This document shows positions 1-64,000 of a DNA stretch of 64,000 bases, one piece after another. Under the pieces are notes generated by a model. The model saw nothing but the letters and a program-made list of their open reading frames with translations, was not told the origin of the DNA and ran no database searches. Both the position numbers and the translations under genes were made by a program. Numbering within the stretch: position 1 is the first letter of the stretch; each line of letters opens with the position of its first letter. Source of the stretch: Candidatus Chlorohelix allophototropha (lineage in GTDB: Bacteria > Chloroflexota > Chloroflexia > Chloroheliales > Chloroheliaceae); assembly GCF_030389965.1 (NCBI RefSeq), contig NZ_CP128399.1:2532934-2596933 (forward strand), in the 5' to 3' direction.

Positions 1-65
1 AGATTCGCCTGTGCTTTCAAAGCCTTCCATATACCCATCCTAAAATAGATTAGAGATTTTGGCAG

Positions 66-92
66 TAAAAGGGACACGGTAAGCCGTGCCCC
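66..92 (-). terminator. Rho-independent terminator of rubrerythrin gene
   Basis: On the minus strand a 9-bp stem (84-92 with 71-79, one G-U pair) closes a CTTA loop and is followed by TTTT. It lies 24 bp after the rubrerythrin stop codon. Confidence 0.8.
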
Positions 93-115
93 AACCTTGA
101 TAAGTTCTAGGATTA

Positions 116-541
116 TTAATCGACACCGAGGTTTGCAAGACCTTTAGTGAAGCGACCAGCGTGGGATTTTTCGGCTTTGGCGAGGGTTTCAAGCCACTCG
201 GCGACTTCGGCAAAGCCTTCTTCGCGGGCAGTTTTGGCAAAACCGGGATACATTTCGCTGTATTCGTAGGTTTCTCCAGCGATTGCCGATTTCAGGTTGG
301 CAGCGCTATCGCCTACAGGCTCACCTGTAACCGGGTCGCCCACTTCCTTCAAGAAGTCGAAGTGACCAAAAGCGTGTCCGGTTTCGCCTTCGGCTACTGA
401 GCGGAACAGCGCGGCAATTTCCGGCTCGCCTTCAACATCGGCAGCACGAGCGAAATACAAATAGCGGCGGTTTGCCTGCGACTCGCCTGCAAAGGCTTCT
501 TTTAAGTTTTCGTGGGTTTTGGTTCCTTGCAAATTAGCCAT
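116..541 (-). CDS. rbr: Rubrerythrin (diiron domain only)
   Basis: This 141-residue protein is a ferritin-like four-helix diiron protein that reduces hydrogen peroxide in anaerobes and microaerophiles, in the cytoplasm. All seven expected iron ligands are visible: E20, E53, H56, E90, E93, E124 and H127. The C-terminal rubredoxin domain of classical rubrerythrin (about 190 residues) is absent, so electrons must come from a separate protein. The start follows an AAGGAG site 11 bases upstream. The gene is monocistronic, with its own promoter (672-700), a palindrome over the predicted transcription start (650-666) and a terminator. Family assignment is secure; peroxide reduction is inferred from the family. 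Confidence 0.95.
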
Positions 542-649
542 TACCAGTAATCTCCTTCTTTCGATTATTATCTATTGAGATTCCTTCAATCGATAAGAGG
601 CTACCATGAAGCATCGGCATCCTCGTAAATATTTCACAGGGTTAACTAT

Positions 650-666
650 TTAAGAATGGTTCTTAA
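650..666. promoter_or_regulatory. Palindrome, possible operator of rubrerythrin
   Basis: TTAAGAA-TGG-TTCTTAA is a perfect 7-bp-arm inverted repeat placed over the predicted transcription start of the rubrerythrin promoter. The position suits a repressor. The Fur/PerR type is a guess from the kind of gene controlled. Confidence 0.5.
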
Positions 667-671
667 TTAGG

Positions 672-700
672 AAGATATACTAAAAAGGTTGGGTTGTCAA
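672..700 (-). promoter_or_regulatory. Sigma70-type promoter of rubrerythrin
   Basis: On the minus strand TTGACA (695-700) and TATCTT (672-677) are 17 bases apart. The -35 hexamer is a perfect match to consensus. Transcription would begin near 665, inside the palindrome. Confidence 0.65.
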
Positions 701-758
701 GTAGGGAAAAGGGAAGAATTTGTTATGTTTTTTTAATTTATTTTGAGCCTTTGCAATA

Positions 759-776
759 GAGGGGTTTAAGCCCCTC
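759..776 (-). repeat. GAGGGG/CCCCTC hairpin after bchC
   Basis: A 6-bp stem with a 6-base loop lies 20 bp after the bchC stop. There is no clear U-run on the minus strand, so it may only protect the transcript end. It belongs to a family of similar hairpins (10354, 13013, 37394). Confidence 0.4.
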
Positions 777-795
777 ATTTCATACAACTTGTACA

Positions 796-1758
796 CTATT
801 GCCAATTAATCAACGCTTTTAGGCAATAAGGATTATGCAAGGCGGAGGCATAGGCTTCCTGATATTCAGTTACCGGGTAGCGATGTGTAAACAAATAACC
901 CGTCTGGATTTTATTAAGATGCATCGCGTTCATCACTGCGGGAACATCTTCCACCGCCCATTCGCGGCTGGTGTGGAACGATAATTCTTTGAGGAAGGGC
1001 CAAGCGAAATCAAGGTCGATACGACGGTAAAAACCTAACAACAAGACCCTGCCGCGATCACGCATTGCAGTGACATTTGTGCCGATAACTTCCATTTTGC
1101 CGGTAGCGTCAATCATCACGTCCACCTTAGCAGGGAGTTGGGATTTCAGGGAGGTGGTAGTAATATTGACTTTAATATCACCTACTATAGCCTTATCCAG
1201 CCGATCTTGAACTGTGTCGCACACAATCAGTTCCGCCCCTTTGAGTTTGGCAGCTTGAGCAGCCAATTGCCCGATTGGACCTTGACCCATTACCAGCACT
1301 AGTTCGCCCGGTTTGATGTCAATCAACTCCACGCCATGCCAAGCGGTAGCCGCCGGTGCAATTGCCACCGCCGCAACCGGGTCAAGTCCGTTGAGCAGAT
1401 ATGCCTTGCTGTAGTGGGTAGTAATATAACTGGCTTGACCACCCCATGCGGGTGTTACCCCTTCATAGCCGTAACTGCCACCTACAAATGCCAACTCGCC
1501 GACATAATTAGGCGAAACTGCTGCTCCAACTTCCACGATTTCGCCTACTGTTTCATAGCCGGGTATGCAGGGAAATGGCAAATTAGCCATCTCTACCAAT
1601 TGTCCCGCCATCAAAAGTCGTTCAGTGCCAGCCGAAATTGAGGTGTAGAGAGTACGTATCAGCACCTCCTCTGGCGCTAATTCGCGTAAACGAACGTCAG
1701 AGAAGGTCATTCGGTTTGGAGAGGATACTACAATAGCTTGCGCTGTGCGAATTATCAT
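796..1758 (-). CDS. bchC: BchC, bacteriochlorophyllide a dehydrogenase
   Basis: BchC oxidises the 3-hydroxyethyl group of the bacteriochlorophyll precursor to 3-acetyl, a late step specific to bacteriochlorophyll a. The 320-residue product is a zinc-independent medium-chain dehydrogenase. Near the N-terminus it has the SAGTERLL signature shared by BchC proteins, then PGYETVG, and a nucleotide-binding GQGPIGQLAA stretch near residue 160. It starts 15 bp after the ArsA-like gene and is probably cotranscribed with it. No other bch gene is in the window, so the pathway genes are dispersed. The alternative, a general zinc-less alcohol dehydrogenase, is less likely because of the N-terminal signature. 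It is the main evidence for phototrophy here. Confidence 0.88.
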   Translation of the reverse strand: MIIRTAQAIVVSSPNRMTFSDVRLRELAPEEVLIRTLYTSISAGTERLLMAGQLVEMANLPFPCIPGYETVGEIVEVGAAVSPNYVGELAFVGGSYGYEGVTPAWGGQASYITTHYSKAYLLNGLDPVAAVAIAPAATAWHGVELIDIKPGELVLVMGQGPIGQLAAQAAKLKGAELIVCDTVQDRLDKAIVGDIKVNITTTSLKSQLPAKVDVMIDATGKMEVIGTNVTAMRDRGRVLLLGFYRRIDLDFAWPFLKELSFHTSREWAVEDVPAVMNAMHLNKIQTGYLFTHRYPVTEYQEAYASALHNPYCLKALINWQ

Positions 1759-1773
1759 AGCAATTTCTTCTAT

Positions 1774-3000
1774 CTATTTACGAACGTTACCAGCAGGTTG
1801 CGCTTTGGATGTATCAAATACGGGCTTGGGTGCGGCAAATATAACATCCAAAGTATCGCCGTTAAAAGTAGCGTCTACCGCCGTGCAACGTGCCAGTGCC
1901 GTTGGCAACACAATAGTGCGCCTATACCAGCCCACCTCAATTACAAGGTCATCGCCGGTCTGCATCAACTTAACATCATCCTCAGTAGCAAAAGGCAGTT
2001 TCAGGCGCATGTTGTAGTTATCACCTTCTTTAGTGATTTGCTGCGCTTGACCCTTGAAATAAAAGAGAGTAGGGTCACCCTTCTCGCCGAACAACTCTAT
2101 ACCCAGTTGGCGAAGCATTTGCTCACCCACTATTTCATGTTCAAACTGAGGAGCGGGAAATAGTGGCAGGGGCGCAAAGGAGTCATTAACCTCTTTACGA
2201 TATTTATCCTGCATTTCCGCGACATGGGCGCGAGCGGGCGAACGTTCAATCATTTCGGGGGTTAGCACCCGATTAATCATCACCGCATCCACGTTGTAAC
2301 CGAACAGGTTCAGGTAGGTAAGACTGCGTTGCGCCTCGCGAATAACCATTCGCTCAAGGTTGACCACGATACGAGCTGAGCTGATATTAGGGTCACTGAT
2401 AATATCACGCACCTTTTTCAAGCGTTCTAGGATGTCTTCGAGGCTACTGAACACGTCATCATTGGCGAGAGGTAAATTAGTAACTTTACTAAGAAGGGGA
2501 CGTGCCAATTTCATAACGCTACGCAGAGTCGGGAAGATTTTTTCAAGCCACCAATGTAGCGCATCGGGCAGGCTTAGCAAACGCAGAGTTTCTCCGGTAG
2601 GAGCGGCATCAACGATTATTACATCATAATTACCGCTATCATGGTGACGTTTAATTTGAATCAGGCTAAAAAGCTCTTCGGTGCCGGGGATAACCGCCAT
2701 TTCCTCAGTAGCAATATCATTATGCCCTTGCCATGCCAACACTTCCACCAAGAAATCCCGAATAATGCCCCAGTTGCGTTCCATCTCGTGGAGAGCGTTA
2801 ACTTCCTGTGCCCACAGATTATCTCTTACTTGTACAGGGTCTGGACCAAGCGGTTTGTCTAGGGAATCGGCAAGGCTATGGGCGGCATCTGTACTCATCA
2901 CAATAGTGCGATAACCAAGATCGGCGCAACGATGAGCAGTAGCGGCGGCAATACTTGTCTTACCTACGCCGCCTTTGCCGGTGTAAACGATGATTCTCAA
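1774..3000 (-). CDS. ArsA-family ATPase with C-terminal Hsp20-like domain
   Basis: This P-loop ATPase of the ArsA/GET3 group has a deviant Walker A GKGGVGKTS right at the N-terminus, a switch I stretch with STDAAHS, and an ATPase body. After about residue 320 comes a beta-rich Hsp20-like domain (…DDLVIEVG…RRTIVLP…) typical of ArsA-like proteins of green bacteria. I chose the TTG at 3000 (408 residues). It has AAGGG eight bases upstream and puts the P-loop where the family has it. An ATG at 3153 would lie upstream of the predicted promoter and add 51 residues without homology. No arsenic genes are nearby. The bchC neighbour suggests a role in pigment or membrane-protein handling, which is inference. 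Confidence 0.88.
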   Translation of the reverse strand: MRIIVYTGKGGVGKTSIAAATAHRCADLGYRTIVMSTDAAHSLADSLDKPLGPDPVQVRDNLWAQEVNALHEMERNWGIIRDFLVEVLAWQGHNDIATEEMAVIPGTEELFSLIQIKRHHDSGNYDVIIVDAAPTGETLRLLSLPDALHWWLEKIFPTLRSVMKLARPLLSKVTNLPLANDDVFSSLEDILERLKKVRDIISDPNISSARIVVNLERMVIREAQRSLTYLNLFGYNVDAVMINRVLTPEMIERSPARAHVAEMQDKYRKEVNDSFAPLPLFPAPQFEHEIVGEQMLRQLGIELFGEKGDPTLFYFKGQAQQITKEGDNYNMRLKLPFATEDDVKLMQTGDDLVIEVGWYRRTIVLPTALARCTAVDATFNGDTLDVIFAAPKPVFDTSKAQPAGNVRK

Positions 3001-3085
3001 ATGCTTACCCTTAATTTCTAAACTAAGTATGCTTGCTAAGCAGTCGCCCGTGATTCCAACAAGCGTATTAGTGATAGCTGAATGA

Positions 3086-3114
3086 ATTATAACATATGCT
3101 TTGGTTACTGAAAA
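3086..3114 (-). promoter_or_regulatory. Promoter of the ArsA-like/bchC operon
   Basis: On the minus strand TTTTCA (3109-3114) and a perfect TATAAT (3086-3091) are separated by 17 bases. Transcription near 3079 gives a leader of about 80 bases before the TTG start at 3000. Confidence 0.6.
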
Positions 3115-3231
3115 CCAATAGGCAAATGTAAGTAAGATTGGAGATACACGCAAATAACAATTAAGCAGAAGGAACCGCTAATGCTTGCTAGGTGGTTCAG
3201 AACAGTTATACCCCTAGCAGATAGCGCGTAT

Positions 3232-3360
3232 TCAAATCGAACTGTTCAGGGTGCAATACAGATAGCCCTTTTCGTCCAGTATCTTTTTCTCAACCTCAGA
3301 AAGAATACGAGGGTTTACTCCCAACCCACTCAAAACCTCTTCGATTGTAAGCTGTTGCAT
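3232..3360 (-). CDS. 42-residue mini-ORF, possible relic of a PhyH-type gene
   Basis: A 42-codon frame begins with ATG behind a strong GAGGAGA site. Its second half reads KKILDEKGYL, which resembles the first conserved helix and strand of phytanoyl-CoA dioxygenase family proteins, then it stops. It could be a genuine short peptide, but I favour the 5' remnant of a decayed dioxygenase gene. The neighbouring IS3 element may mark the rearrangement. Similarity is judged by eye on about ten residues, so the assignment is weak. Confidence 0.35.
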   Translation of the reverse strand: MQQLTIEEVLSGLGVNPRILSEVEKKILDEKGYLYCTLNSSI

Positions 3361-3498
3361 AACTCACTTCTCCTCATTCACCAATAGTATAAAGTATTAC
3401 GTGGGGTGAGGTACAATAGAGAGATTTTCCAAAAACAAATGATAGTTATGCAACTAAATAATATAATGAACCAGAAGAACTGAACAACTAAAAAGGGT

Positions 3499-3514
3499 TT
3501 GGTAAGGTGTATAC
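3499..3514 (+). repeat. Left inverted repeat of IS3-family element
   Basis: It matches the complement of 4724-4742 with two single-base gaps and one mismatch. It lies immediately before the transposase ATG. Confidence 0.6.
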
Positions 3515-3522
3515 TTAAAAAC

Positions 3523-4677
3523 ATGACAACACCTAGAAAAAAGTATTCACCCACATTTAAGTCTCAAAGAGTGCAAGAAGTGCTGGAAGGTAATAAAACC
3601 CTTACCCAGATAGCTTCTGAATATGGTATTCATCCGAATATGCTCACTAAATGGAAACAACTGGCTCTAAAAGGTCTGCCACAATCCTTTGATGAGCGTA
3701 CTCAGAAGCAAATCGCGCTGCTGACCGCACAGTACGAACAAGAAAAAGAACAACTTTACGCCGAAATAGGTCGCCTGACTACACAGCTCAGGTGGTTAGA
3801 AAAAAAAGTGAAGCAGGCTTTGCCCAGGTCGGTCAGATTAAGCCTAATCGAAACCCAAAAAGCTGAACTTTCACTCTCAAAACAAAGTGAGTTGCTAGGA
3901 ATTAGCCGTTCCAGTTTGTACTACCGCTCAGTAGCACCAACCGAACGAGAAATTGAGCTCAAACACCGAATTGATGAGATTTACACCGTTTACCCTTTTT
4001 ATGGATATCGGCGAATTCATCAACAATTACTGCGGGAAGGCAAGCACCTCAACCGCAAAACGGTGCAAAACTATATGCGGGAGATGGGGCTAGAAGCAAT
4101 CTATCCTGGTCCTAATCTTTCGAAACGAGATCAAAAGCAGCGGGTATATCCCTATCTCTTAAGGAACCTGGCTATAACCAGACCCGCTCAGGTATTCGGT
4201 ACCGACATCACATATATCAAGCTCAAACACGGTTGGCTTTATCTGGTGGCTGTCATCGACTGGTACAGCAGATATGTGGTAAGTTGGGAATTATCTGATA
4301 CTCTGGAAATCGATTTTGTGCTTAGAACTACCGAGCGAGCGTTGGCGAAGATAAAACCGGAGATCTTTAACAGTGACCAAGGTAGTCATTTTACCAGTCC
4401 TAAATACACTGCTTTGATATTGGGCGCAGGTGTAAAGTTAAGTATGGATGGACGTGGGCGAGCACTAGATAATGTTTTCACCGAAAGGCTCTGGCGTTCC
4501 TTAAAATATGAGTGTGTTTATTTAGCACAATTTGAGAACCCCAAAGAAGCAAAGCTAGGGATTGGTGAGTATTTCGATTTCTACAATAATACTCGACCTC
4601 ATCAGGCTTTGAAATATCAGACACCGGCTCAGGTTTATTTCAATACCGTGACACCAGTAATTATGTTAAAGAGCTAA
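3523..4677 (+). CDS. IS3-family transposase, OrfA and OrfB in one frame
   Basis: The protein begins with a Tnp_1-type helix-turn-helix (ASEYGIHPNMLTKWK, about residues 30-45), then a leucine-rich coiled coil. The OrfB half follows: an HTH_21 segment (YPFYGYRRIH) and an rve integrase core with the DDE triad in GTDITYI, NSDQGSHF and FTERLWRSLKYE. In most IS3 elements OrfA and OrfB are joined by a -1 frameshift; here they form one uninterrupted frame of 384 codons. I chose the ATG at 3523 because an upstream TTG start would lie inside the terminal repeat. The gene looks intact, so the element may still be active. Confidence 0.92.
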   Translation: MTTPRKKYSPTFKSQRVQEVLEGNKTLTQIASEYGIHPNMLTKWKQLALKGLPQSFDERTQKQIALLTAQYEQEKEQLYAEIGRLTTQLRWLEKKVKQALPRSVRLSLIETQKAELSLSKQSELLGISRSSLYYRSVAPTEREIELKHRIDEIYTVYPFYGYRRIHQQLLREGKHLNRKTVQNYMREMGLEAIYPGPNLSKRDQKQRVYPYLLRNLAITRPAQVFGTDITYIKLKHGWLYLVAVIDWYSRYVVSWELSDTLEIDFVLRTTERALAKIKPEIFNSDQGSHFTSPKYTALILGAGVKLSMDGRGRALDNVFTERLWRSLKYECVYLAQFENPKEAKLGIGEYFDFYNNTRPHQALKYQTPAQVYFNTVTPVIMLKS

Positions 4678-4723
4678 AAAGAGTTACTAGCTATTTAACA
4701 TTATTAGTTCTATAGAAAGGACT

Positions 4724-4742
4724 GTATCACTCCTTAACCAAG
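4724..4742 (-). repeat. Right inverted repeat of IS3-family element
   Basis: This is the partner of 3499-3514. The next 260 bp up to the diguanylate cyclase hold no gene; a TTGACA at 4757-4762 outside the repeat could be a -35 element, but its spacing to TAATAT is only 15. Confidence 0.6.
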
Positions 4743-5001
4743 CTTTTATTTTTGTCTTGACAAACTGGGTCATTTCATAATATTGGGTAATCACTGTGAG
4801 CTAAATTATAGTGCTTAACTTTTCTTTTAAATATAATCTAACTATTGATACAAATAGTAAGGCAGTACGTAAGGTTTATTTTCTAAAATTGTACCAATAA
4901 AGCGTAAAAAACTAGCAGAGTACAAAACGTGGAATAGTTGCTGCCAAATCACGCCTAAAGCGTGCTTTTCGCTAGAACCATGCTGGAAGTGTCATTATAA
5001 A

Positions 5002-6120
5002 ATGCTCAAGGTATCACGTCGTTTTAACTTGTTTCATCAGTGGATACATTCATACATACCTTATAAACCCGCCCATACTGAAACTGCGCCGGTATTTTTT
5101 TCAATCTGGGCTTCTTTTCTGTTAGCTTATATTGTCAATATCATTTTTTTCTACACCCCTGATAATATTTTCAAAACTCTTTTGCTTGGCGTAATCTGGA
5201 TAATCCTGCTGCCCGCTGATTTTTTTCTACCCGGACCATCTACCACTATTTCATTAAGAATTGCTTTTCTGGTAGGAGAAACTATTCTAATGATGAGTCT
5301 GGGTATATTTGATAATTTTACGATCACGGGCTATATGCTTTTTGCGTTGGTGGGACAGGCTGCTTTTGTGCTACCGGTTTATGCCAGTCTGGGCTATACT
5401 TTGTTCCTCGGAGTTTGTTTTTATCTGGCGCTCGCCCTACCCTACCTAACAGACAACAAGCCCTATCTATTTGAAATTTCATGGCTAATCGGCGCCATCT
5501 TTACGTGGGCGGCTATGACCTTAATGCGCAAAGCGCGTGACCAACACGCCAAAATTGCAGAGCTTAACGCTAAACTGGCTGAAACCCATAATCTGGTGCA
5601 AGCACAGGCTGAAATGCTGGCACAACAAGCCATTGAGGATAGTTTAACCGGATTAAATAACCGGCGGTATCTCGATGCAGACCTTCCGAGAGAATTTGAA
5701 AGAGCACGTCGCCTTGAACGTAAGCTAACCCTGGCTATGTTAGATGTTGACCACTTCAAGCACATAAACGACCGCTTTAGCCACCATACAGGCGATCAGG
5801 TATTGGTAACGCTGGCAAATATTTTCAGACAAAATTGCCGTACTGCCGTTGATAGTATTGTAAGATACGGTGGTGAGGAATTTATTATCTATTTCCCCGA
5901 AACCGATCTGCATACTGCTGCAAATATTATTTGCGAGAGAATCAGGCAAGCTACCGAAAATTATAACTGGGATTGGATTTCTCACGGCTTGAACGTAACT
6001 TTAAGCATCGGTCTGGCAGAAGCTGATAAAGTATCTAACCACATCGAATTGATTAAAACTGCCGATAGTAAGCTGTATGAAGCAAAAAATGGCGGGCGCA
6101 ATCGCATCTGCTTTGTATAA
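5002..6120 (+). CDS. Membrane-bound diguanylate cyclase (GGDEF)
   Basis: The 372-residue protein makes cyclic di-GMP from two GTP. Residues about 30-175 form six predicted membrane helices, followed by a short coiled coil (about 178-212). The GGDEF domain runs from DSLTGLNNRR (213-222) to the end, with metal-binding D248 and the active signature GGEEF at 290-294. The RxxD inhibitory site expected just upstream reads TAVD, so product inhibition is probably absent. The membrane part resembles sensor modules with a buried ligand site, but the signal is unknown. The metallophosphoesterase gene follows within 25 bp and may be cotranscribed. Confidence 0.93.
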   Translation: MLKVSRRFNLFHQWIHSYIPYKPAHTETAPVFFSIWASFLLAYIVNIIFFYTPDNIFKTLLLGVIWIILLPADFFLPGPSTTISLRIAFLVGETILMMSLGIFDNFTITGYMLFALVGQAAFVLPVYASLGYTLFLGVCFYLALALPYLTDNKPYLFEISWLIGAIFTWAAMTLMRKARDQHAKIAELNAKLAETHNLVQAQAEMLAQQAIEDSLTGLNNRRYLDADLPREFERARRLERKLTLAMLDVDHFKHINDRFSHHTGDQVLVTLANIFRQNCRTAVDSIVRYGGEEFIIYFPETDLHTAANIICERIRQATENYNWDWISHGLNVTLSIGLAEADKVSNHIELIKTADSKLYEAKNGGRNRICFV

Positions 6121-6143
6121 AGGTGCTTTTTGGAGGTTTGTTT

Positions 6144-7331
6144 TTGCTTGGCTATGTTTTTGGAATATTTAACAGTGACCCTTTAGTACAACTAAAACTT
6201 TTAATACCGTTTATTCTGCTCTCTATTGGGTTTGGGCTGTTAGGGGCTATTCGGCTTCACCGTCTGCACAAGGAGAGTAAGCGTTTCATCGGGCATTTGG
6301 TAATGGCAACGCTGAGCGCATATTTCGTTTTCACGTTATTGATCTCGCTATTGAACCCCACCGGAACCAGTTATGGGGCAGCGCAACCTGTGATTATAGT
6401 TTTCGGGGTGCTTTACCTTTTATTGTTTGGCTTTACCCTACTTCTATTCTCACTATTGGTAAAAATAAAACGCTTGCACCAGAACTGGAAATTTTTGACC
6501 CGCGCTTATTACGCCGGACATTTGGCGTTGTTGCTGTTGCTTGGTTATGGCGCGTATATCGAGCCGTTCTGGCTGGATACCACCTATACTACCCTGCCTG
6601 CCTCCAGTTTTGCCCCCGGTTCGCCTCCCTTGAAAATCGTGCTGTTCAGCGATTTGCATATGGAGCGATGGGGACGGCGCGAGGATGAGGCGCTTGCCGC
6701 TATCCGCAAGCTTGAGCCTGACCTGTTGCTCGTCAGCGGCGATCTTATAAACGTTGACCATTACCAGCCTGAAACCTACGCCGATATGCACCGTTTTTTT
6801 ATGAATCTTCAGGCACGTTACGGGGTGTACGCGGTGGGCGGTTCGGTGGATGATATTGCGGAGACACGCGCAGCTTTGCAGGGTACACCCGTCCATTTCC
6901 TCAACAATGAAATTGCGCGGCTGGAAATTAACGATAACAAAATTGAAATTCTCGGTATCCCTAGCCATTACCGGGATGACGGGCAAATGCTTGAGGATTT
7001 AAGCGCGGAGTTAAACCCGGATGCTTACAAAATCTTGCTCTACCATACGCCCGATCTTGCCAAAGAAAAAAGCCTTGCTAATATAAATTTGTATCTGGCA
7101 GGACATACACATGGCGGGCAAATTGCGCTGCCCTTTGTAGGGGCAATTTTTACCGCCAGTCGCTACGGTACGGAATATGCGGCTGGCTTGTACAAGTTGG
7201 CTAATCCGGGCAATACTAGGCTTTACGTGACAAGGGGCTTGGGCTTTGAGGGGATGAATACGCCGCGTATTCGGCTTTTTGCGCGTCCTGAAATATCGGC
7301 GCTTACGCTTGTTCCGCCGAATCGACTCTGA
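6144..7331 (+). CDS. Membrane metallophosphoesterase (YkuE/YaeI-like)
   Basis: About 160 N-terminal residues form four or five membrane helices. A calcineurin-like phosphoesterase domain follows, with FSDLHME, SGDLIN, LYHTPD and AGHTHGGQI in order. The usual GNHD/E block is replaced by GGSVDD, so one metal ligand and the catalytic His are missing and activity may be altered. Family members act on phospholipid-linked pyrophosphates or related membrane substrates; the substrate here is unknown. I chose the TTG at 6144 because GGAGG lies seven bases upstream; a GTG at 6123 is the alternative. The 3' end overlaps the convergent Rieske gene by 29 bp. Confidence 0.85.
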   Translation: MLGYVFGIFNSDPLVQLKLLIPFILLSIGFGLLGAIRLHRLHKESKRFIGHLVMATLSAYFVFTLLISLLNPTGTSYGAAQPVIIVFGVLYLLLFGFTLLLFSLLVKIKRLHQNWKFLTRAYYAGHLALLLLLGYGAYIEPFWLDTTYTTLPASSFAPGSPPLKIVLFSDLHMERWGRREDEALAAIRKLEPDLLLVSGDLINVDHYQPETYADMHRFFMNLQARYGVYAVGGSVDDIAETRAALQGTPVHFLNNEIARLEINDNKIEILGIPSHYRDDGQMLEDLSAELNPDAYKILLYHTPDLAKEKSLANINLYLAGHTHGGQIALPFVGAIFTASRYGTEYAAGLYKLANPGNTRLYVTRGLGFEGMNTPRIRLFARPEISALTLVPPNRL

Positions 7332-7662
7332 AGGGTTTTACGTTAGTTATATCGACCCAGATTTCGCCGTCCTCCACCTTGAGCGGATAGGTGGGCAGGG
7401 TTACGGGAATGCCGCCCGGCGCTTCGTTCTCGCCTGTTCGCACGTTGAATTGCCAGCGATGCAGATAGCAGCGCACCAGTTCGCCCTTTAAATCACCCGA
7501 CCAGAGGGGCCAACCTTGATGGGGACACCACGGTGAGAAGGCGTAGTATTGCCCACTCACGTTTGCCACCGCCACTTTCGCGCTTCCGGCTTTTAGTTCT
7601 TTTATTTGTCCCGGCTTGATTTCCGAAGCGCGCGCCACTTTCACGAAGCCGCTTTGCGCCAT
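7303..7662 (-). CDS. Rieske-type [2Fe-2S] ferredoxin
   Basis: This soluble 119-residue protein has the Rieske cluster motif C-P-H near residue 47 and C-Y-L-H about 19 residues later, within the usual beta fold. It has no membrane helix, so it is of the small NirD/BphF-like ferredoxin type and not a bc-complex subunit. The start at 7662 is preceded by AAGGAAA; longer upstream frames run into the Nudix gene. It begins 22 bp after the Nudix stop, so the two are likely cotranscribed. The partner enzyme is not evident. Confidence 0.88.
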   Translation of the reverse strand: MAQSGFVKVARASEIKPGQIKELKAGSAKVAVANVSGQYYAFSPWCPHQGWPLWSGDLKGELVRCYLHRWQFNVRTGENEAPGGIPVTLPTYPLKVEDGEIWVDITNVKPFRVDSAEQA

Positions 7663-7684
7663 TTCGTTTTCCTTCTTGCCCTGT

Positions 7685-8218
7685 TTACGGAACATCGGGA
7701 CGCTCCGGCGTAGTAGGTTGCCAGCGCAACGGTTGCCATTTGGTGGTGAGATATTCGGGGTAGATAAAGTAACGCGGCATTGCCTTACCATGAATAAGAT
7801 AGTTCAGAAGCCCTTCGCCCATGCTAGGACGGTGGATATATTCCGGCACTTGCGCGAAAGGCACAAAGCGCACCTCTTTTACTGGTCCGTTCACCTCCGC
7901 TATCGGCTCAGGTGCAACCTCTGGCGCGGTTAAACTCACTTCGAATACCAGCGTGACAAATTGCTTGTGCGCTATCTCGGAACGAGAATCAACCGCATAG
8001 AGCAGTTCGCCCACCGTCACCTGCAAGCCCGTTTCTTCCAGAAACTCGCGCCGCAACCCCTCTTTATGCTGTTCGCCTGGTTCTAGCCTACCGCCCGGCA
8101 GCGACCACATTAATTCCGGGTAGCCATAGTCGTTGGCTACCAACAGCACGCCGCCCTGATGCGCCAGCACGCCCTGCGACACTCGATAATATTGCCATTC
8201 TTGTTGTATTTCGCTCAT
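7685..8218 (-). CDS. Nudix hydrolase
   Basis: The protein has 177 residues. The Nudix box GX5EX7REXXEEXG is complete around residues 41-63, with the core RREFLEETG, so magnesium-dependent hydrolysis of a nucleoside-diphosphate-linked substrate is expected. The N-terminal YYRVSQGVLAHQGGVLLV strand is typical for the fold. The substrate cannot be told from sequence. No clear ribosome binding site precedes the ATG; TAAAAT lies just upstream, which could mean a leaderless or very short-leader transcript. It is followed by the Rieske ferredoxin gene. Confidence 0.9.
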   Translation of the reverse strand: MSEIQQEWQYYRVSQGVLAHQGGVLLVANDYGYPELMWSLPGGRLEPGEQHKEGLRREFLEETGLQVTVGELLYAVDSRSEIAHKQFVTLVFEVSLTAPEVAPEPIAEVNGPVKEVRFVPFAQVPEYIHRPSMGEGLLNYLIHGKAMPRYFIYPEYLTTKWQPLRWQPTTPERPDVP

Positions 8219-8332
8219 GCGCTATATTTTAGCAGGGGGCGCGGGAAAAACAAAATCAGCCACAACCCAAAATTTTCGGGTGGCGCTACGCGCGTACGGA
8301 GTTCTCTTTACCCTTCCCTCTTTGACCTTACC

Positions 8333-8364
8333 CCTCTCCCAAGATTTTTGGGTTAATTTAGAGG
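8333..8364. repeat. Bipartite hairpin downstream of the FGE-fold gene
   Basis: CCTCT-CCCAA and TTGGG-AGAGG form a nested inverted repeat with a 7-base asymmetric bulge. There is no U-run on the minus strand. It lies 40 bp past the stop of the gene at 8404-10089, a position where DGR target genes carry hairpins. Confidence 0.4.
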
Positions 8365-8380
8365 AAAGAGCGCCAGAGGC

Positions 8381-8409
8381 TCAGAGTTCAGAGGATTCAG
8401 AGTTCAGAG
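8381..8409. repeat. Two copies of TCAGAGTTCAGAG
   Basis: A 13-bp sequence is repeated exactly with a 16-bp period (8381-8393 and 8397-8409), overlapping the stop codon of the FGE-fold gene. Confidence 0.7.
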
Positions 8410-10089
8410 TGGCGCAATAGCGGAACACACCACCAACCGAAAACCGAAAAAGTCGCTAACGCTGAGCGGAGTGCTGTTGAGGCTGGACACGCAGGACGCA
8501 AGAGATCGATTGAAGAAGAAAGACCCACCTCGCACCACGAACCACTCCCCGCTGCCGTCCACCGCCGCTTCCGAAGGCGGCTGACGCCTGTTCAAGCACC
8601 ATTCCCACAAGTTCCCACTCATGTCTCTTGCCCCACATACCGCCGCTCCCTGCGGATACATGCCCACCCCAACCGCTCGTTGCAGACCCACTTCCCTAAT
8701 GTTGGCATAACCTTCCTGCCACTTCCCCCAAGGATACTCTCGCTGTTGGCTGCCACCCTGCGCCGCCCACTGCCATTCCCATTCGGTCGGCAGACGCACC
8801 TGAGCATTTTCGCCCACCACTAATGGCTGGCTCGCACCGCCCGGATTGGGCAATTGCAAGCCCTGCATGCGCCGATTCAGCCATCGCCCAAACGCCATGC
8901 TCTGATACCACGAAATATTATCGCGCGGGTTACTCAACCCTTTTTGCTTTTGCTCGCTCAACTTTTGGGGCTGGTATTCTTTCGGGAAGCCCTGCCACCA
9001 CTCCGGGTTGTTATAGCCATCTGCCGCTTGGGCAAAAGCATCATATTGGGCGTAAGTTACCTGATATTTAGCAATATAAAAGGGCTGAATTTCAAAGGGC
9101 TGTTCCCCAATTTTCAGCGTACCACCCGGAAACACCGATAGCCATGTTATATCGGGTACGCCATTGGCAGCTACTCCCACGCCGGGACGCGGATCGCCGA
9201 TTTCGCTCAAGCGGTCACCGATTTTCAGGCGGCGTTGGTGGTCGGTACTGAGATTCTCCAGTTCGAGCAACAGGTGTTCTTGCTCTTGCTTCAGAAGTAT
9301 CGGTTCCAGTTTTGCCAGCTTATCTTTTGCCATAAAAATAAACGGCTCAACCGCATAGCGTAATGCCGCTTCAAAATCGACTTTAGCCGCCAGCCACTGC
9401 TCTAATGCCAGCAACGTCAGCCCACGCCCGTATAATAGCTCGTGGTCATCGGCGCTATCCTGTAAGGCGGCATTGTATTTTTCCAGCGCAGCTTTTATAT
9501 CAGCCATGCCCTGCTGCCGCTTGTTGCGTTTAAGGTAGCTATCGCCGCGCCAGTAGTAAGGGTGCGGATAGTCAGGCGCAAGTTTTATGGCGGTGGTCAG
9601 GTCGGCAATAGCCGAGTTATAGTTAGTATGATTGTGGTGGACAACTCCCCGCCAATAGAAATACTCAGGCTCATGGGGGTTCAGGTGAATCGCGCTGGTC
9701 AGGTCGGTAAAGGCTCTTTCCAGATCGCTTTTCTCAAAATGGGCTTGGAAGCGGGCGTAATAGGCGGCAGCAAGGCTTTTTTCAAAATCTGGATTACTGG
9801 AATTATGATTTAGAATTTCCTCACCGAGCGAAATGGCGGTCTCCCAATCGCGGTTAAATACCGACTGCTCAAACTGTACCAGCAATTTTCTATTATTGGG
9901 GGCAGTGTTGGGCGCAATCTGCCGGAGCTTCTGTTCGAAGTCGGCAACTTCCTTTTCAGCATCCTGAATCTGGATTAAGACCTGTGGAGGTACGTTGGTA
10001 TCACCGAATACAGCCCTTTGCTCTTCCAAAATTGCCAAACGGCGTTTGGTTAGTTCCAGCAAGTTTTGCAAATTCTCGCGCTCACTCAT
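8404..10089 (-). CDS. TPR protein with C-terminal FGE/sulfatase-modifying-type domain
   Basis: The 561-residue protein starts at an ATG with GGGAG six bases upstream. Residues 1-60 form a coiled coil, about 75-290 hold tetratricopeptide repeats, and about 310-561 form a formylglycine-generating-enzyme-like (C-type-lectin-related) domain. Visible motifs there are KYQVTYAQYDAF, LPTEWEWQWAAQGG, DMSGNLWEWC, VVRGGS and GFRLV. The stretch between GGS and GFR lacks the conserved arginines usual in this fold and is rich in F/S/L/N codons ending in C, recalling variable regions of diversity-generating retroelements. The Ser/Thr kinase gene lies upstream on the same strand. A ligand-binding or signalling role is more likely than true sulfatase modification; this is inference. 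Confidence 0.88.
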   Translation of the reverse strand: MSERENLQNLLELTKRRLAILEEQRAVFGDTNVPPQVLIQIQDAEKEVADFEQKLRQIAPNTAPNNRKLLVQFEQSVFNRDWETAISLGEEILNHNSSNPDFEKSLAAAYYARFQAHFEKSDLERAFTDLTSAIHLNPHEPEYFYWRGVVHHNHTNYNSAIADLTTAIKLAPDYPHPYYWRGDSYLKRNKRQQGMADIKAALEKYNAALQDSADDHELLYGRGLTLLALEQWLAAKVDFEAALRYAVEPFIFMAKDKLAKLEPILLKQEQEHLLLELENLSTDHQRRLKIGDRLSEIGDPRPGVGVAANGVPDITWLSVFPGGTLKIGEQPFEIQPFYIAKYQVTYAQYDAFAQAADGYNNPEWWQGFPKEYQPQKLSEQKQKGLSNPRDNISWYQSMAFGRWLNRRMQGLQLPNPGGASQPLVVGENAQVRLPTEWEWQWAAQGGSQQREYPWGKWQEGYANIREVGLQRAVGVGMYPQGAAVCGARDMSGNLWEWCLNRRQPPSEAAVDGSGEWFVVRGGSFFFNRSLASCVSSLNSTPLSVSDFFGFRLVVCSAIAPL

Positions 10090-10353
10090 GCCGGACTCCC
10101 TTCTGCCCGGTTGCGAAAACACGCGGTGGGGGTGGACTTCTCCGGCATAGCGGCGTTGGTACAGCGTTGGTTCAGAGTAAAGCGCATTGGTACAGGTATC
10201 CCCTCGCGTATAATGGCGTGGCTTGTTTGCGGCTAATAGTGTAAGTTTACTAAACATAGCTATTATAGCAAATTGCTTTTGGCAAAGGAAACGTAATACA
10301 AACCGAACGTGGTTTTGTACCAACAAATAGAGATTTTAATAGGGGAGAATGGC

Positions 10354-10377
10354 GGCAAGGAGTTTAAACCCCTTGCC
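10354..10377 (-). terminator. Hairpin after the Ser/Thr kinase gene
   Basis: GGCAAGG (10354-10360) pairs with CCTTGCC (10371-10377). On the minus strand it lies 18 bp after the kinase stop. It lacks an immediate U-run, so termination may be weak. It is nearly the same sequence as the good terminator at 37394. Confidence 0.45.
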
Positions 10378-10395
10378 TCAATCCTTGTTCCAAAT

Positions 10396-12861
10396 TTACA
10401 GCTTGACGGTTTGGCTGGCGCTTTGCCCGGCTTTAATTTCAATGGGTGCGCCTGTCACTTTAACCCCGTTGGTGTAGCTCACCTCTACCTCATAGACACC
10501 CGGTAGCAACACAAAACTGAGTTTGGCTTGCCCGCCGTCCTGCGTGATAACGGTATTGTTATCGTCCTGTTTGTAAACTCTTGCATAAACATCACTGCCT
10601 TTTATAGCGCCGCCATTGGCAAGCGCAACTTCAAGCTCAAGATGCCCCACCCCTAACACAACCGTCTGGCTGGTTGTTTGCCCCTCTTTTATCTCAATAG
10701 GTGCGCCGTTCTGCTTGATGCCATTGGCATAGCTCACTTCCAGAATATATGTACCGGGCAGCAGAGTAAAGCTCAGTTTATTTGCGCCGCCGTCCTGCGT
10801 TATTACCGTATTCGGGTCGTCCTTTTTATATACTCGCACATAGACATCGCTTGTTTTAGCGGTTTTACCTTCCACTTCAAAAACATCCAATTGTGCTTTG
10901 CCTATTCCGAGATTAATACTTTTGCTGACAGTTTGTCCTTCTTTAATTTCTACAGGGGGCAAAGTTTGCTTGATATTGTTAGAGTAACTAACCTCTAAAT
11001 CATACGTACCGGGGCGCAGCACGAAGCTCAGTTTATTTGCGCCGCCATCCTGCGTGATAACAGTATTGTGGTCGTCCTGAGTATATACCCGCACATAGAC
11101 ATCGCTTGCTTTGGCGGATTTACCAACGCTTTCCTGCACCTCAAGTTGCGCCATGCCCACATGTAAAACCACGCTCTGCCGACTGATTTGTCCTGCTTTT
11201 ACTTCAATAGGCGCACTCACTTGTTTGATACCGTTGGCATAGGACACCTCTAATTCGTAGATTCCGGGAGGTACAGACAGATTCAAGCGGCTATTCCCTC
11301 CATCCTGCGTAATTACATTATTGCGATCACCTTGCAGGTAAACCTTCACGAAAACGTCGCTACCTTTTGCCAGTTTACACACCGTTTCTAGCACTTCCAA
11401 TTGAATCTGCCCTTTTCCGGCTTCTAGCGCAGGAGCAGGAGCAGGTGACGGTAAACTGCTTGGACAGGTGGTGCTACCGCTTACCGTTCCACCAGCGGGA
11501 TTACTGGATAGAGGCGCAGATGTTCCGCTTAAAGCGGTATTGTTGCCCGGAGTAAGCGTAGCAACGGTTGCGGCTGCCACTGCTGTTGGTTGAGTGGTAG
11601 AACTAGAATTGCTAGATAAGAGCAAGAATATGACAAGCCCGCCACCCACCAAAAGCAATAGCACGATTCCTATCAAAATCAAAGACAACGAAGAGGAACG
11701 GCGAGGGGACGGGCTTACCGGGTAGGAATATGGGGCGCTAGGTGGCGAGACAGGCGGTTGCCAGTTTCCTTGTGAAATTAAAGGCATTAGGGCAGGCGGT
11801 TGCTGCCAGTTGCCCGACTGGCTTAGTGGTACAGTTGGAATTTGGGATGATACCTGAGAAACTACTCCCGGCATTGGCGGTGGGCTGGCAAAAGTAGGCT
11901 GAGTGGTATTAACCTGAGAAACAGGTGCAAATGGTTGGCTCGGCGGTTGGGCATAATTGCCGGTGGGTTGGGCGGAAGGCTGAGCACTCCCGGTAACAAC
12001 CTCGCGGAAACGCCGGGCAAACTCTCCGGCAGGGCGAATGCGCTGTTTAGGGTCTTTTGCCAGCACTTGCGCAATTAAAGTGTCAAGAGCAGGCGGGTAC
12101 ACAAGCTCAGGTGCGCGTTCGGAGAGCTTCGGTACGGGTTGGTTAAAATGCTGCCATGCCAGCGACTCTTGATTGCCCTGATAGGGCGGGTAGCCCGTAA
12201 TTAGCTGATAAACCACCACCCCAAGCGCGTAAATATCGGTAGATTTGCCAACCTGACCAGCCCATTGCTCCGGCGCCATATAAAGCGGCGTTCCACTGGA
12301 AGTGGTGCTAACCATAACTGAAGAGGCAGTGCTACCAAGCGCGGAAGCCAATCCAAAATCTGCCAACATCGGTCGCCCGGCTTTATCCAGCAAAATATTC
12401 TGCGGCTTGATATCGCGATGCACCAATCCCTGATTATGGGCTTCGTCCAGCGCATTAGCAATATTATCCAAGTATTGCGCAACTTGTAACAGGGGCATTT
12501 GTACCGGAGGAAGCGCAGGATTGGGGCGAATCAAACCTGAGAGCGAACCACCCTCCGCCAATTCCGTGACAATATAGGCGATGTTCTCATCCAGTTCAAA
12601 GTCAATCACTCTTAAAATATGTGGATGATTAAAGCGTGCCAGCACGCCCGCCTCTGTGCTAATTTCTTCCCGCACATGCGGATCGGTAAGAAATTGAGGA
12701 TGCAGCACTTTAATGGCTACCCCACGCACAGGCTTGAATTTAGTATCTTCCGCGTAAAAAACCTGCCCGAATGAACCACGCCCTAGCATTTTGCCAAGAC
12801 GATAACGGTTACCCAGCAATGCATTTTCATTCAGTAAGTTCTGAAACCATTGATCTTGCAT
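10396..12861 (-). CDS. Membrane Ser/Thr protein kinase with four tandem extracellular repeats
   Basis: The 821-residue protein has a complete eukaryotic-type kinase domain (about 20-290): glycine loop GRGSFG (27-32), K51, HRDIKPQN with D150 and N155, DFG at 168-170, and APE. A Pro/Gln/Ser-rich linker follows, then one membrane helix of about 22 residues near 400. The outside part ends with four repeats of 83-86 residues (about 483-821). Each contains a variant of SDVYVRVY, the string VITQDGG, and PGTYxLEVSYxNxIKQ. Their layout resembles PEGA or other beta-sandwich repeats. It probably senses the cell envelope and phosphorylates cytoplasmic targets. AGGAGAAGG precedes the ATG. Confidence 0.95.
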   Translation of the reverse strand: MQDQWFQNLLNENALLGNRYRLGKMLGRGSFGQVFYAEDTKFKPVRGVAIKVLHPQFLTDPHVREEISTEAGVLARFNHPHILRVIDFELDENIAYIVTELAEGGSLSGLIRPNPALPPVQMPLLQVAQYLDNIANALDEAHNQGLVHRDIKPQNILLDKAGRPMLADFGLASALGSTASSVMVSTTSSGTPLYMAPEQWAGQVGKSTDIYALGVVVYQLITGYPPYQGNQESLAWQHFNQPVPKLSERAPELVYPPALDTLIAQVLAKDPKQRIRPAGEFARRFREVVTGSAQPSAQPTGNYAQPPSQPFAPVSQVNTTQPTFASPPPMPGVVSQVSSQIPTVPLSQSGNWQQPPALMPLISQGNWQPPVSPPSAPYSYPVSPSPRRSSSLSLILIGIVLLLLVGGGLVIFLLLSSNSSSTTQPTAVAAATVATLTPGNNTALSGTSAPLSSNPAGGTVSGSTTCPSSLPSPAPAPALEAGKGQIQLEVLETVCKLAKGSDVFVKVYLQGDRNNVITQDGGNSRLNLSVPPGIYELEVSYANGIKQVSAPIEVKAGQISRQSVVLHVGMAQLEVQESVGKSAKASDVYVRVYTQDDHNTVITQDGGANKLSFVLRPGTYDLEVSYSNNIKQTLPPVEIKEGQTVSKSINLGIGKAQLDVFEVEGKTAKTSDVYVRVYKKDDPNTVITQDGGANKLSFTLLPGTYILEVSYANGIKQNGAPIEIKEGQTTSQTVVLGVGHLELEVALANGGAIKGSDVYARVYKQDDNNTVITQDGGQAKLSFVLLPGVYEVEVSYTNGVKVTGAPIEIKAGQSASQTVKL

Positions 12862-13143
12862 TCCGAATCCTTCTCCTGATTGGAATATATGACTGAATTC
12901 TGCTTTCAGTTTGTTTGTTACGGGCTAAAGTGTGTTGCTATTCTACAATGTTTTTCTACTCAAATGCACTAGACAATGGATACTGCTTTGGCAAATTTTC
13001 GGATAAATACAAGGGCTTAAGCCCATTGCCTGTTTTTCTTCTTGAATAAAAAGAGGTGAGTGACCTACCGCTACCTAATATTTAGGCTAACGGCGATCAT
13101 CCACCCCTTTATTCCAGATTCCTTTTACTGACGTGTAACAACG

Positions 13144-14694
13144 TTAGTTAGCGTTTTGCGCATCCGGCTTTATCTCTTGTACAAGCGCGTCCACATGTGC
13201 CGAACCGTTTGAATTGCCGTTGCCGTTAAGGGCTTGCTTGATAGCCGGAATTTGTTCCATTAAATCTGAAATCTTCATCCCGGTAAGCGATTCAAACAAA
13301 GCAGGCACTTGCGCCATCATCTTTGTAACATCGCCTGTAATCTGATTTGCGCCCATACCGCCACGTCCGTTGCCCTCTCCGGTGCTGACAATCGTTATCT
13401 TGTCCACCTTTGAGAGCGGTTCGCTCATTGCCCGCGCCAGTTCAGGGATACCGGTCAACAATTTATCCAGAATTGCCGCCTGATTGTACTCATGATAGGC
13501 GGCAGCTTTGAGATTCATCGCTCCGGCTTCGGACTCGCCCTTAGCCTTGATAACGATGGACTCTGCCAAACCTTGTTGCCGAATCGCTTCCGCCTGACCT
13601 TTACCGCGTAGCACCACTACATCAGCATCAGCCTGACCTTGCAAACGTACTGCTTCCGCTTGTCCGGTGGCTTCCAGAACCTTGCGATTGCGTTCTGCTT
13701 CCGCCATAGTTTCGATTTTTCTTCGCTCAGCATCAGCCTGCTTCAGGATAGTAGCGTTCAACTCCATTTCGCGGCGCGCAATTTCGGCTTCCTGTACTTT
13801 GGTTTCCTCTTCCTTGCGAACCAGTTCCACCCTTACTTTCGCCTGCATTACCTGTTGTTCCATTATGGCAGACTGAATATCGTAAGCTTTATCCGCACTG
13901 GCTTTTTGTTGTTGCACCGAACCCATATACTCAGCGCGTTTTAGTTCAAGGTCGCGAGTAGCTTCCGCCTGTTTGGTTTGCGAAGCGGTTTCCGCAATTA
14001 CCCGATCTTGGTCAGCTTCCGCACGGGCAATGCTGGCTTCTCGCAAAGTCTGCGCTCGTTTAATGGCGGTATCGCGTTCAGCTTCGGCAGTTGCCACATC
14101 CGCATCGCGCTTGATACGCGCAATATCGGGCTTGCCCATATTGGCGATATACTCGTTTTTGTCGCGCACTTCGCGAATGGTAAACGAAATAACTTCCAAT
14201 CCCATTTTATGGAGATCGTCGGTACTATTGGCGCGCATACGTTCCGCTACCATTTCAGGCTCTTTTACAATTTGCTCAACCATCAGTTGCCCGATAATCC
14301 CGCGCAAATGTCCTTCCATCACCAACCGGATTAAACCCTCGCGTTCTCCCGGAGATTTGGTGAGAAATTGCTCGGAGGCGGTACGAATACTGATTGGATC
14401 ATTTTGAACTTTGATTTGGGCTACCGCTTCAACCATTACTGCTACACCCTGCCGGGTATAGTATTCCTGTTGGGGCGCAACATCAAAGCTCATCAACTCA
14501 AGCGATAGCTTTTTTGATTCTTGAATAAAGGGCCATACCACGCGCCCTCCCCCTACCGTCACCTGTGTGCCGCCACCGCCGAATACGATTAGGGCTTCAT
14601 TGGGAGCAACTTTCCGGTAGAGTGAAACGGCGAGAACTAACAGCAGCAGCACCACCACGCCTGCCACCGAACCGACTATAACTGGTAATTCCAT
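13144..14694 (-). CDS. Flotillin-family SPFH protein
   Basis: The 516-residue protein has an N-terminal hydrophobic hairpin or helix (about 5-25), an SPFH/band-7 domain (about 30-200), a long Ala/Glu/Arg-rich coiled coil (about 190-400) and a glycine/asparagine-rich tail. This is the architecture of FloT/YuaG, which forms large membrane scaffolds that organise lipid microdomains. AAAGGCAGG precedes the start. The gene follows an NfeD-like gene by 40 bp, the conserved pairing for bacterial flotillins. Confidence 0.95.
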   Translation of the reverse strand: MELPVIVGSVAGVVVLLLLVLAVSLYRKVAPNEALIVFGGGGTQVTVGGGRVVWPFIQESKKLSLELMSFDVAPQQEYYTRQGVAVMVEAVAQIKVQNDPISIRTASEQFLTKSPGEREGLIRLVMEGHLRGIIGQLMVEQIVKEPEMVAERMRANSTDDLHKMGLEVISFTIREVRDKNEYIANMGKPDIARIKRDADVATAEAERDTAIKRAQTLREASIARAEADQDRVIAETASQTKQAEATRDLELKRAEYMGSVQQQKASADKAYDIQSAIMEQQVMQAKVRVELVRKEEETKVQEAEIARREMELNATILKQADAERRKIETMAEAERNRKVLEATGQAEAVRLQGQADADVVVLRGKGQAEAIRQQGLAESIVIKAKGESEAGAMNLKAAAYHEYNQAAILDKLLTGIPELARAMSEPLSKVDKITIVSTGEGNGRGGMGANQITGDVTKMMAQVPALFESLTGMKISDLMEQIPAIKQALNGNGNSNGSAHVDALVQEIKPDAQNAN

Positions 14695-14734
14695 ATTTCC
14701 TGCCTTTCAGCAATCGAATCCCCACGATTTTAAT

Positions 14735-15442
14735 TTACGCTTTGTCTTTTTCCTGCTCAAGTACGGGAGCCTCTATCAACACGCCCGATTCTTCCCATTT
14801 TTTCTGCTCGTTTCCCGCCAACAATTCCTCAAGGTTATCTACCACCGCGACTCCATCTTTGGCGCTGAGAATTACCACCTGCAAATTATGGGGTAATTCT
14901 TTGTCTTTAACGCTGCGCGCCGGAATAGCGCGGGTAGTGCCAAATTTGGTGTAGGTTACCTCCCCCAAACCACCTTTGAAGATTGTGCCGGTTACTTTGC
15001 CAACTGTGCCAGAGAGGTTATAATCCTCCTCGCGCATAACCGGAGTTTGCGCCGGAATCAGCAATTTAACAATAAAGAGGTAAACCAAAAAATAGGCTGC
15101 CAGCCCGATAGCAAGTGCGCCCGGCACTGTAAATATTTCCGGCACACCATATTCGCTTAGAATAAAGCCGCCTGCTCCGAAACAGGTTAGAAAAGCTACC
15201 AGCGCATTAAAACTAAACCAGCCAAACCCGCCCGCTCTTCCATTATCATTATGTCCTGTGCCATGGGATTGAACGGCATGGTGTCCGGCGTGAAAATGCG
15301 TAGCCCCGGAATCATGCGCAACCTGGCTATCATGCCCGCCAAAGTGGCTGAAGCCGCCTAGCAAGAACGAAGCAACGGTGAATACCAATCCGAAAATGAA
15401 ACAGCCCAGAAACAAACCACTTAGCCATTCCATGTCTGCCAT
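14735..15442 (-). CDS. NfeD/YuaF-like membrane protein
   Basis: The 235-residue protein has an N-terminal membrane helix, a His-rich loop (about residues 33-66), two or three further helices (about 75-150) and a C-terminal OB-fold-like domain (about 160-215) with GTVGKVTGTIF. This matches NfeD-like proteins (YuaF/YqiJ group) encoded with flotillins. It lacks the ClpP-type protease domain of long NfeD. The histidine cluster could bind metal, but that is speculative. It is translated before flotillin from the same likely transcript. Confidence 0.88.
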   Translation of the reverse strand: MADMEWLSGLFLGCFIFGLVFTVASFLLGGFSHFGGHDSQVAHDSGATHFHAGHHAVQSHGTGHNDNGRAGGFGWFSFNALVAFLTCFGAGGFILSEYGVPEIFTVPGALAIGLAAYFLVYLFIVKLLIPAQTPVMREEDYNLSGTVGKVTGTIFKGGLGEVTYTKFGTTRAIPARSVKDKELPHNLQVVILSAKDGVAVVDNLEELLAGNEQKKWEESGVLIEAPVLEQEKDKA

Positions 15443-15505
15443 CTCCTGCCGAATTAATCAATTACTCATATTTAATACGATGCCAGCGATTGGAAAGTTG
15501 CGATT

Positions 15506-16021
15506 CTAAAGGAGTTTGTAATAAATCACGGTATCGGTAAAAGTGCCGTCTGCTTCAATAATGTATTCAGGAATTACTCCGGCGCAAGTGTAGCCTTGTT
15601 TTAGGTAAAGTTGTTCGGCAGTATCGCCGCTTCTCGTATCAAGAAACAGTAAGCGACATCCTCGTGTCTTTGCCACAGTCTCAGCCGCTGTAAGAATGGT
15701 GCACCCATAGCCCAATCCGCGATATTTGGTATGCACCATTAGCTTTTGCAATTCAACCCGATGCGAACCGTTTTGCTTGGAAATGAAGGATAGCTGAGCG
15801 CTGGCTACAACTTTGCCTTGCGTATAGCCTATCAGCAAAGTGCGGTAGCCTCTATCCAGTTCTTTAATTATATCTTGCCAATAATCGGAAGCAACTTCAT
15901 ATTTCAAGGGACTCCAAAAGCCAATCGAAGCTCCACCATCGACCGAATCCTGTAATAGTTCGATCAGTCCGGGCAAAACTTTTAAAGCAGTGGCTATATC
16001 AACTATTTCGACTTTTTCCAT
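15506..16021 (-). CDS. GNAT-family N-acetyltransferase
   Basis: The product of about 171 residues has the acetyl-CoA loop RGLGYG (motif A) preceded by VELQKLMVHTKYRG, and motif B LFLDTRSGDTAEQLYLKQGY. It transfers an acetyl group to an unknown amine. The start could be ATG 16021 or a TTG at 16030 whose TTGA overlaps the stop of the upstream hydrolase gene; either way the two are tightly coupled. The likely operon is prs, transsulfuration enzyme, hydrolase, this gene. Confidence 0.9.
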   Translation of the reverse strand: MEKVEIVDIATALKVLPGLIELLQDSVDGGASIGFWSPLKYEVASDYWQDIIKELDRGYRTLLIGYTQGKVVASAQLSFISKQNGSHRVELQKLMVHTKYRGLGYGCTILTAAETVAKTRGCRLLFLDTRSGDTAEQLYLKQGYTCAGVIPEYIIEADGTFTDTVIYYKLL

Positions 16022-16026
16022 TATAC

Positions 16027-16890
16027 TCAAAACATGCTGGCTTGATAATAGTATTGTTCTGTTTCGTAAACGAGGCTCGGTTTGTCGCGCAGTGCAATAT
16101 TGAGCGGAAAACGCTCGATACCCGCTTCTTCTAGCAGCTTTGTGATGGTAGCGGTAGCTTCTTGCGGGCTGTTGTTCTCACTCGATAGATGCGCCAACCA
16201 CACCGTATGCGCTAAACCAGTGTTTTCGAGGCAATAGCGCAAGATTTCACCGGATTGGCGATTGGAAAGATGCCCTTTATCGCCCGTAACCCGCTTTTTC
16301 AAGGTGTAGGGGTATTTGCCAGCCCAGAGTTTTTCTTCTTCATGATTCGCTTCAAGAATTATCAAGCGACTCTGCAACAGCGGTTCGTAAATTGGGGAGG
16401 TGGAACAGCCCAAATCGGTAAGAATTACCGCCTGTACGCCGTCAGCCTTAAAAGTATAGCAAACCGTTTCAGCAGCATCATGCGAAACGGGAAAACTGTT
16501 TATTTCAATCGAACCGATGGTAGTAGCTTTCCCGGTAGGAAATAAGCGAGTGTTGTAAGTACGACTTTCTGGTGGCATGGTAGTGTTGGCACGTTGTTGG
16601 GATAGCTTTTCTATCTTTGCCCAGCGCACCGCTGCCTCATCAAGCGTCTTTTTATTGGCAAAAATGGGGATACCCCAACGGCGCGAAACTTGTCCCGCCC
16701 CACTGAGATGGTCATGATGATCGTGGGTGAGGAAAATGCCGCTTAATTCGGCAACATTAACCCCTTCCAGCGCCAGAAATTTTTGAAGGGCGGTAGCCGA
16801 TAAGCCGCAATCTATCAGCAGGCTATGACCACCTGCCTGAACCAGATAACAATTTCCGCTGCTACCGCTAGAGAGCGACTTTACCCGCAT
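16027..16890 (-). CDS. WalJ/YycJ-like metallo-beta-lactamase-fold hydrolase
   Basis: The 287-residue protein has the zinc-binding THDHHDH signature near residue 55, LIDCGLS near 26, FPVSHDA near 134 and a GHLSN motif near 208. That pattern is typical of YycJ/WalJ single-domain hydrolases, which are linked to DNA or cell-wall processes in Firmicutes and presumably act as nucleases. It starts 36 bp after the transsulfuration gene. The substrate is not known from the sequence. Confidence 0.88.
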   Translation of the reverse strand: MRVKSLSSGSSGNCYLVQAGGHSLLIDCGLSATALQKFLALEGVNVAELSGIFLTHDHHDHLSGAGQVSRRWGIPIFANKKTLDEAAVRWAKIEKLSQQRANTTMPPESRTYNTRLFPTGKATTIGSIEINSFPVSHDAAETVCYTFKADGVQAVILTDLGCSTSPIYEPLLQSRLIILEANHEEEKLWAGKYPYTLKKRVTGDKGHLSNRQSGEILRYCLENTGLAHTVWLAHLSSENNSPQEATATITKLLEEAGIERFPLNIALRDKPSLVYETEQYYYQASMF

Positions 16891-16926
16891 AATTTTCTTT
16901 CTACAAAACTACTCAATAAAACCGGG

Positions 16927-18126
16927 CTAGAGAACGCTCAAAGCCTGTTCAAGGTCGGCTATGATATCTGCCGGGTCTTCGATACCCGCCGAGATACGCA
17001 CTAACCTATCGGTAACACCCACTGCATTGCGTTGTTCGAGGGATAAATGGCGATGGCTGGTCATAGCCGGATAGTTAACCGTTGTAATTACATCGGCAAG
17101 GCTAGGAACATATGGAATATGCTCCAACGCTTTAATGAAACGTTGCACCTCTTCTGCGCCGCCCTCTTTGATTTCAAAAGCAAGCATACCGCCAAAGCCT
17201 TTGGGCAACTGGCGTTGCGCTAGTTCATGTCGGGCGTGGCTTTCCAGACCGGGATAATGTACGCGGCTAACCTGTGGTTGCGCTTCTAGCCATTGCGCGA
17301 TTGCAAGAGCATTACGGCAGTGTGCGCCCATTCGTAGGGGTAGGGTCTTGAGGCTGCGCACATTCATCCAAGCATCAAACGGACTCATGGTAAGACCGAT
17401 AAGTTGCGCACTTTCGGTAGCCATTTTAACAAAGTTCTTATTACCGCTCAAAATACCGCCCAACGCATCGCTATGTCCGTTGGTATATTTGGTAGTGGCG
17501 TGTACAACCACATCCACCCCATATTCGAGCGGACGCAGCAGCGTGGGTGGGGTGAAGGTGCTATCGACAATCGATACCAGCTTATTCTCGCGTGCCAAGT
17601 TCGCCAATGCCGCCAAGTCTGCAACTCCCACCAACGGATTACCTAGCGTTTCAAAGAAAATAGCTTTGGTATTGGGTTTGAGCGCAGCTTTGACCGCTTG
17701 CTCATCTGACAGGTCTGCAAAGGTTACTTCGATACCAAAGCGAGATAATTGCTTCAAAAACAGTGATACAGTAACACCGTAGATGGACTTCTCCGCAATA
17801 ATATGATCGCCCGCTTGAGCAGCAGTAATTAAAGCGGTGAAGATGGCAGCCATCCCGCTTCCGGTAGCACGTGAGGCTTCCGCCCCTTCCATTTGAGCGA
17901 ACGCCTTTTCAAAAGCAGATTGGTTTGGTCCAGAAGAACGATAATACACCCAGCCTTTGCTGGGGTCGTGGTAAATGGAGTTGGCATCTTCTACGCTATC
18001 AAAACCCCACACTGTTGTTTGATAAAGCGGCATCGCCAAGGGGCGACCAGCCTGAGTGATTTCTATTTCACCCGCGTGTGCCGCCAGTGTTTCCTGTGAA
18101 CGTTTTGCGCGCTTCCGTTGCAACAT
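16927..18126 (-). CDS. Cys/Met-metabolism PLP enzyme (transsulfuration family)
   Basis: The 399-residue fold-type I PLP enzyme matches the cystathionine gamma-synthase / gamma-lyase / methionine gamma-lyase group in length and sequence. The PLP lysine lies in HATTKYTNGHSD near residue 209, and VYYRSSGPNQSAFE near 61-74 is the usual substrate-site region. Sequence alone does not settle whether it makes cystathionine or cleaves it. AAAGGA precedes the ATG. It begins 12 bp after prs, and cysK lies 40 kb away. Confidence 0.88.
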   Translation of the reverse strand: MLQRKRAKRSQETLAAHAGEIEITQAGRPLAMPLYQTTVWGFDSVEDANSIYHDPSKGWVYYRSSGPNQSAFEKAFAQMEGAEASRATGSGMAAIFTALITAAQAGDHIIAEKSIYGVTVSLFLKQLSRFGIEVTFADLSDEQAVKAALKPNTKAIFFETLGNPLVGVADLAALANLARENKLVSIVDSTFTPPTLLRPLEYGVDVVVHATTKYTNGHSDALGGILSGNKNFVKMATESAQLIGLTMSPFDAWMNVRSLKTLPLRMGAHCRNALAIAQWLEAQPQVSRVHYPGLESHARHELAQRQLPKGFGGMLAFEIKEGGAEEVQRFIKALEHIPYVPSLADVITTVNYPAMTSHRHLSLEQRNAVGVTDRLVRISAGIEDPADIIADLEQALSVL

Positions 18127-18138
18127 CTGATATTCCTT

Positions 18139-19098
18139 TCACTTCCACTTGGGGAACATCGCCCCTACCGATGCGCCTGAGTGAACACGCATGATACCCT
18201 CTCCCAGCAACCGAGCAATTGATATAACCTTTATCTTATCTAGCTGCTTAGTAGCCTGAAGTGGGATAGTATCGGTTAAAACCAGTTCTTCAATACAGCT
18301 ATCCTTTAGCCGCTGTACAGCAGGCCCACTCAGTACCGCATGCACGCATCCGGCATAAACAGCGGTTGCGCCGGCTTTCTTCACAGTATCGGCAGCCTGT
18401 GTAATTGATCCAGCGGTATCAATTTCATCATCTATCAGAATAGCTTGCTTGCCTTCTACCGAACCGATTAGATTCAACACGGAAGAGCGGTCATCGTTGC
18501 CCATACGGCGTTTTTCCACAATTGCCAAAGGAGCATTAATCAGTTGAGCAAAGTTTCTGGCGCGTTTGGCGCTGCCAAGGTCGGGCGAAACTACTACCGG
18601 GTTGTCTAGCCCTTTATCTTTGAAATAGTCTGCCAGAATATGAATTGCGGTGAGGTTATCAACCGGAATATTAAAAAAGCCCTCAATCTGACCGGAATGT
18701 AAATCAACGGTCATAAGACGGTGTGCGCCCGCCACTGTTATCATATCTGCAAGCAAGCGCGCTGTAATCGGCACACGGGGTTGGTCTTTTTTGTCGGTAC
18801 GACCATAAGCGTAGTAAGGCACAACTGCTGTTATTCGCCCGGCAGAAGCGCGTTTGAAGGCATCTATCATGATTAAAAGCTCCATGATAGAGCGATTTAC
18901 CGGAGTGGATAACGGTTGTATGACGTAAATATCGTTACCACGCACACTCTCTTCAATTTTACAAAAAATATTCTCGTTGGAAAATTCAAAAACCTGAGCA
19001 CGTCCTTGAGGGATATTGATATACTCACAAACTGCCAGCGCGAGCGCCGGGTTAGCATTCCCAGAAAATACGCCTACCTCATTATAAAGAGAACCCAC
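18139..19098 (-). CDS. prs: Ribose-phosphate pyrophosphokinase (PRPP synthase, class I)
   Basis: This enzyme makes PRPP from ribose 5-phosphate and ATP for nucleotide, histidine, tryptophan and NAD synthesis. The 319-residue length is standard. Visible motifs are VVPYYAYGRTDKKDQPRVPI (flexible loop side), DLHSGQIEGFF and the PRPP loop LIDDEIDTAGS near residue 220. The start is GTG at 19098 with AAAGA just before it. It heads a likely operon with the transsulfuration enzyme. Confidence 0.95.
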   Translation of the reverse strand: MGSLYNEVGVFSGNANPALALAVCEYINIPQGRAQVFEFSNENIFCKIEESVRGNDIYVIQPLSTPVNRSIMELLIMIDAFKRASAGRITAVVPYYAYGRTDKKDQPRVPITARLLADMITVAGAHRLMTVDLHSGQIEGFFNIPVDNLTAIHILADYFKDKGLDNPVVVSPDLGSAKRARNFAQLINAPLAIVEKRRMGNDDRSSVLNLIGSVEGKQAILIDDEIDTAGSITQAADTVKKAGATAVYAGCVHAVLSGPAVQRLKDSCIEELVLTDTIPLQATKQLDKIKVISIARLLGEGIMRVHSGASVGAMFPKWK

Positions 19099-19190
19099 TC
19101 TTTAAAACCCCTTCCAATTCACTAAGCTTTTAACCAGCACGCTTAGGTAAGTATAGCACAAAACCGGAATAGCTCAGGTAGTAAGGAAGC

Positions 19191-19225
19191 AAAAACCCCT
19201 TCCGTTAACTATATAAAGGAAGGGG
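19191..19225 (-). terminator. Terminator of the zinc-ribbon gene
   Basis: CCCCTTCC (19196-19203) pairs with GGAAGGGG (19218-19225); on the minus strand the stem is followed by TTTTT. Confidence 0.8.
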
Positions 19226-19260
19226 AAATTATTCAGTTTTTCTATTCTATTGTTCTAAGC

Positions 19261-19596
19261 CTAGCGTGAAGCTCCCGCACCTGCTGAAGTACGGCTGCGG
19301 TCGAAGCAATCGCTGCAAAAGACCGGGCGATCATACTTGGGCACAAATGGCACGGTGGTTTGCTTACCGCAGGAGGCGCATGTTACCGGATGGCGGACAC
19401 GCTCGGAACGTCCGGAACGATCTGACGAATTGGAAGAAGCGAAATTACCAGTTGACCGGCGTGCCTTGCGACAGTCAGTACAACGGCTTGGTATATTCAC
19501 TAATCCTTTTTGAGCGTAGAACTCTTGCTCACCGGCAGTCCATGTAAACGAAGCTCCGCACTCGCGACACTGTAGGGTCTTATCCTCAAAACTCAC
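19261..19596 (-). CDS. Small double zinc-ribbon protein
   Basis: The 111-residue protein has two zinc ribbons. The first is CRECGASF…CTDCRKARR (about 10-45) and the second CASCGKQTTVPF…CSDCFDRS (about 73-102), joined by a Ser/Arg-rich linker. This is the CxxC-CxxC type found in many Chloroflexota. Function is unknown; nucleic-acid or ribosome binding is plausible. The GTG start has a near-perfect AAGGAGG site six bases upstream. Confidence 0.9.
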   Translation of the reverse strand: MSFEDKTLQCRECGASFTWTAGEQEFYAQKGLVNIPSRCTDCRKARRSTGNFASSNSSDRSGRSERVRHPVTCASCGKQTTVPFVPKYDRPVFCSDCFDRSRTSAGAGASR

Positions 19597-20203
19597 CTTG
19601 GGCCTCCTTAAGAAGTAGCCGTGAAATCCCTGAAACCGGAGATTGCGATTGTAAAAGTTTGTCTAGCTTCGATAAATGTATTTGATAACATTTATCATAA
19701 AAAGAACTTGCTCATCTTAGCAGCTAACACATGTCCCAGTTGATAATAGGAATTGCTAATTAATATGCAACAAGCTAAGTATAGCGATGTGGACTGGGAC
19801 ATCCGGTCGGGGGCGGACAGTCGAAAACCACCATTGCCAATTAGAATACATTGCAAGCTAACCAAGCAAATTCAAAGTCGCCTGATTCTCAGGTATTTGA
19901 AGCTCCAAACTATAACTGGTTATTTTGTGTGCGAGTTCTAAAATGAGTACAAAGTAAATACTAGCAAAACTTTTTTACAAATGCAATACTTTTTTAACAC
20001 ATAGTTAAAATTTATTCACCAAATAAAGGTCTTTTCAAAAGATTTAGCCGGATTCTTCCTTTATACACACTGGAACGGCTTCAGAAAAGCGGTTTATAGG
20101 GAACTGCTATTTTTTAGGTCATTTATTGAATATATTTCTGTGCGCATATACAGTTCCCATCCTGACAGGAAATTTGTACAGAATTTAGGTTCATAAGGAA
20201 GGT
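19597..20203. other. 607-bp intergenic region with two inverted repeats
   Basis: No credible gene is visible on either strand. It holds GATAAATG/CATTTATC (19671-19696) and a longer structure bounded by ATGTCCCAGT (19731-19740) and ACTGGGACAT (19793-19802) with an inner GCTA-AGTA-TAGC hairpin. The rest is AT-rich. Confidence 0.6.
19731..19802. repeat. 72-bp element bounded by a perfect 10-bp inverted repeat
   Basis: ATGTCCCAGT and ACTGGGACAT are exact complements 52 bases apart. The element could be a structured RNA or a miniature element end pair. Confidence 0.45.
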
Positions 20204-20905
20204 TTACTCTGGCAGCGCGGTAAAGCGATAGCCCTTACTCCGCTCGGTATAGATAAATCTAGGATTCTGGGCATCATCTCCCAATTTCTCGCGCAAATGA
20301 CGGATATGGACTTTAAGGTATTCCAGTGCATCCTGATATTGCGGTCCCCATACTTTGGTTAGCAAGTATTCGTGGGAAACCACCTGACCGGGATTACTAG
20401 CAAGCAAATACAACAAATTGTACTCAATCGAAGTAAGCCGCACCTGCTGATTATCAAGGGTTACATTTTTAGTCACAAAATCAATCTTCAGACCCTGGTA
20501 TTCCACCATGTTTTTAATAGCGGTGGTTTTGGAACGCATAGTGCGCCTTAATTGCGCCCGGATGCGTGCCATCAATTCAAGGGGACTGAACGGCTTGGTA
20601 ATATAATCGTCTGCGCCTGCTTCCAACCCACGCACCTTCTCGATTTCATCATCCCTGACCGTCAGAAAAATAATCGGCACATCAATATTCTCGCGGCGGA
20701 TACTACGGCAAGCTTCCAAACCACCCAAGCGCGGCATATTCATATCAAGAATTACCAGATCAGGATTCTCTTTGCGAAATAGTTCGACCGCCATTTGCCC
20801 ATCTTCCGCGCTGATTATTTCCCAATCAGGTGAGTTCATCCTAAGCCCAACGCTGATAACTTCCACCACGTCTGGTTCATCATCGGCTATCAAAATTTTT
20901 ACCAT
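20204..20905 (-). CDS. OmpR-family response regulator
   Basis: The 233-residue protein has a receiver domain with acidic pocket D8/D9, phosphoacceptor D54 (VILDMNMP), T81 and K103. A C-terminal winged-helix DNA-binding domain follows (about 135-230), ending in RSKGYRF. It starts 36 bp after the histidine kinase stop and is its likely partner. The target genes are not evident. Confidence 0.95.
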   Translation of the reverse strand: MVKILIADDEPDVVEVISVGLRMNSPDWEIISAEDGQMAVELFRKENPDLVILDMNMPRLGGLEACRSIRRENIDVPIIFLTVRDDEIEKVRGLEAGADDYITKPFSPLELMARIRAQLRRTMRSKTTAIKNMVEYQGLKIDFVTKNVTLDNQQVRLTSIEYNLLYLLASNPGQVVSHEYLLTKVWGPQYQDALEYLKVHIRHLREKLGDDAQNPRFIYTERSKGYRFTALPE

Positions 20906-20941
20906 AACACTTTTTTCTAGTCTTGATTTTTCAAGATAGCT

Positions 20942-22867
20942 TTAGTCGCGCACCGCTGTAAGCGAGCGTTTCTTCGTGCTTGTTATAGGCACAGTAACAG
21001 GCAAATTAAAATAAAAAGCGCTACCCTCACCGGGGGTACTCTCAACCCAGATACGACCACCATGCAACTCAACCAGACTTCGCGCTATACTCAAACCCAA
21101 ACCTGTTCCAATCTTGCTCCCCTGAGTATTGTGCGCCCGATAAAACCTCTCAAAAATTTTCTCTTGCTCTTTTTCAGCTATCCCCGGTCCATTGTCACTG
21201 ACACACACTACTATATTTTGCGATTCCTCCCGCGCTTCAAGCTTAATTGTACCCCCATTCTGGGTATAGCGGTTGGCATTTGATAGCAGGTTTGTAACCA
21301 CCTGTTCTAATCGCCTGCGATCACCGCTAACCGTTGCTAATTTTGGAGGAATCTCTACCAATAAAGTCTGATTCTTACGATCAGTCAAGGGACGTATAGT
21401 TGCCACCACATCCTGTAATACTTCCGAGAAATTAACCGAATGTAGCGAAAGTTTGAGCCGCCCATTTTGAAGTTTTGCCATATCCAGCAGGTCATTCACG
21501 AGGCTGTTAAGGCGGTCGGTGTTGCGCTCGACATTCTTAATAAGGGTAGATTGGGTAGCGCTTAATTCTTCGGGTGGTTGCGATAGCAGCAAAATAGTAG
21601 AAGCTTTTATGGAAGTCAGCGGAGTGCGCAATTCATGGGACACTACCGACAGAAAATCGCTCTTTAGCTGCTCTAATTCTTGTAAACGTTGCACATTTTG
21701 GCGTTCAAGCTCATATAAGTAAGCATTCTTTATTAGCAACGACATTTGTCGTCCCAACGCTCCTAGCAATTCCTGATCGCTTTCCTCGAAAGCCGGACCG
21801 TTCTGGCGCAAAATCGACAAACCGCCGCCATCTCGGTCATCCCAGTGCAAAGGCACTACCAAAATTGCTTCCTGCCCGTTATCCTGAACTATTCTTAGCG
21901 GCTTTCCTTCGATTACCACCGTTTCCAGATCGGCATTGCTCAATACCAACGCGCCCGCCTGAATACCGCCGCGTGAGTCGTTCGGTAATGGTTCGTAGGC
22001 AGCATCAACACCCGACCATGAAGCGCTGATAGTCAATTGCTGGAACTGGTCGCGTCCGGTCAAGAAAGCAACACAAGCATCAACATCCAAAGCTTGGGGC
22101 AAGCTTTCTACTGTTTTTTGCATCAGCTCTTCCAGTTCGAGGCTGGCGTTCAAACGTTCGCTCAAGCGATTCAAGGCGGAAAGAGCTTTAACCTGATGGT
22201 TCAACTGCGCTGACAAAGCCTTTTCACGGCGTGCCACTTCTCGTTGCTGTTGCAAAGCGCGGGTCATAGAGCTTCCCACGCTCACGAACACGAACATTGC
22301 CATTACTTCACTGATTACAATGGTAAGGTGCAATTCATTCCAGATAATGTGACTTATGAACATCGTGGCAGCAATAAACATTGCACCCACGCCTGCCGTC
22401 AGAGTCATGGCATTGCTAGAGTTGAAATCGAAACTGGCTTCCACCACGATAAGATAAATTAGCACGAGGAAAGGGCTGTATATACCACCGCTGATGCCAA
22501 TAGCGAGACATGTCACCGCTGCATCAAATAACGAAATTGGAATGTTACCGTTGGGTTGTCGATAATGATAGCGGAGTAGAATAAAAACGCCATTGCCAAT
22601 TGCCACCAGTGCGGTGAATTGGAAAGCCCGCCACATGTTTTCGGGGTTTTTAACATCCCCGGCGAGGTAAAGTTGCAGCAATAAGCCCAGACCCACCACC
22701 AACCAACGCAAAATTACAAATACCCGCTCCACAGTGAAGGGGATATTGTCGCCGGATTGGAATGAGCTTCCCGCCTCGTTTGCTGTATGTTTGCCAGCCA
22801 ACCTGCCGAGTCGAGCGCTTATATTCGCCGGTTTTAAAGCGATCCGAGTTTTTATACGGGGTTGCAA
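20942..22867 (-). CDS. Membrane sensor histidine kinase with GAF domain
   Basis: The 641-residue protein has five or six membrane helices (about 45-200), a coiled coil (205-235), a GAF domain (about 240-382), a HisKA domain with H411 in SHELRTPL, and a HATPase_c domain with N box NLLSNANRYT, DNGPGIA and GTGLGLSI. It phosphorylates the OmpR-type regulator encoded directly downstream. The membrane part resembles MASE-type sensors; the signal is unknown. Confidence 0.95.
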   Translation of the reverse strand: MQPRIKTRIALKPANISARLGRLAGKHTANEAGSSFQSGDNIPFTVERVFVILRWLVVGLGLLLQLYLAGDVKNPENMWRAFQFTALVAIGNGVFILLRYHYRQPNGNIPISLFDAAVTCLAIGISGGIYSPFLVLIYLIVVEASFDFNSSNAMTLTAGVGAMFIAATMFISHIIWNELHLTIVISEVMAMFVFVSVGSSMTRALQQQREVARREKALSAQLNHQVKALSALNRLSERLNASLELEELMQKTVESLPQALDVDACVAFLTGRDQFQQLTISASWSGVDAAYEPLPNDSRGGIQAGALVLSNADLETVVIEGKPLRIVQDNGQEAILVVPLHWDDRDGGGLSILRQNGPAFEESDQELLGALGRQMSLLIKNAYLYELERQNVQRLQELEQLKSDFLSVVSHELRTPLTSIKASTILLLSQPPEELSATQSTLIKNVERNTDRLNSLVNDLLDMAKLQNGRLKLSLHSVNFSEVLQDVVATIRPLTDRKNQTLLVEIPPKLATVSGDRRRLEQVVTNLLSNANRYTQNGGTIKLEAREESQNIVVCVSDNGPGIAEKEQEKIFERFYRAHNTQGSKIGTGLGLSIARSLVELHGGRIWVESTPGEGSAFYFNLPVTVPITSTKKRSLTAVRD

Positions 22868-22912
22868 ATTTTAATACTCCAGACTAGCGCGAGCAAGTTG
22901 CTAATGCGCCTC

Positions 22913-23284
22913 TTAACTTCTGGAGACAGGATCAGGTTTTTGTTCTAAGCCACCGGATGTTGCGGAGTCATCCCAACCGCTATCCTCCCAGATTCCGGTA
23001 GCTTTAACGCGGTTATTTTCTTTGGCTTTTTCCTGCTCTTGTTTATTTGCCAGCCATTTGGCTTTACGTTCTTTGTAGTTAAGGAAATAAAACAAGCGGT
23101 CTCCCGCTATGTAGCCTATTAGAACAGGCAACAAAAATATTGCCATATCTACTGCGCTACCACCGCCGGGAATTGCGCCCTGCCCGAAAACCGCCACTCG
23201 TAGGTTTGCCAGCCCATAATAGGCTGCTACAAATACATCAAGCCCGATAAAAATAGAAACCAGCAATTTTACAATTTTTAACAT
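22913..23284 (-). CDS. Small two-helix membrane protein, unknown function
   Basis: The 123-residue protein has two predicted membrane helices (about 3-24 and 44-64) and a charged cytoplasmic tail rich in Lys/Glu (about 70-95). I recognise no family. It lies 45 bp before the histidine kinase on the same strand and may be cotranscribed with it. Confidence 0.75.
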   Translation of the reverse strand: MLKIVKLLVSIFIGLDVFVAAYYGLANLRVAVFGQGAIPGGGSAVDMAIFLLPVLIGYIAGDRLFYFLNYKERKAKWLANKQEQEKAKENNRVKATGIWEDSGWDDSATSGGLEQKPDPVSRS

Positions 23285-23356
23285 TTGTCTGTATATCTTG
23301 GAGGGTTCGCTTCTCTCTAAAAAGAGTGCGAACCATCATTAGTATTCAGGAAAACT

Positions 23357-23812
23357 TTAGGGAATTAATCTGGTAGCTTCCGTATTAATTTCTCGTTCAA
23401 CTAGGATTTGAATCCCAGCCAAAACTTTCTGCCAGTAACGCTGCCTTGCTTCCCGCTCATTTTCTCCGGGCAGATTCTCTTGGTGAAAACTGATGGTAGT
23501 TTTGTTACCATTCGGGATTGTCCTAACCTGCACCGTGGAAGCTTTTGACCAGCCTTTCGGCTGCCAAGTTAAACGGATATTTACGCCGGGATTAATTACC
23601 TTGATTTGTCCACTTATTCCTTCATCTGTTTGGTATCTTTCGCCCTTTACCAAATTCAAATGCGGGGTTTTTCCAAGCCATAGGTTTATTACTTCCGGTG
23701 AGGTAACAAGCTCCCAAGCTTTCTGATGGGAAATCGGAAAGGATTTCCGAACGCCTATCTCAAATCCGGCAGACTTTGTAAGTCCCAAAACCTTTTTATC
23801 ATTTATAGCCAT
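23357..23812 (-). CDS. SRPBCC/AHSA1-like domain protein
   Basis: The 151-residue protein shows the start-like fold pattern of activator-of-Hsp90-type SRPBCC proteins: FPISHQKAWELVTSPEVINLWLG near residues 25-47 and a C-terminal helix from about 120. This fold binds hydrophobic ligands. No catalytic residues can be named and the ligand is unknown. It lies 134 bp after the EB_dh gene and probably has its own transcript. Confidence 0.8.
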   Translation of the reverse strand: MAINDKKVLGLTKSAGFEIGVRKSFPISHQKAWELVTSPEVINLWLGKTPHLNLVKGERYQTDEGISGQIKVINPGVNIRLTWQPKGWSKASTVQVRTIPNGNKTTISFHQENLPGENEREARQRYWQKVLAGIQILVEREINTEATRLIP

Positions 23813-23946
23813 ATTTTTAAACTGTTATTTACTAACCCCTAGCTTCCACATAATTATAACTCAAGAATTGCTTTAATTTCCCACAATTTCGAATTTGAAA
23901 CTAATTTTGTAGAATAGACTCCCCAATAGTTTTTATGAGTTGTAGC

Positions 23947-24975
23947 CTACTTTTCGTGATTTGCCTGGGGTAAAAATCTCCAAGCTGCGAATATGCCACC
24001 TATTAGTACAAGTGCCCATAACCCTAAATTTATCAGGTCGGAAACCAATTGAGGTGACTTGTCGCCTTGCTGTAAGGTCAGGTCAACCCAAGCAGATACC
24101 GCCTTCTTGCTCAAACGCTCGCCCTGTCCGCCATCCCAAACCGCGAAAGCTACCTGCGTACCGTATTCGTCACCCGCCTTCGTACCTACCAAATCAACTG
24201 CGTTTTTGCGATCACTCAGTTTTTCTTGGCGCATAAAAATCAGAGTCCACGTTTTGTTGACCGGATCGTAAACGGCTTTGCTATCAGGGTCATACTTTGC
24301 CGGGTCAATCAAGTAAGCGGGGTTTGGTCCGACCCAGTTTTTAGCGGCTTTGAGACCGCCACTGGTTAAGACCGGCTCAAAGCCTTGCGCACGGGTAATA
24401 TCAGCGTCACGCTCTGCTTTCCATTGCCAGATATTGACTAGCGCATCGATTTGACCCATGCAGCGGAAAGCTTGCCGCCCTACGTGCTGTTCAGGGTCGA
24501 GAGGGAATTCGATAGCCGCCGCATCGCTAAAGGTTTGCTGAGTACCTTGGACTGTCTCGCCTGTATTTAGGGAATCATCTTTCCACTGTAGCCAGATAGC
24601 AACATTTTTACCATCGTGCGCCGCTTTTGCCCTTATTTGGGAAACCGAACCGCCGTATTCTTTTACGAAAAACTGCGCGCTCAGAGGTACAATTGCCGCT
24701 TCTACCTTCGCGCCACCCGGTAGTGTGGCGTTGTCATCCCAAACAGGCGCATTGGGGTTTAAAAACGTGCTACCTTGATCAGGCAGATAAAGTGCTACTA
24801 ATTTATTTGTATCCGCGCTTACGGGCTGAAAATTTACAGCCCACATTAACATAGCCAACGCAAAAGCCATGCCGATTACCGCTACTGGATACATCCGGTT
24901 GGAATGATGCACAGGGACGGGCGCAGAGGTTGTAAGCTGGCTTTGTATCTTGTCTGTTATATCAACTGTCTCCAT
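23947..24975 (-). CDS. Membrane-anchored EB_dh-type heme b protein, last gene of the b6-type operon
   Basis: The 342-residue protein has an N-terminal membrane helix (30-48), an extracytoplasmic domain of the ethylbenzene-dehydrogenase gamma-subunit/heme-b-binding type, and a C-terminal helix (about 316-335). The heme region reads FRCMGQIDALVNIWQWK (170-186); M173 is the likely axial ligand and the second is probably a Lys further on. In known enzymes this fold passes electrons to or from a molybdopterin subunit, but none is encoded here. It follows the di-heme cytochrome c by 28 bp, so it is probably an extra redox subunit or electron acceptor of the complex. Confidence 0.8.
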   Translation of the reverse strand: METVDITDKIQSQLTTSAPVPVHHSNRMYPVAVIGMAFALAMLMWAVNFQPVSADTNKLVALYLPDQGSTFLNPNAPVWDDNATLPGGAKVEAAIVPLSAQFFVKEYGGSVSQIRAKAAHDGKNVAIWLQWKDDSLNTGETVQGTQQTFSDAAAIEFPLDPEQHVGRQAFRCMGQIDALVNIWQWKAERDADITRAQGFEPVLTSGGLKAAKNWVGPNPAYLIDPAKYDPDSKAVYDPVNKTWTLIFMRQEKLSDRKNAVDLVGTKAGDEYGTQVAFAVWDGGQGERLSKKAVSAWVDLTLQQGDKSPQLVSDLINLGLWALVLIGGIFAAWRFLPQANHEK

Positions 24976-25003
24976 AAGATCTCCATCCTTACCAGAAAAA
25001 CCG

Positions 25004-25924
25004 CTACTTGGTAGGTGTAGGCGTGGCTTGATCTAGCGCCTTGACTGTTACGGGCGCTCTTTTTAACTCAGAAATATAGTCCACGATTGTATTCCGCTCG
25101 TCTACCGTCATCTGGATTGCAGGCATCCAAGTGGGTTGCATCGGCCAAAACTCGGTTCGCGCGGTAGAATATTGGCTGAACCATGGTTGCACGTTCGGTC
25201 CTCGGTTGCTATCAGGAACTTTAGTAGGATCTTCAATCCAAGTATAAAGCCAATCACGGGTGCGACGGCTGCCCACTTCGGTAAGGTTTGGAGCAAGCGT
25301 AGTTCCGGCGCTGCCTATAGCGTGGCAGTTGAGGCAACCCTTCTGCATTATCAGCTTCTTGGTACTAGCAAGCTCTGCATCCAGCGCCGCTTTCTGTTGA
25401 ACTCCCGCAGGAGTAGTCTTGTCGGCATCGGGATATTTGGCTTTCTGTGCGGCGTTTGCCGGAAGGTCGGCACTAAAGTTAGGATTCTGAGTATAAGTCA
25501 GCACCTGCAAAACATCATCCCAGTTTCCGTAGATAATATAAGTAATTATGAAATCAATTTGCTCATCGGTTAAAGGACCACCAAAGTTGCGAGACCAAGC
25601 GGGCATCGCTATACCCGGTTGAGGACTGAATTGACCACGAGTCATGGCTTTGTTAATAAAATCGTAAGTAGAATTGAAATCAAAGTTTTTGTCGCCCGGT
25701 TTCCAGCTTGGACGATTAAGGGCGGGACCAATTGCGCCTTCTCCCTTTGGTCCATGACATTGAGAACAGTTTGCCGCAAAAAGCTGCGCCCCCTTCAGAA
25801 TCTCTTCATCCCGGTTTGATATTGTTGTTAGAGAAGCACGACTGTTATCGTTCAAGATATACAAGAGCATCCCCAGCACTACGGCAAGCGCAAACGCAAT
25901 GCTCATCACCATTCTGGTGGACAT
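25004..25924 (-). CDS. Membrane-anchored di-heme cytochrome c
   Basis: The 306-residue protein has an uncleaved N-terminal anchor (about 5-23) and two class-I cytochrome c domains. The first has C53-x-x-C56-H57 with likely Met ligand M107; the second has C197-x-x-C200-H201 with likely Met ligand M267. It lies 56 bp after the Rieske gene. It probably plays the cytochrome f/c1 part, as the di-heme cytochrome c does in the heliobacterial pet operon. It would oxidise the Rieske cluster and pass electrons to a periplasmic carrier or the EB_dh protein. Confidence 0.92.
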   Translation of the reverse strand: MSTRMVMSIAFALAVVLGMLLYILNDNSRASLTTISNRDEEILKGAQLFAANCSQCHGPKGEGAIGPALNRPSWKPGDKNFDFNSTYDFINKAMTRGQFSPQPGIAMPAWSRNFGGPLTDEQIDFIITYIIYGNWDDVLQVLTYTQNPNFSADLPANAAQKAKYPDADKTTPAGVQQKAALDAELASTKKLIMQKGCLNCHAIGSAGTTLAPNLTEVGSRRTRDWLYTWIEDPTKVPDSNRGPNVQPWFSQYSTARTEFWPMQPTWMPAIQMTVDERNTIVDYISELKRAPVTVKALDQATPTPTK

Positions 25925-25980
25925 TTGATTACCTTCTATTTCACTAACCCTGGTTAATTCAAGAACTTCAAGCTATCGCT

Positions 25981-26595
25981 TTAAGCCTGAGTCTGCATTG
26001 AAACATTATGTTTTTCGCGACGAGTTATTTTCCCAGTATCCACAATTACTCTACCGCCAGTGGTAGTCATTGCCATATAATCCAACGGGCGAGGAGCAGG
26101 TCCACCAAAGTTTTGACCGCTATAAATGTAGAGAGAACCATGGCAGGGACAGTGAAAAATCCCTTTATAGCTTTTGCCTTCGTAAGTGCCGCTTTCATCC
26201 GGCGCCCAAGGTACGGTACAACCAAGATGCACACACTTCCAGTAGAGCGCCATAAAACCGCCGCCATCCTCTTTCCGCAAATGTACCAACCATAAGCGAC
26301 CATCCGATATTTTTGTGACAGTACCTTCTGGATAATCGGTAACAGCGCCTAACGCAATTTTGCTACCGAAAGTACCCACTTTCTTAGGCCAGAAGAAAAG
26401 CAGAAAGGTTGCCGCGCCCCCAATGGTAAAAGCAGTCATAGTACCTAGAAAGGAATTGCGCATAAAGCGGCGGCGGGTTATTTTTGCCTCTTCTTCCAGT
26501 TCTTGAGGTGTAGGCTTATACCCCCCGCCATCCTCGCCGGTTTGCTCTGGGGTGGTTACAACTACCGGCTTACCATCCTTATATATAATTGCCAT
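25981..26595 (-). CDS. Rieske iron-sulfur protein of the b6-type complex
   Basis: The 204-residue protein carries a Tat-like TRRRFMRNS motif (40-48), one membrane helix (about 50-70) and a Rieske domain. Cluster ligands are C121, H123, C149 and H152, and C126/C151 can form the stabilising disulfide, so this is a high-potential-type fold with CxHLGC and CPCHGS intact. It takes electrons from quinol at the outer site of cytochrome b and hands them to the cytochrome c encoded next. Confidence 0.95.
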   Translation of the reverse strand: MAIIYKDGKPVVVTTPEQTGEDGGGYKPTPQELEEEAKITRRRFMRNSFLGTMTAFTIGGAATFLLFFWPKKVGTFGSKIALGAVTDYPEGTVTKISDGRLWLVHLRKEDGGGFMALYWKCVHLGCTVPWAPDESGTYEGKSYKGIFHCPCHGSLYIYSGQNFGGPAPRPLDYMAMTTTGGRVIVDTGKITRREKHNVSMQTQA

Positions 26596-26679
26596 TTTTA
26601 AGAATCTCCCTCAAATTACCCGGATGATAATTTCTAACCGGAATAAGCTGGTAACAATTTTTCAAAAGTGTTGCCTGAA

Positions 26680-27594
26680 TTAATGCTTAGGAGGCATCGC
26701 CCAAGGCCAGAAGAAATCCTGACCGGGACCACGCATTGCCGTACCAACTATAGTTAGAATGAAATAAGAAATTACAAAGCCAGTGAATAATGCCTGGAAT
26801 ATATCCCGACGGTCTGCTCCAAACCGCTTTCGCACTATAAAAGCCAGCAAAGTGGCTAGCCCAAATATAGCTAAAAGCGGTATTACCCAGTTACCTAACA
26901 CTACATCAAGGCTGGTAGGCGCGAACCCAAATTTATCGGTAGGATCGCCACCCATAATCGGCACTTTTATGCTGGACAGGAAAGTAGAGCGCAAAATCTT
27001 ATTTAGGTTAAACAGCACGTCAAAGGCAATGAGGAAAATAATCCAGCCAGCAGTAAAAACCGCGCTGAAAATTACCACCGCTTTACCTCTGTCGCTTGTA
27101 AACCAGCGCCCCATTTGCCCGGTTCCGGTATCAAAGTAGGGTATCAGCCCAATCAGCAACAATGCGCCGCTAGGAATAATAACCCCCGCCAGAGCCGGGT
27201 CCATATGCAGCAAAAGCTCTTGCAAGTTTAAGAAGTACCAAGGCGCTTTGGAAGGGTTGGGAGTTTGCTCCGAGTTAGCAATACCTTCCAAAGGCGCATA
27301 AATCAACGCCGAGGTAATGAACAATGTTATGGTAAAAACTATGGCGCATAGGAACTCTATCATTACCAGATGAGGCCACACATGCACAATGGTAGAAGGT
27401 TCTTTGTAAGGAGGCGTATTGACCGACTCCTTTTTAATTACCGCCAGCAAACGATGGCTACGCGCTTTATCAAGTGGATTGCTAGGGTCTTGTCGTTTGC
27501 GACGGGCAATTTCACGCTCTGCTTCGGTACTGGCATCGACAGTAGCAGCAGTTTGTTGACCCTCTGGATTTGCCTTACTTTCAATTTCTGCCAT
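26680..27594 (-). CDS. Cytochrome b C-terminal part, subunit IV-like
   Basis: The 304-residue protein begins with about 75 soluble residues, then five or so membrane helices. The quinol-site motif PEWY appears as APWY in KAPWYFLNLQELL near residue 117, a form I know from menaquinone-type bc complexes. No heme-ligand His pair is present, as expected for the C-terminal half. It is 48 bp downstream of the b6-like gene. The extra helices beyond the three of plant subunit IV resemble the longer C-terminal half of bc1 cytochrome b. Confidence 0.9.
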   Translation of the reverse strand: MAEIESKANPEGQQTAATVDASTEAEREIARRKRQDPSNPLDKARSHRLLAVIKKESVNTPPYKEPSTIVHVWPHLVMIEFLCAIVFTITLFITSALIYAPLEGIANSEQTPNPSKAPWYFLNLQELLLHMDPALAGVIIPSGALLLIGLIPYFDTGTGQMGRWFTSDRGKAVVIFSAVFTAGWIIFLIAFDVLFNLNKILRSTFLSSIKVPIMGGDPTDKFGFAPTSLDVVLGNWVIPLLAIFGLATLLAFIVRKRFGADRRDIFQALFTGFVISYFILTIVGTAMRGPGQDFFWPWAMPPKH

Positions 27595-27642
27595 ACGAAA
27601 ACTACTTCCTACGGGGCTGATTCAAACACCCGGTTAGATTAA

Positions 27643-28395
27643 CTACAAACCGCCGCTAAAACCATCTTTGCGGACACGCCAAAAGTGTACTGCCATCAAC
27701 ACGGCGGCGATCAATGGTAAAGCAATCACATGGAGTGTGTAGAAGCGTATAAGCGCGTTCTGACCGATTTCATACCCACCGATGAGCAGGAATTGGGCTT
27801 CAGGACCAAGAAAAGGAGTAACTTTTGCGATATTTGTACCGACCGTAACCGCCCAGAAAGCCAGTTGATCCCACGGCAATAGGTAGCCGCTAAAACTGAG
27901 CAGGAAGGTTACTACCAATAGTAATACGCCCACAATCCAGTTAAACTCACGGGGAGGGCGATAGGCGCGAGTGTAAAACACGCGGCACATATGCAGAAAG
28001 ACAGTTATAACCATTGCGTGCGCCGACCAGCGGTGCATATTGCGCAAGAATTGTCCGGCAAAAACTACCGTTTCGAGGTCTTTTATATTCTGGTAGGCTT
28101 GCGTAACCGAAGGCACATAGTAGAACATCAAAAGCACGCCGGAAACGGTTAGCACCAGAAAGAAGAAAAAACTCAACCCACCTAGACAGAAAGTATAAGT
28201 AACTTTTAGGGAAGCACGGCGGATTGTAGTAGGATGCAGATGAAGGAAAACATTGCTCATAGTCGCCAGTGAGCGAGTACGGGCGCTATCGGGCCAACTA
28301 TGTCTGAAAATGCTTTTCCAGACTCTAGAACCAAACTCCTCAGTACCTTTGAGGAAATTTTGAACAAATTTCTGGGAATCTTTATTGGTAGCCAT
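27643..28395 (-). CDS. Cytochrome b6-type subunit with heme c_i cysteine
   Basis: The 250-residue protein has four membrane helices and two heme pairs, H121/H135 and H222/H237. The 14 residues between the second pair are the b6f spacing, not the 13 typical of mitochondrial bc1. C70 in FCLGG aligns with the Cys35 of b6 that binds heme c_i; its distance to the first His is 51 residues in both. HRWSAH near 121 and [13 protein letters not shown] near 170-182 are diagnostic. It has an unusual N-terminal extension of about 45 residues. It is the core of a quinol:cytochrome c oxidoreductase. Confidence 0.94.
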
Positions 28396-28474
28396 TCTCC
28401 GGCTTCTCCTCTTGTGAGAAAATGCAATTGGAAGACGGGAGATGACCTGGCTAAGTCATCTCCCGCAACCAAGT

Positions 28475-30319
28475 TTATTTGGGAATTGGCGCGCTTAAAC
28501 CCTTTTCACTGACATACCAGTGGTCTTTCGGGTCGCTGTAAACAAAGCGTGCCATTTTAATTGCCTGAGTGGGACAACGTACCACACACAAACCACAACG
28601 AATACATTCATTCTCATCGAGAATGAGGGTCTGAGCTTCTGACAAAGCCGGGTCAACCTGATATTGGTCTGCCCCTGCAACCCCCATCAGTTCGCTCAGC
28701 GGAACCAGACGGATGATTTTCTCAGGGCAAACATCTACACATGCGGCACATAAAATACAAAGGTCGGCATCTATCAGAATGTTATAGGCGCATTGCAGGC
28801 AGCGAGTGGCTTCCTTCATCGCCATTTCACGGGTAAAGCCCAGTTCAACTTCTATTTCAAGATTCCGGCGCATGTCCTGACCCCAACGGTTCTCAAGCGG
28901 AAGAGTCGGCATGGGCTGGCGATCAAGTTTTTCATAGTCAAGGGTGCGGCGCCAGACTTCCAGCACTTCATGATTGCTCCGACGGCGGGGCGGTCTGTCT
29001 CCGGTAAGAAATTCATGAATACCGTTCGCAACTTTGTGACCATCCGCTACCGCCGAAATAATATTGCGCGCGCCTTCGGTATAATCACCACCGGCGAAAA
29101 GGCGCGGAACGGAGGTCATCCACGAATCTGGATCGCGCCAAACGTTGCCGTTCTTGAGAACCCGCACACCTAATTCCTTCGGGAAGAAATTTACGTCACT
29201 CGATTGCCCGGTTGCCGCCAACACTACATCGCAGGGAATTATAAATTCGCTACCCGGCACAGGGCGGGGAGAACGGCGACCTTTGGCATCGGGTTCGCCC
29301 AGTTTGTTGCGAATCATTTTGATAGCAGTAACTTTACCGTTCCCATCACCCAGTACCTCAACTGGACTTACTAACCACAAGAAATCAATATTCTCATATT
29401 CCATTTCTTCCATTTCGGTTTCATCCATAGGGGCTTCTAACTGGGTGCGGCGATAGGCAATATAGACTCTTTCTGACCCCATACGTAGCGAAGAGCGGGC
29501 GCAGTCGGAGGCGGTAAAGCCCGCGCCGATTACAACCACGCGCTTGCCTACTGTGGCATGTTCGGGATGGTGGAAGTTGATTTTTTCCAGCCACGATAGA
29601 CCGTACTCAAACCCTTTCAGATTTTCGCCGGGGATACCAAGCTTAGAAGGTAGTTGGCAACCGGGTGCAAGAAATACCGCGTCAAAATTCTTCAACAGAT
29701 CGGTAACCTGCACATCCTTGCCAACCCGCGTGTTAAGATGAATCTCAACACCAAGCGCATCCATATATTCATCTATTTCGTTCTGTACCACATCGCGAGG
29801 CAAACGCCAGATTGGAATACCACCCACCAGCATACCACCCGGTTCAGGGAACATATCGAACACTACGGTGCGATAGCCCATAATGCGCAAGTCACGCGCA
29901 CAGGCAAGACCGGCAGAACCTGCCCCAACAATCGCAATCTTTTCCTTGCGAGTAATGGGGGGACGCTTTGGTACAAATTTATCACTACGGAAATCGCTGG
30001 AACTGCGTTTCAAATAACAAATACGAATAGTTTTATCAATCAAACCTCTCCGGCAAGTGCTTTCACAGGGACGGGCGCAAATACGACCCAGAATACCCGG
30101 AAATACATTATCACGCCGATTCAGCAAATAAGCTTCATCAAAACGCCCCTGCGCTACCAAACCAATGTAGTTACTCACATCGGTGTGAGCAGGACAGGTA
30201 TATTGGCACGGTATATTAGTGCGAAACCAGTCGGTATCGGGCAATTCAGTTGGGTATGCGCCATCAGACGCTTCTGCAAAGCGAATATCCGCGTTTTTCT
30301 GAAATTTGTCATTCATCAT
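28475..30319 (-). CDS. GltD-like FAD/NAD(P)H oxidoreductase with extra 4Fe-4S clusters
   Basis: The 614-residue protein has an N-terminal iron-sulfur domain (C38, C42, C81, C85, C89), an FAD-binding GAGSAG at 132-137, an NAD(P)-binding GAGFTASD near 270, and a C-terminal ferredoxin domain with CILCAACVDVCP and CIRCGLCVVRCP for two 4Fe-4S clusters. It resembles the small subunit of glutamate synthase and NfnB, but there is no GltB-type partner; instead it heads the b6-type operon. It may pass electrons between NAD(P)H or ferredoxin and the quinone pool through cytochrome b, which is inference. Its ATG overlaps the stop of a tiny membrane protein gene by ATGA. Confidence 0.9.
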   Translation of the reverse strand: MMNDKFQKNADIRFAEASDGAYPTELPDTDWFRTNIPCQYTCPAHTDVSNYIGLVAQGRFDEAYLLNRRDNVFPGILGRICARPCESTCRRGLIDKTIRICYLKRSSSDFRSDKFVPKRPPITRKEKIAIVGAGSAGLACARDLRIMGYRTVVFDMFPEPGGMLVGGIPIWRLPRDVVQNEIDEYMDALGVEIHLNTRVGKDVQVTDLLKNFDAVFLAPGCQLPSKLGIPGENLKGFEYGLSWLEKINFHHPEHATVGKRVVVIGAGFTASDCARSSLRMGSERVYIAYRRTQLEAPMDETEMEEMEYENIDFLWLVSPVEVLGDGNGKVTAIKMIRNKLGEPDAKGRRSPRPVPGSEFIIPCDVVLAATGQSSDVNFFPKELGVRVLKNGNVWRDPDSWMTSVPRLFAGGDYTEGARNIISAVADGHKVANGIHEFLTGDRPPRRRSNHEVLEVWRRTLDYEKLDRQPMPTLPLENRWGQDMRRNLEIEVELGFTREMAMKEATRCLQCAYNILIDADLCILCAACVDVCPEKIIRLVPLSELMGVAGADQYQVDPALSEAQTLILDENECIRCGLCVVRCPTQAIKMARFVYSDPKDHWYVSEKGLSAPIPK

Positions 30320-30429
30320 TCTTCTTCGTCGATGCCTCCGGTTGCCTTTTGAATATACATTACGATTAAAATTGAAATCACTATCATGGCAACAACTACG
30401 ACTAACTCAAGTGACTCACCGACTACCAT
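30316..30429 (-). CDS. 37-residue single-helix membrane protein at the head of the b6-type operon
   Basis: ATG at 30429 has AGGAAG ten bases upstream. The frame of 37 codons ends in TGA that overlaps the oxidoreductase start (ATGA), a sign of translational coupling. Residues about 9-26 are a continuous hydrophobic helix of Val/Ile/Leu/Met; the end is acidic (GGIDEEE). Size, topology and place recall PetG/PetL/PetM/PetN, the small subunits of b6f complexes, though sequence homology cannot be claimed at this length. It would be skipped by most gene callers. Confidence 0.75.
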   Translation of the reverse strand: MVVGESLELVVVVAMIVISILIVMYIQKATGGIDEEE

Positions 30430-31199
30430 AATATTTTACTTCCTGTTCTGAAGTTTGTAAGAGCCGGTAAAGCTCAAATAATAGGCTTTGAAGATTAGAA
30501 TAATATTGGAAGCAGCAGCAATTTCTAAACAGCGGAGATTGGCAGTTAGCGGTCGGGGTTTACCCTTATTTACCACTCTTTTACCAGACTTTAACCTTAA
30601 ATTGATTATAGCACTCCGGTTTGAGTTCGTCAAGGCTATCAGTGACTTTTATCACATAACAATATCCCATCAGTAAGCTATAAACAATGCTCGTTGCCAT
30701 CCTGTTCGGCTTCCGCTTCTACACTTCTAATCCAATACTTGAGCTATAGCTATTAGCTATTTTCTCAATAAAAAAATAAAATGCAAACACTAATGAGCTT
30801 GCTATAAAATTATACCAGAACCGCTAATAATGGAGTACTCTTATCCGATTTACCACTAAAGTAGCCTGAAGCCAGTATTTATATACTATAGCAGTATGTT
30901 TTCGCTAATGGATTTAGATAATAATACTATCTTTGCTTGGGTTTACTAGCATAGGAAATTCAATGTTTAGCCCGTATTCAAATAGTTTTTCTAACAACAG
31001 TTTGAAGCTTGGTAGCACATCACCAACCTAATACCCCATTCAAAGCTTTATATAACAAATTTTTCTGGTAGCTATGGTATATTTTACCTCAAAGAACTTA
31101 AAAGGCTTATTAAAAAAGGATTTAAAAGTGCGCTATCCCGCTTCCCAAAGCTTTAATATTAACCCTCAAACCAAATCAGGCTACGGAGTGTGAGAAACT
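30430..31199. other. 770-bp AT-rich divergent intergenic region
   Basis: I see no convincing gene. It must hold the promoters of the minus-strand b6-type operon and the plus-strand AlkZ-like gene. On the minus strand TTTAGA and TATTAT 18 bases apart (about 30503-30532) are a weak candidate. The short frame at 30436-30633 has no ribosome binding site and odd composition. Confidence 0.5.
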
Positions 31200-32276
31200 A
31201 TGACTGCCTTTGATATTGCACAATATCGGCTGTTCAATCAAGGTATCAGCTTTGCAAATTTCGACAATCCGGCGCAGGTTGTATTTCACATGGGAGCAGT
31301 GCAGGCTCAAGATTATCCCGGCGCGCTGTGGTCGCTAGGTCTCCGAATGAAGGAAGCTACTCAGGCAGTGATCGAACAAGCCATTACTGCACGTAGCATC
31401 GTCCGCACTTGGTCTATGCGCGGTACGCTTCATTTTGTGGCAGCCAACGATGTCCGGTGGATGCTTAAATTCCTGACCCCACGAATAATAACCGGAAATG
31501 CCGCCCGCTATCGAGAATTGGAACTGGATGATGAAACTTTTCGGCGCAGTGAAAAGGTTATCAGCAAAGCTTTGGTGGGCGGCAAACAATTAACCCGCCC
31601 GGAAATTTTCGAGGCGTTGGAACGTGAAAATATCTCTTCCAAAGGGCAGCGCGGTATCCATATATTAGGGCGGTTATCTCAAGAAGGGTTGCTCTGTTTT
31701 GGCGCACATCTCGGAAAGCAGCCGACTTTTGTTTTGCTGGACGAATGGCTTCCACCTTCCAAAGATTGGAACATAGAAGAAGCGTTGGCTGAACTTACCT
31801 TGCGCTATTTCAACGGGCACGGACCGGCTACACTCCTTGATTTAGAGCGATGGGCGAGTTTGAGGAAATCGGAAGCAAAAGCGGGGTTGGAAATGGTAAA
31901 GTCACAACTGCGGCAAGAAAAGGTAAACGGGCAAATTTATTGGCTGCCCCCAGTTGGGGGGGATGAGCTAAAGCAGAATCAGGCAATACATGTGCTACCG
32001 GGCTTTGATGAATACCTACTCGGTTATAAAGATCGCAGCGCAGTATTAGATCCAGAACATTTTCAAAAGATAGTACCGGGCGGCAACGGTATGTTTATGC
32101 CTACGATAATTAGTAATGGTCGGGTAGTGGGAAAATGGAAACGCGAGGTTAAAAAGGATAAGCTCTTAATAACCCCGTCTCCTTTTAATACGCTGAGTCC
32201 GGCTGAAACTCTTGGTTTCAGAGTAGCAGCCGAACGCTATGGGCATTTTATGAATAAGCCGATAGAAGTAAATTAG
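31200..32276 (+). CDS. Winged-helix protein of the AlkX/AlkZ (HTH_42) family
   Basis: The 358-residue protein belongs to the YcaQ/AlkZ group of HTH_42 proteins, DNA glycosylases that remove alkylated or crosslinked bases. The catalytic QxQ motif is seen as Q35-A-Q37 in VQAQDYPGALWSLGLR, and VRTWSMRGTLHFV near 67-80 is the second family block. Three winged-helix units are expected. It stands alone on the plus strand and converges on the gene at 32289. DNA repair is likely; substrate is not known. Confidence 0.88.
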   Translation: MTAFDIAQYRLFNQGISFANFDNPAQVVFHMGAVQAQDYPGALWSLGLRMKEATQAVIEQAITARSIVRTWSMRGTLHFVAANDVRWMLKFLTPRIITGNAARYRELELDDETFRRSEKVISKALVGGKQLTRPEIFEALERENISSKGQRGIHILGRLSQEGLLCFGAHLGKQPTFVLLDEWLPPSKDWNIEEALAELTLRYFNGHGPATLLDLERWASLRKSEAKAGLEMVKSQLRQEKVNGQIYWLPPVGGDELKQNQAIHVLPGFDEYLLGYKDRSAVLDPEHFQKIVPGGNGMFMPTIISNGRVVGKWKREVKKDKLLITPSPFNTLSPAETLGFRVAAERYGHFMNKPIEVN

Positions 32277-32288
32277 TCAGGCTTTTTT

Positions 32289-33413
32289 CTAAGCCGCCGA
32301 CTCAAGCTCAACCGTCTGTATAGGCAAGAGCGGTAGGCAAAACGCACTGGAGAGCAAATCCAGCGGCGCAGCAGGAGTGCGATAGGGACCTGCTGCCAAC
32401 AAACCGAGCGCGCCGGGAGAGGTTCCACCTTTTCTGGCAAGCATGCTCCACATTTCATCTTCAGTGCGACCTTGAATCTTCACAAGATTCTGAATCAACT
32501 CGCGCATCAGCACTTCTTTTACCACGCTGTTCTCGCTAGAAAGCTTGAGCAAAGCAACTGCCATTCCGCATAGCTGAAAAATACCGGAATTCTGCTCATA
32601 CTCGCTGCTAACCTCGTTGCGATGCCAGTGCCAAATACCTTTATCAAAACGGGGCGCAACCTTGCGATAATAACCATTAAAAGTAGCCACCGCTTTTTCG
32701 ATTTGGCGCAAAGCTAGTTCAAACTCATCTAACCGGAGGTAACAAACCGTCAAGCTTACTCTTGCGCCCAAATTGGCAGAGTCGAAACGCAATGCTTCTT
32801 TATAGAAGCTTGCCGCCTTCTCCCACGCACTATCCTTCATATGATAATGCCCTCGGTAGGTTTCTGCCCAGCCCAGATAAAATTTCAGGTTGCGGCGTTT
32901 GTCTAGCGTTTTTGCCGAAAGCAAGCGCCAGCGTAACTGTTTTGCAACATCTTCCAGATCGCGCATCTCGCGCACTTGCTGAAACAACGCTGAATCCTCG
33001 GTGGACGGTGCGCCGCGCATATCCTTAAACAAACCAAACAAGCTTGCCAGCAGATAAGCGGTAAAAAACACTCCCAATGCCACTATGCTTAGCAACAACG
33101 CTAACCACCATGCCGCAATACTGAAAAAAAGAAAGGTCAGGCTGACATAGCAGACAGCCAGCACTGCATTAACCAACGCGACTCGACTTGCCCGTTTGGT
33201 AGTAAAGCCCTCCCCAACCTCGCGTCGGTACTCCACAACACTCAGCCCGATTTCGATGAAAAGGATAGAAGCGGCTAAGAGTGCTGCAAACGGCAACAAC
33301 AGTATCAACACAATCAGGGTGAGCTTGGGCGCAAGAAATTTCAGCGCACCAGCATTTCCTAATACGAATTTGCGGAAAGCTCGCCCTTCCGCGCCCCAAA
33401 ATAATTTCAACAT
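32289..33413 (-). CDS. Membrane protein with TPR-like region, unknown function
   Basis: The 374-residue protein has three or four membrane helices in residues 25-130, then a soluble helical region with TPR-like pairs around 185-250 (AWEKAASFYKEALRFDSANLGARVSL style). I recognise no named family. There is no clear ribosome binding site before the ATG. It may scaffold other envelope proteins. Confidence 0.75.
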   Translation of the reverse strand: MLKLFWGAEGRAFRKFVLGNAGALKFLAPKLTLIVLILLLPFAALLAASILFIEIGLSVVEYRREVGEGFTTKRASRVALVNAVLAVCYVSLTFLFFSIAAWWLALLLSIVALGVFFTAYLLASLFGLFKDMRGAPSTEDSALFQQVREMRDLEDVAKQLRWRLLSAKTLDKRRNLKFYLGWAETYRGHYHMKDSAWEKAASFYKEALRFDSANLGARVSLTVCYLRLDEFELALRQIEKAVATFNGYYRKVAPRFDKGIWHWHRNEVSSEYEQNSGIFQLCGMAVALLKLSSENSVVKEVLMRELIQNLVKIQGRTEDEMWSMLARKGGTSPGALGLLAAGPYRTPAAPLDLLSSAFCLPLLPIQTVELESAA

Positions 33414-33523
33414 ATATGTTTGTCCTATTTTTGTTCGAGTTAATTTTAATTATTGTATAGGTATATAAAAGAGAAGACAAGATATTAATGTTAACATTTT
33501 ACGTTAGCGGCAAGTGAAGTTAA

Positions 33524-33913
33524 TTAATATTCGTTGCGGAAAGGGCGCGACTCTGCTTCTAGAGCGGCTGCAATTGAGGCTTGCTGTTCCTCAGGGGTAA
33601 GGGGTTTTTCAGACTCAGCGAGGTCTTTTTCTTGCAAAATCTGGTAATAGGTCACTTTGCGCTCTGCCATTTCTTTAAAAACGGCATCGCGCTCGGCTAC
33701 TTCCGCACGAACCGGGTAACGAACGCGCCAGAACAGGAAAACGAATAGCCCAACGGGTGGGGTGATTATGCCAATGAAAGCCCAGAGCCAGCCTTGCATC
33801 CCGCGTTTGTCCGCTTCAACCCGCATCCACAGCGCCTGAATGAGCCATGCTAGGGTTAGAGCCAGCAAACCCGTCATCGCCCCGATATTTTTCAGCACCT
33901 GTTCCCAGTTCAT
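33524..33913 (-). CDS. Small membrane protein downstream of XPB helicase
   Basis: The 129-residue protein has two membrane helices (about 10-30 and 42-63, with a conserved-looking GWLWAFIGIITPPVGLFVFL) and a charged helical tail. The layout resembles PLDc_N-type or phospholipase-associated short membrane proteins, but that is a weak impression. It begins 7 bp after the helicase stop and is surely cotranscribed. Confidence 0.75.
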   Translation of the reverse strand: MNWEQVLKNIGAMTGLLALTLAWLIQALWMRVEADKRGMQGWLWAFIGIITPPVGLFVFLFWRVRYPVRAEVAERDAVFKEMAERKVTYYQILQEKDLAESEKPLTPEEQQASIAAALEAESRPFRNEY

Positions 33914-33920
33914 GCGATGC

Positions 33921-35882
33921 CTACTTTATTATACGCAGATGGTTGCGTTTTCGTTCCTCTTTTTTCTGACCATTAGACTTTGCCTGCTGCTCAACCCGCG
34001 TTTCCAATTCTTGAAATTCCGATTCTTCTTCAGTGGGGCTATCCTCATCCAAATCGGGCGTGGGCGGGTGATGTAACGCCTCAAGGTAGGCAGGTTCTAC
34101 TGGCGGCGGAGGCAATAGGTGTGTTTCCAAATCTTTCACTGTAAATTCCTCACCGTAAACGCCCAGAATTTGTTCCAAAAATTCTTTGGAGTCGATAATG
34201 GTGTAGCGGTAGCCCTGCTCAGTTAGGAACAATTGGCGGTTGGCGGCGAAATCCTGATCGCGGGTATCGCGGGTCACAATCGAATAGAAGTAAGCTGGCA
34301 ACCCGTTTGATTTGGGGCGCAGAATACGACCCAAGCGTTGCGCCTCTTCTTGTCGCGAACCGAACAAACCGGAAACCTGAATCGCCACATTCGCATCGGG
34401 CAGGTCTATGGCGAAATTGGCAACCCGGCTTACCACCAGCACCTTGATTTCGCCCGATTTAAATTGTGAGTACAGCTTGGCGCGTTCCACGTTGGGAGTT
34501 TTTCCGGTAATCAGCGGTGCGCCGATCATAGCGGCAATGCGCCCCAACTGTTCCAGATATTGCCCAATAACCAGCACATGATCTTCGGTGTGCTTCCGCA
34601 GAATAGCGTTTACCAGCGCATATTTACGCGAACTTATCGCCGAGATGCGATATTTGACGCGATTATCTTCTTCCAGCACATACTCCATGCGTTCTTCTTG
34701 CGGCAAATCGGTACGAATCTCGTAGCACTCGGCGGTGGCAATCCAGCCGTTTTCTTCCAGTTCTTTCCACGGCATATCATATTTCTTGGGACCGATGAGG
34801 GAAAATACATCGGTTTCGTGATTATCCTCGCGCACCAACGTAGCAGTAAGACCCAAACGGCGGCGTGCCTGTATCTCGGCAGTAATCCTGAAAACTGGAG
34901 CGGGTAGCAAATGCACCTCATCATAGATAATCAAGCCCCAATCGTAGGCAGTAAACAATTGCAGGTGTGGAAACGCGCCCACTTCGCCCGTTTCGCGATT
35001 AACCGTCATAGGGCGGTAGGTAATCATTTGGTAGGTAGTGACCGTGACAGGCTTGATTTCTTTTTTATCGCCGGTATATTCACCCACCTGATCGGCGGTA
35101 AGCGTGGTTTTATCCAGTATTTCGGTAATCCATTGCCGCACCGCGATGGTGTTGGTGGTGAGAATGAGGGTTTGAGCTTGCACCAAATCCATCACACCCA
35201 TACCCACAACCGTTTTACCCGCGCCACACGGTAGAACGATTACCCCGCTGCCACCACTAGAACTACCTCCCGCATAAAAACTGCCTGCCGCATCCATTTG
35301 ATAATCACGCAAACCAAAGGTTTTGCCACTTAGGGTAATATTTCGCAGTGCAACATCAAGCCGTTCCCCATCCACATAACCCGCGAGGTCTTCGGCAGGA
35401 TAGCCGAAAGCCACCAGCGCCTGTTTTACAAAGCCTCGCCGCGCCGGGTCAATTTCAATGGTGTGTTCGTCCAGCCGTTTCCACACATATTCCGAAACGC
35501 TTTTGCTGCGTTCCACCTCAGTAATTAGTAGTTTATCCGTGCTACGCAAAACCATACGCCCGTTATCTACTTCCAGTTTGATGCGCCCGTAGCGAGAGAT
35601 ATAATCTTTGATATCAACTATGATATTACCGGGCAAGGGGAATTTGCTATAGCGGGCAAGGGCTTCCACGATTAAATCCGCACCCATGCCCGCCGCCGCC
35701 GCATTCCACAGAGATAGCGGAGTAATTCGATAGGTATGAATATACTCAGGGCTTTTCTCCAGTTCGGCGAAGCGGCTTAGCTCATTCCGCGCATCTTCAT
35801 ACTGAGGGTTATTTACTTCCAGAAGCACGCTCTTATCGCTTTGGATAATCAGCGGGTTTAGCGGGTTATAGGTCTGATTCAC
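33921..35882 (-). CDS. XPB/Rad25-type DNA helicase
   Basis: The 653-residue superfamily 2 helicase unwinds DNA 3' to 5'. It has an N-terminal XPB-specific domain (about 1-190), Walker A in LPCGAGKTVVG near 225, DEVH near 322, and the RED motif (LVRED) typical of XPB. The second RecA domain has SRVANFAIDLPDANVAIQVS and QEEAQRLGRILRP. The C-terminal 70 residues are acidic then basic. Bacterial XPB works in DNA repair in several phyla; here the nuclease partner Bax1 is not adjacent. Confidence 0.95.
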   Translation of the reverse strand: MNQTYNPLNPLIIQSDKSVLLEVNNPQYEDARNELSRFAELEKSPEYIHTYRITPLSLWNAAAAGMGADLIVEALARYSKFPLPGNIIVDIKDYISRYGRIKLEVDNGRMVLRSTDKLLITEVERSKSVSEYVWKRLDEHTIEIDPARRGFVKQALVAFGYPAEDLAGYVDGERLDVALRNITLSGKTFGLRDYQMDAAGSFYAGGSSSGGSGVIVLPCGAGKTVVGMGVMDLVQAQTLILTTNTIAVRQWITEILDKTTLTADQVGEYTGDKKEIKPVTVTTYQMITYRPMTVNRETGEVGAFPHLQLFTAYDWGLIIYDEVHLLPAPVFRITAEIQARRRLGLTATLVREDNHETDVFSLIGPKKYDMPWKELEENGWIATAECYEIRTDLPQEERMEYVLEEDNRVKYRISAISSRKYALVNAILRKHTEDHVLVIGQYLEQLGRIAAMIGAPLITGKTPNVERAKLYSQFKSGEIKVLVVSRVANFAIDLPDANVAIQVSGLFGSRQEEAQRLGRILRPKSNGLPAYFYSIVTRDTRDQDFAANRQLFLTEQGYRYTIIDSKEFLEQILGVYGEEFTVKDLETHLLPPPPVEPAYLEALHHPPTPDLDEDSPTEEESEFQELETRVEQQAKSNGQKKEERKRNHLRIIK

Positions 35883-35964
35883 GTTTAATTACCTTTTCAG
35901 TCAATTTTGGTTTTCTTTGAGAATTATATCATAAGGTTTTGGTAAAGAAATTTTCACATTCCTA

Positions 35965-35993
35965 TTGACAAAATGCTCAAAAACCGATAGGCT
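35965..35993 (+). promoter_or_regulatory. Candidate promoter of the ABC ATPase gene
   Basis: A perfect TTGACA (35965-35970) is 17 bases from a poor -10, TAGGCT (35988-35993). It implies a leader of about 230 bases. Confidence 0.4.
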
Positions 35994-35999
35994 AATATG

Positions 36000-36226
36000 G
36001 TAAAACCCTTGCAAAGTTCCTCAGATTCTAATTTTGAAGAATACCGGGATTCTCCCTACACTTCAAACCAACCCGATGGTCTGGCGAGCGGTTTATCAAT
36101 AAGCGGTTTCCGGTGATTGCGTTTTAATCACCCCCCGATGATATCTGGTGCCTGAGCACGACTCAGTGGCTGGCGCGTCGGTTTACCGAAAAGTTCTGTT
36201 CTTGATATGCAAAGGAGAAATGACCC
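36000..36226 (+). promoter_or_regulatory. Structured 5' leader of the ABC ATPase gene
   Basis: The stretch before the gene holds GGTGATT/AATCACC (36112-36132) and CTGAG/CTCAG (36152-36166) hairpins, among other potential pairings, and no frame. The gene itself has AAAGGAGAAATGACCC before the ATG. I do not recognise a known riboswitch. Confidence 0.35.
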
Positions 36227-37369
36227 ATGGCAGGTCTAACGCTCGAACACGTCTACAAAAAGTACAGCAACGAATTTATCGCGGTTAAAGACCTTAACCT
36301 CGAAATCAAAGATCAGGAATTTCTGGTTCTGGTAGGTCCTAGCGGTTGCGGCAAATCCACCGCACTTCGCATGGTAGCCGGTCTAGAAGAAATCTCCTCT
36401 GGCAACCTTGTAATCGCTGGCAAGCGCGTCAATGATGTGCCCCCAAAAGATCGCGACATAGCGATGGTATTCCAAAGCTACGCGCTTTACCCCCATATGA
36501 GCGTTTACGATAATATGGCATTTGGTTTGAAGCTGCGCCATACCCCCAAAGACCAGATTAAGAAAAAAGTACAGGAAGCCGCCGATATGCTCGAAATCGG
36601 TCACTTGCTGGATCGCAAGCCCAAGCAACTCTCCGGTGGTCAACGCCAGCGCGTGGCGCTAGGTCGCGCTATCGTGCGTGAGCCAAAAGTGTTCTTGATG
36701 GATGAGCCACTTTCGAACCTTGACGCTAAATTGCGCGTCGCCACCCGCACCCAGATTAGCAAGTTGCACCAGCGCCTGATGACCACCATCATCTACGTTA
36801 CCCACGACCAGACCGAAGCTATGACGATGGCTGACCGTATTGTGGTTCTAAAAGATGGCATTTTGCAGCAGGAACCTGACACCCCGCAAAACCTTTATGA
36901 CTTCCCTGACAATATGTTTGTCGCAGGCTTTATCGGTAGCCCGCCTATGAACTTCTTTGATGCAGTTCTCACCGGGGACAGCCAGACTCAGTTCCTAGAT
37001 GCCGGTACTTTCAAAATTAAAGTTCCAGAGCAATTCAAGCGCGACCTCGCTTCTTCCCTTAATAAAGAAGTAGTTATGGGTATTCGCCCTGAACATATCA
37101 GCGACCAAGCTCTATCAGCGCAAGATTCGAACGAATTCAATACCGCCAACGTGAAGGTTGAAGTGGTTGAGCCAATGGGTAGTGAAGTTTATGTATATCT
37201 TGCCAGCGGCAAGCATAACTTTATCGCTCGACTCGACTCGCGCACCCGCTCCCGCCCGAACGATGACATGAAGGTAGTGTTTGAACTGAACCAAATACAT
37301 GTGTTCGACAAGGTAACCCAGAAATCGCTGGTGACCCGCCACAATGTCGAGCGACCTAACCGAGGTTAA
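36227..37369 (+). CDS. Sugar-type ABC transporter ATPase (MsmX/UgpC/MalK family)
   Basis: The 380-residue protein has Walker A GPSGCGKST (39-47), Q-loop near 85, signature LSGGQRQR near 135, Walker B FLMDEPLSNLDA near 158 and the H-loop THDQTEA. A C-terminal TOBE-type regulatory domain follows (about 240-380). It is the ATP-driving subunit of carbohydrate importers. No permease or binding-protein gene is nearby, so it probably serves several transporters as MsmX does in Bacillus. It has a long structured leader and a strong terminator. Confidence 0.95.
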   Translation: MAGLTLEHVYKKYSNEFIAVKDLNLEIKDQEFLVLVGPSGCGKSTALRMVAGLEEISSGNLVIAGKRVNDVPPKDRDIAMVFQSYALYPHMSVYDNMAFGLKLRHTPKDQIKKKVQEAADMLEIGHLLDRKPKQLSGGQRQRVALGRAIVREPKVFLMDEPLSNLDAKLRVATRTQISKLHQRLMTTIIYVTHDQTEAMTMADRIVVLKDGILQQEPDTPQNLYDFPDNMFVAGFIGSPPMNFFDAVLTGDSQTQFLDAGTFKIKVPEQFKRDLASSLNKEVVMGIRPEHISDQALSAQDSNEFNTANVKVEVVEPMGSEVYVYLASGKHNFIARLDSRTRSRPNDDMKVVFELNQIHVFDKVTQKSLVTRHNVERPNRG

Positions 37370-37393
37370 GATTTTCGTAGAATAAGTATATCA

Positions 37394-37424
37394 GGCAAGG
37401 GGTTTTTACTCCTTGCCTTTTTTA
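37394..37424 (+). terminator. Rho-independent terminator of the ABC ATPase gene
   Basis: GGCAAGG (37394-37400) pairs with CCTTGCC (37411-37417), extended by a G-C and a G-U pair, then T6. Confidence 0.88.
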
Positions 37425-37617
37425 TTTATAAATGGTTTTAACTCTTTGTAGCACCAAGTTCCAATCCCAACAAAACGTTCGAATGTGAAAGCCTTCTTTG
37501 ATCTTGGAGGGGCAAGCGTTTTAAAAATGCGCAATAATTTTATCCTTTTGGGCTATAATAGGCAGGTAATAATTATACAGAACCAGATTAGAGTTTTTTC
37601 GAAGGAGCATTAGCGCT

Positions 37618-40326
37618 TTGTCTTTCGCGATTCCTACCTTTCTGCCTACGCTTGAGCAAATCCTTGACCCAAACCCTTTGATTCTGCCCCTTGAAACCCC
37701 GGTAGATCAACTATTGAACTTGCTTGGACAATCCAAAAGTTCTTGTGCCCTTATAATGGAGGGTCCCCGGTTAATCGGGATTTTTACCCAACGCGATGGG
37801 GTGAAATTGGCTGCTTCCGCCGCTGCGTTAAAAGACATAGAGGTTAGTAAGGTAATCACCCGACACGTTATCACTATTGCAGAAGAGGATTTTGTAGATA
37901 TTTTCTCCGTGCTGCGCCTGTTTCACCAATTCCATATCCGCCACCTGCCCGTCGTTGACCAAGAAGGACATTTAACCGGAATAATAACTACTGAAAGCAT
38001 ACGCCAAGCCCTCCAACCCTTGAATATGTTCAAGCTCCGTGAGGTTAAGGATGTTATAAATAATCAGGTGTATTATATCTCGCCACAAAACTCCGTTATG
38101 GATGTAGCCCGTATGATGACGGAACAACGGATTAGTTGCGTGATAGTGGCAGAGTTGAAAACAGGGGCAGGGGTTATACCGCAAGGTATTATCACCGAAA
38201 GAGACATTGTAATGTTGCGCTCTCAACACATAGATTTTGAGCATACTCCGGCGCAAACAGTTATGAGCAGCCCCTTACATTTGCTGAAATCCGAAGATAC
38301 TCTGTGGCATGCGCATCAATTAATGCAGCAACTACAGGTGCGTCGCCTCGTGGTGGTGGGAAAGCATAGCGAACTTGCCGGAATTATCACGCAAAGTGAC
38401 TTGATAAAATTGCTCGACCCGGTTGATATGGTTACCACGTTGGAAATGTTTCAGCGAACAATCCAACGACTGGAAAATGAAAAGCTCGATTTGCTTGAGA
38501 ATCGCAACAAAGACCTAGAGAATATGGTAACGGAACGGACAGGTGAACTGCAAACGGCAGTAGAGCAGACACAAATCGAGCTTGGCATCCGAAAGCAAAC
38601 CGAAGAAACCTTGAAACGGGCAAACCGAACAAATAAAATGCTCGGTGAAGCTAACGAAGCAATGTTAAAAGCCTCAGATGAAACGGCGCTATTGAAAGAA
38701 ATCTGCCGCATTACTGTAGAAGAGGGCGGTTATCCCCTTGCATGGGTAGGATTTGCGCGAGAGAAAAACGAGAATGTGGTTCAGCCGATGGCATACTGGG
38801 GAGAGGGTGGAGATGCCCTCGAAAACTTGAGTGAAACTTGCGCTAACGCTACTACAGAAATCGACCCAACCTGTCGCGCCTTTCAAACATCTCGTCCGGT
38901 GATATGCAATAACTTTCAAGGAAGTTCAAGCTGTACTGCCTGGCAAACTTTCGCTATACAATTGGGTTTTACCTCTTCAATTGCCTTGCCACTGATTTAC
39001 ATGGAAAAGTTATTGGGCACTATAACCATTTATGCCACCGCCCCAAATTCCTTTTTCCATGAGGAAGTGGAATTATTGAGCAAGTTGGCGGGAAATCTAG
39101 CTTATGGCATAACTACCTTGCGCACCCGCCAAGAGCGAGAAAAGGCAGAAGAGCAACTCCGCCAATCGCAGAAAATGGAGGCGGTTGGCAGGTTGGCAGG
39201 AGGGATAGCGCACGATTTCAACAATATACTCACCAGCATATTATGCGAAAGTGACTTTTTATTACAACTCCTTCCTACGAATAACAGTTTGAGAGAGGGA
39301 GTCGAAGAAATCAAAAAAGGAAGCGAACGAGCAACTGAGCTAACTCGCCAACTCTTGGCGGTCAGCCGCAAGCAAGTGCTACAACCCCGGTTGTTTAATC
39401 TGAACGATACCATCCAGAACACCGAAAAAATGCTCCGTCGCGTTATCAGAGAAAATATCGAATTACAGGTGATAATTAAACCGCAAATCCCTGCCATTAA
39501 AGCCGATCCCGGACAACTTGTTCAGGTTATCTTGAACCTTGTAGTTAATGCCAAAGATGCAATGCCCAAGGGCGGAAAACTGGTTATTGAAACAAGCGTT
39601 GTGACAATGGAAGAAGAATATTTCAGCCAGTATTCCAGCCTGAAACCGGGACAATATGTGCTGTTATCTGTAACAGATACCGGGCTAGGTATTGCGCCGG
39701 ATATTCTACCCCATGTTTTTGAACCTTTTTTTACAACAAAAGAATTGGGCAAAGGCACAGGTTTAGGGCTTTCGACCGTGTACGGGATAATCGAGCAAAG
39801 CGGCGGACACATTGAGTTGCACAGTCGGTATGGTTTCGGCACAAGTTGCAAAATCTATCTTCCGGCAAGCAAAGCTGAAGCGAGCAAAGCTTTGAAAAGG
39901 CAAGTTGAAAAAGTTGCAATTAAGGGCAACGAAACAATCTTGGCAGTGGAGGATGATGACAAAATTCGGAAAATAGTTGGCTTAATACTAGAGAAAGCAG
40001 GCTACAAGGTGTTAAGAGCCGCCAATCCAGAGGAGGCTCTGGAGATTTCCAGAGAATACAACGAGCCAATACATTTGTTGATAACCGATTTTATTATGCC
40101 CGGCAAAAGTGGATTAGAACTGGCGAAAGAAATTGTACAAATGCGACCTTCTACCAAAGTTCTGCTTATGTCCGGTTACGGCGACAAAGGCTTTTCTATC
40201 GATAAAGAACTGGAATCAAAAATAGATTTTTTACCGAAGCCTTTTACATCCAGTAACCTAAATGACAAGGTACGCGAGGTGTTAGGAAATTCGACGCTGA
40301 CTATACCGGTTTCCCCCCCTATATAA
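37618..40326 (+). CDS. Hybrid histidine kinase with four CBS domains, GAF and receiver
   Basis: The 902-residue soluble protein has two CBS pairs (about 15-135 and 140-270), a coiled coil (275-345), a GAF domain (about 350-500), HisKA with H532 in GGIAHDFNN, HATPase_c (about 640-760) and a C-terminal receiver with phosphoacceptor D824. CBS pairs bind adenine nucleotides, so the kinase may read energy state; this is inference. The start is TTG at 37618 with GAAGGAG upstream at a rather long spacing of 11; no ATG lies near. TATAAT at 37554-37559 may be its -10. No output regulator is encoded beside it. Confidence 0.93.
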   Translation: MSFAIPTFLPTLEQILDPNPLILPLETPVDQLLNLLGQSKSSCALIMEGPRLIGIFTQRDGVKLAASAAALKDIEVSKVITRHVITIAEEDFVDIFSVLRLFHQFHIRHLPVVDQEGHLTGIITTESIRQALQPLNMFKLREVKDVINNQVYYISPQNSVMDVARMMTEQRISCVIVAELKTGAGVIPQGIITERDIVMLRSQHIDFEHTPAQTVMSSPLHLLKSEDTLWHAHQLMQQLQVRRLVVVGKHSELAGIITQSDLIKLLDPVDMVTTLEMFQRTIQRLENEKLDLLENRNKDLENMVTERTGELQTAVEQTQIELGIRKQTEETLKRANRTNKMLGEANEAMLKASDETALLKEICRITVEEGGYPLAWVGFAREKNENVVQPMAYWGEGGDALENLSETCANATTEIDPTCRAFQTSRPVICNNFQGSSSCTAWQTFAIQLGFTSSIALPLIYMEKLLGTITIYATAPNSFFHEEVELLSKLAGNLAYGITTLRTRQEREKAEEQLRQSQKMEAVGRLAGGIAHDFNNILTSILCESDFLLQLLPTNNSLREGVEEIKKGSERATELTRQLLAVSRKQVLQPRLFNLNDTIQNTEKMLRRVIRENIELQVIIKPQIPAIKADPGQLVQVILNLVVNAKDAMPKGGKLVIETSVVTMEEEYFSQYSSLKPGQYVLLSVTDTGLGIAPDILPHVFEPFFTTKELGKGTGLGLSTVYGIIEQSGGHIELHSRYGFGTSCKIYLPASKAEASKALKRQVEKVAIKGNETILAVEDDDKIRKIVGLILEKAGYKVLRAANPEEALEISREYNEPIHLLITDFIMPGKSGLELAKEIVQMRPSTKVLLMSGYGDKGFSIDKELESKIDFLPKPFTSSNLNDKVREVLGNSTLTIPVSPPI

Positions 40327-40440
40327 GCTCAACCAAACTCCAGTCGCACTAAGCATGATAGGTTGATTGACTCCTCTAGATGGGTTACAATTCGCCATGC
40401 TGAAATTACCCGACAATTTTGGCGAAAAAGAGGATAAATA

Positions 40441-41727
40441 ATGGAACGATTTGCCCGCACCGGTTACAGCGAGGCGGAGGTGGAGGCGGTTGCCGAACGT
40501 TATCTGCAACAGTGCCACACCGAAGAACAAGAACTGCTCAATAATAACCTTCTGGATGAACCCACCCTTAATTCGCGCCTAGAAGAGGTGCGCGATAAAA
40601 TCAAGGTTACGCAGGATTATCTGGCGCGGTTGCGCGGCGAGGAGGTACTCGATCCGGATGAGGCGAGGCTGCGCCACGAAATCGAGACGGACAGCGCGCG
40701 TGGTTTAATCGCGATGGATACGGTCTATAACTATCTGCGCCCGGATATTCACCAGTTCGAACGAGGCGAGGGCATTGTACAGGGCAACAAGTTTATTCTG
40801 CAACGCAAAGAAGGTCGCCTAAGTCTGCAAATCCCGCTGCCCGGCTTCGAGCCGCTGGATGAGGATGAGAATCCACCCCTGTTGACCGAGCAAGAAGTAC
40901 GCCGCGAAATGGCAATGGTGACGGTGACGGAAATTGCCCGCGCTGCGCTAGGCGATTACGCCGCCCGTGTGATGCATCTGCTCTTTGAGATTGCCAATGA
41001 TTATCCGCACTGGCGCACCCCGAATATCACTTTCTCGGTCAATGATTTTCTCGACCGTCTGGGCTATGCCCGTGACAAGCGCGGCATCCACTACAGCAAA
41101 AACCGTCGCTACCTAATGCGCACGTTGGTAGCGTTGCTAACCACTCAGATTGCGGCGGAACGCCCGGTATATGATAAGGGCAAGAGTTATCGCGCTACCG
41201 TCCTACAATCGCTGCTTACCAGCATCCGCACGCTCTACGATAACGAGGAGGAGGCGAACCGCAATCTCTCCACATGGGAATTGTTCGAGAAGGGCGTACC
41301 GGGCGATATTATTCAGGTGCAAATCGGACAAGAATGGTACGAAGGCGTGCGGCGGCGCGATGGCAGACCGGGCAACAATTACACCCTTGTGCCGCGCCTC
41401 GCCGAACCCAAAACGCTGGCAAATCCGGTTCACACCCGCACCGAAGATCGGCTGGAAAGCTATCTTTATACCCGCTACAAAGAGTTAAAGTATAGCAAGT
41501 TGAGCATTGGGATTGCACGAAGCACCGCGTTAGAAAAAGCGGGCATCACCACCAAAAACGTAACGCGCGCCACTCAGATTTTGCAAAAAGCGCTGGACAA
41601 GCTCCAATCGAAAGGGGTTATCATCGGCTACAACCCACAGCCTTTGCCCCTCCGCTCTAACGAGGTGTTCACAGTCGAGCTAAACGAGTCGGCTTTCTAC
41701 CAGCGGCGTGCCGCCGAGAAGAAATAA
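40441..41727 (+). CDS. Unknown protein with winged-helix-like regions
   Basis: The 428-residue protein has a helical N-terminus (1-100) with charged pairs, then a stretch (about 165-235) rich in short helices with basic residues, LGYARDKRGIHYSKNRRYLM near 207-226. A second such stretch is near 335-395. This pattern recalls replication-initiator-type winged helices (TrfA/RepA style), but I cannot place it in a family. There is no Walker motif. It ends 77 bp before the tRNA-His/rnpB terminator, which is on the other strand. Confidence 0.7.
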   Translation: MERFARTGYSEAEVEAVAERYLQQCHTEEQELLNNNLLDEPTLNSRLEEVRDKIKVTQDYLARLRGEEVLDPDEARLRHEIETDSARGLIAMDTVYNYLRPDIHQFERGEGIVQGNKFILQRKEGRLSLQIPLPGFEPLDEDENPPLLTEQEVRREMAMVTVTEIARAALGDYAARVMHLLFEIANDYPHWRTPNITFSVNDFLDRLGYARDKRGIHYSKNRRYLMRTLVALLTTQIAAERPVYDKGKSYRATVLQSLLTSIRTLYDNEEEANRNLSTWELFEKGVPGDIIQVQIGQEWYEGVRRRDGRPGNNYTLVPRLAEPKTLANPVHTRTEDRLESYLYTRYKELKYSKLSIGIARSTALEKAGITTKNVTRATQILQKALDKLQSKGVIIGYNPQPLPLRSNEVFTVELNESAFYQRRAAEKK

Positions 41728-41803
41728 AGGGGGAAATTCAGGTCGTTACATATATAACAGCCTAGTTAAGGGATTTTTTCGGTATCAAGGTTTTTCCAGA
41801 AAT

Positions 41804-41834
41804 AAAAAAGCTCCTATATTTGAGTATAGAAGCT
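41804..41834 (-). terminator. Terminator of the tRNA-Gln/rnpB/tRNA-His transcript
   Basis: On the minus strand a 10-bp stem (41825-41834 with 41809-41818, one G-U pair) has a 6-base loop and is followed by TTTTT. Confidence 0.85.
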
Positions 41835-41861
41835 CATTTAGCCTTTTGTAATAAGCTAGAG

Positions 41862-41934
41862 GGTGGATGATGGGTTTCGAACCCACAACCCCTTGATCCA
41901 CAATCAAGTGCTCTGCCATTGAGCTACACCCACC
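41862..41934 (-). tRNA. tRNA-His (GTG)
   Basis: The full cloverleaf folds. The acceptor is GTGGGTG with CATCCAC; the extra G(-1) (41934) faces C73 (41862), the identity mark of tRNA-His. The anticodon stem is CTTGA/TCAAG with loop TTGTGGA (anticodon GTG), and the T-loop is TTCGAAA. CCA is not encoded. Confidence 0.97.
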
Positions 41935-41939
41935 ATAAC

Positions 41940-42319
41940 GGGTAGAAAGAGAGTAAGCCGAGTTCTGTTCATGGCAGTCATCTATCTCGGTACTTTGCAG
42001 CACCGGTCGTGTCGTCGCCTCCACGACTGCTCTCGTCTTCTGGCTCCGGCGAGCAACCGTCTTTATCCGCCAACTCGGAGATTGCTACAGGGAGGATTGC
42101 CCTTTTCACCCCCTTGCTTTCGCAAGGGTTTTCGTCTCTGTTGCTCTGCCTGTCGCTGCTCTTACTTTTCAGCAAGCTTAACGACCGACCCAATCTGGAC
42201 TGTCAACGACCTCGTAAGGTCGCTTCTCGCGCTTAAACTTTCGTCTCCACACGACACCCCGCTCTTTGTAGCTCGGACTTTCCTCTGGTTTGCACCAGCG
42301 ACTGCCCTTCTCCCTACCC
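41940..42319 (-). ncRNA. rnpB: RNase P RNA
   Basis: This is the catalytic RNA that matures tRNA 5' ends. On the minus strand the 5' half holds GAGGAAAGTCCGAGC (P4/CR-I) and the 3' end holds ACAGAACTCGGCTTAC (CR-V). The ends pair through GGGTAG/CTACCC as P1, giving 380 bases, normal for a bacterial type A RNA. It lies 5 bases upstream of tRNA-His and 16 downstream of the tRNA-Gln CCA end, so a common transcript is likely and RNase P would cut both neighbours. Confidence 0.95.
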
Positions 42320-42335
42320 GATACTCTCAAACAAA

Positions 42336-42409
42336 TGGCTCGGGTGCAGGGACTCGAACCCCAACTGACAGATTCAAAGTCTGCTGTCCTACCATTAGAC
42401 GACACCCGA
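42336..42409 (-). tRNA. tRNA-Gln (TTG)
   Basis: The acceptor is TCGGGTG/CACCCGA, the anticodon loop CTTTGAA gives TTG, and the T-loop is TTCGAGT. Discriminator G is followed by an encoded CCA (42336-42338). Confidence 0.97.
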
Positions 42410-42432
42410 ACATTGCCTGTTCAAGCCAAACA

Positions 42433-42461
42433 ATTATAGCCGATTGGTACGCGAAATGCAA
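42433..42461 (-). promoter_or_regulatory. Promoter of the tRNA-Gln/rnpB/tRNA-His unit
   Basis: On the minus strand TTGCAT (42456-42461) and a perfect TATAAT (42433-42438) are 17 bases apart, putting transcription start near 42426, about 17 bases before tRNA-Gln. Confidence 0.75.
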
Positions 42462-42504
42462 TCTTTTGAAGCTGGTTTTTTTGTTGACTCTCACTTTGTC
42501 AGTC

Positions 42505-43407
42505 CTAAAATCGTATGCCGTGCTTTTCTAAATATGGAATCAGCGGGGAAGGCTTAAAACCGAATTCATGCTCAATCACATTGGGATCGGCAGCAACATT
42601 ATCAAATGAGAACATTTCAACAAGAGCCGGAGTAAGCGGAGGTTTGGGTAAAAGATTAAAAATAGTTGCGCCAATCCATGCCGCCCATAAGGGCACTGAC
42701 ATTTTTAGTCGCTTTTTCTTTATGGTAACAAGAATCAAATCAATCAATTCTTTATATGTATAATTCTCAGCACCTACCAATTCGATGGTTTTTCCGATTT
42801 TATCGGTACGTTCTGAGGCTTCAACAGCCGCACGCACCACATCCCCTACATAAACGGGTTGGAAGCGTATTTTTGAACCACCGATCATTGCCGCAATTGG
42901 CGCTTTTTTGATAATACGTGCCTGTGATTCAAAGAACTCAGAGCCGGTTCCGAATACAACTCCGGGTTGCAAAATTGTCCAAGGGATAGTGCTTTGGCGA
43001 GCAGCTTCTTCCATTTCCCAACGGGTACGCATATAACTTCCGGGCGTGCTTTTTATCGTACCTAAACCATTGCACAGCACCAAGCGTTTTACTCCCGCTT
43101 GCGCAGCCGCTTCTATTGCGTTATAGGTGCCTTCCGCATTGATTCTCCAGTAGATATTCTCTTTATTTTTGATATTGGCGGTTAGGGCAGCAAAATAAAA
43201 TAGCGTATCCACGCCTTTCATCGCATTGGTTAGGGATTCCCGATCAAGTATATCGCCCACCACCAGTTCCAGACCGGGCAATTGCGCAAGTTCGAGCAGT
43301 TTGCTATTTTGGCGTACTAACGCTCTCACCTGCCCGGGATAGCGTTCTACTAACGCTTTTACCAAGGCACGCCCTATAAATCCGGTACTACCGATAACCA
43401 ATTTCAT
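42505..43407 (-). CDS. NAD(P)-dependent SDR (NDUFA9/epimerase-like)
   Basis: The 300-residue atypical short-chain dehydrogenase starts with the GSTGFIG nucleotide-binding motif. VVGDILDRESL near 52-62 and FQPVYVGDVVRA near 193 are typical of the complex I NDUFA9/YwnB-like group, which binds NADPH and often has no known reaction. It lacks the usual YxxxK pair and has SYMRTRWEME in that place. The start could also be a TTG six bases further up. It is preceded by the yceI terminator. Confidence 0.85.
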   Translation of the reverse strand: MKLVIGSTGFIGRALVKALVERYPGQVRALVRQNSKLLELAQLPGLELVVGDILDRESLTNAMKGVDTLFYFAALTANIKNKENIYWRINAEGTYNAIEAAAQAGVKRLVLCNGLGTIKSTPGSYMRTRWEMEEAARQSTIPWTILQPGVVFGTGSEFFESQARIIKKAPIAAMIGGSKIRFQPVYVGDVVRAAVEASERTDKIGKTIELVGAENYTYKELIDLILVTIKKKRLKMSVPLWAAWIGATIFNLLPKPPLTPALVEMFSFDNVAADPNVIEHEFGFKPSPLIPYLEKHGIRF

Positions 43408-43458
43408 AATCAATACTCACTCATACAATAAGGGTTTTGAGTATTATAGTTTAAACGC

Positions 43459-43491
43459 AAAAAAAATGCGCGATAGCTCAACAACCGCGCA
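43459..43491 (-). terminator. Terminator of the YceI gene
   Basis: On the minus strand TGCGCG pairs with CGCGCA and is followed by eight T. Confidence 0.75.
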
Positions 43492-43514
43492 TGGAAAAAT
43501 ATTCGGTATTAGGA

Positions 43515-44057
43515 CTAGGCAGCAACAGTCACAGCACTCTCTCTCGCCGTATTGATAAGAAGTTCGATCTTTATCTGATCTCCTACCGCTACACCACCCG
43601 CTTCGATAGCGGCATTCCATACCAAACCAAATTCCTTGCGGTTGATTTGAGCGGTTGCTCGGAACGCTGAAAAATTCCCTTCGAAAGCATTACTTTTACG
43701 TCCGGCATAATCTACCTCAAAAGTAACCTCTTTGGTTACCGTTTTAATAGTCATGTTTCCGATCAAGCGGTATTTATTATGACCAAGCGGTTTAACCTTA
43801 GTGCTTTTGAAGGTCATATAAGGATAGTGCTTGACATCAAAGAAATCCTCAGACCGTAGGTGTTTATCACGGCTCTTGTCATCGGTCTGGATGCTACCGG
43901 TATCTACTGTAGCTTCGATAATGGAGTTGGCTGGATTTTCTTCATCCCAATCAACCATTCCGCTGATTTTGTGGAAACGACCTTTCACAGTTGAGAACAT
44001 CAAGTGCTTTACGCCAAACACAATCGCTGATTTTCCGCCATCTATATTCCAAATCAT
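43515..44057 (-). CDS. YceI-family lipocalin-like protein
   Basis: The 180-residue protein has the YceI pattern throughout: DGGKSAIVFGVKHLMFSTVKG at the start, then SRDKHLRSEDFFDVKHYPYMTF and NRKEFGLVWN. The fold is a beta-barrel that binds long isoprenoids such as quinones. It has no signal peptide, so it is cytoplasmic, unlike E. coli YceI. Isoprenoid or quinone handling is inferred from the family. It is monocistronic with a terminator. Confidence 0.92.
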   Translation of the reverse strand: MIWNIDGGKSAIVFGVKHLMFSTVKGRFHKISGMVDWDEENPANSIIEATVDTGSIQTDDKSRDKHLRSEDFFDVKHYPYMTFKSTKVKPLGHNKYRLIGNMTIKTVTKEVTFEVDYAGRKSNAFEGNFSAFRATAQINRKEFGLVWNAAIEAGGVAVGDQIKIELLINTARESAVTVAA

Positions 44058-44144
44058 TAAAAACCCTCCAAATTCAAAACGTGTAATAACTTTACAGATA
44101 AGGTTCTGAAAGCGCTATTTATATCAAATCGACTGTAAAGAATA

Positions 44145-45032
44145 TTACGCCGCTATTTTCTTCAACAACAACTCAACTTTTTTAGGGTACTTAGTTTCAA
44201 ATGCCTTCCAATCAGGCATAATGAAATCAGTACACCATTTCCAGCGGTCTTTGAGCTTTGCAAGGTTTGCATTAGGCACACAATCCTTGAATCGCTTTTC
44301 AACTCCCGGAACAGGTGAAGTAATCAGAACACCGGTAAGGTTATGAGAAGTAGAAATCAGTTCCCACAAATCCTCATTCCGTTTCCCGGCATAAAGAGCA
44401 GGATGTACAATATCCCATTGTTCGCGTTGCAAAATATCAATGTTAGCCTGCCAGATCATATCTTGGTTTCCGGTTTTCTTACCTTCATCCAAGAGCCTCC
44501 AGGCTTTAATAGCTTTTTCAGGAAGGCCACCTTGCAAGTAAATCCGCTCTAGTTCTTCCAGACCGGCATCACGATAAGCCAGATGCTGCCAGTACATATC
44601 GGTAAAAATAAGTTTGTTACCTTCAGATACTGCCTTATAAAGATATTTGATTTCTGAGGAAATCAAATAAAGAGGCAGGGCAGTGCCAAAACTGGCAATA
44701 AGTGTGCCAACAGAAGCTTTAGAGAGATTACGCAATAATTCCATTTTCTCGCCCACATTGCGAGAAGCAAAGGATGCCAGACCCGCCCATTTGAAAGTTG
44801 CCGGGTCGCTAAGGTACATTTCAGCATAAGCTTTATTGATAAGCTTGTTTCTTGCTAGGGGTATATCCAATGCCGGGCGATTCTTATAAGCTTTAGCCAC
44901 CTTGCTATTAGCCAGTCTCACCCACTTCTGCTTATAGGGAGGCTCTTCCGTTTGCTCTACCGGCACATTATTATTTAGTTCTATTTCTGTAATTTCTTTT
45001 TCTGCTAATATCGAGTTGGTCATTTTCTTCAC
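44145..45032 (-). CDS. Unknown protein, possibly DUF2515-like
   Basis: The 295-residue protein has a charged N-terminus and a central block AYAEMYLSDPATFKWAGLAS (about 69-88) with FASRNVG following. That block recalls the N-terminal motif of DUF2515 proteins, but I am unsure. A hydrophobic segment near 107-122 could be a membrane helix or a buried core. It stands alone, with three TGTACA boxes upstream. Confidence 0.7.
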   Translation of the reverse strand: MKKMTNSILAEKEITEIELNNNVPVEQTEEPPYKQKWVRLANSKVAKAYKNRPALDIPLARNKLINKAYAEMYLSDPATFKWAGLASFASRNVGEKMELLRNLSKASVGTLIASFGTALPLYLISSEIKYLYKAVSEGNKLIFTDMYWQHLAYRDAGLEELERIYLQGGLPEKAIKAWRLLDEGKKTGNQDMIWQANIDILQREQWDIVHPALYAGKRNEDLWELISTSHNLTGVLITSPVPGVEKRFKDCVPNANLAKLKDRWKWCTDFIMPDWKAFETKYPKKVELLLKKIAA

Positions 45033-45361
45033 CCATAGCTGAGAATAATAAGTGCGTACCTTATATAGAAATCCATTTGCATAGCATCTTATGAATAATT
45101 CTTGTACAAATGCTATATCTTATGCTCTACAACTATTGTACAGCATTTATAATTTTGCTCTGTACAGAATTAGAGAAGAATCCATAAGATAAATACAAGA
45201 AAAGTTAATGTTTGGTAAACATTTAAAAAGTTAGTGTGTGTTTACTTTACAAATAGATGTAATAGCAGTATTTGAAGACGCAGCAATTAGAACATTATAA
45301 AATCATAGGGGATTAAACTTGTATGTGCAGGTAAAGACAGCACAATGAGCTAAGGGCATAG
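45033..45361. other. AT-rich region with three TGTACA boxes
   Basis: No gene is visible. TGTACA occurs at 45103-45108, 45137-45142 and 45161-45166, each in an AT-rich setting and upstream of the minus-strand gene ending at 45032. They may be operators. The right end (45345-45356) carries the first ATGAGCTAAGGG repeat. Confidence 0.5.
45345..45356. repeat. ATGAGCTAAGGG copy 1 (left of IS4-family element)
   Basis: The identical 12 bases recur at 46778-46789 and 47875-47886. Copies 1 and 2 bracket the insertion sequence, as target duplications would. Confidence 0.65.
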
Positions 45362-46775
45362 GTTACAAGTTAAGGTAGCAAAGTAAATGTCAAATAAGAA
45401 GAGGTCTTTTGGAAGGGCGTTTGACAATCCCTAATAACTTGGCATTTTGAGCCAGATACTGAGAAACACTCAAGGTTTCTCCCCGCTTTAAGGCCTGGCT
45501 GTAATGGTATAACCCCCGATAGACCATTTCTACTGAGATTGCCTTAAAAGGTTGTTTTAGTTCTTCCGCTACGCTGTCGGTCAAGTCTATCAAAACACAA
45601 TACAATAACCAGGTAGCCCAGACCTGCAGGCAGATCGCATTTATGCTGCCGGCGTGAAAATAAGCCAGACCCAACTGCCGTTTTACTACCTTAAAAGCCT
45701 CCTCGATCCGCCACCGCTGGCGATAAAGATAGGCTATCGTAGCTCCAGTTAAACGGGACCTCTCCAACACATTGCTCAAATAACAATAACTTTTCCCCTC
45801 CCATTCCACTGCCACCAGACGCAGTACCTGCTCACTTTTCTCTTCTTTGGAACCCACCGCGATCAACCACTCCCGCACTCCCTCCTCATTGGTTAGCGCT
45901 TGCACCACCCGGTAGTCCATCCTACTTTTTACCCGTGTCACAAAGTACTTGTGCTCCACCGTCAACTGCCGGTAACGGCCATAATTTACAAAGCCCAGAT
46001 CAAACAGCGTCAAACTCTCTGTTTCCAAAGTCTCGATAATGGCTTCCCACCAGCTCTGATCGTGGGCTGCGCTATTTTCACCATACCAGATTTTGAGGGG
46101 TAACTGGCTGGCTACATCCAGCAAACCCATCATTTTCCCCGCTAAGACGCTGCCTTCTATTTCTCGCAGTAAACCGGTTTTCTTGATCAAAGCATCCAGG
46201 GTGGAACCATCCACCGCGGCCACCCGGCTGAAGTGGGCTAAAACCCTTTGCAGCTCAGGTGGCAGAGGACGCTGACGCTGGCGCCAACGCTGGTGCATCA
46301 GGGGCAGCACTTCGTTTAGGACCGCTTCAAACAGAGCCGCTGGCATTTCCCGCAGGCGTTGACTGATCGCTTGCTGAGTGACCCTGATCGGCGGCTGCCA
46401 TAACATTCCTTCTTGCTTGATTACTCTGACCGCTTCAGAGACGGCCCCGATCTGACGCCAGATCAGACTGAGGACGAAAGCCAGCATTACTGGCAGGGTC
46501 AGAGTACGCGCCCGTAAGCCCATTTCCTGATAGAGCCGGATCAGACTAAAAGTGTTGGGTTGCACCACTTCCGCCAGCAGTTGCTCGATTTCTTCGGGCG
46601 GGGGAGCGATCGTGGGTCTTTTTGAGCGATCAAGGGCGATGGCTCTGGTATGCCGCACACTACTCGCTTTTTTTGGTGGTTTTTCTTCTTTTTCCATCGC
46701 CCTATTGTAATTGGAATAGGGCTTTTTTTCACCTCGTATTGATTTGACTTATCTCCTAATCCCTTAACTTGTAAC
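45362..46775 (-). mobile_element. IS4-family insertion sequence
   Basis: One transposase gene is bounded by an exact 14-bp inverted repeat, GTTACAAGTTAAGG (45362-45375) and its complement (46762-46775). A 12-bp direct repeat ATGAGCTAAGGG stands just outside both ends, with 5 bases between on the left and 2 on the right. Confidence 0.85.
45390..46697 (-). CDS. IS4-family transposase
   Basis: The 435-residue DDE transposase shows AVDGSTLDAL near 163 (first D), LFDLGFVNYG near 230 (second D) and YRQRWRIEEAFKVVK near 336 (the Y-(2)-R-(3)-E-(6)-K signature of IS4). The N-terminus is a basic and helical DNA-binding region. It is full length and uninterrupted, and its GC content is visibly higher than in the flanks, which points to recent arrival. 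Confidence 0.93.
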   Translation of the reverse strand: MEKEEKPPKKASSVRHTRAIALDRSKRPTIAPPPEEIEQLLAEVVQPNTFSLIRLYQEMGLRARTLTLPVMLAFVLSLIWRQIGAVSEAVRVIKQEGMLWQPPIRVTQQAISQRLREMPAALFEAVLNEVLPLMHQRWRQRQRPLPPELQRVLAHFSRVAAVDGSTLDALIKKTGLLREIEGSVLAGKMMGLLDVASQLPLKIWYGENSAAHDQSWWEAIIETLETESLTLFDLGFVNYGRYRQLTVEHKYFVTRVKSRMDYRVVQALTNEEGVREWLIAVGSKEEKSEQVLRLVAVEWEGKSYCYLSNVLERSRLTGATIAYLYRQRWRIEEAFKVVKRQLGLAYFHAGSINAICLQVWATWLLYCVLIDLTDSVAEELKQPFKAISVEMVYRGLYHYSQALKRGETLSVSQYLAQNAKLLGIVKRPSKRPLLI

Positions 46776-46777
46776 TG

Positions 46778-46789
46778 ATGAGCTAAGGG
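46778..46789. repeat. ATGAGCTAAGGG copy 2 (right of IS4-family element)
   Basis: It is identical to copies 1 and 3. Together with the preceding IS end (46763-46790) it matches 47860-47887 at 26 of 28 positions. Confidence 0.65.
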
Positions 46790-46823
46790 TAATTGCTACA
46801 AATTAGGTGATATGGTAGCATCA

Positions 46824-47690
46824 TTATCCGTCCTTACCTAGTTGTAGCTTTTTCAAGGCTCTTTGTGCAAATTCACCTAGTTTATTATCATGCCAATTTC
46901 TATCGGCGTAGCTCTCCATATCTCCAAGTACACTTTCAAGCACTTTCTGTATATCAGGAGTTAAAATACCGATTTTCTCTATACTTTCAATTGCACGTCC
47001 TCTCACATCCTTTATTTCTGTTTGATCAAGTACAATCTCGACTAAACGATCCAAAGCCTGAGGACTTTTCACATCTCCAAGAGCCTCCACTGCAAATTCT
47101 CTTACATTATCATCAGAGAATTTCGATAATTGCAGAAGTGGTTCAAGAGCCCTCTCATCACCAATACTGCCAAGTGCCAAGGCGATTTCACTCAAAATCC
47201 CACTTTCTTCCAAATTCTCGTTTATAGCCTGAGTCAGTGGTTCTATAGCAAAAACATCTTTGATTTTCCCTAAATTAGCAGCAGCAAACTCACGTATATC
47301 AGCTTCTTTATCGGTTCGTAACAATTTGATCATGAGTGGAAGAGTTTTATGAGTTCTAAGACCTTTAGCACCAAGCGCAATTATACAAGCTATACGTACT
47401 TGTAAATTAGTATCCTTGTGAAGCGCTTTAGTTAAAGGTTCAACTAGCCTTTTATTCGATAGATTACTCATAATTAATGCAGCATCATTCCGTACCTTAG
47501 GATTAGCATCTTTAAGTGCTTTAACCAAACTACTAACAACTAGTTCAGAATTGAGGAATTCACTCGTGTCTTTATTCATTGAATGAGTTAATCGTTTAAT
47601 TTCAACCATAGTACGCTCACGAATAGTAGGATCAGCTGACTCCACAAGTGCCATCTTGCCCATAATTAGTTCTCTTTTATTATCATCCAC
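46824..47690 (-). CDS. HEAT-repeat protein
   Basis: The 288-residue protein is made of helical HEAT repeats, with at least five units such as PKVRNDAALIMSNL, LQVRIACIIALGAKG, ADIREFAAANLGKI and DNVREFAVEALGDV. These form a curved scaffold for protein binding. No catalytic motif is present. It sits between an IS4 element and a matching repeat, so it may have moved with the element or been caught between two insertions. Confidence 0.85.
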   Translation of the reverse strand: MDDNKRELIMGKMALVESADPTIRERTMVEIKRLTHSMNKDTSEFLNSELVVSSLVKALKDANPKVRNDAALIMSNLSNKRLVEPLTKALHKDTNLQVRIACIIALGAKGLRTHKTLPLMIKLLRTDKEADIREFAAANLGKIKDVFAIEPLTQAINENLEESGILSEIALALGSIGDERALEPLLQLSKFSDDNVREFAVEALGDVKSPQALDRLVEIVLDQTEIKDVRGRAIESIEKIGILTPDIQKVLESVLGDMESYADRNWHDNKLGEFAQRALKKLQLGKDG

Positions 47691-47859
47691 TAATTTCCCC
47701 TCCTTTTTTGGTTGCTATGTCGTTAATTTTCTCAAATGTGCCTGCATTGGCAATTACTACTCGGATAAAATACAGGCTTTTCGTTGCCAAACAAGCATTT
47801 TTACCGAAAATTGCTCAGCTTGATTAGCCTCGTCATTAGCTTGATAAATTCAGTTGGAG

Positions 47860-47887
47860 CTTAAGTTGTCACTGATGAGCTAAGGGT
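47860..47887. repeat. Third copy of the IS end plus ATGAGCTAAGGG
   Basis: It matches 46763-46790 at 26 of 28 bases and includes ATGAGCTAAGGG (47875-47886). It overlaps the stop codon of the glycosyltransferase gene. Confidence 0.65.
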
Positions 47888-49799
47888 TACACTTGTAGAG
47901 TTGCATCTTTAGCAGTTGAGGAGTGGTTTGCCATTGATTGGGGGTTATCGGCTGGCAATTATCGCTAATCCAACGTGTCAAAGCATTGGTATAGCTTGTA
48001 ACAAAAGGATTTCCGGTAGCGGCGATCTCCTGTGAATATAAAGCCTGAGCTTGGCTTTCTTGCAAATTACTAACAGGAATAAGGAACAATTTTACTTCTC
48101 CCGCCTTTACTCTTGCAGCCAACGATTGTGGGGTAAGTATGGCAGCATAGCCCGAATAACCGCCCATAGCCATTACCGCTTTATCGGTAGCAAGCGCTAT
48201 CGAACCGGCATCCTCTATCGAAGAAGTAGCAATGAAAAAACGCTCATTTGTCGAATTGGCATTCAGGAAATCAAGCAATGTTTGGTCAGGCTTGGGTACT
48301 ATGAAATTACCCTGTTGAATAGGATTAGGACCTGATAAGGGGAATTCTCCGCCGTTATTGGGAGTAAGTGAAACGCTCACCCACCATAATGGCACTAGCA
48401 AAAGTGTAACCAGCGTTATAGCGCTTATAACTTTAAGATGCTTTTGAGGAGGATTACGCAGTAGCAAAATTCGCATAGCCCCAAGTAATAAAACCCCTGT
48501 AACGCATAGGGCTATTAGCAAGGGGAGTTGCCAATTATTCCAATCGGGAAAGCCCGTCATAATAATAACTTGCTCTAGCGCAGTTGCGCCAAATGCTACT
48601 ACCAGCAACCACCCGCGCCAAGTAGGAATTGCCATATCTCGCCACAAAGAAACTACGCCACAGCCTACCAAAGCACAAGTTGCAGGCGCAAACACTGCCA
48701 TATAATATTGGTTAAAGCGAAGCGCTACGCTGAAAAAAGACCCTGCCGTAATAAGCCAACCACCCCACAGAAGTAAAGAATATTGGGATTGTGACAAATA
48801 GCGGCGCTTTAAGCTCTGTCGCAAGTTACCCCAATCGACTTTCCACAGCCCCGCCATTAAAGAAAGGAGGGCAAAGGGAAGAAACCAGCCAATCTGACTA
48901 GCCAGCGGTGGTTGAAAAAGGCGAATCGGACCGGGATCACCCTTATCATGTTTGATAACGGGGGGCTTACCACCATAAGAGGGTTCTCCGAACAAACGTT
49001 GAGTACCGTTGTAATTAAAGGTAAGATCAAATTCAGAATTTGTGAGGGTGGAATCAACATAAGGACGCTGCGGGGCAGGGGTAAGATCAACTGCAACAAT
49101 CCAGACCAGTGACACACATATAATGACAAGAAGCATCAAACCGAGATTTAGAAAACGGATGCGCCAAGCCAATTGAACACCAAAAAGATAAGTAGCAATT
49201 AGAACAGGCACAACCAACCAAGTTTCCAGCCCCTTTATATTAAAACCAATTCCAATAAACGCTCCACCAACCAATAGCCAACTCAAGCTCCTTTGCTCAA
49301 TTGAGCGTAGAATTGCCCATGTCGCCAGCAATACGGTCAGAACTACCAAACTCTCAAGAATATTCGAACGATTGGTGACCACATTAATCGGTGAAATAGC
49401 CAGCAGAGTAGCAGCGATGAATCCCGCAACCACACCAGCGGCTTTTCGCACCAAAAAATAGAGAATAGCTACAGACCCAACCCCTGCTAACGCTTGGGGT
49501 AACATTAGACTAAAGCCGTTAAAGCCGAAAAGCAGCGCACTGGTAGCCTGTATCCATAAGCCCAAAGGTGGTTTATCTATACTTATAAATCCGGCAGCAT
49601 CAAATGACACATAGAAAAAGTTTTTCCATGACACCAGCATACTTTTTACTGCTGCTGCATAATAGCTATTGCCAAAACCATTTTGGGAAAGAAACAGAAA
49701 GTTCAGAAGTGCAGTTAACGATAAAACTGCCAATAAAGCTATAATTTCGATGCGTGAGATTTTGGATGTAGCTACAGTGCGGGTTTGCAGCAAAGTCAT
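47880..49799 (-). CDS. GT39-type membrane glycosyltransferase (PMT/ArnT-like)
   Basis: The 639-residue protein has about 12 membrane helices and belongs to the GT-C superfamily. The first extracytoplasmic loop holds the catalytic-type acid in FISIDKPPLGLW near 73, and NRSNILES near 143 is a family block. The last 150 residues are a soluble outer domain. It should transfer a sugar from a polyprenyl-phosphate donor to protein or lipid outside the membrane. It starts 160 bp after the ferric-reductase-like gene. Confidence 0.9.
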   Translation of the reverse strand: MTLLQTRTVATSKISRIEIIALLAVLSLTALLNFLFLSQNGFGNSYYAAAVKSMLVSWKNFFYVSFDAAGFISIDKPPLGLWIQATSALLFGFNGFSLMLPQALAGVGSVAILYFLVRKAAGVVAGFIAATLLAISPINVVTNRSNILESLVVLTVLLATWAILRSIEQRSLSWLLVGGAFIGIGFNIKGLETWLVVPVLIATYLFGVQLAWRIRFLNLGLMLLVIICVSLVWIVAVDLTPAPQRPYVDSTLTNSEFDLTFNYNGTQRLFGEPSYGGKPPVIKHDKGDPGPIRLFQPPLASQIGWFLPFALLSLMAGLWKVDWGNLRQSLKRRYLSQSQYSLLLWGGWLITAGSFFSVALRFNQYYMAVFAPATCALVGCGVVSLWRDMAIPTWRGWLLVVAFGATALEQVIIMTGFPDWNNWQLPLLIALCVTGVLLLGAMRILLLRNPPQKHLKVISAITLVTLLLVPLWWVSVSLTPNNGGEFPLSGPNPIQQGNFIVPKPDQTLLDFLNANSTNERFFIATSSIEDAGSIALATDKAVMAMGGYSGYAAILTPQSLAARVKAGEVKLFLIPVSNLQESQAQALYSQEIAATGNPFVTSYTNALTRWISDNCQPITPNQWQTTPQLLKMQLYKCNP

Positions 49800-49902
49800 G
49801 TACTAATACCCTCAAGCTGGAAAGATCGTCTATTTTAATACAGAATACCATTCAGTAAATACTTAAGCAAGGATGTCTTTTCTATCCGTTTATCAATTAT
49901 AT

Positions 49903-49930
49903 ATGCCCCCAGGCAAAAACCCGGAGGCAT
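49903..49930 (-). terminator. Hairpin after the ferric-reductase-like gene
   Basis: ATGCC…/…GGCAT forms an imperfect stem of about 11 bp with a short loop. No U-run follows on the minus strand, so efficiency is uncertain. Confidence 0.45.
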
Positions 49931-49959
49931 AGTTATAACCGATAATATATTTTGAAGGC

Positions 49960-50781
49960 TTAGTTCACAGCACGTTTCTTTAAGCTCTGGAACCAGCTTT
50001 TGAAAATTCGAACTTCTAACAGGATAAATACGGATACGCCGGTGACAATATACATATTGATTGCCCAATCCGCTTTACTATCAGTTCCTGTTAATAAACC
50101 ATGTGCTAGACTTGCGGCAAAAACAGCAAAACTTAGATAATGAAGCATTTTCCAAGCTTTATAGCCAATTTTATCGGACATATAAACACTTATCACCACC
50201 GCCATGATTCCATAGAAACTCAGTGTGCCAATACCTGTGAAAAGCGGGCGATAAGGTCCGGTAAACGGAACAATGCAATCTACCAAGCTGAATTTAAGGT
50301 AATTATCCAGCATTAGCCCGACCACATGCATAATAAGAAATACCAACGTAATCAGCGAAAGCAAGCGATGAAAGTAAATCACAGCAGCAGAATGGATAAA
50401 GCGTGGCAGCAGACGTGAGCTTGACAATAACCCTACCGCTACACTGGCATATAAGGTCAAATAAGCAATAACGCCACCAGCGCGCGCCATAATCCAGGGG
50501 CTTTTCTCGGCGAAGCCTTCCCCCAGAGATGTACCCATCTGTGCGCTTAAAATGTCTTTCCAATGACGACCAAGCAAGCCGGAAATTGCGTCACGATAAG
50601 TAGTATTGGCAAGGGTTGTTCCCGCAAGGAACACTCCAAAGATAAGAGAAGCTACCATCAAATTAGTTAAAACCATTTTACCGGTGCGGGTGACGGGTTT
50701 TTCAGCATGGGCAGGAACAGCCAATACCCTTCGTCGATCCTTAAATAAATGATGGTCTAACATACTATGTTTTTCGCTCAT
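49960..50781 (-). CDS. Ferric-reductase-like transmembrane heme protein
   Basis: The product of about 273 residues has six or so membrane helices and paired histidines in YFHRLLSLITLVFLIMHVVG and later MLHYLSFAVFAASLAHG, spaced as in the heme b pairs of the ferric reductase/YedZ (MsrQ) family. It lacks the FAD/NAD domain, so it must work with another protein. The start at 50781 has GGAG nine bases upstream. It is downstream of two single-helix surface proteins on the same strand. Confidence 0.85.
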   Translation of the reverse strand: MSEKHSMLDHHLFKDRRRVLAVPAHAEKPVTRTGKMVLTNLMVASLIFGVFLAGTTLANTTYRDAISGLLGRHWKDILSAQMGTSLGEGFAEKSPWIMARAGGVIAYLTLYASVAVGLLSSSRLLPRFIHSAAVIYFHRLLSLITLVFLIMHVVGLMLDNYLKFSLVDCIVPFTGPYRPLFTGIGTLSFYGIMAVVISVYMSDKIGYKAWKMLHYLSFAVFAASLAHGLLTGTDSKADWAINMYIVTGVSVFILLEVRIFKSWFQSLKKRAVN

Positions 50782-50868
50782 ACTGCCGTCTCCATTTTCA
50801 GATTTAGAACTCCACAACGGAAAAAGTTACTGTTAAGATTGATAAATAATGCACTGTTATATCAGGTT

Positions 50869-50890
50869 GCTCCCCTCACAAGAGGGGAGC
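50869..50890 (-). terminator. 9-bp hairpin between the Pro-rich gene and the ferric-reductase-like gene
   Basis: GCTCCCCTC and GAGGGGAGC pair exactly with an ACAA loop. There is no U-run, so it may be an attenuator or RNA-processing site. Confidence 0.5.
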
Positions 50891-50905
50891 ATTTCCCAAC
50901 CAATT

Positions 50906-51754
50906 CTAGGAAGGCTTGGTTGTGGGCGCAGGCTTCGGCGTTGCGGTCGGCGCAGGCTTCGGCGTTGCGGTCGGCGCAGGCTTCGGCGTTGCGGTCGGTG
51001 CAGGCACCGGAGTCGCGGTCGGCGCAGCCGGTGGCGGGGCACTGGTTGTCTGAGCCGGTGGCGGTGGCGCTACCGTAGTCTTAACTGGCGGTGGCGGAGC
51101 ACTGGTTGTCTGAGCCGGTGGCGGCGCTGCCGTGGTTTGCTTCGGCGCTGGTGCGCTGGTAGGCTGCTGAACAGGCGGTTGGTTACCGTTGCTCGGCGGG
51201 TTAGTTGGCGCGGAAGTCGTACCACCCGGAGCGTTGCTGGTAGGTACTACTGCCCCTTTACTATTTGCAGGAGGCGGAGCGCCAGCAGCAGGGGTGTTAG
51301 AACCGCCACTACCATTTGGGGTATTGCCGGGCACATTCTGATCCTGGTTAGAAACCGGGTCTTGTCCCGGAATGGTGCTACCATCCGGCGAATTAGAGTC
51401 AGTAGTGGAATCGCCAGAAGTATCAGTAGTATCACTTCCATCATCAGTTGTATCATCAGTAGCATCCGCACCTGCAACTCCGGGGGTTACAGTCCCATCT
51501 GCACCAACCACAGCAGTTTTAGTCTTAGGCTTGCTATTGGTCTTCTGACCAACTACCTGTTGAGTAGCTGCCGGACCAACCTTTATGGATATAGAATGAG
51601 AGACATCGGCACCTATCTGGTAACACAAGAACAGAAAGAGTAGTCCGACTATCAAAAAAGTTGCGATATTTACCTTCATCAAGCCCGGCGATTTGCGAGG
51701 CGGTAGTTGATTGCGCGGAAGTTGATTCCTGACATCAGGTCGTTCTTTAAGCAT
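50906..51754 (-). CDS. Single-helix protein with long Pro/Thr/Ala-rich extracellular tail
   Basis: The 282-residue protein has a short basic cytoplasmic part, one membrane helix (about 28-46) and an extracytoplasmic tail of low complexity: first Asp/Thr/Ser-rich, then Pro/Thr/Ala-rich. It ends in repeats of PAPTATPK. Such tails span the cell wall or are O-glycosylated; the GT39-type transferase nearby could act on it. It starts 2 bp after the upstream gene. Confidence 0.85.
   Translation of the reverse strand: MLKERPDVRNQLPRNQLPPRKSPGLMKVNIATFLIVGLLFLFLCYQIGADVSHSISIKVGPAATQQVVGQKTNSKPKTKTAVVGADGTVTPGVAGADATDDTTDDGSDTTDTSGDSTTDSNSPDGSTIPGQDPVSNQDQNVPGNTPNGSGGSNTPAAGAPPPANSKGAVVPTSNAPGGTTSAPTNPPSNGNQPPVQQPTSAPAPKQTTAAPPPAQTTSAPPPPVKTTVAPPPPAQTTSAPPPAAPTATPVPAPTATPKPAPTATPKPAPTATPKPAPTTKPS
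50926..51021. repeat. 24-bp tandem repeat, four copies
   Basis: Units begin at 50926, 50950, 50974 and 50998; three are nearly exact and the fourth is diverged. They encode eight-residue PAPTATPK units at the C-terminus of the surface protein. Confidence 0.9.
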
Positions 51755-51756
51755 TA

Positions 51757-52065
51757 TTATTTCTCCCTATCTTGAAAGTGAGCGCCTTCTGAAATACCAA
51801 GCGAAGTGTTGGTACCGGGCAAATTAATCACAGGCAACGAATTGATAATGTTAGGCTGCGAAACTGCGTTATTTGGCGCGTTCAACTTGAAATCCCTCAA
51901 AGGGCTGAAAAGTTTCAGTTGCTCCAGACTGGTAACACTAGCAGTCTGCACCTCCGCAACAGGGGTTTCCTTTACCATAACATGAGAACTAATGCCGAAA
52001 TTGAAAATCAATATCGCCAGTAGTCCCAGTATGATACCGGGGAAAATCTTCTTAGTTTCCTGCAC
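51757..52065 (-). CDS. Small single-helix membrane protein
   Basis: The 102-residue protein has one N-terminal helix (about 8-27) and an extracytoplasmic tail with no recognised domain. It lies 2 bp before the Pro-rich surface protein gene and is presumably its partner. Unknown family. Confidence 0.75.
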   Translation of the reverse strand: MQETKKIFPGIILGLLAILIFNFGISSHVMVKETPVAEVQTASVTSLEQLKLFSPLRDFKLNAPNNAVSQPNIINSLPVINLPGTNTSLGISEGAHFQDREK

Positions 52066-52259
52066 GCTTCTTTTCTCCTCAAAAATTACAATAATAAGCC
52101 AAGCGCTACTAATAAATTACAGCGCCACTAAGGTTCATAAACCTTATTACCGGAGGAATATAGTTATAATTGCGGGTAGTAGCTTGCTACTAGCCCATTC
52201 AAGCAGAGTAGTATTAGTTATTTTGATTCTAGCTTGATACAATGTGACTTTCAATGCTG

Positions 52260-52295
52260 ATACAGTACTATGCGATTAGCTAAAAAGTACTGTAT
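52260..52295. repeat. 10-bp inverted repeat beyond the NarL-type regulator gene
   Basis: ATACAGTACT (52260-52269) and AGTACTGTAT (52286-52295) are exact complements with a 16-base loop, 10 bp past the stop codon. It may be the transcript end of the regulator, but there is no following U-run. Confidence 0.5.
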
Positions 52296-52305
52296 TAAAA
52301 CTTTT

Positions 52306-53004
52306 TTATTCCATCGTCGCTACTGGTACTTTTATCCAACCATAGCGCAGCGCTGCTAGAACCGCTTGTGTGCGATCATTTACACGCAACTTTTTCAAAA
52401 TATTGTTTATATGCGCTCTTACTGTATGCTCGCTAATGCTAAGAGTTGAAGCAACTTCTCGATTAGGGCATCCGAAGGCAATCGCCTCAAGGACTTCCGA
52501 TTCGCGCATAGTAAGAGGATTTAATCCGGTAGCGCCGGAATTCGCGCCACCCTTATTCTCTTGGGAACGCAGCATATTGGAAGTAGCAACAGATGTAGTC
52601 AAACTTGGTTGCTTTTGTCCTACTTCAACCATAAGCTTCAAAATTTTCTCAATATGGGTTGTTTTGGAACAATAACCAGCCGCACCGGCTTGGAAAGCGT
52701 TCACAACCTGGTCATCATCCTCGTACATGCTCAAAATGATTATTTGAGTATCAGGAAATCTTTTGACAAGCAAACGAGTTACATTTAAACCGTCCATATC
52801 AGGCAGATTGAGATCACATATAACCAGATCAGGTTTTAGCTGTTCAGCCATTGCCAAGGCTTGATTGCCAGTGACGGCATTACCGACAACTACAAATTGT
52901 GGTTCAAACTCAATGATATGCTGAAAACCGACAATAAATAGAGGGTGATCATCCACCAACAAAATTCTAATCTTTTCTTCTCTCGAATTTGTTTTTATGA
53001 GCAC
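52306..53004 (-). CDS. NarL/FixJ-type response regulator (orphan)
   Basis: The 232-residue protein has a receiver with phosphoacceptor D in VICDLNLPDMDG near 64 and K in GYCSKTT near 114. A LuxR-type helix-turn-helix follows (about 162-225), with LTMRESEVLEAIAFGCPNRE and SEHTVRAHINNILKKL. The start is GTG at 53004 with AGAGG seven bases upstream. No kinase lies beside it. A perfect palindrome (53042-53056) stands 38 bp upstream. Confidence 0.93.
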   Translation of the reverse strand: MLIKTNSREEKIRILLVDDHPLFIVGFQHIIEFEPQFVVVGNAVTGNQALAMAEQLKPDLVICDLNLPDMDGLNVTRLLVKRFPDTQIIILSMYEDDDQVVNAFQAGAAGYCSKTTHIEKILKLMVEVGQKQPSLTTSVATSNMLRSQENKGGANSGATGLNPLTMRESEVLEAIAFGCPNREVASTLSISEHTVRAHINNILKKLRVNDRTQAVLAALRYGWIKVPVATME

Positions 53005-53041
53005 GGTTGATCCTCTCTAGCTTAGAAAAAATCGTTTTAGT

Positions 53042-53056
53042 TTGGATATTATCCAA
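53042..53056. promoter_or_regulatory. Palindrome upstream of the NarL-type regulator gene
   Basis: TTGGAT-ATT-ATCCAA is a perfect 6-bp-arm inverted repeat 38 bp before the start. It may be an autoregulatory operator. The rest of 53005-53287 holds no gene. Confidence 0.4.
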
Positions 53057-53287
53057 TTACTATCTATAACACCGTAGAAGGCAAAAAGTAGCGGGTAGAA
53101 TTGCGTATTTTAATAAACTTTCGATTAAGAGAATCTCTCATTTTCGCATCATATTAGCCTTTTCGCTGTATTTGAACCTGAGAAAATAAAGAAAGCATAA
53201 AGATGGTTCTATTATTTGTTTTCGTCACTTTTTAAAACCCTATAACTAATCAGAGATTAATTATACTTGCCTCAAAATCCCAGAAAT

Positions 53288-53324
53288 AAAAAAACCCCCA
53301 TCATCTAGTAACAGATGACGGAGG
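53288..53324 (-). terminator. Rho-independent terminator of ppdK
   Basis: On the minus strand a 12-bp stem with three G-U pairs (53313-53324 with 53295-53306) is followed by seven T. Confidence 0.88.
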
Positions 53325-53340
53325 TAAATAAATCAGTAAA

Positions 53341-55992
53341 CTATTTGTCGCGTACAGTTTCACCAATCGCGGCTTGTGCGGCAGCTAAGCGCGCAATCGG
53401 CACACGGAAGGGCGAGCAACTTACATAGTTGAGATTAATCTGGTGACAGAACTCTACCGAGCTTGGCTCACCACCATGCTCACCGCAGATACCGACCTTT
53501 AAATTAGGGCGAGTGCTGCGTCCGCGTTCCGTTCCGATCTTCAACAATTGCCCTACGCCTTCACGGTCAAGCGCCTGGAAGGGATCATCCTTCAGAATCT
53601 TGCGCTCTACGTAAAGCGGTAGGAACTTACCGCTATCGTCACGGCTCAAGCCAAAGGTGGTTTGAGTTAGGTCGTTAGTACCAAAGCTGAAGAACTCGGC
53701 TACTTCGGCAATTTTATCGGCAGTTAAAGCGGCTCTTGGCAATTCAATCATAGTACCGACTGAATAAGCTAAGCCTGCTTCTTTAACGCCTTCTTCCAAT
53801 GCAACCCTTTCAACTATATCGCGCTGTAGCTTAAGCTCGTTCACATCACTAACCAGCGGGATCATAATTTCAGGGTGAACATTTACGCCTTCCTTCTTTA
53901 CTTCCAACGCAGCTCGGAAAATCGCACGCGCCTGCATTTCGGTAATTTCAGGATATTGGATGCCGAGGCGACAACCACGGAAACCTAGCATTGGGTTAGA
54001 CTCTTTTAGATACTCAATGCGATTCTTGACTTTTTCAACGCTGATTCCCATCTCTTGCGCCAGTTCTACAATTTGTGCATCCTCATGAGGAAGGAACTCA
54101 TGTAGCGGCGGGTCAAGGGTGCGAATGGTAACAGGAAAACCGTCCATCGCCTTGAAAATACCTACAAAGTCTTCCTTTTGATAGGGCAGAATCTTTTCAA
54201 GAGCTTTTTTGCGATCTTCTTGATTATCCGAAAGGATCATCTCGCGGATCGCCATAATGCGATTACCTTCGAAGAACATGTGCTCGGTGCGGGTAAGACC
54301 AATACCCTGTGCGCCAAACTCACGCGCTTTGAGAGCATCTTGTGGCGTATCGGCATTGGCACGTATCTGAAGTTTGCGGAACTTATCTGTCCATTCCATA
54401 AGTGTTGCAAAATCACCACTCATTTCTGGAGCGATAGTTTTAACTCTACCAGCCAACACGCGCCCTTCATTCGAGTCTACATCAAGGGTAATCCAATCGC
54501 CTTTTTTAATCACTACATCGGTATCATCAATGCTAAAGCCTGATGCATCTTTGGCAATATGAATTGAGCCTGCCCCTACGATACAGCACTTGCCCATACC
54601 ACGTGCCACTACGGCAGCATGGCTGGTTTTACCACCAAAGGCAGTCAAAATACCGCGTGCCGCTACCATACCGCGAAGGTCTTCGGGTGAGGTTTCCCGA
54701 CGAACCAGAATCACATCTTGTCCGGCATTACCAAGAGCCTCTGCTTCTTCGGCAGTAAAGACAACTTGACCAACTGCTGCACCGGGACTACCAGCTAACC
54801 CTTTGGTAATAAACTTAGCATGAGCTCTCGCCACGGGATCAACACGTGGTAATAACAACTGAGTCAGATCATCGGCAGGAACTCTTTGCAATGCGGTAGC
54901 TTCGTCAATTACCCCTTCGCGTACTAGATCAACCGCAATTTTCACAGCGGCAGGACCGGTGCGTTTACCGTTACGGGTTTGGAGCATGAAAAGTCTGCCC
55001 TTTTCGATGGTAAACTCCATGTCCTGTACGTCTTTATAGTACGCTTCCAAGCGGTGAGCAATCTCACGGAACTGTTTGTAAACACCGGGGAAGTTCGGGT
55101 CATGTTCCATGTCAGAAATGGGGTGGGGGGTACGAATACCGGCTACTACGTCCTCACCCTGTGCATTGGGCAAATATTCGCCGTACAGCACATTCTCACC
55201 GGTGGCAGGGTCACGGGTAAAGGCTACACCAGTACCGCTATCGTCACCCATGTTACCGAATACCATCGTTTGTACGTTTACGGCAGTACCAAGAGCATCG
55301 CTAATTTTGTTAACTTGGCGATAATAAATGGCGCGATCATTGTTCCAACTGGCAAACACGGCTTCAATTGCGCCTTTGAGTTGTTCCAGCGGTTCTTCAG
55401 GGAAAGGCGAGCCAGTTTCCTTAAGCACAATCGCTTTAAACTCATCTTTTATAGCACGCAAATCTTCCGTAGTAAGGTCTGTATCTTTGGCTTTAGGCCC
55501 AATCTTGTGCTTATATGCATCCAGAACATGCTCAAAACTGTCCTTGTTGATATTCAGCACCACGTTACCGTACATCTGCACGAAACGGCGGTAAGCATCG
55601 TAAGCGAATCGCTCATTGCCGGTGCTAGCTATCAAGCCTTTAATAGTGGTGTCATTTAAACCGAGATTGAGAATGGTATCCATCATACCCGGCATTGAGA
55701 ATTTCGCACCACTGCGAACAGAAACCAGCAATGGATTGACCGGATCACCAAATTGACGATCCATTTGTTGCTCTACAACCTTCAGAGCATCCATCGCCTG
55801 TTCCCACATTCCATCAGGGAACTTCTTGCCTTCATCATAATAAGCGTTACATACTTCGGTAGTTATGGTAAATCCGGGGGGAACGGGCATTCCCGCGATT
55901 GTCATACCTGCAAGGCCAGCGCCTTTGCCACCAAGCAGATCTTTCCAACTTGCGTTGCCTTCTCTAAAGAGGTAAATCCACTTCTTTGACAT
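53341..55992 (-). CDS. ppdK: Pyruvate, phosphate dikinase
   Basis: PPDK interconverts pyruvate, ATP and phosphate with PEP, AMP and pyrophosphate. The 883-residue protein has the N-terminal ATP-grasp domain, the phospho-His swivel domain with GGKTSHAAVVARGMGK, and the C-terminal TIM barrel with GICGEHGG near the end, all in family order and length. The ATG at 55992 has GGAGG ten bases upstream, and the promoter at 56049-56077 starts transcription at about 56042, excluding a longer frame. In a phototroph it would feed PEP for carbon fixation or gluconeogenesis. Confidence 0.97.
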   Translation of the reverse strand: MSKKWIYLFREGNASWKDLLGGKGAGLAGMTIAGMPVPPGFTITTEVCNAYYDEGKKFPDGMWEQAMDALKVVEQQMDRQFGDPVNPLLVSVRSGAKFSMPGMMDTILNLGLNDTTIKGLIASTGNERFAYDAYRRFVQMYGNVVLNINKDSFEHVLDAYKHKIGPKAKDTDLTTEDLRAIKDEFKAIVLKETGSPFPEEPLEQLKGAIEAVFASWNNDRAIYYRQVNKISDALGTAVNVQTMVFGNMGDDSGTGVAFTRDPATGENVLYGEYLPNAQGEDVVAGIRTPHPISDMEHDPNFPGVYKQFREIAHRLEAYYKDVQDMEFTIEKGRLFMLQTRNGKRTGPAAVKIAVDLVREGVIDEATALQRVPADDLTQLLLPRVDPVARAHAKFITKGLAGSPGAAVGQVVFTAEEAEALGNAGQDVILVRRETSPEDLRGMVAARGILTAFGGKTSHAAVVARGMGKCCIVGAGSIHIAKDASGFSIDDTDVVIKKGDWITLDVDSNEGRVLAGRVKTIAPEMSGDFATLMEWTDKFRKLQIRANADTPQDALKAREFGAQGIGLTRTEHMFFEGNRIMAIREMILSDNQEDRKKALEKILPYQKEDFVGIFKAMDGFPVTIRTLDPPLHEFLPHEDAQIVELAQEMGISVEKVKNRIEYLKESNPMLGFRGCRLGIQYPEITEMQARAIFRAALEVKKEGVNVHPEIMIPLVSDVNELKLQRDIVERVALEEGVKEAGLAYSVGTMIELPRAALTADKIAEVAEFFSFGTNDLTQTTFGLSRDDSGKFLPLYVERKILKDDPFQALDREGVGQLLKIGTERGRSTRPNLKVGICGEHGGEPSSVEFCHQINLNYVSCSPFRVPIARLAAAQAAIGETVRDK

Positions 55993-56048
55993 GCTAATTT
56001 TTCCTCCGATGCAGTTTTCTGCTAATTCGTCTTTAGTGCGTTGCAAGC

Positions 56049-56077
56049 ATTGTACTACTTTGGCTAATGACTGGCAA
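56049..56077 (-). promoter_or_regulatory. Promoter of ppdK
   Basis: TTGCCA (56072-56077) and TACAAT (56049-56054) are 17 bases apart; each matches consensus at five of six positions. Confidence 0.7.
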
Positions 56078-56106
56078 GATTAGGACTGCTCGAAGATTTT
56101 GAACAC

Positions 56107-56133
56107 AAAAAGAAGGCGCATACAATATGCGCC
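56107..56133 (-). terminator. Terminator of the cysK-rrf2 operon
   Basis: GGCGCATA and TATGCGCC (56115-56133) pair perfectly with a three-base loop, followed on the minus strand by TTCTTTTT. Confidence 0.8.
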
Positions 56134-56147
56134 CTACCTTGCAAAGG

Positions 56148-56588
56148 TTAAATATGATACATAACTTGCGTTTGTAGCGAGTGGTGACGATCCATTAAAG
56201 CTTGTAAAGAGGTGGATTTGAGCGTACTAATTATTTGCTGCTCTACCTCATCCCAGATAGGATTGAGAATTTCGTCAACCTCCACCATGCTTTTTTCTCG
56301 CAAATCGTTAGAATATTCTACAGGCGAGAGAGAACCTTCCAATTCGCTCAAAGCATCATAAAGGGTGATTTGATGGGGGGGACGCGCCAAAACGTGCCCA
56401 CCCTGCGGGCCGCGCAAGCTATGAATTAGCCCCGCTTTTCGCAAAATTATCAACAACTGGTTAAGGTAATCCTCCGCAACCTTTTGAGCTTCAGCGATCT
56501 CGCGGCTACGGCGGGGACGGCTGCCATAGTGCATTGCCAAATCAAATAAGGCACGCAGACCGTATTCCCCTTTACTGGAAATCTTCAT
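56148..56588 (-). CDS. Rrf2-family transcription regulator (CymR-like)
   Basis: The 146-residue winged-helix protein begins MKISSKGEYGLRAL and has YLNQLLIILRKAGLIHSLRG (DNA-binding) and GGHVLARPP, standard for Rrf2. The Cys triad of IscR is missing, so it does not bind an iron-sulfur cluster in that way. It is 12 bp downstream of cysK, as CymR is with cysteine genes, and so is likely the cysteine-synthesis regulator acting on the palindrome at 57728-57744. Confidence 0.9.
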   Translation of the reverse strand: MKISSKGEYGLRALFDLAMHYGSRPRRSREIAEAQKVAEDYLNQLLIILRKAGLIHSLRGPQGGHVLARPPHQITLYDALSELEGSLSPVEYSNDLREKSMVEVDEILNPIWDEVEQQIISTLKSTSLQALMDRHHSLQTQVMYHI

Positions 56589-56600
56589 TTTACCCCCTGA

Positions 56601-57596
56601 TTAAACCTGTAAAGCCTCGCGAATATCGGCGAAAAGAATAGTGCTAAGATAACGTTCGCCAGTGTCCGGCAATATTACCACAATATTTTTCCCCGCGTTT
56701 TCAGGACGTTTCGAGAGTTGCAAGGCTACCCAAGCAGCAGCGCCGCAACTAATGCCTACCAGCAAACCTTCTTTACGCATAATTTCTCTGGCTGTTTGGA
56801 TAGCATCATCATTACTAACCTGCACAACCTCATCTATCAAATCACGCGCCAGCACATCCGGTACAAATCCTGCGCCAATACCTTGGATTTTGTGTGGTTT
56901 GTGCGTACCACCGCTTAACACCGGGCTATCAACAGGCTCAACCGCTACTATTTTTACGCCGGGTTTGATTGATTTAATAACCTGAGCAATACCGGTAATT
57001 GTACCACCCGTACCGACTCCACCGACAACTATATCTACCTGACCATCGGTATCGTCCCAAATTTCAAGAGCGGTGGTATTACGATGAATTTCAGGGTTAG
57101 CCGGGTTCTTAAATTGCTGAGGCATCCACGAATTAGGAGTTTCAGCCAGCAATTCTTCCGCTTTGCGGATAGCGCCGGGCATACCCTGTGAACCGGGAGT
57201 AAGCACTAGGTCTGCACCATAAGCTTTCAGCAACATGCGACGCTCGATACTCATCGTATCGGGCATACAAAGAACTAACTTGTAGCCTTTTACTGCCGAA
57301 ACCCAAGCAAGCGCGATACCGGTATTACCACTGGTCGGTTCAATTATGGTGGTCTCCTGAGTAAGCACCCCACGCCGTTCCGCATCTTCTATCATGCCAA
57401 CCCCAATGCGGCATTTCACACAAAAACCTGGATTAAAAGCCTCCAACTTGGCAAGCACATTTGCTACGCCATTTTCATTAACTTTATTCAAGCGTACTAG
57501 AGGGGTATTACCCATTAACTCTATAGCATTGGCAGCAATTTTGGGACGATGCCGTCGTCGCTGCACAAGATCATTACTTGCATCTACAAGGCTCAT
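56601..57596 (-). CDS. cysK: Cysteine synthase (O-acetylserine sulfhydrylase family)
   Basis: This fold-type II PLP enzyme joins O-acetylserine and sulfide to cysteine. The PLP lysine is K61 in [17 protein letters not shown] (88-93) binds substrate, and GGVGTGGT (about 192-199) binds the PLP phosphate. Usual family sequence at the lysine is GSVKDR; here Cys replaces Ser and Asp, and GISCGAA replaces GISSGAA. These changes are unusual and may alter substrate or redox sensitivity. Other options are cystathionine beta-synthase-like enzymes or O-phosphoserine sulfhydrylase. It is followed by the Rrf2 regulator. Confidence 0.9.
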
Positions 57597-57727
57597 TTCT
57601 CACCTTTTCCTCATTACTAAGGACTCTCGTTGCTCTCCGGCTAACTATTCTATATTTAGGGGTTTTGCTGTACGTAAGGGAACAAAGGAGTAGCGAGAGT
57701 GTAATTTAATTATTCTAAAGTACAATC

Positions 57728-57744
57728 TTGAGTAGAATACTCAA
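57728..57744. promoter_or_regulatory. Palindromic operator at the cysK promoter
   Basis: TTGAGTA-GAA-TACTCAA is a perfect 7-bp-arm inverted repeat just downstream of the predicted transcription start of cysK. It is a strong candidate for the Rrf2 protein's binding site. Confidence 0.6.
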
Positions 57745-57761
57745 TTTAGTGTACATCTGGT

Positions 57762-57790
57762 ATTATAATAATGTTAATTAGGATTGTCAA
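57762..57790 (-). promoter_or_regulatory. Consensus sigma70-type promoter of cysK
   Basis: On the minus strand TTGACA (57785-57790), 17 bases, TATAAT (57762-57767): a full consensus match. Confidence 0.85.
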
Positions 57791-57879
57791 TAAACCAGAG
57801 ATTTGAAACGAGGCTATTTATCATTAAAATGAATGTGTAGTAGGAAAGTTTGTTAGGGATATGTCGTGTTTAGTGTGGT

Positions 57880-57898
57880 GGGCATTTTTCTAATGCCC
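57880..57898 (-). terminator. Hairpin after lysK
   Basis: GGGCATT and AATGCCC pair (7 bp) 10 bp beyond the lysK stop; no U-run follows on the minus strand. Confidence 0.45.
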
Positions 57899-57907
57899 GG
57901 CAATTTC

Positions 57908-59017
57908 CTATAATTCCAGCAACATGCGGGTGATGATATTAGCGCCCTTCTCTAAGTCGCTAAGGCTGGCATGCTCATTCGGGGTATGGTCGAGGCTGCT
58001 ATCGCCCGGTCCGTATGCAAGGATAGGGCATTGCCAAATGGGAGCAAGCACGTTCATATCGCTGGTTCCCGTTTTATAACGAAACTTCGGTTGTCCACCT
58101 TCACCACGAATTGCGGATAAGAAAGCTCTTACCAGCGGGTTATTTTTCTCGCTACGCACCGGCGTTTCCTCGCCGCTTAGCTCAAGTACCGCATCACCTC
58201 GCCAAGCATCTAGCAAGGTTTTAAATTCTTGTATGGAAAAACCCACCGGAATCCGAAATCCAATATATAGATGTGCTACTTCCTGAAACCCGTTAGCTTG
58301 GCTGTTAAAATTGCGTAGGGAAGGTTGCAAAGTTTCGAAAATACTTTTACCCGCGTTTAACTCGGTTGCATATGCCTTGATTTTATTCCAGAAATCCACC
58401 GCCTCCTCGCACGCGCTAGGACCATCGGCGGCAGTATGTTTGGTGTCACGGCTTAAAGTATAATCTAGCAGCAAACGTCCTTTGTAACCCAACGTGATAT
58501 TAGACCAACCACTAGGCTCACCGATTACACAAAATTCCGGGCGATAGCGGTTTGCGGCATAACGCGCCCCCTTACTGCTGGCGGCTTCTTCTTCCACTGC
58601 TCCCACCAATACGATGCGTTTTCCATCGGCAGATAATTGCGCTTGCTGACGCACCAACGCGGCAGTACCTAGGGTGAAAGCCGCAAAAGGACCTTTAGCA
58701 TCAACCGAACCGCGCCCGTAAATAGTATCGCCATCTTCCATAAGCTGAACCGGAATAAAACCCGGTACAGTATCGATATGCCCTAACAGCACTAAAGTTT
58801 TAGTAGCTTGCTCCTCTGTTGCACCGATTTCGCCTACCGCATTCCCGGCTTCATCTACATAGGCTTCTCGAAAGCCCCACTCTTGCATCTTGCGCACCAA
58901 AAACTCGGCAACAGCACGTTCCTGATAGCTAGGGCTGTAAATTTCGAGCATTTCCTGAAAAAAAGCCACTCGTTCCTCACTGGATATCGGTTGCGGTAAA
59001 GTAGTAGGATCGGTCAT
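57908..59017 (-). CDS. lysK: LysK-like carrier-protein-lysine/ornithine hydrolase (M20 family)
   Basis: The 369-residue zinc peptidase of the M20 ArgE/DapE group shows GHIDTVPG (metal His/Asp), [20 protein letters not shown] (catalytic Glu) and GEPSGW. It also has the LysK-type TKHTAAD and [15 protein letters not shown] stretches. It would release lysine or ornithine from the LysW carrier in the alpha-aminoadipate-type pathway. The other lysine genes are not in the window; its start overlaps the end of scpA by four bases. Confidence 0.82.
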
Positions 59018-59865
59018 TCTACGTCCTTCATTGAAGTAATGTATATCTCACCAAAAAGTTCGTCTTGCTGTGCTACTACGGCATGCCTTCGCAGTAGTTC
59101 TAGCAATGCCATAAAGGTAACTATAATCTCAAGCTCAAGCCGAGTTTCGGCGCTACGAGACTCAAACAAACTGCTAAAAGCAAGTTGTTTTTCATCTTTT
59201 AACCGGGCTTCAACTAACTCAATACGTTCTTCTATTTTAACGCTGCGCCCCAATTGTTCCTGATTCACTGCCAATGGCAATTTTAACTGTTCCCTTTGCT
59301 GAGCAGCCAATCTGCGTTTTACCAGCGCCAGTAAATCTTGCAGTTTTACGCCATGTAAAGCAAGCCCGCTCTTACCATGCCCCATTTTTTTCAGCGCTGC
59401 GTTTAATTGTTCTAGTTGTAATTCAGTAGGTCCGCTACGTTGGCTGCTATAAGCCCGATAGCCTGATTCGTGGCGTTGTTGCAGAAATCGTGCCGCCTCT
59501 TTTATGCGCTTATATTCGCGCAACTGGGCGATCAGTTCCTGAGCATCGGTTGTGCTTTCTTCCGGTTCCCCCAGACGAGCGGGTGGAGCAGGTAATAGCG
59601 CAGCGCTTTTTATCAGAAGTAATTTGGCAGATATAACCAGAAATTCTGAAAGTTCGGCAGGATTGATTTCGGTTAGCTGGTCTATATAAGCGGTATATTC
59701 TTCGGCAATATTTGCCAAGGAGATTTCTGTAATGGGCAATTCGTTACGCTCAATCAACTGCAATAACAAATCCAACGGACCCTCAAAATCAAAGCCCGGT
59801 AAGCGCACCTGATAGCGATATACCGTCATCCCAAATACATTTTTCTGGCGAGTTTGTTTTTCCAT
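59014..59865 (-). CDS. scpA: Segregation and condensation protein A
   Basis: ScpA is the kleisin that bridges SMC heads in the bacterial condensin. The 283-residue protein has the diagnostic [23 protein letters not shown] (about 26-48, in segments) at its N-terminus, a variable middle, and a C-terminal winged helix ([28 protein letters not shown], in parts). Length is normal. scpB and smc are not in the window. It lies between an HD-domain gene and lysK. Confidence 0.92.
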
Positions 59866-59883
59866 TAGCTTTCAGCTATCAAG

Positions 59884-60399
59884 TTAGTTTGCATCGTCTG
59901 CCCCTTTCAACGCAGTAAAAGCCGGGTCATTATCAGGAACACGCCCTGCTATAAGCGCAACCACACGCGGTAAACTACCCACCGCTTCTGCCAATTCTGC
60001 GCTACGTTGTTCGTGGCGAGCTTGTAACCAGAATACATAAAGCCAACTGCTTGGATCAGGCTTTGCCACTTTATATAGTAGGGGCTTACCACCGATTTTC
60101 TTTAGCGCCACCACCAGAATTTTATCCCACAGGCTAATGTATCTGCCCGAAAGGGGGTCGCGTTTGCCTAAATCATGCAACAAGGCTGCTTGTAGTAAGG
60201 CTGTATCTGTCTGATGCCCTTCTTCCCAAAGCATACGACAAACTCTATAAGCATGATGCTGCTCGTAAAGAGGCAAAGCAAAAAATAACGTGGCTTGCTT
60301 CTCACTCAATATTTGGTGTACAAATTCGGACTCAGCCTGATTAAAAGGGCGCGCCCGGAGTGCCATTAGCAATTGCTTACAACGGTAACGAACATCCAT
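59884..60399 (-). CDS. HD-domain protein
   Basis: This product of about 171 residues has the metal-binding HD motif in ALLHDLGK, with a first His in HHAYRVCRML upstream and YISLWDKILVVAL downstream. Such proteins are often phosphohydrolases of nucleotides. I chose the ATG at 60399, just after the stop of the M50-like gene; an earlier start would overlap that gene by 31 bases. Confidence 0.8.
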   Translation of the reverse strand: MDVRYRCKQLLMALRARPFNQAESEFVHQILSEKQATLFFALPLYEQHHAYRVCRMLWEEGHQTDTALLQAALLHDLGKRDPLSGRYISLWDKILVVALKKIGGKPLLYKVAKPDPSSWLYVFWLQARHEQRSAELAEAVGSLPRVVALIAGRVPDNDPAFTALKGADDAN

Positions 60400-60410
60400 C
60401 TTTGAATCTA

Positions 60411-61079
60411 CTATCCTAATGGTATTCCAAATAATCCGCATACCGCCCGTACTATTGGATTAATAATAAAATCGAAAATTGGGTTGCCGCCTCTGGAACT
60501 AAATATACCGAATAAAAAAGGAATGAACAGGACAACAATTACCAGTATGAGTGTGCCGTAAGTTTCATAGCTTTGCAATTTCACATCCCATTGAGCCGGA
60601 AGTAAGCCCTTGATGAAATAATAGCCGTCTAAAGGTGGGATTGGAAGCAGATCAAAAGCAAACAGAAGAAAATTTACCAGCACCAAGCCGGACAGAAAGT
60701 TTGCCAGCAAATCAGTGCTTTTAGCATTTCGGATATAAGGGCTTGCCGCCAGCCAAATTAGCCAACCAAGCAGCAGATTTGCAAGGATACCAACTGCCGA
60801 TACAAGGGTAGTACTGCCACGCCCGCCACGCAGGGCATTGGTATTCACTTCAACGGGCTTGCCCCAAGTTATAACCGGGTAGCCTACACTAGCCATAAAA
60901 GCTAACACCAAGCCTAGCCCATGATGATGAGCAGTGGGATTAAGGGTAAGCCTTCCTTGTGAGCGGGGGCGCTTATCGCCGAGCCGATCTGCTATTAGGG
61001 CTTTAAGGTATTCGCGAATTGCAATCCCAAAAATAAAGGCTACAACCCAAGCTAAAAAAACAGCCGTTGAAAAAGTCAT
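60411..61079 (-). CDS. M50/site-2-protease-like membrane protein with degenerate active site
   Basis: The 222-residue protein has six membrane helices in the layout of rhomboid-like M50 site-2 proteases (YwhC group): GRLTLNPTAHH near 43 and DLLPIPPLDGYY near 143-154, which keeps the conserved Asp. The zinc site HExxH, expected near residue 22, reads REYLK, losing both histidines. It is therefore probably not a protease but a fold relative. It heads the operon with the HD gene, scpA and lysK. Confidence 0.85.
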   Translation of the reverse strand: MTFSTAVFLAWVVAFIFGIAIREYLKALIADRLGDKRPRSQGRLTLNPTAHHHGLGLVLAFMASVGYPVITWGKPVEVNTNALRGGRGSTTLVSAVGILANLLLGWLIWLAASPYIRNAKSTDLLANFLSGLVLVNFLLFAFDLLPIPPLDGYYFIKGLLPAQWDVKLQSYETYGTLILVIVVLFIPFLFGIFSSRGGNPIFDFIINPIVRAVCGLFGIPLG

Positions 61080-61229
61080 CTAAAACTCCTGCCGGATTTA
61101 CCATCTGGTCTCATTGTATTATCTAAACATATGCCAGAAATTATAGCATATCCCTGTTTATTACTTGAGATATTCTTCCGGTTGGGAAGTTTCGTGATTA
61201 AACTAACAAAGCGTTTGTAAAGCGCAACG

Positions 61230-62165
61230 TTATAATAGCTCCCGATTGAAAAAAGCTACAGCCCGCCGGGCATATTCATCGGGATAGTCTTGAAAACTGC
61301 GCACATGCTTCGATCCCGGTACTAACCAGCTTTCTGCCACATTCGCGCCACCTGATTTAAGCAATATTTGAAATTCGGAGACCGGGATTTCTTGGTCTTT
61401 TTCAGCGTGAATCAGAAATACTTTTCGCTCTCCTAGTTTGGTAATAGCAACTTCTGGATTAGATTGATCTACATCCAAATCATACATGAGCTTCGCCATT
61501 AGCTTGATTCCGGGATAAAGCAGTATGGGCATCCCGGAATCAGGATAGTATTTTTCATTTATCACCCGGTCAAGGCTACCATAACTGGATTCGATTAACC
61601 CGGCTTTAATATCGGGCGTTTCTGCCATTGCCATTAGCGCGGTAGCAGCGCCCATACTCCAACCTACTACCCCGATATGATTGGGCGAAAATCCTTTACT
61701 CTTCAGAAATTCCACTGCCCCAACTACATCATATTTTTCTTTCCAACCAAAGGTATAACGCTCACCATCGGACAAGCCCTGACCTCTGGTATCGAAAAGC
61801 AGAATATTAAAGCCTTGCTGCCAGAGACGCTGACTCACCGGAAGCAGAAAAGTGCGAGTGCCATCTTTGGAATGAACCATAATCAGCGTTTTCTGCGAAT
61901 TCTGGCGTGGTATCCACCACCCTCTAATTGTTAGCTGCGCGGAATCGCTGGTCTTGAAAGTAATTTCTTCATAAGGCATCCCAAATGTAGTAGGAGTATT
62001 AGGACCAAGATCGCGGGTGGCGCTGGTGGTAAAAACGCTGGCAGCATAGGCACATATTCCGATATAGATTGCTATTACGCCCAGTACCAACCCTGTCAGC
62101 GAAATTTTGAACCGCTTTGTTTTGTAAAAGGCTCTCTTTTGCTTAACACTCGTCTGTATTTTCAT
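61230..62165 (-). CDS. Membrane-anchored alpha/beta hydrolase
   Basis: The 311-residue protein has a basic N-terminus with one membrane helix (about 20-44), then an alpha/beta hydrolase domain: the nucleophile Ser in GWSMGAA, Asp in HAEKDQEIP and His in GSKHVRSF. The ATG at 62165 has AAAGGA upstream; a longer frame to 62300 has no support. The family includes esterases and peptidases of the BAAT/DLH type; substrate is unknown. Confidence 0.88.
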   Translation of the reverse strand: MKIQTSVKQKRAFYKTKRFKISLTGLVLGVIAIYIGICAYAASVFTTSATRDLGPNTPTTFGMPYEEITFKTSDSAQLTIRGWWIPRQNSQKTLIMVHSKDGTRTFLLPVSQRLWQQGFNILLFDTRGQGLSDGERYTFGWKEKYDVVGAVEFLKSKGFSPNHIGVVGWSMGAATALMAMAETPDIKAGLIESSYGSLDRVINEKYYPDSGMPILLYPGIKLMAKLMYDLDVDQSNPEVAITKLGERKVFLIHAEKDQEIPVSEFQILLKSGGANVAESWLVPGSKHVRSFQDYPDEYARRAVAFFNRELL

Positions 62166-62395
62166 AGCAGCTTCCTTTCTTTGCCAGTAAAAATATTCTC
62201 CGGTTAGAACTTTACGAACAAACGAGAAATCTTCCTCCAACCTTAGTTTAGCTGTAACCCGACTGCATATTACAGCGTAATTACTGTCAATTACTGTCAT
62301 TTCGAGCTTGAATCATACATGAGTAGGATTGATTTAGGTGCGGTAGCAAACCATTGGGAAAATTAGCGGTGCTATAGAAAAGAAACTCAGGGGAT

Positions 62396-62426
62396 AAAAA
62401 ATCCCCCTTCGCAGTTTGGAAGGGGG
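62396..62426 (-). terminator. Rho-independent terminator of rpoD
   Basis: CCCCCTTC (62403-62410) and GAAGGGGG (62419-62426) pair; the minus strand continues ATTTTTT. Confidence 0.88.
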
Positions 62427-62434
62427 AGCATTTC

Positions 62435-63721
62435 TTACTCTAAATAATCCTTGAGTTTTTTGCTGCGGCTGGGGTGTCGCAATTTCCTCAAAGCTTTTGC
62501 CTCTATCTGGCGAATGCGCTCACGGGTTACCCCGAACTCACGCCCAACTTCCTCTAGTGTGCGGCTACGCCCGTCATCTAGTCCAAAACGAAGTTGCAAT
62601 ACCCGACGTTCGCGCTGAGTTAGGCTGTCCAACACATCCTCCACCTGTTCTTTAAGTAACTGGTGGCTGGCGGCATCGGCAGGAGCAAGCGCTTTTTGGT
62701 CTTCAATGAAATCGCCTAGATGCGAATCTTCTTCTTCGCCGATTGGCGTTTCAAGCGAAACCGGCTCTTGCGAAATTTTGATAATCTCGCGCACTTTCTC
62801 AGCCGGTAAGCCCATCTCGCGAGCAATTTCATCGCTGGTTGGGTCACGACCGAGTTCCTGTACCAACCGGCGGCTGGTGCGAATCAAACGATTGATGGTT
62901 TCAACCATATGCACCGGGATACGAATTGTACGTGCTTGGTCAGCAATTGCACGAGTAATCGCTTGGCGAATCCACCAAGTAGCGTAGGTGCTGAACTTAT
63001 AGCCTTTGCGATAATCGAATTTCTCAACTGCACGGATTAGCCCGATATTGCCTTCTTGAATAAGATCCAAGAGTGACATACCGCGCCCGATATACTTTTT
63101 GGCAACGCTAACAACTAACCGCAAGTTAGCCTCGGTTAGATGGCGACGCGCTTCATCATCTCCGGCTTCCATCCGTTTCGCCAAATCTACTTCCTTAGCA
63201 GCAGTTAGCAAAGGAACTCGCCCAATCTCTCGCAGATACATACGAACCGGATCATCAATGCTCATGCCTTCTAGGTCGAAAGCAATATCTAAGTCAGGAT
63301 CAGGCTCATTCGAATCTTCACCCTTACCACGTGGGTTAAATTCTTTAGCATCGTCCAATATTTCAATGCCGAGTTCAATAAGTTCAGCATAAACATCTTC
63401 TATTTGCTCTAGATGTGACTCCGGCTCAGGAACCGCTTGCAGGATCTGATCTTGGGTAACATAGCCCTGTTTTTTGCCCCGTGCCAGCAAATCACTGAGA
63501 TTGCTTACAGGTTCTAAAGCTTCTAAGGCTTTATCGGGGCTAAGGACATCCTCGTCCATCAATACCACATCCTCATCCAGCAAATCAGGTTCCAAAAGAT
63601 CCTCTGGCTCTACTTCTTCCTCGGCAGGTTTTTCAGCCAGACCGAGCAAGCGATCTACATCGTCGACCTCCTCAACAAGAGTATCTCCTTCGTAGTGCCG
63701 CTTGCGCTTTGTATTACCCAT
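62435..63721 (-). CDS. rpoD: Primary sigma factor RpoD/SigA
   Basis: The 428-residue protein has an acidic N-terminal region 1.1 (about 1-150), region 1.2 [11 protein letters not shown], region 2 with [16 protein letters not shown] and the -10-reading [17 protein letters not shown], region 3, and region 4 [20 protein letters not shown] with [20 protein letters not shown]. It is full length and ends in a standard KLKDYLE. It is the housekeeping sigma factor; the perfect consensus promoters seen in this window (cysK, rnpB) fit it. GGGGAG precedes the start. No clear promoter was found in 63722-64000. Confidence 0.97.
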
Positions 63722-64000
63722 TATTTTCGCACTCCCCTATCCCCTAAAAGAATATATTTTTAATCAAGCAGTTTGCGTTTGTAATTATTATTTGATATAT
63801 TGAGCTTGTTTGAAGCATATGTACTCAAACATCATATGCTGGTCTGGTTTTGGCTTCGCAACGTTTGCGCCAATAGAGACCTTTGTTTAAGTTGGTTTGC
63901 TTCCAGACCATAACCACATAAACTATATGATTCTCTAGTATAACCCCTAATTACCGATCACGACTATCTTTAAAAATAACGCTCAAGCTGGGTTGGTTAT

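Follow-up and report, generated by a model that had tools for sequence, protein, structure and literature searches.

A putative one-helix subunit encoded at the head of a b6-type operon in Candidatus Chlorohelix allophototropha

To our knowledge, the small one-helix subunits of the cytochrome b6f complex are known solely from oxygenic phototrophs. The gene cluster for the b6f-like complex of Heliobacteria codes for a separate b6 and subunit IV, a Rieske protein, and a diheme cytochrome c, and we know of no one-helix subunit of this complex. A cluster of Candidatus Chlorohelix allophototropha has been described as related to this heliobacterial cluster, the main text of the report not saying which of two loci is meant (PMC10972752). 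The operon analyzed here lies in a window of 64,000 nucleotides of the same organism (contig NZ_CP128399.1, positions 2,532,934–2,596,933) and resembles the heliobacterial cluster in its separate genes for b6 and subunit IV, its Rieske gene, and a cytochrome c with two CxxCH motifs. Its first gene codes for a membrane protein of 37 residues, probably a one-helix component of the b6-type complex that has not been described before; judged by its sequence, it is unrelated to the small subunits of plants and cyanobacteria.

The operon and its first gene

The small gene is located on the minus strand (30316–30429); it starts with an ATG at position 30429 and comprises 37 codons and a TGA ending at 30316. 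Its translation is MVVGESLELVVVVAMIVISILIVMYIQKATGGIDEEE. An AGGAAG ribosome-binding site is found 9 nt upstream of the start codon (30444–30439), and the stop codon overlaps by four nucleotides with the start codon of the following GltD-like gene in an ATGA sequence (30319–30316). On the plus strand the same stretch contains several stop codons. The protein has a single hydrophobic segment and is almost entirely helix: AlphaFold2, run with six aligned sequences, modeled one helix from residue 3 to 30 with a mean pLDDT of 86. It is devoid of cysteine, histidine, and CxxC motifs and has no soluble domain. Thus, the description given in the sequence-only reading, a hydrophobic one-helix frame of 37 residues with its own AGGAAG site and an ATGA overlap at the head of a b6-type operon, agrees in each of these points with our results.

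The genes that follow, all on the minus strand, code for a GltD-like FAD oxidoreductase of 614 aa that carries 4Fe-4S domains (28475–30319; Pfam Pyr_redox_2, Fer4_20, and Fer4), cytochrome b6 (PetB-like, 250 aa, 27643–28395; identified by domain and PDB matches), a subunit IV-like protein (304 aa, 26680–27594; Pfam Cytochrom_B_C), a Rieske iron-sulfur protein (204 aa, 25981–26595; Pfam Rieske), a cytochrome c (306 aa, 25004–25924; Pfam Cytochrom_C, two CxxCH motifs read from the sequence), and a heme protein of 342 aa that resembles ethylbenzene dehydrogenase and has a hydrophobic segment at its C-terminal end (23947–24975; Pfam EB_dh). The GltD-like protein is 71–75% identical to its counterparts in four further genomes of the same family (G001–G004), and the EB_dh-like gene occurs in the b6 operon not only of the window but also of G001, G003, and G004, and of G008 from another family of the class. 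The best PDB matches of the b6 protein are b6 chains (E 6e-48), and its Cys70 (in FCLGG) aligns with the cysteine of the YCLGG motif of plastid and cyanobacterial b6, which has a role in binding heme ci. A b6 with this type of cysteine, a separate subunit IV, and a Rieske protein characterize the operon as coding for a b6-type complex. As a cytochrome c with two CxxCH motifs replaces cytochrome f, for which the window operon has no gene, the complex is not a b6f complex in the strict sense. The genome has a second Rieske–cytochrome b locus (contig C2, 2313382–2313987, L131), in which the b subunit is one protein of ∼583 aa, ∼42% identical to the window b6. Elsewhere in the window there are two transposase-like genes (3499–4677 and 45390–46697), by eye IS3-like and IS4-like.

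Conservation and distribution of the small protein

According to the sequence-only reading, lack of conservation in related genomes would have spoken against the gene. In fact the frame is kept in G001, G003, and G004 as an orthologue of 38 aa with 62–65% identity, and in all three the ATGA overlap with the GltD-like gene and the downstream gene order are retained. Between the window and these relatives 21–23 of 31 codons are changed, 10–12 of them silently, with 16–19 third-position changes and one second-position change. The NG86 method yields a dN of 0.23 and a dS of 1.2–2.2 (for the two window–relative pairs with computable dS), and among the three relatives themselves 3–6 of the 31 codons compared differ, all of them silently. 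This substitution pattern shows that the small frame codes for protein and is under purifying selection. It is a real gene and not a chance frame because the overlap is shared, the substitutions are mostly silent, and relatives occur in other b6 operons. In G002 a profile search detected no copy above noise; the operon is interrupted by a contig end in this genome (C19, L036), where GltD and b6 are found without a small gene before GltD and the rest of the operon is unassembled. A second member of the family was likewise not found in the window genome by a whole-genome profile search.

Relatives outside the family were searched for with a profile built from three sequences of the window's family. 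Among 4,419 frames in 66 b6 regions all nine matches outside the family immediately precede b6 or follow cytochrome c; these zones contain 9.6% of the short frames. A second set comprised 10,536 frames from both strands of 80 loci chosen by b6 similarity alone. Here, 17 matches (E ≤ 1) were obtained, 17 of 17 on the b6 strand and, where positions were checked, at or near the ends of the operon, whereas 30 column-shuffled profiles gave 0–1 matches on the same frames; as some of the genomes are related, these matches do not represent independent events. Weak profile matches in G012 and G328 were discounted as chance. Bridging sequences also came from the 80 loci of the second set, among them MIFGEVGETLELVGVVITIFSALGIMVALGKYWES and MEVGEFLELVFVFVTIFLGLAIMVAFGKWWER, whose frame stops at most 10 bases away from the b6 match, as did a Thermomicrobiales-type group. 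In HHalign the groups of the family are joined with 92–98%, except groups II and IV with 11–14%; one-helix proteins are easily paired by convergence, and a SecG decoy reached 25%. The members are mostly 32–43 aa long, with an acidic N-terminus carrying a near-invariant ExxEL, one helix, and a basic C-terminal side, often with Q-K/R or G-K/R-W-W.

Two members were found in assemblies labelled Thermaerobacter marianensis, by name outside Chloroflexota (L181 6217–6330 and L195 5382–5495). The b6 operons of a further family (f17; one matching locus is labelled Ca. Amunia, the others Ca. Dormiibacterota) contain further short frames for one-helix proteins, three at most, before the Rieske gene and after cytochrome c (with b6 turned to the plus strand, L090 160–297, 3430–3552, and 3552–3695; L091 6051–6185 and 9356–9478; L126 5477–5611 and 8704–8832), which have no sequence match to the window's small-protein family.

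The gene neighborhood differs between lineages. In G008 the orthologue, MVVGETIELLIVFGTIIFTLAILYAIERFTGDDTKEIDQ, is directly before b6, and the relative of GltD was found on a different contig. A related protein with a C-terminal GRWWQK, GKWWER, or similar sequence is encoded directly before b6 in five further families (f65, f78, f84, f87, and f95), while the relatives in f52 (G238 and G161) and likewise in f42 are located after cytochrome c. Many lineages with a family member have neither a GltD nor an EB_dh gene within the operon region examined. A tie of the small gene to GltD was rejected because of the gene order in G008 and the arrangements after cytochrome c; as far as gene order tells, it tracks cytochrome b6 and not GltD. 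Five families (f38, f41, f58, f64, and f74) encode their member apart from b6, often with a bactofilin-like gene as its neighbor, and no member was seen in those of their b6 operons that were inspected; a weaker relative in f62 is also unlinked. Unlinked members adjoining a bactofilin-like gene, for example, MVVSEGMELVIMFIVIMLNLLILVWLQKWSGLT, were seen at loci L059, L061, L066, and L130 of f74, f64, and f38.

A tie to phototrophy was rejected as well. The gene of the FMO antenna protein, the sole marker used, is present in the window genome and G002 only; G001, G003, and G004 lack it and keep the small gene, and the FMO-bearing G002 shows no copy. By these genomic comparisons the family travels with b6-type complexes in many Chloroflexota, most of which are not known as photosynthetic.

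Among 400 Chloroflexota genomes, 34 of the 35 with a member (E < 1e-8) also contain a close b6 (Fisher p = 2e-15, kinship ignored), the one exception, G210, having a b6 fragment only; this test is partly circular because some profile members were chosen for their position beside b6. With the non-circular profile of the window's family alone, seven matches (E < 0.005) are found outside its own genome, all of them in genomes with a close b6. The member is not universal among b6 carriers, as it occurs in 34 of the 146 genomes of the sample with a close b6 and most of the b6-bearing genomes have no detectable member.

Possible function of the small protein

How might such a protein serve the complex? 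The absence of a soluble domain and of cofactor residues, together with the steady association with the b6 core, makes a structural subunit the simplest reading, and we consider it likely that the small protein is a peripheral one-helix subunit of the b6-type quinol:cytochrome c oxidoreductase of Chloroflexota. The sequence-only reading had raised the possibility of a structural subunit, and the genomic data (conservation, linkage to b6 in several orders, independence of GltD, and co-occurrence) speak for it; no homology to PetG, L, M, and N, with which that reading drew a parallel, was detectable. Against a structural subunit we have to weigh that the family is not universal, that the gene is unlinked in several families, and that G002 has no copy.

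The flanks of the helix carry a pronounced charge bias: in 29 sequences the N-terminal flanks contain 4 K/R and 75 D/E, the C-terminal flanks 38 K/R and 26 D/E. The N-terminus is therefore predicted to be on the p-side, and the basic C-terminus would be cytoplasmic. At the edge of the dimer, the helix could pack on cytochrome b6 and subunit IV; it might, as PetG, L, M, and N in b6f, contribute to assembly, stability, or the packing of lipids or quinones. The ATGA overlap would couple translation of the small gene to that of GltD.

The main rival to a structural subunit is a factor for assembly or maturation of the b6-type complex, which would, for example, help to insert heme or to dock the Rieske protein or cytochrome c without being a stoichiometric subunit. 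Genomic linkage to b6 fits such a factor equally well, and its unlinked position in some families and its absence from many b6 carriers would be in line with it. Nevertheless, we regard an assembly factor as rather unlikely, as the window protein consists of almost nothing but the helix and offers no soluble domain, Cys, His, or CxxC motif that would suggest a cofactor role. Still less probable is a small membrane protein serving another partner encoded in the operon, such as the GltD-like flavoprotein, cytochrome c, or the EB_dh-like protein. The predicted translational coupling to GltD in the window and its three relatives and the position after cytochrome c in some lineages could be cited in its favor, but in G008 the gene is beside b6 without GltD, and in many lineages neither GltD nor EB_dh is found in the operon region examined, a point which does not bear on cytochrome c. 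Finally, a leader or chance frame with the sole role of aiding GltD translation, as its shortness, first position, and ATGA overlap might suggest, is largely refuted by amino acids that are kept while silent sites change and by relatives that are not next to GltD but follow cytochrome c or are unlinked.

Comparison with known one-helix subunits

The structural subunit that we prefer would not belong to any of the known Pet families. Pfam searches with relaxed cut-offs (E up to 1 or 5) gave no match to PetG, PetL, PetM, or PetN, and NCBIfam yielded no credible match for the small protein; a profile search of the PDB returned a viral glycoprotein as the only match (E 2.7), which was taken as chance. 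In HHalign the window group reached 3.1% with PetG, 0.46% with PetL, 0.65% with PetM, and 0.32% with PetN, compared with 25% for the SecG decoy; the other groups gave 0.2–0.9% with PetG and at most 7.2% with PetL, PetM, or PetN (group III with PetL). Of the reference sequences in these alignments, those of the Pet subunits were confirmed against PDB chains. PetG carries a Gly8/Gly12 (GG4) pair in its helix (PMC1540425), and this pair is absent from the window protein, which has no glycine in the helix core. Membership in the PetG, L, M, or N families was thus rejected on the results of Pfam and of HHalign with its decoys and, for PetG, on the missing glycine pair.

That the family could be an ancient subunit of Chloroflexota b6-type complexes which preceded their phototrophy and is a distant homologue of PetG or PetM appears quite improbable to us; if it were true, the one-helix fence of b6f would be older than oxygenic photosynthesis. 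If it is a separate Chloroflexota family, b6-type complexes would have gained helices of this kind repeatedly or at an earlier time than is assumed. Its carriers include Chlorohelix, a phototroph with a type I reaction center, as well as relatives without the FMO antenna gene, and it provides a defined gene to seek once a b6-type complex of Chloroflexota is purified. We found no earlier description of such a Chloroflexota subunit in the open-access literature.

Other quinol oxidases and bc complexes possess supernumerary one-helix subunits as well, for example, CydX and CcoQ, which are similar to the small protein in size and in their single helix but belong to different partner complexes; with CydX, HHalign gave ≤0.6%. 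In general terms the small protein fits the class of one-helix b6 subunits, as it has a single helix, is shorter than ∼45 aa, and its gene is linked to or co-occurs with the b6 core, though not universally. The parallel to PetG, L, M, and N drawn in the sequence-only reading therefore extends to size, the single helix, and the predicted orientation, whereas no homology was detected. PetG, L, M, and N have 29–38 aa in the solved structures and one helix, an acidic or uncharged N-terminus, a basic C-terminal side, and a b6-type partner; the small protein has 37 aa, one helix, the same distribution of charges, and presumably the same type of partner. In contrast, it is found in Chloroflexota, mostly without known phototrophy genes, and has no sequence match to them. 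By analogy, the small protein would at most work like PetG, L, M, and N.
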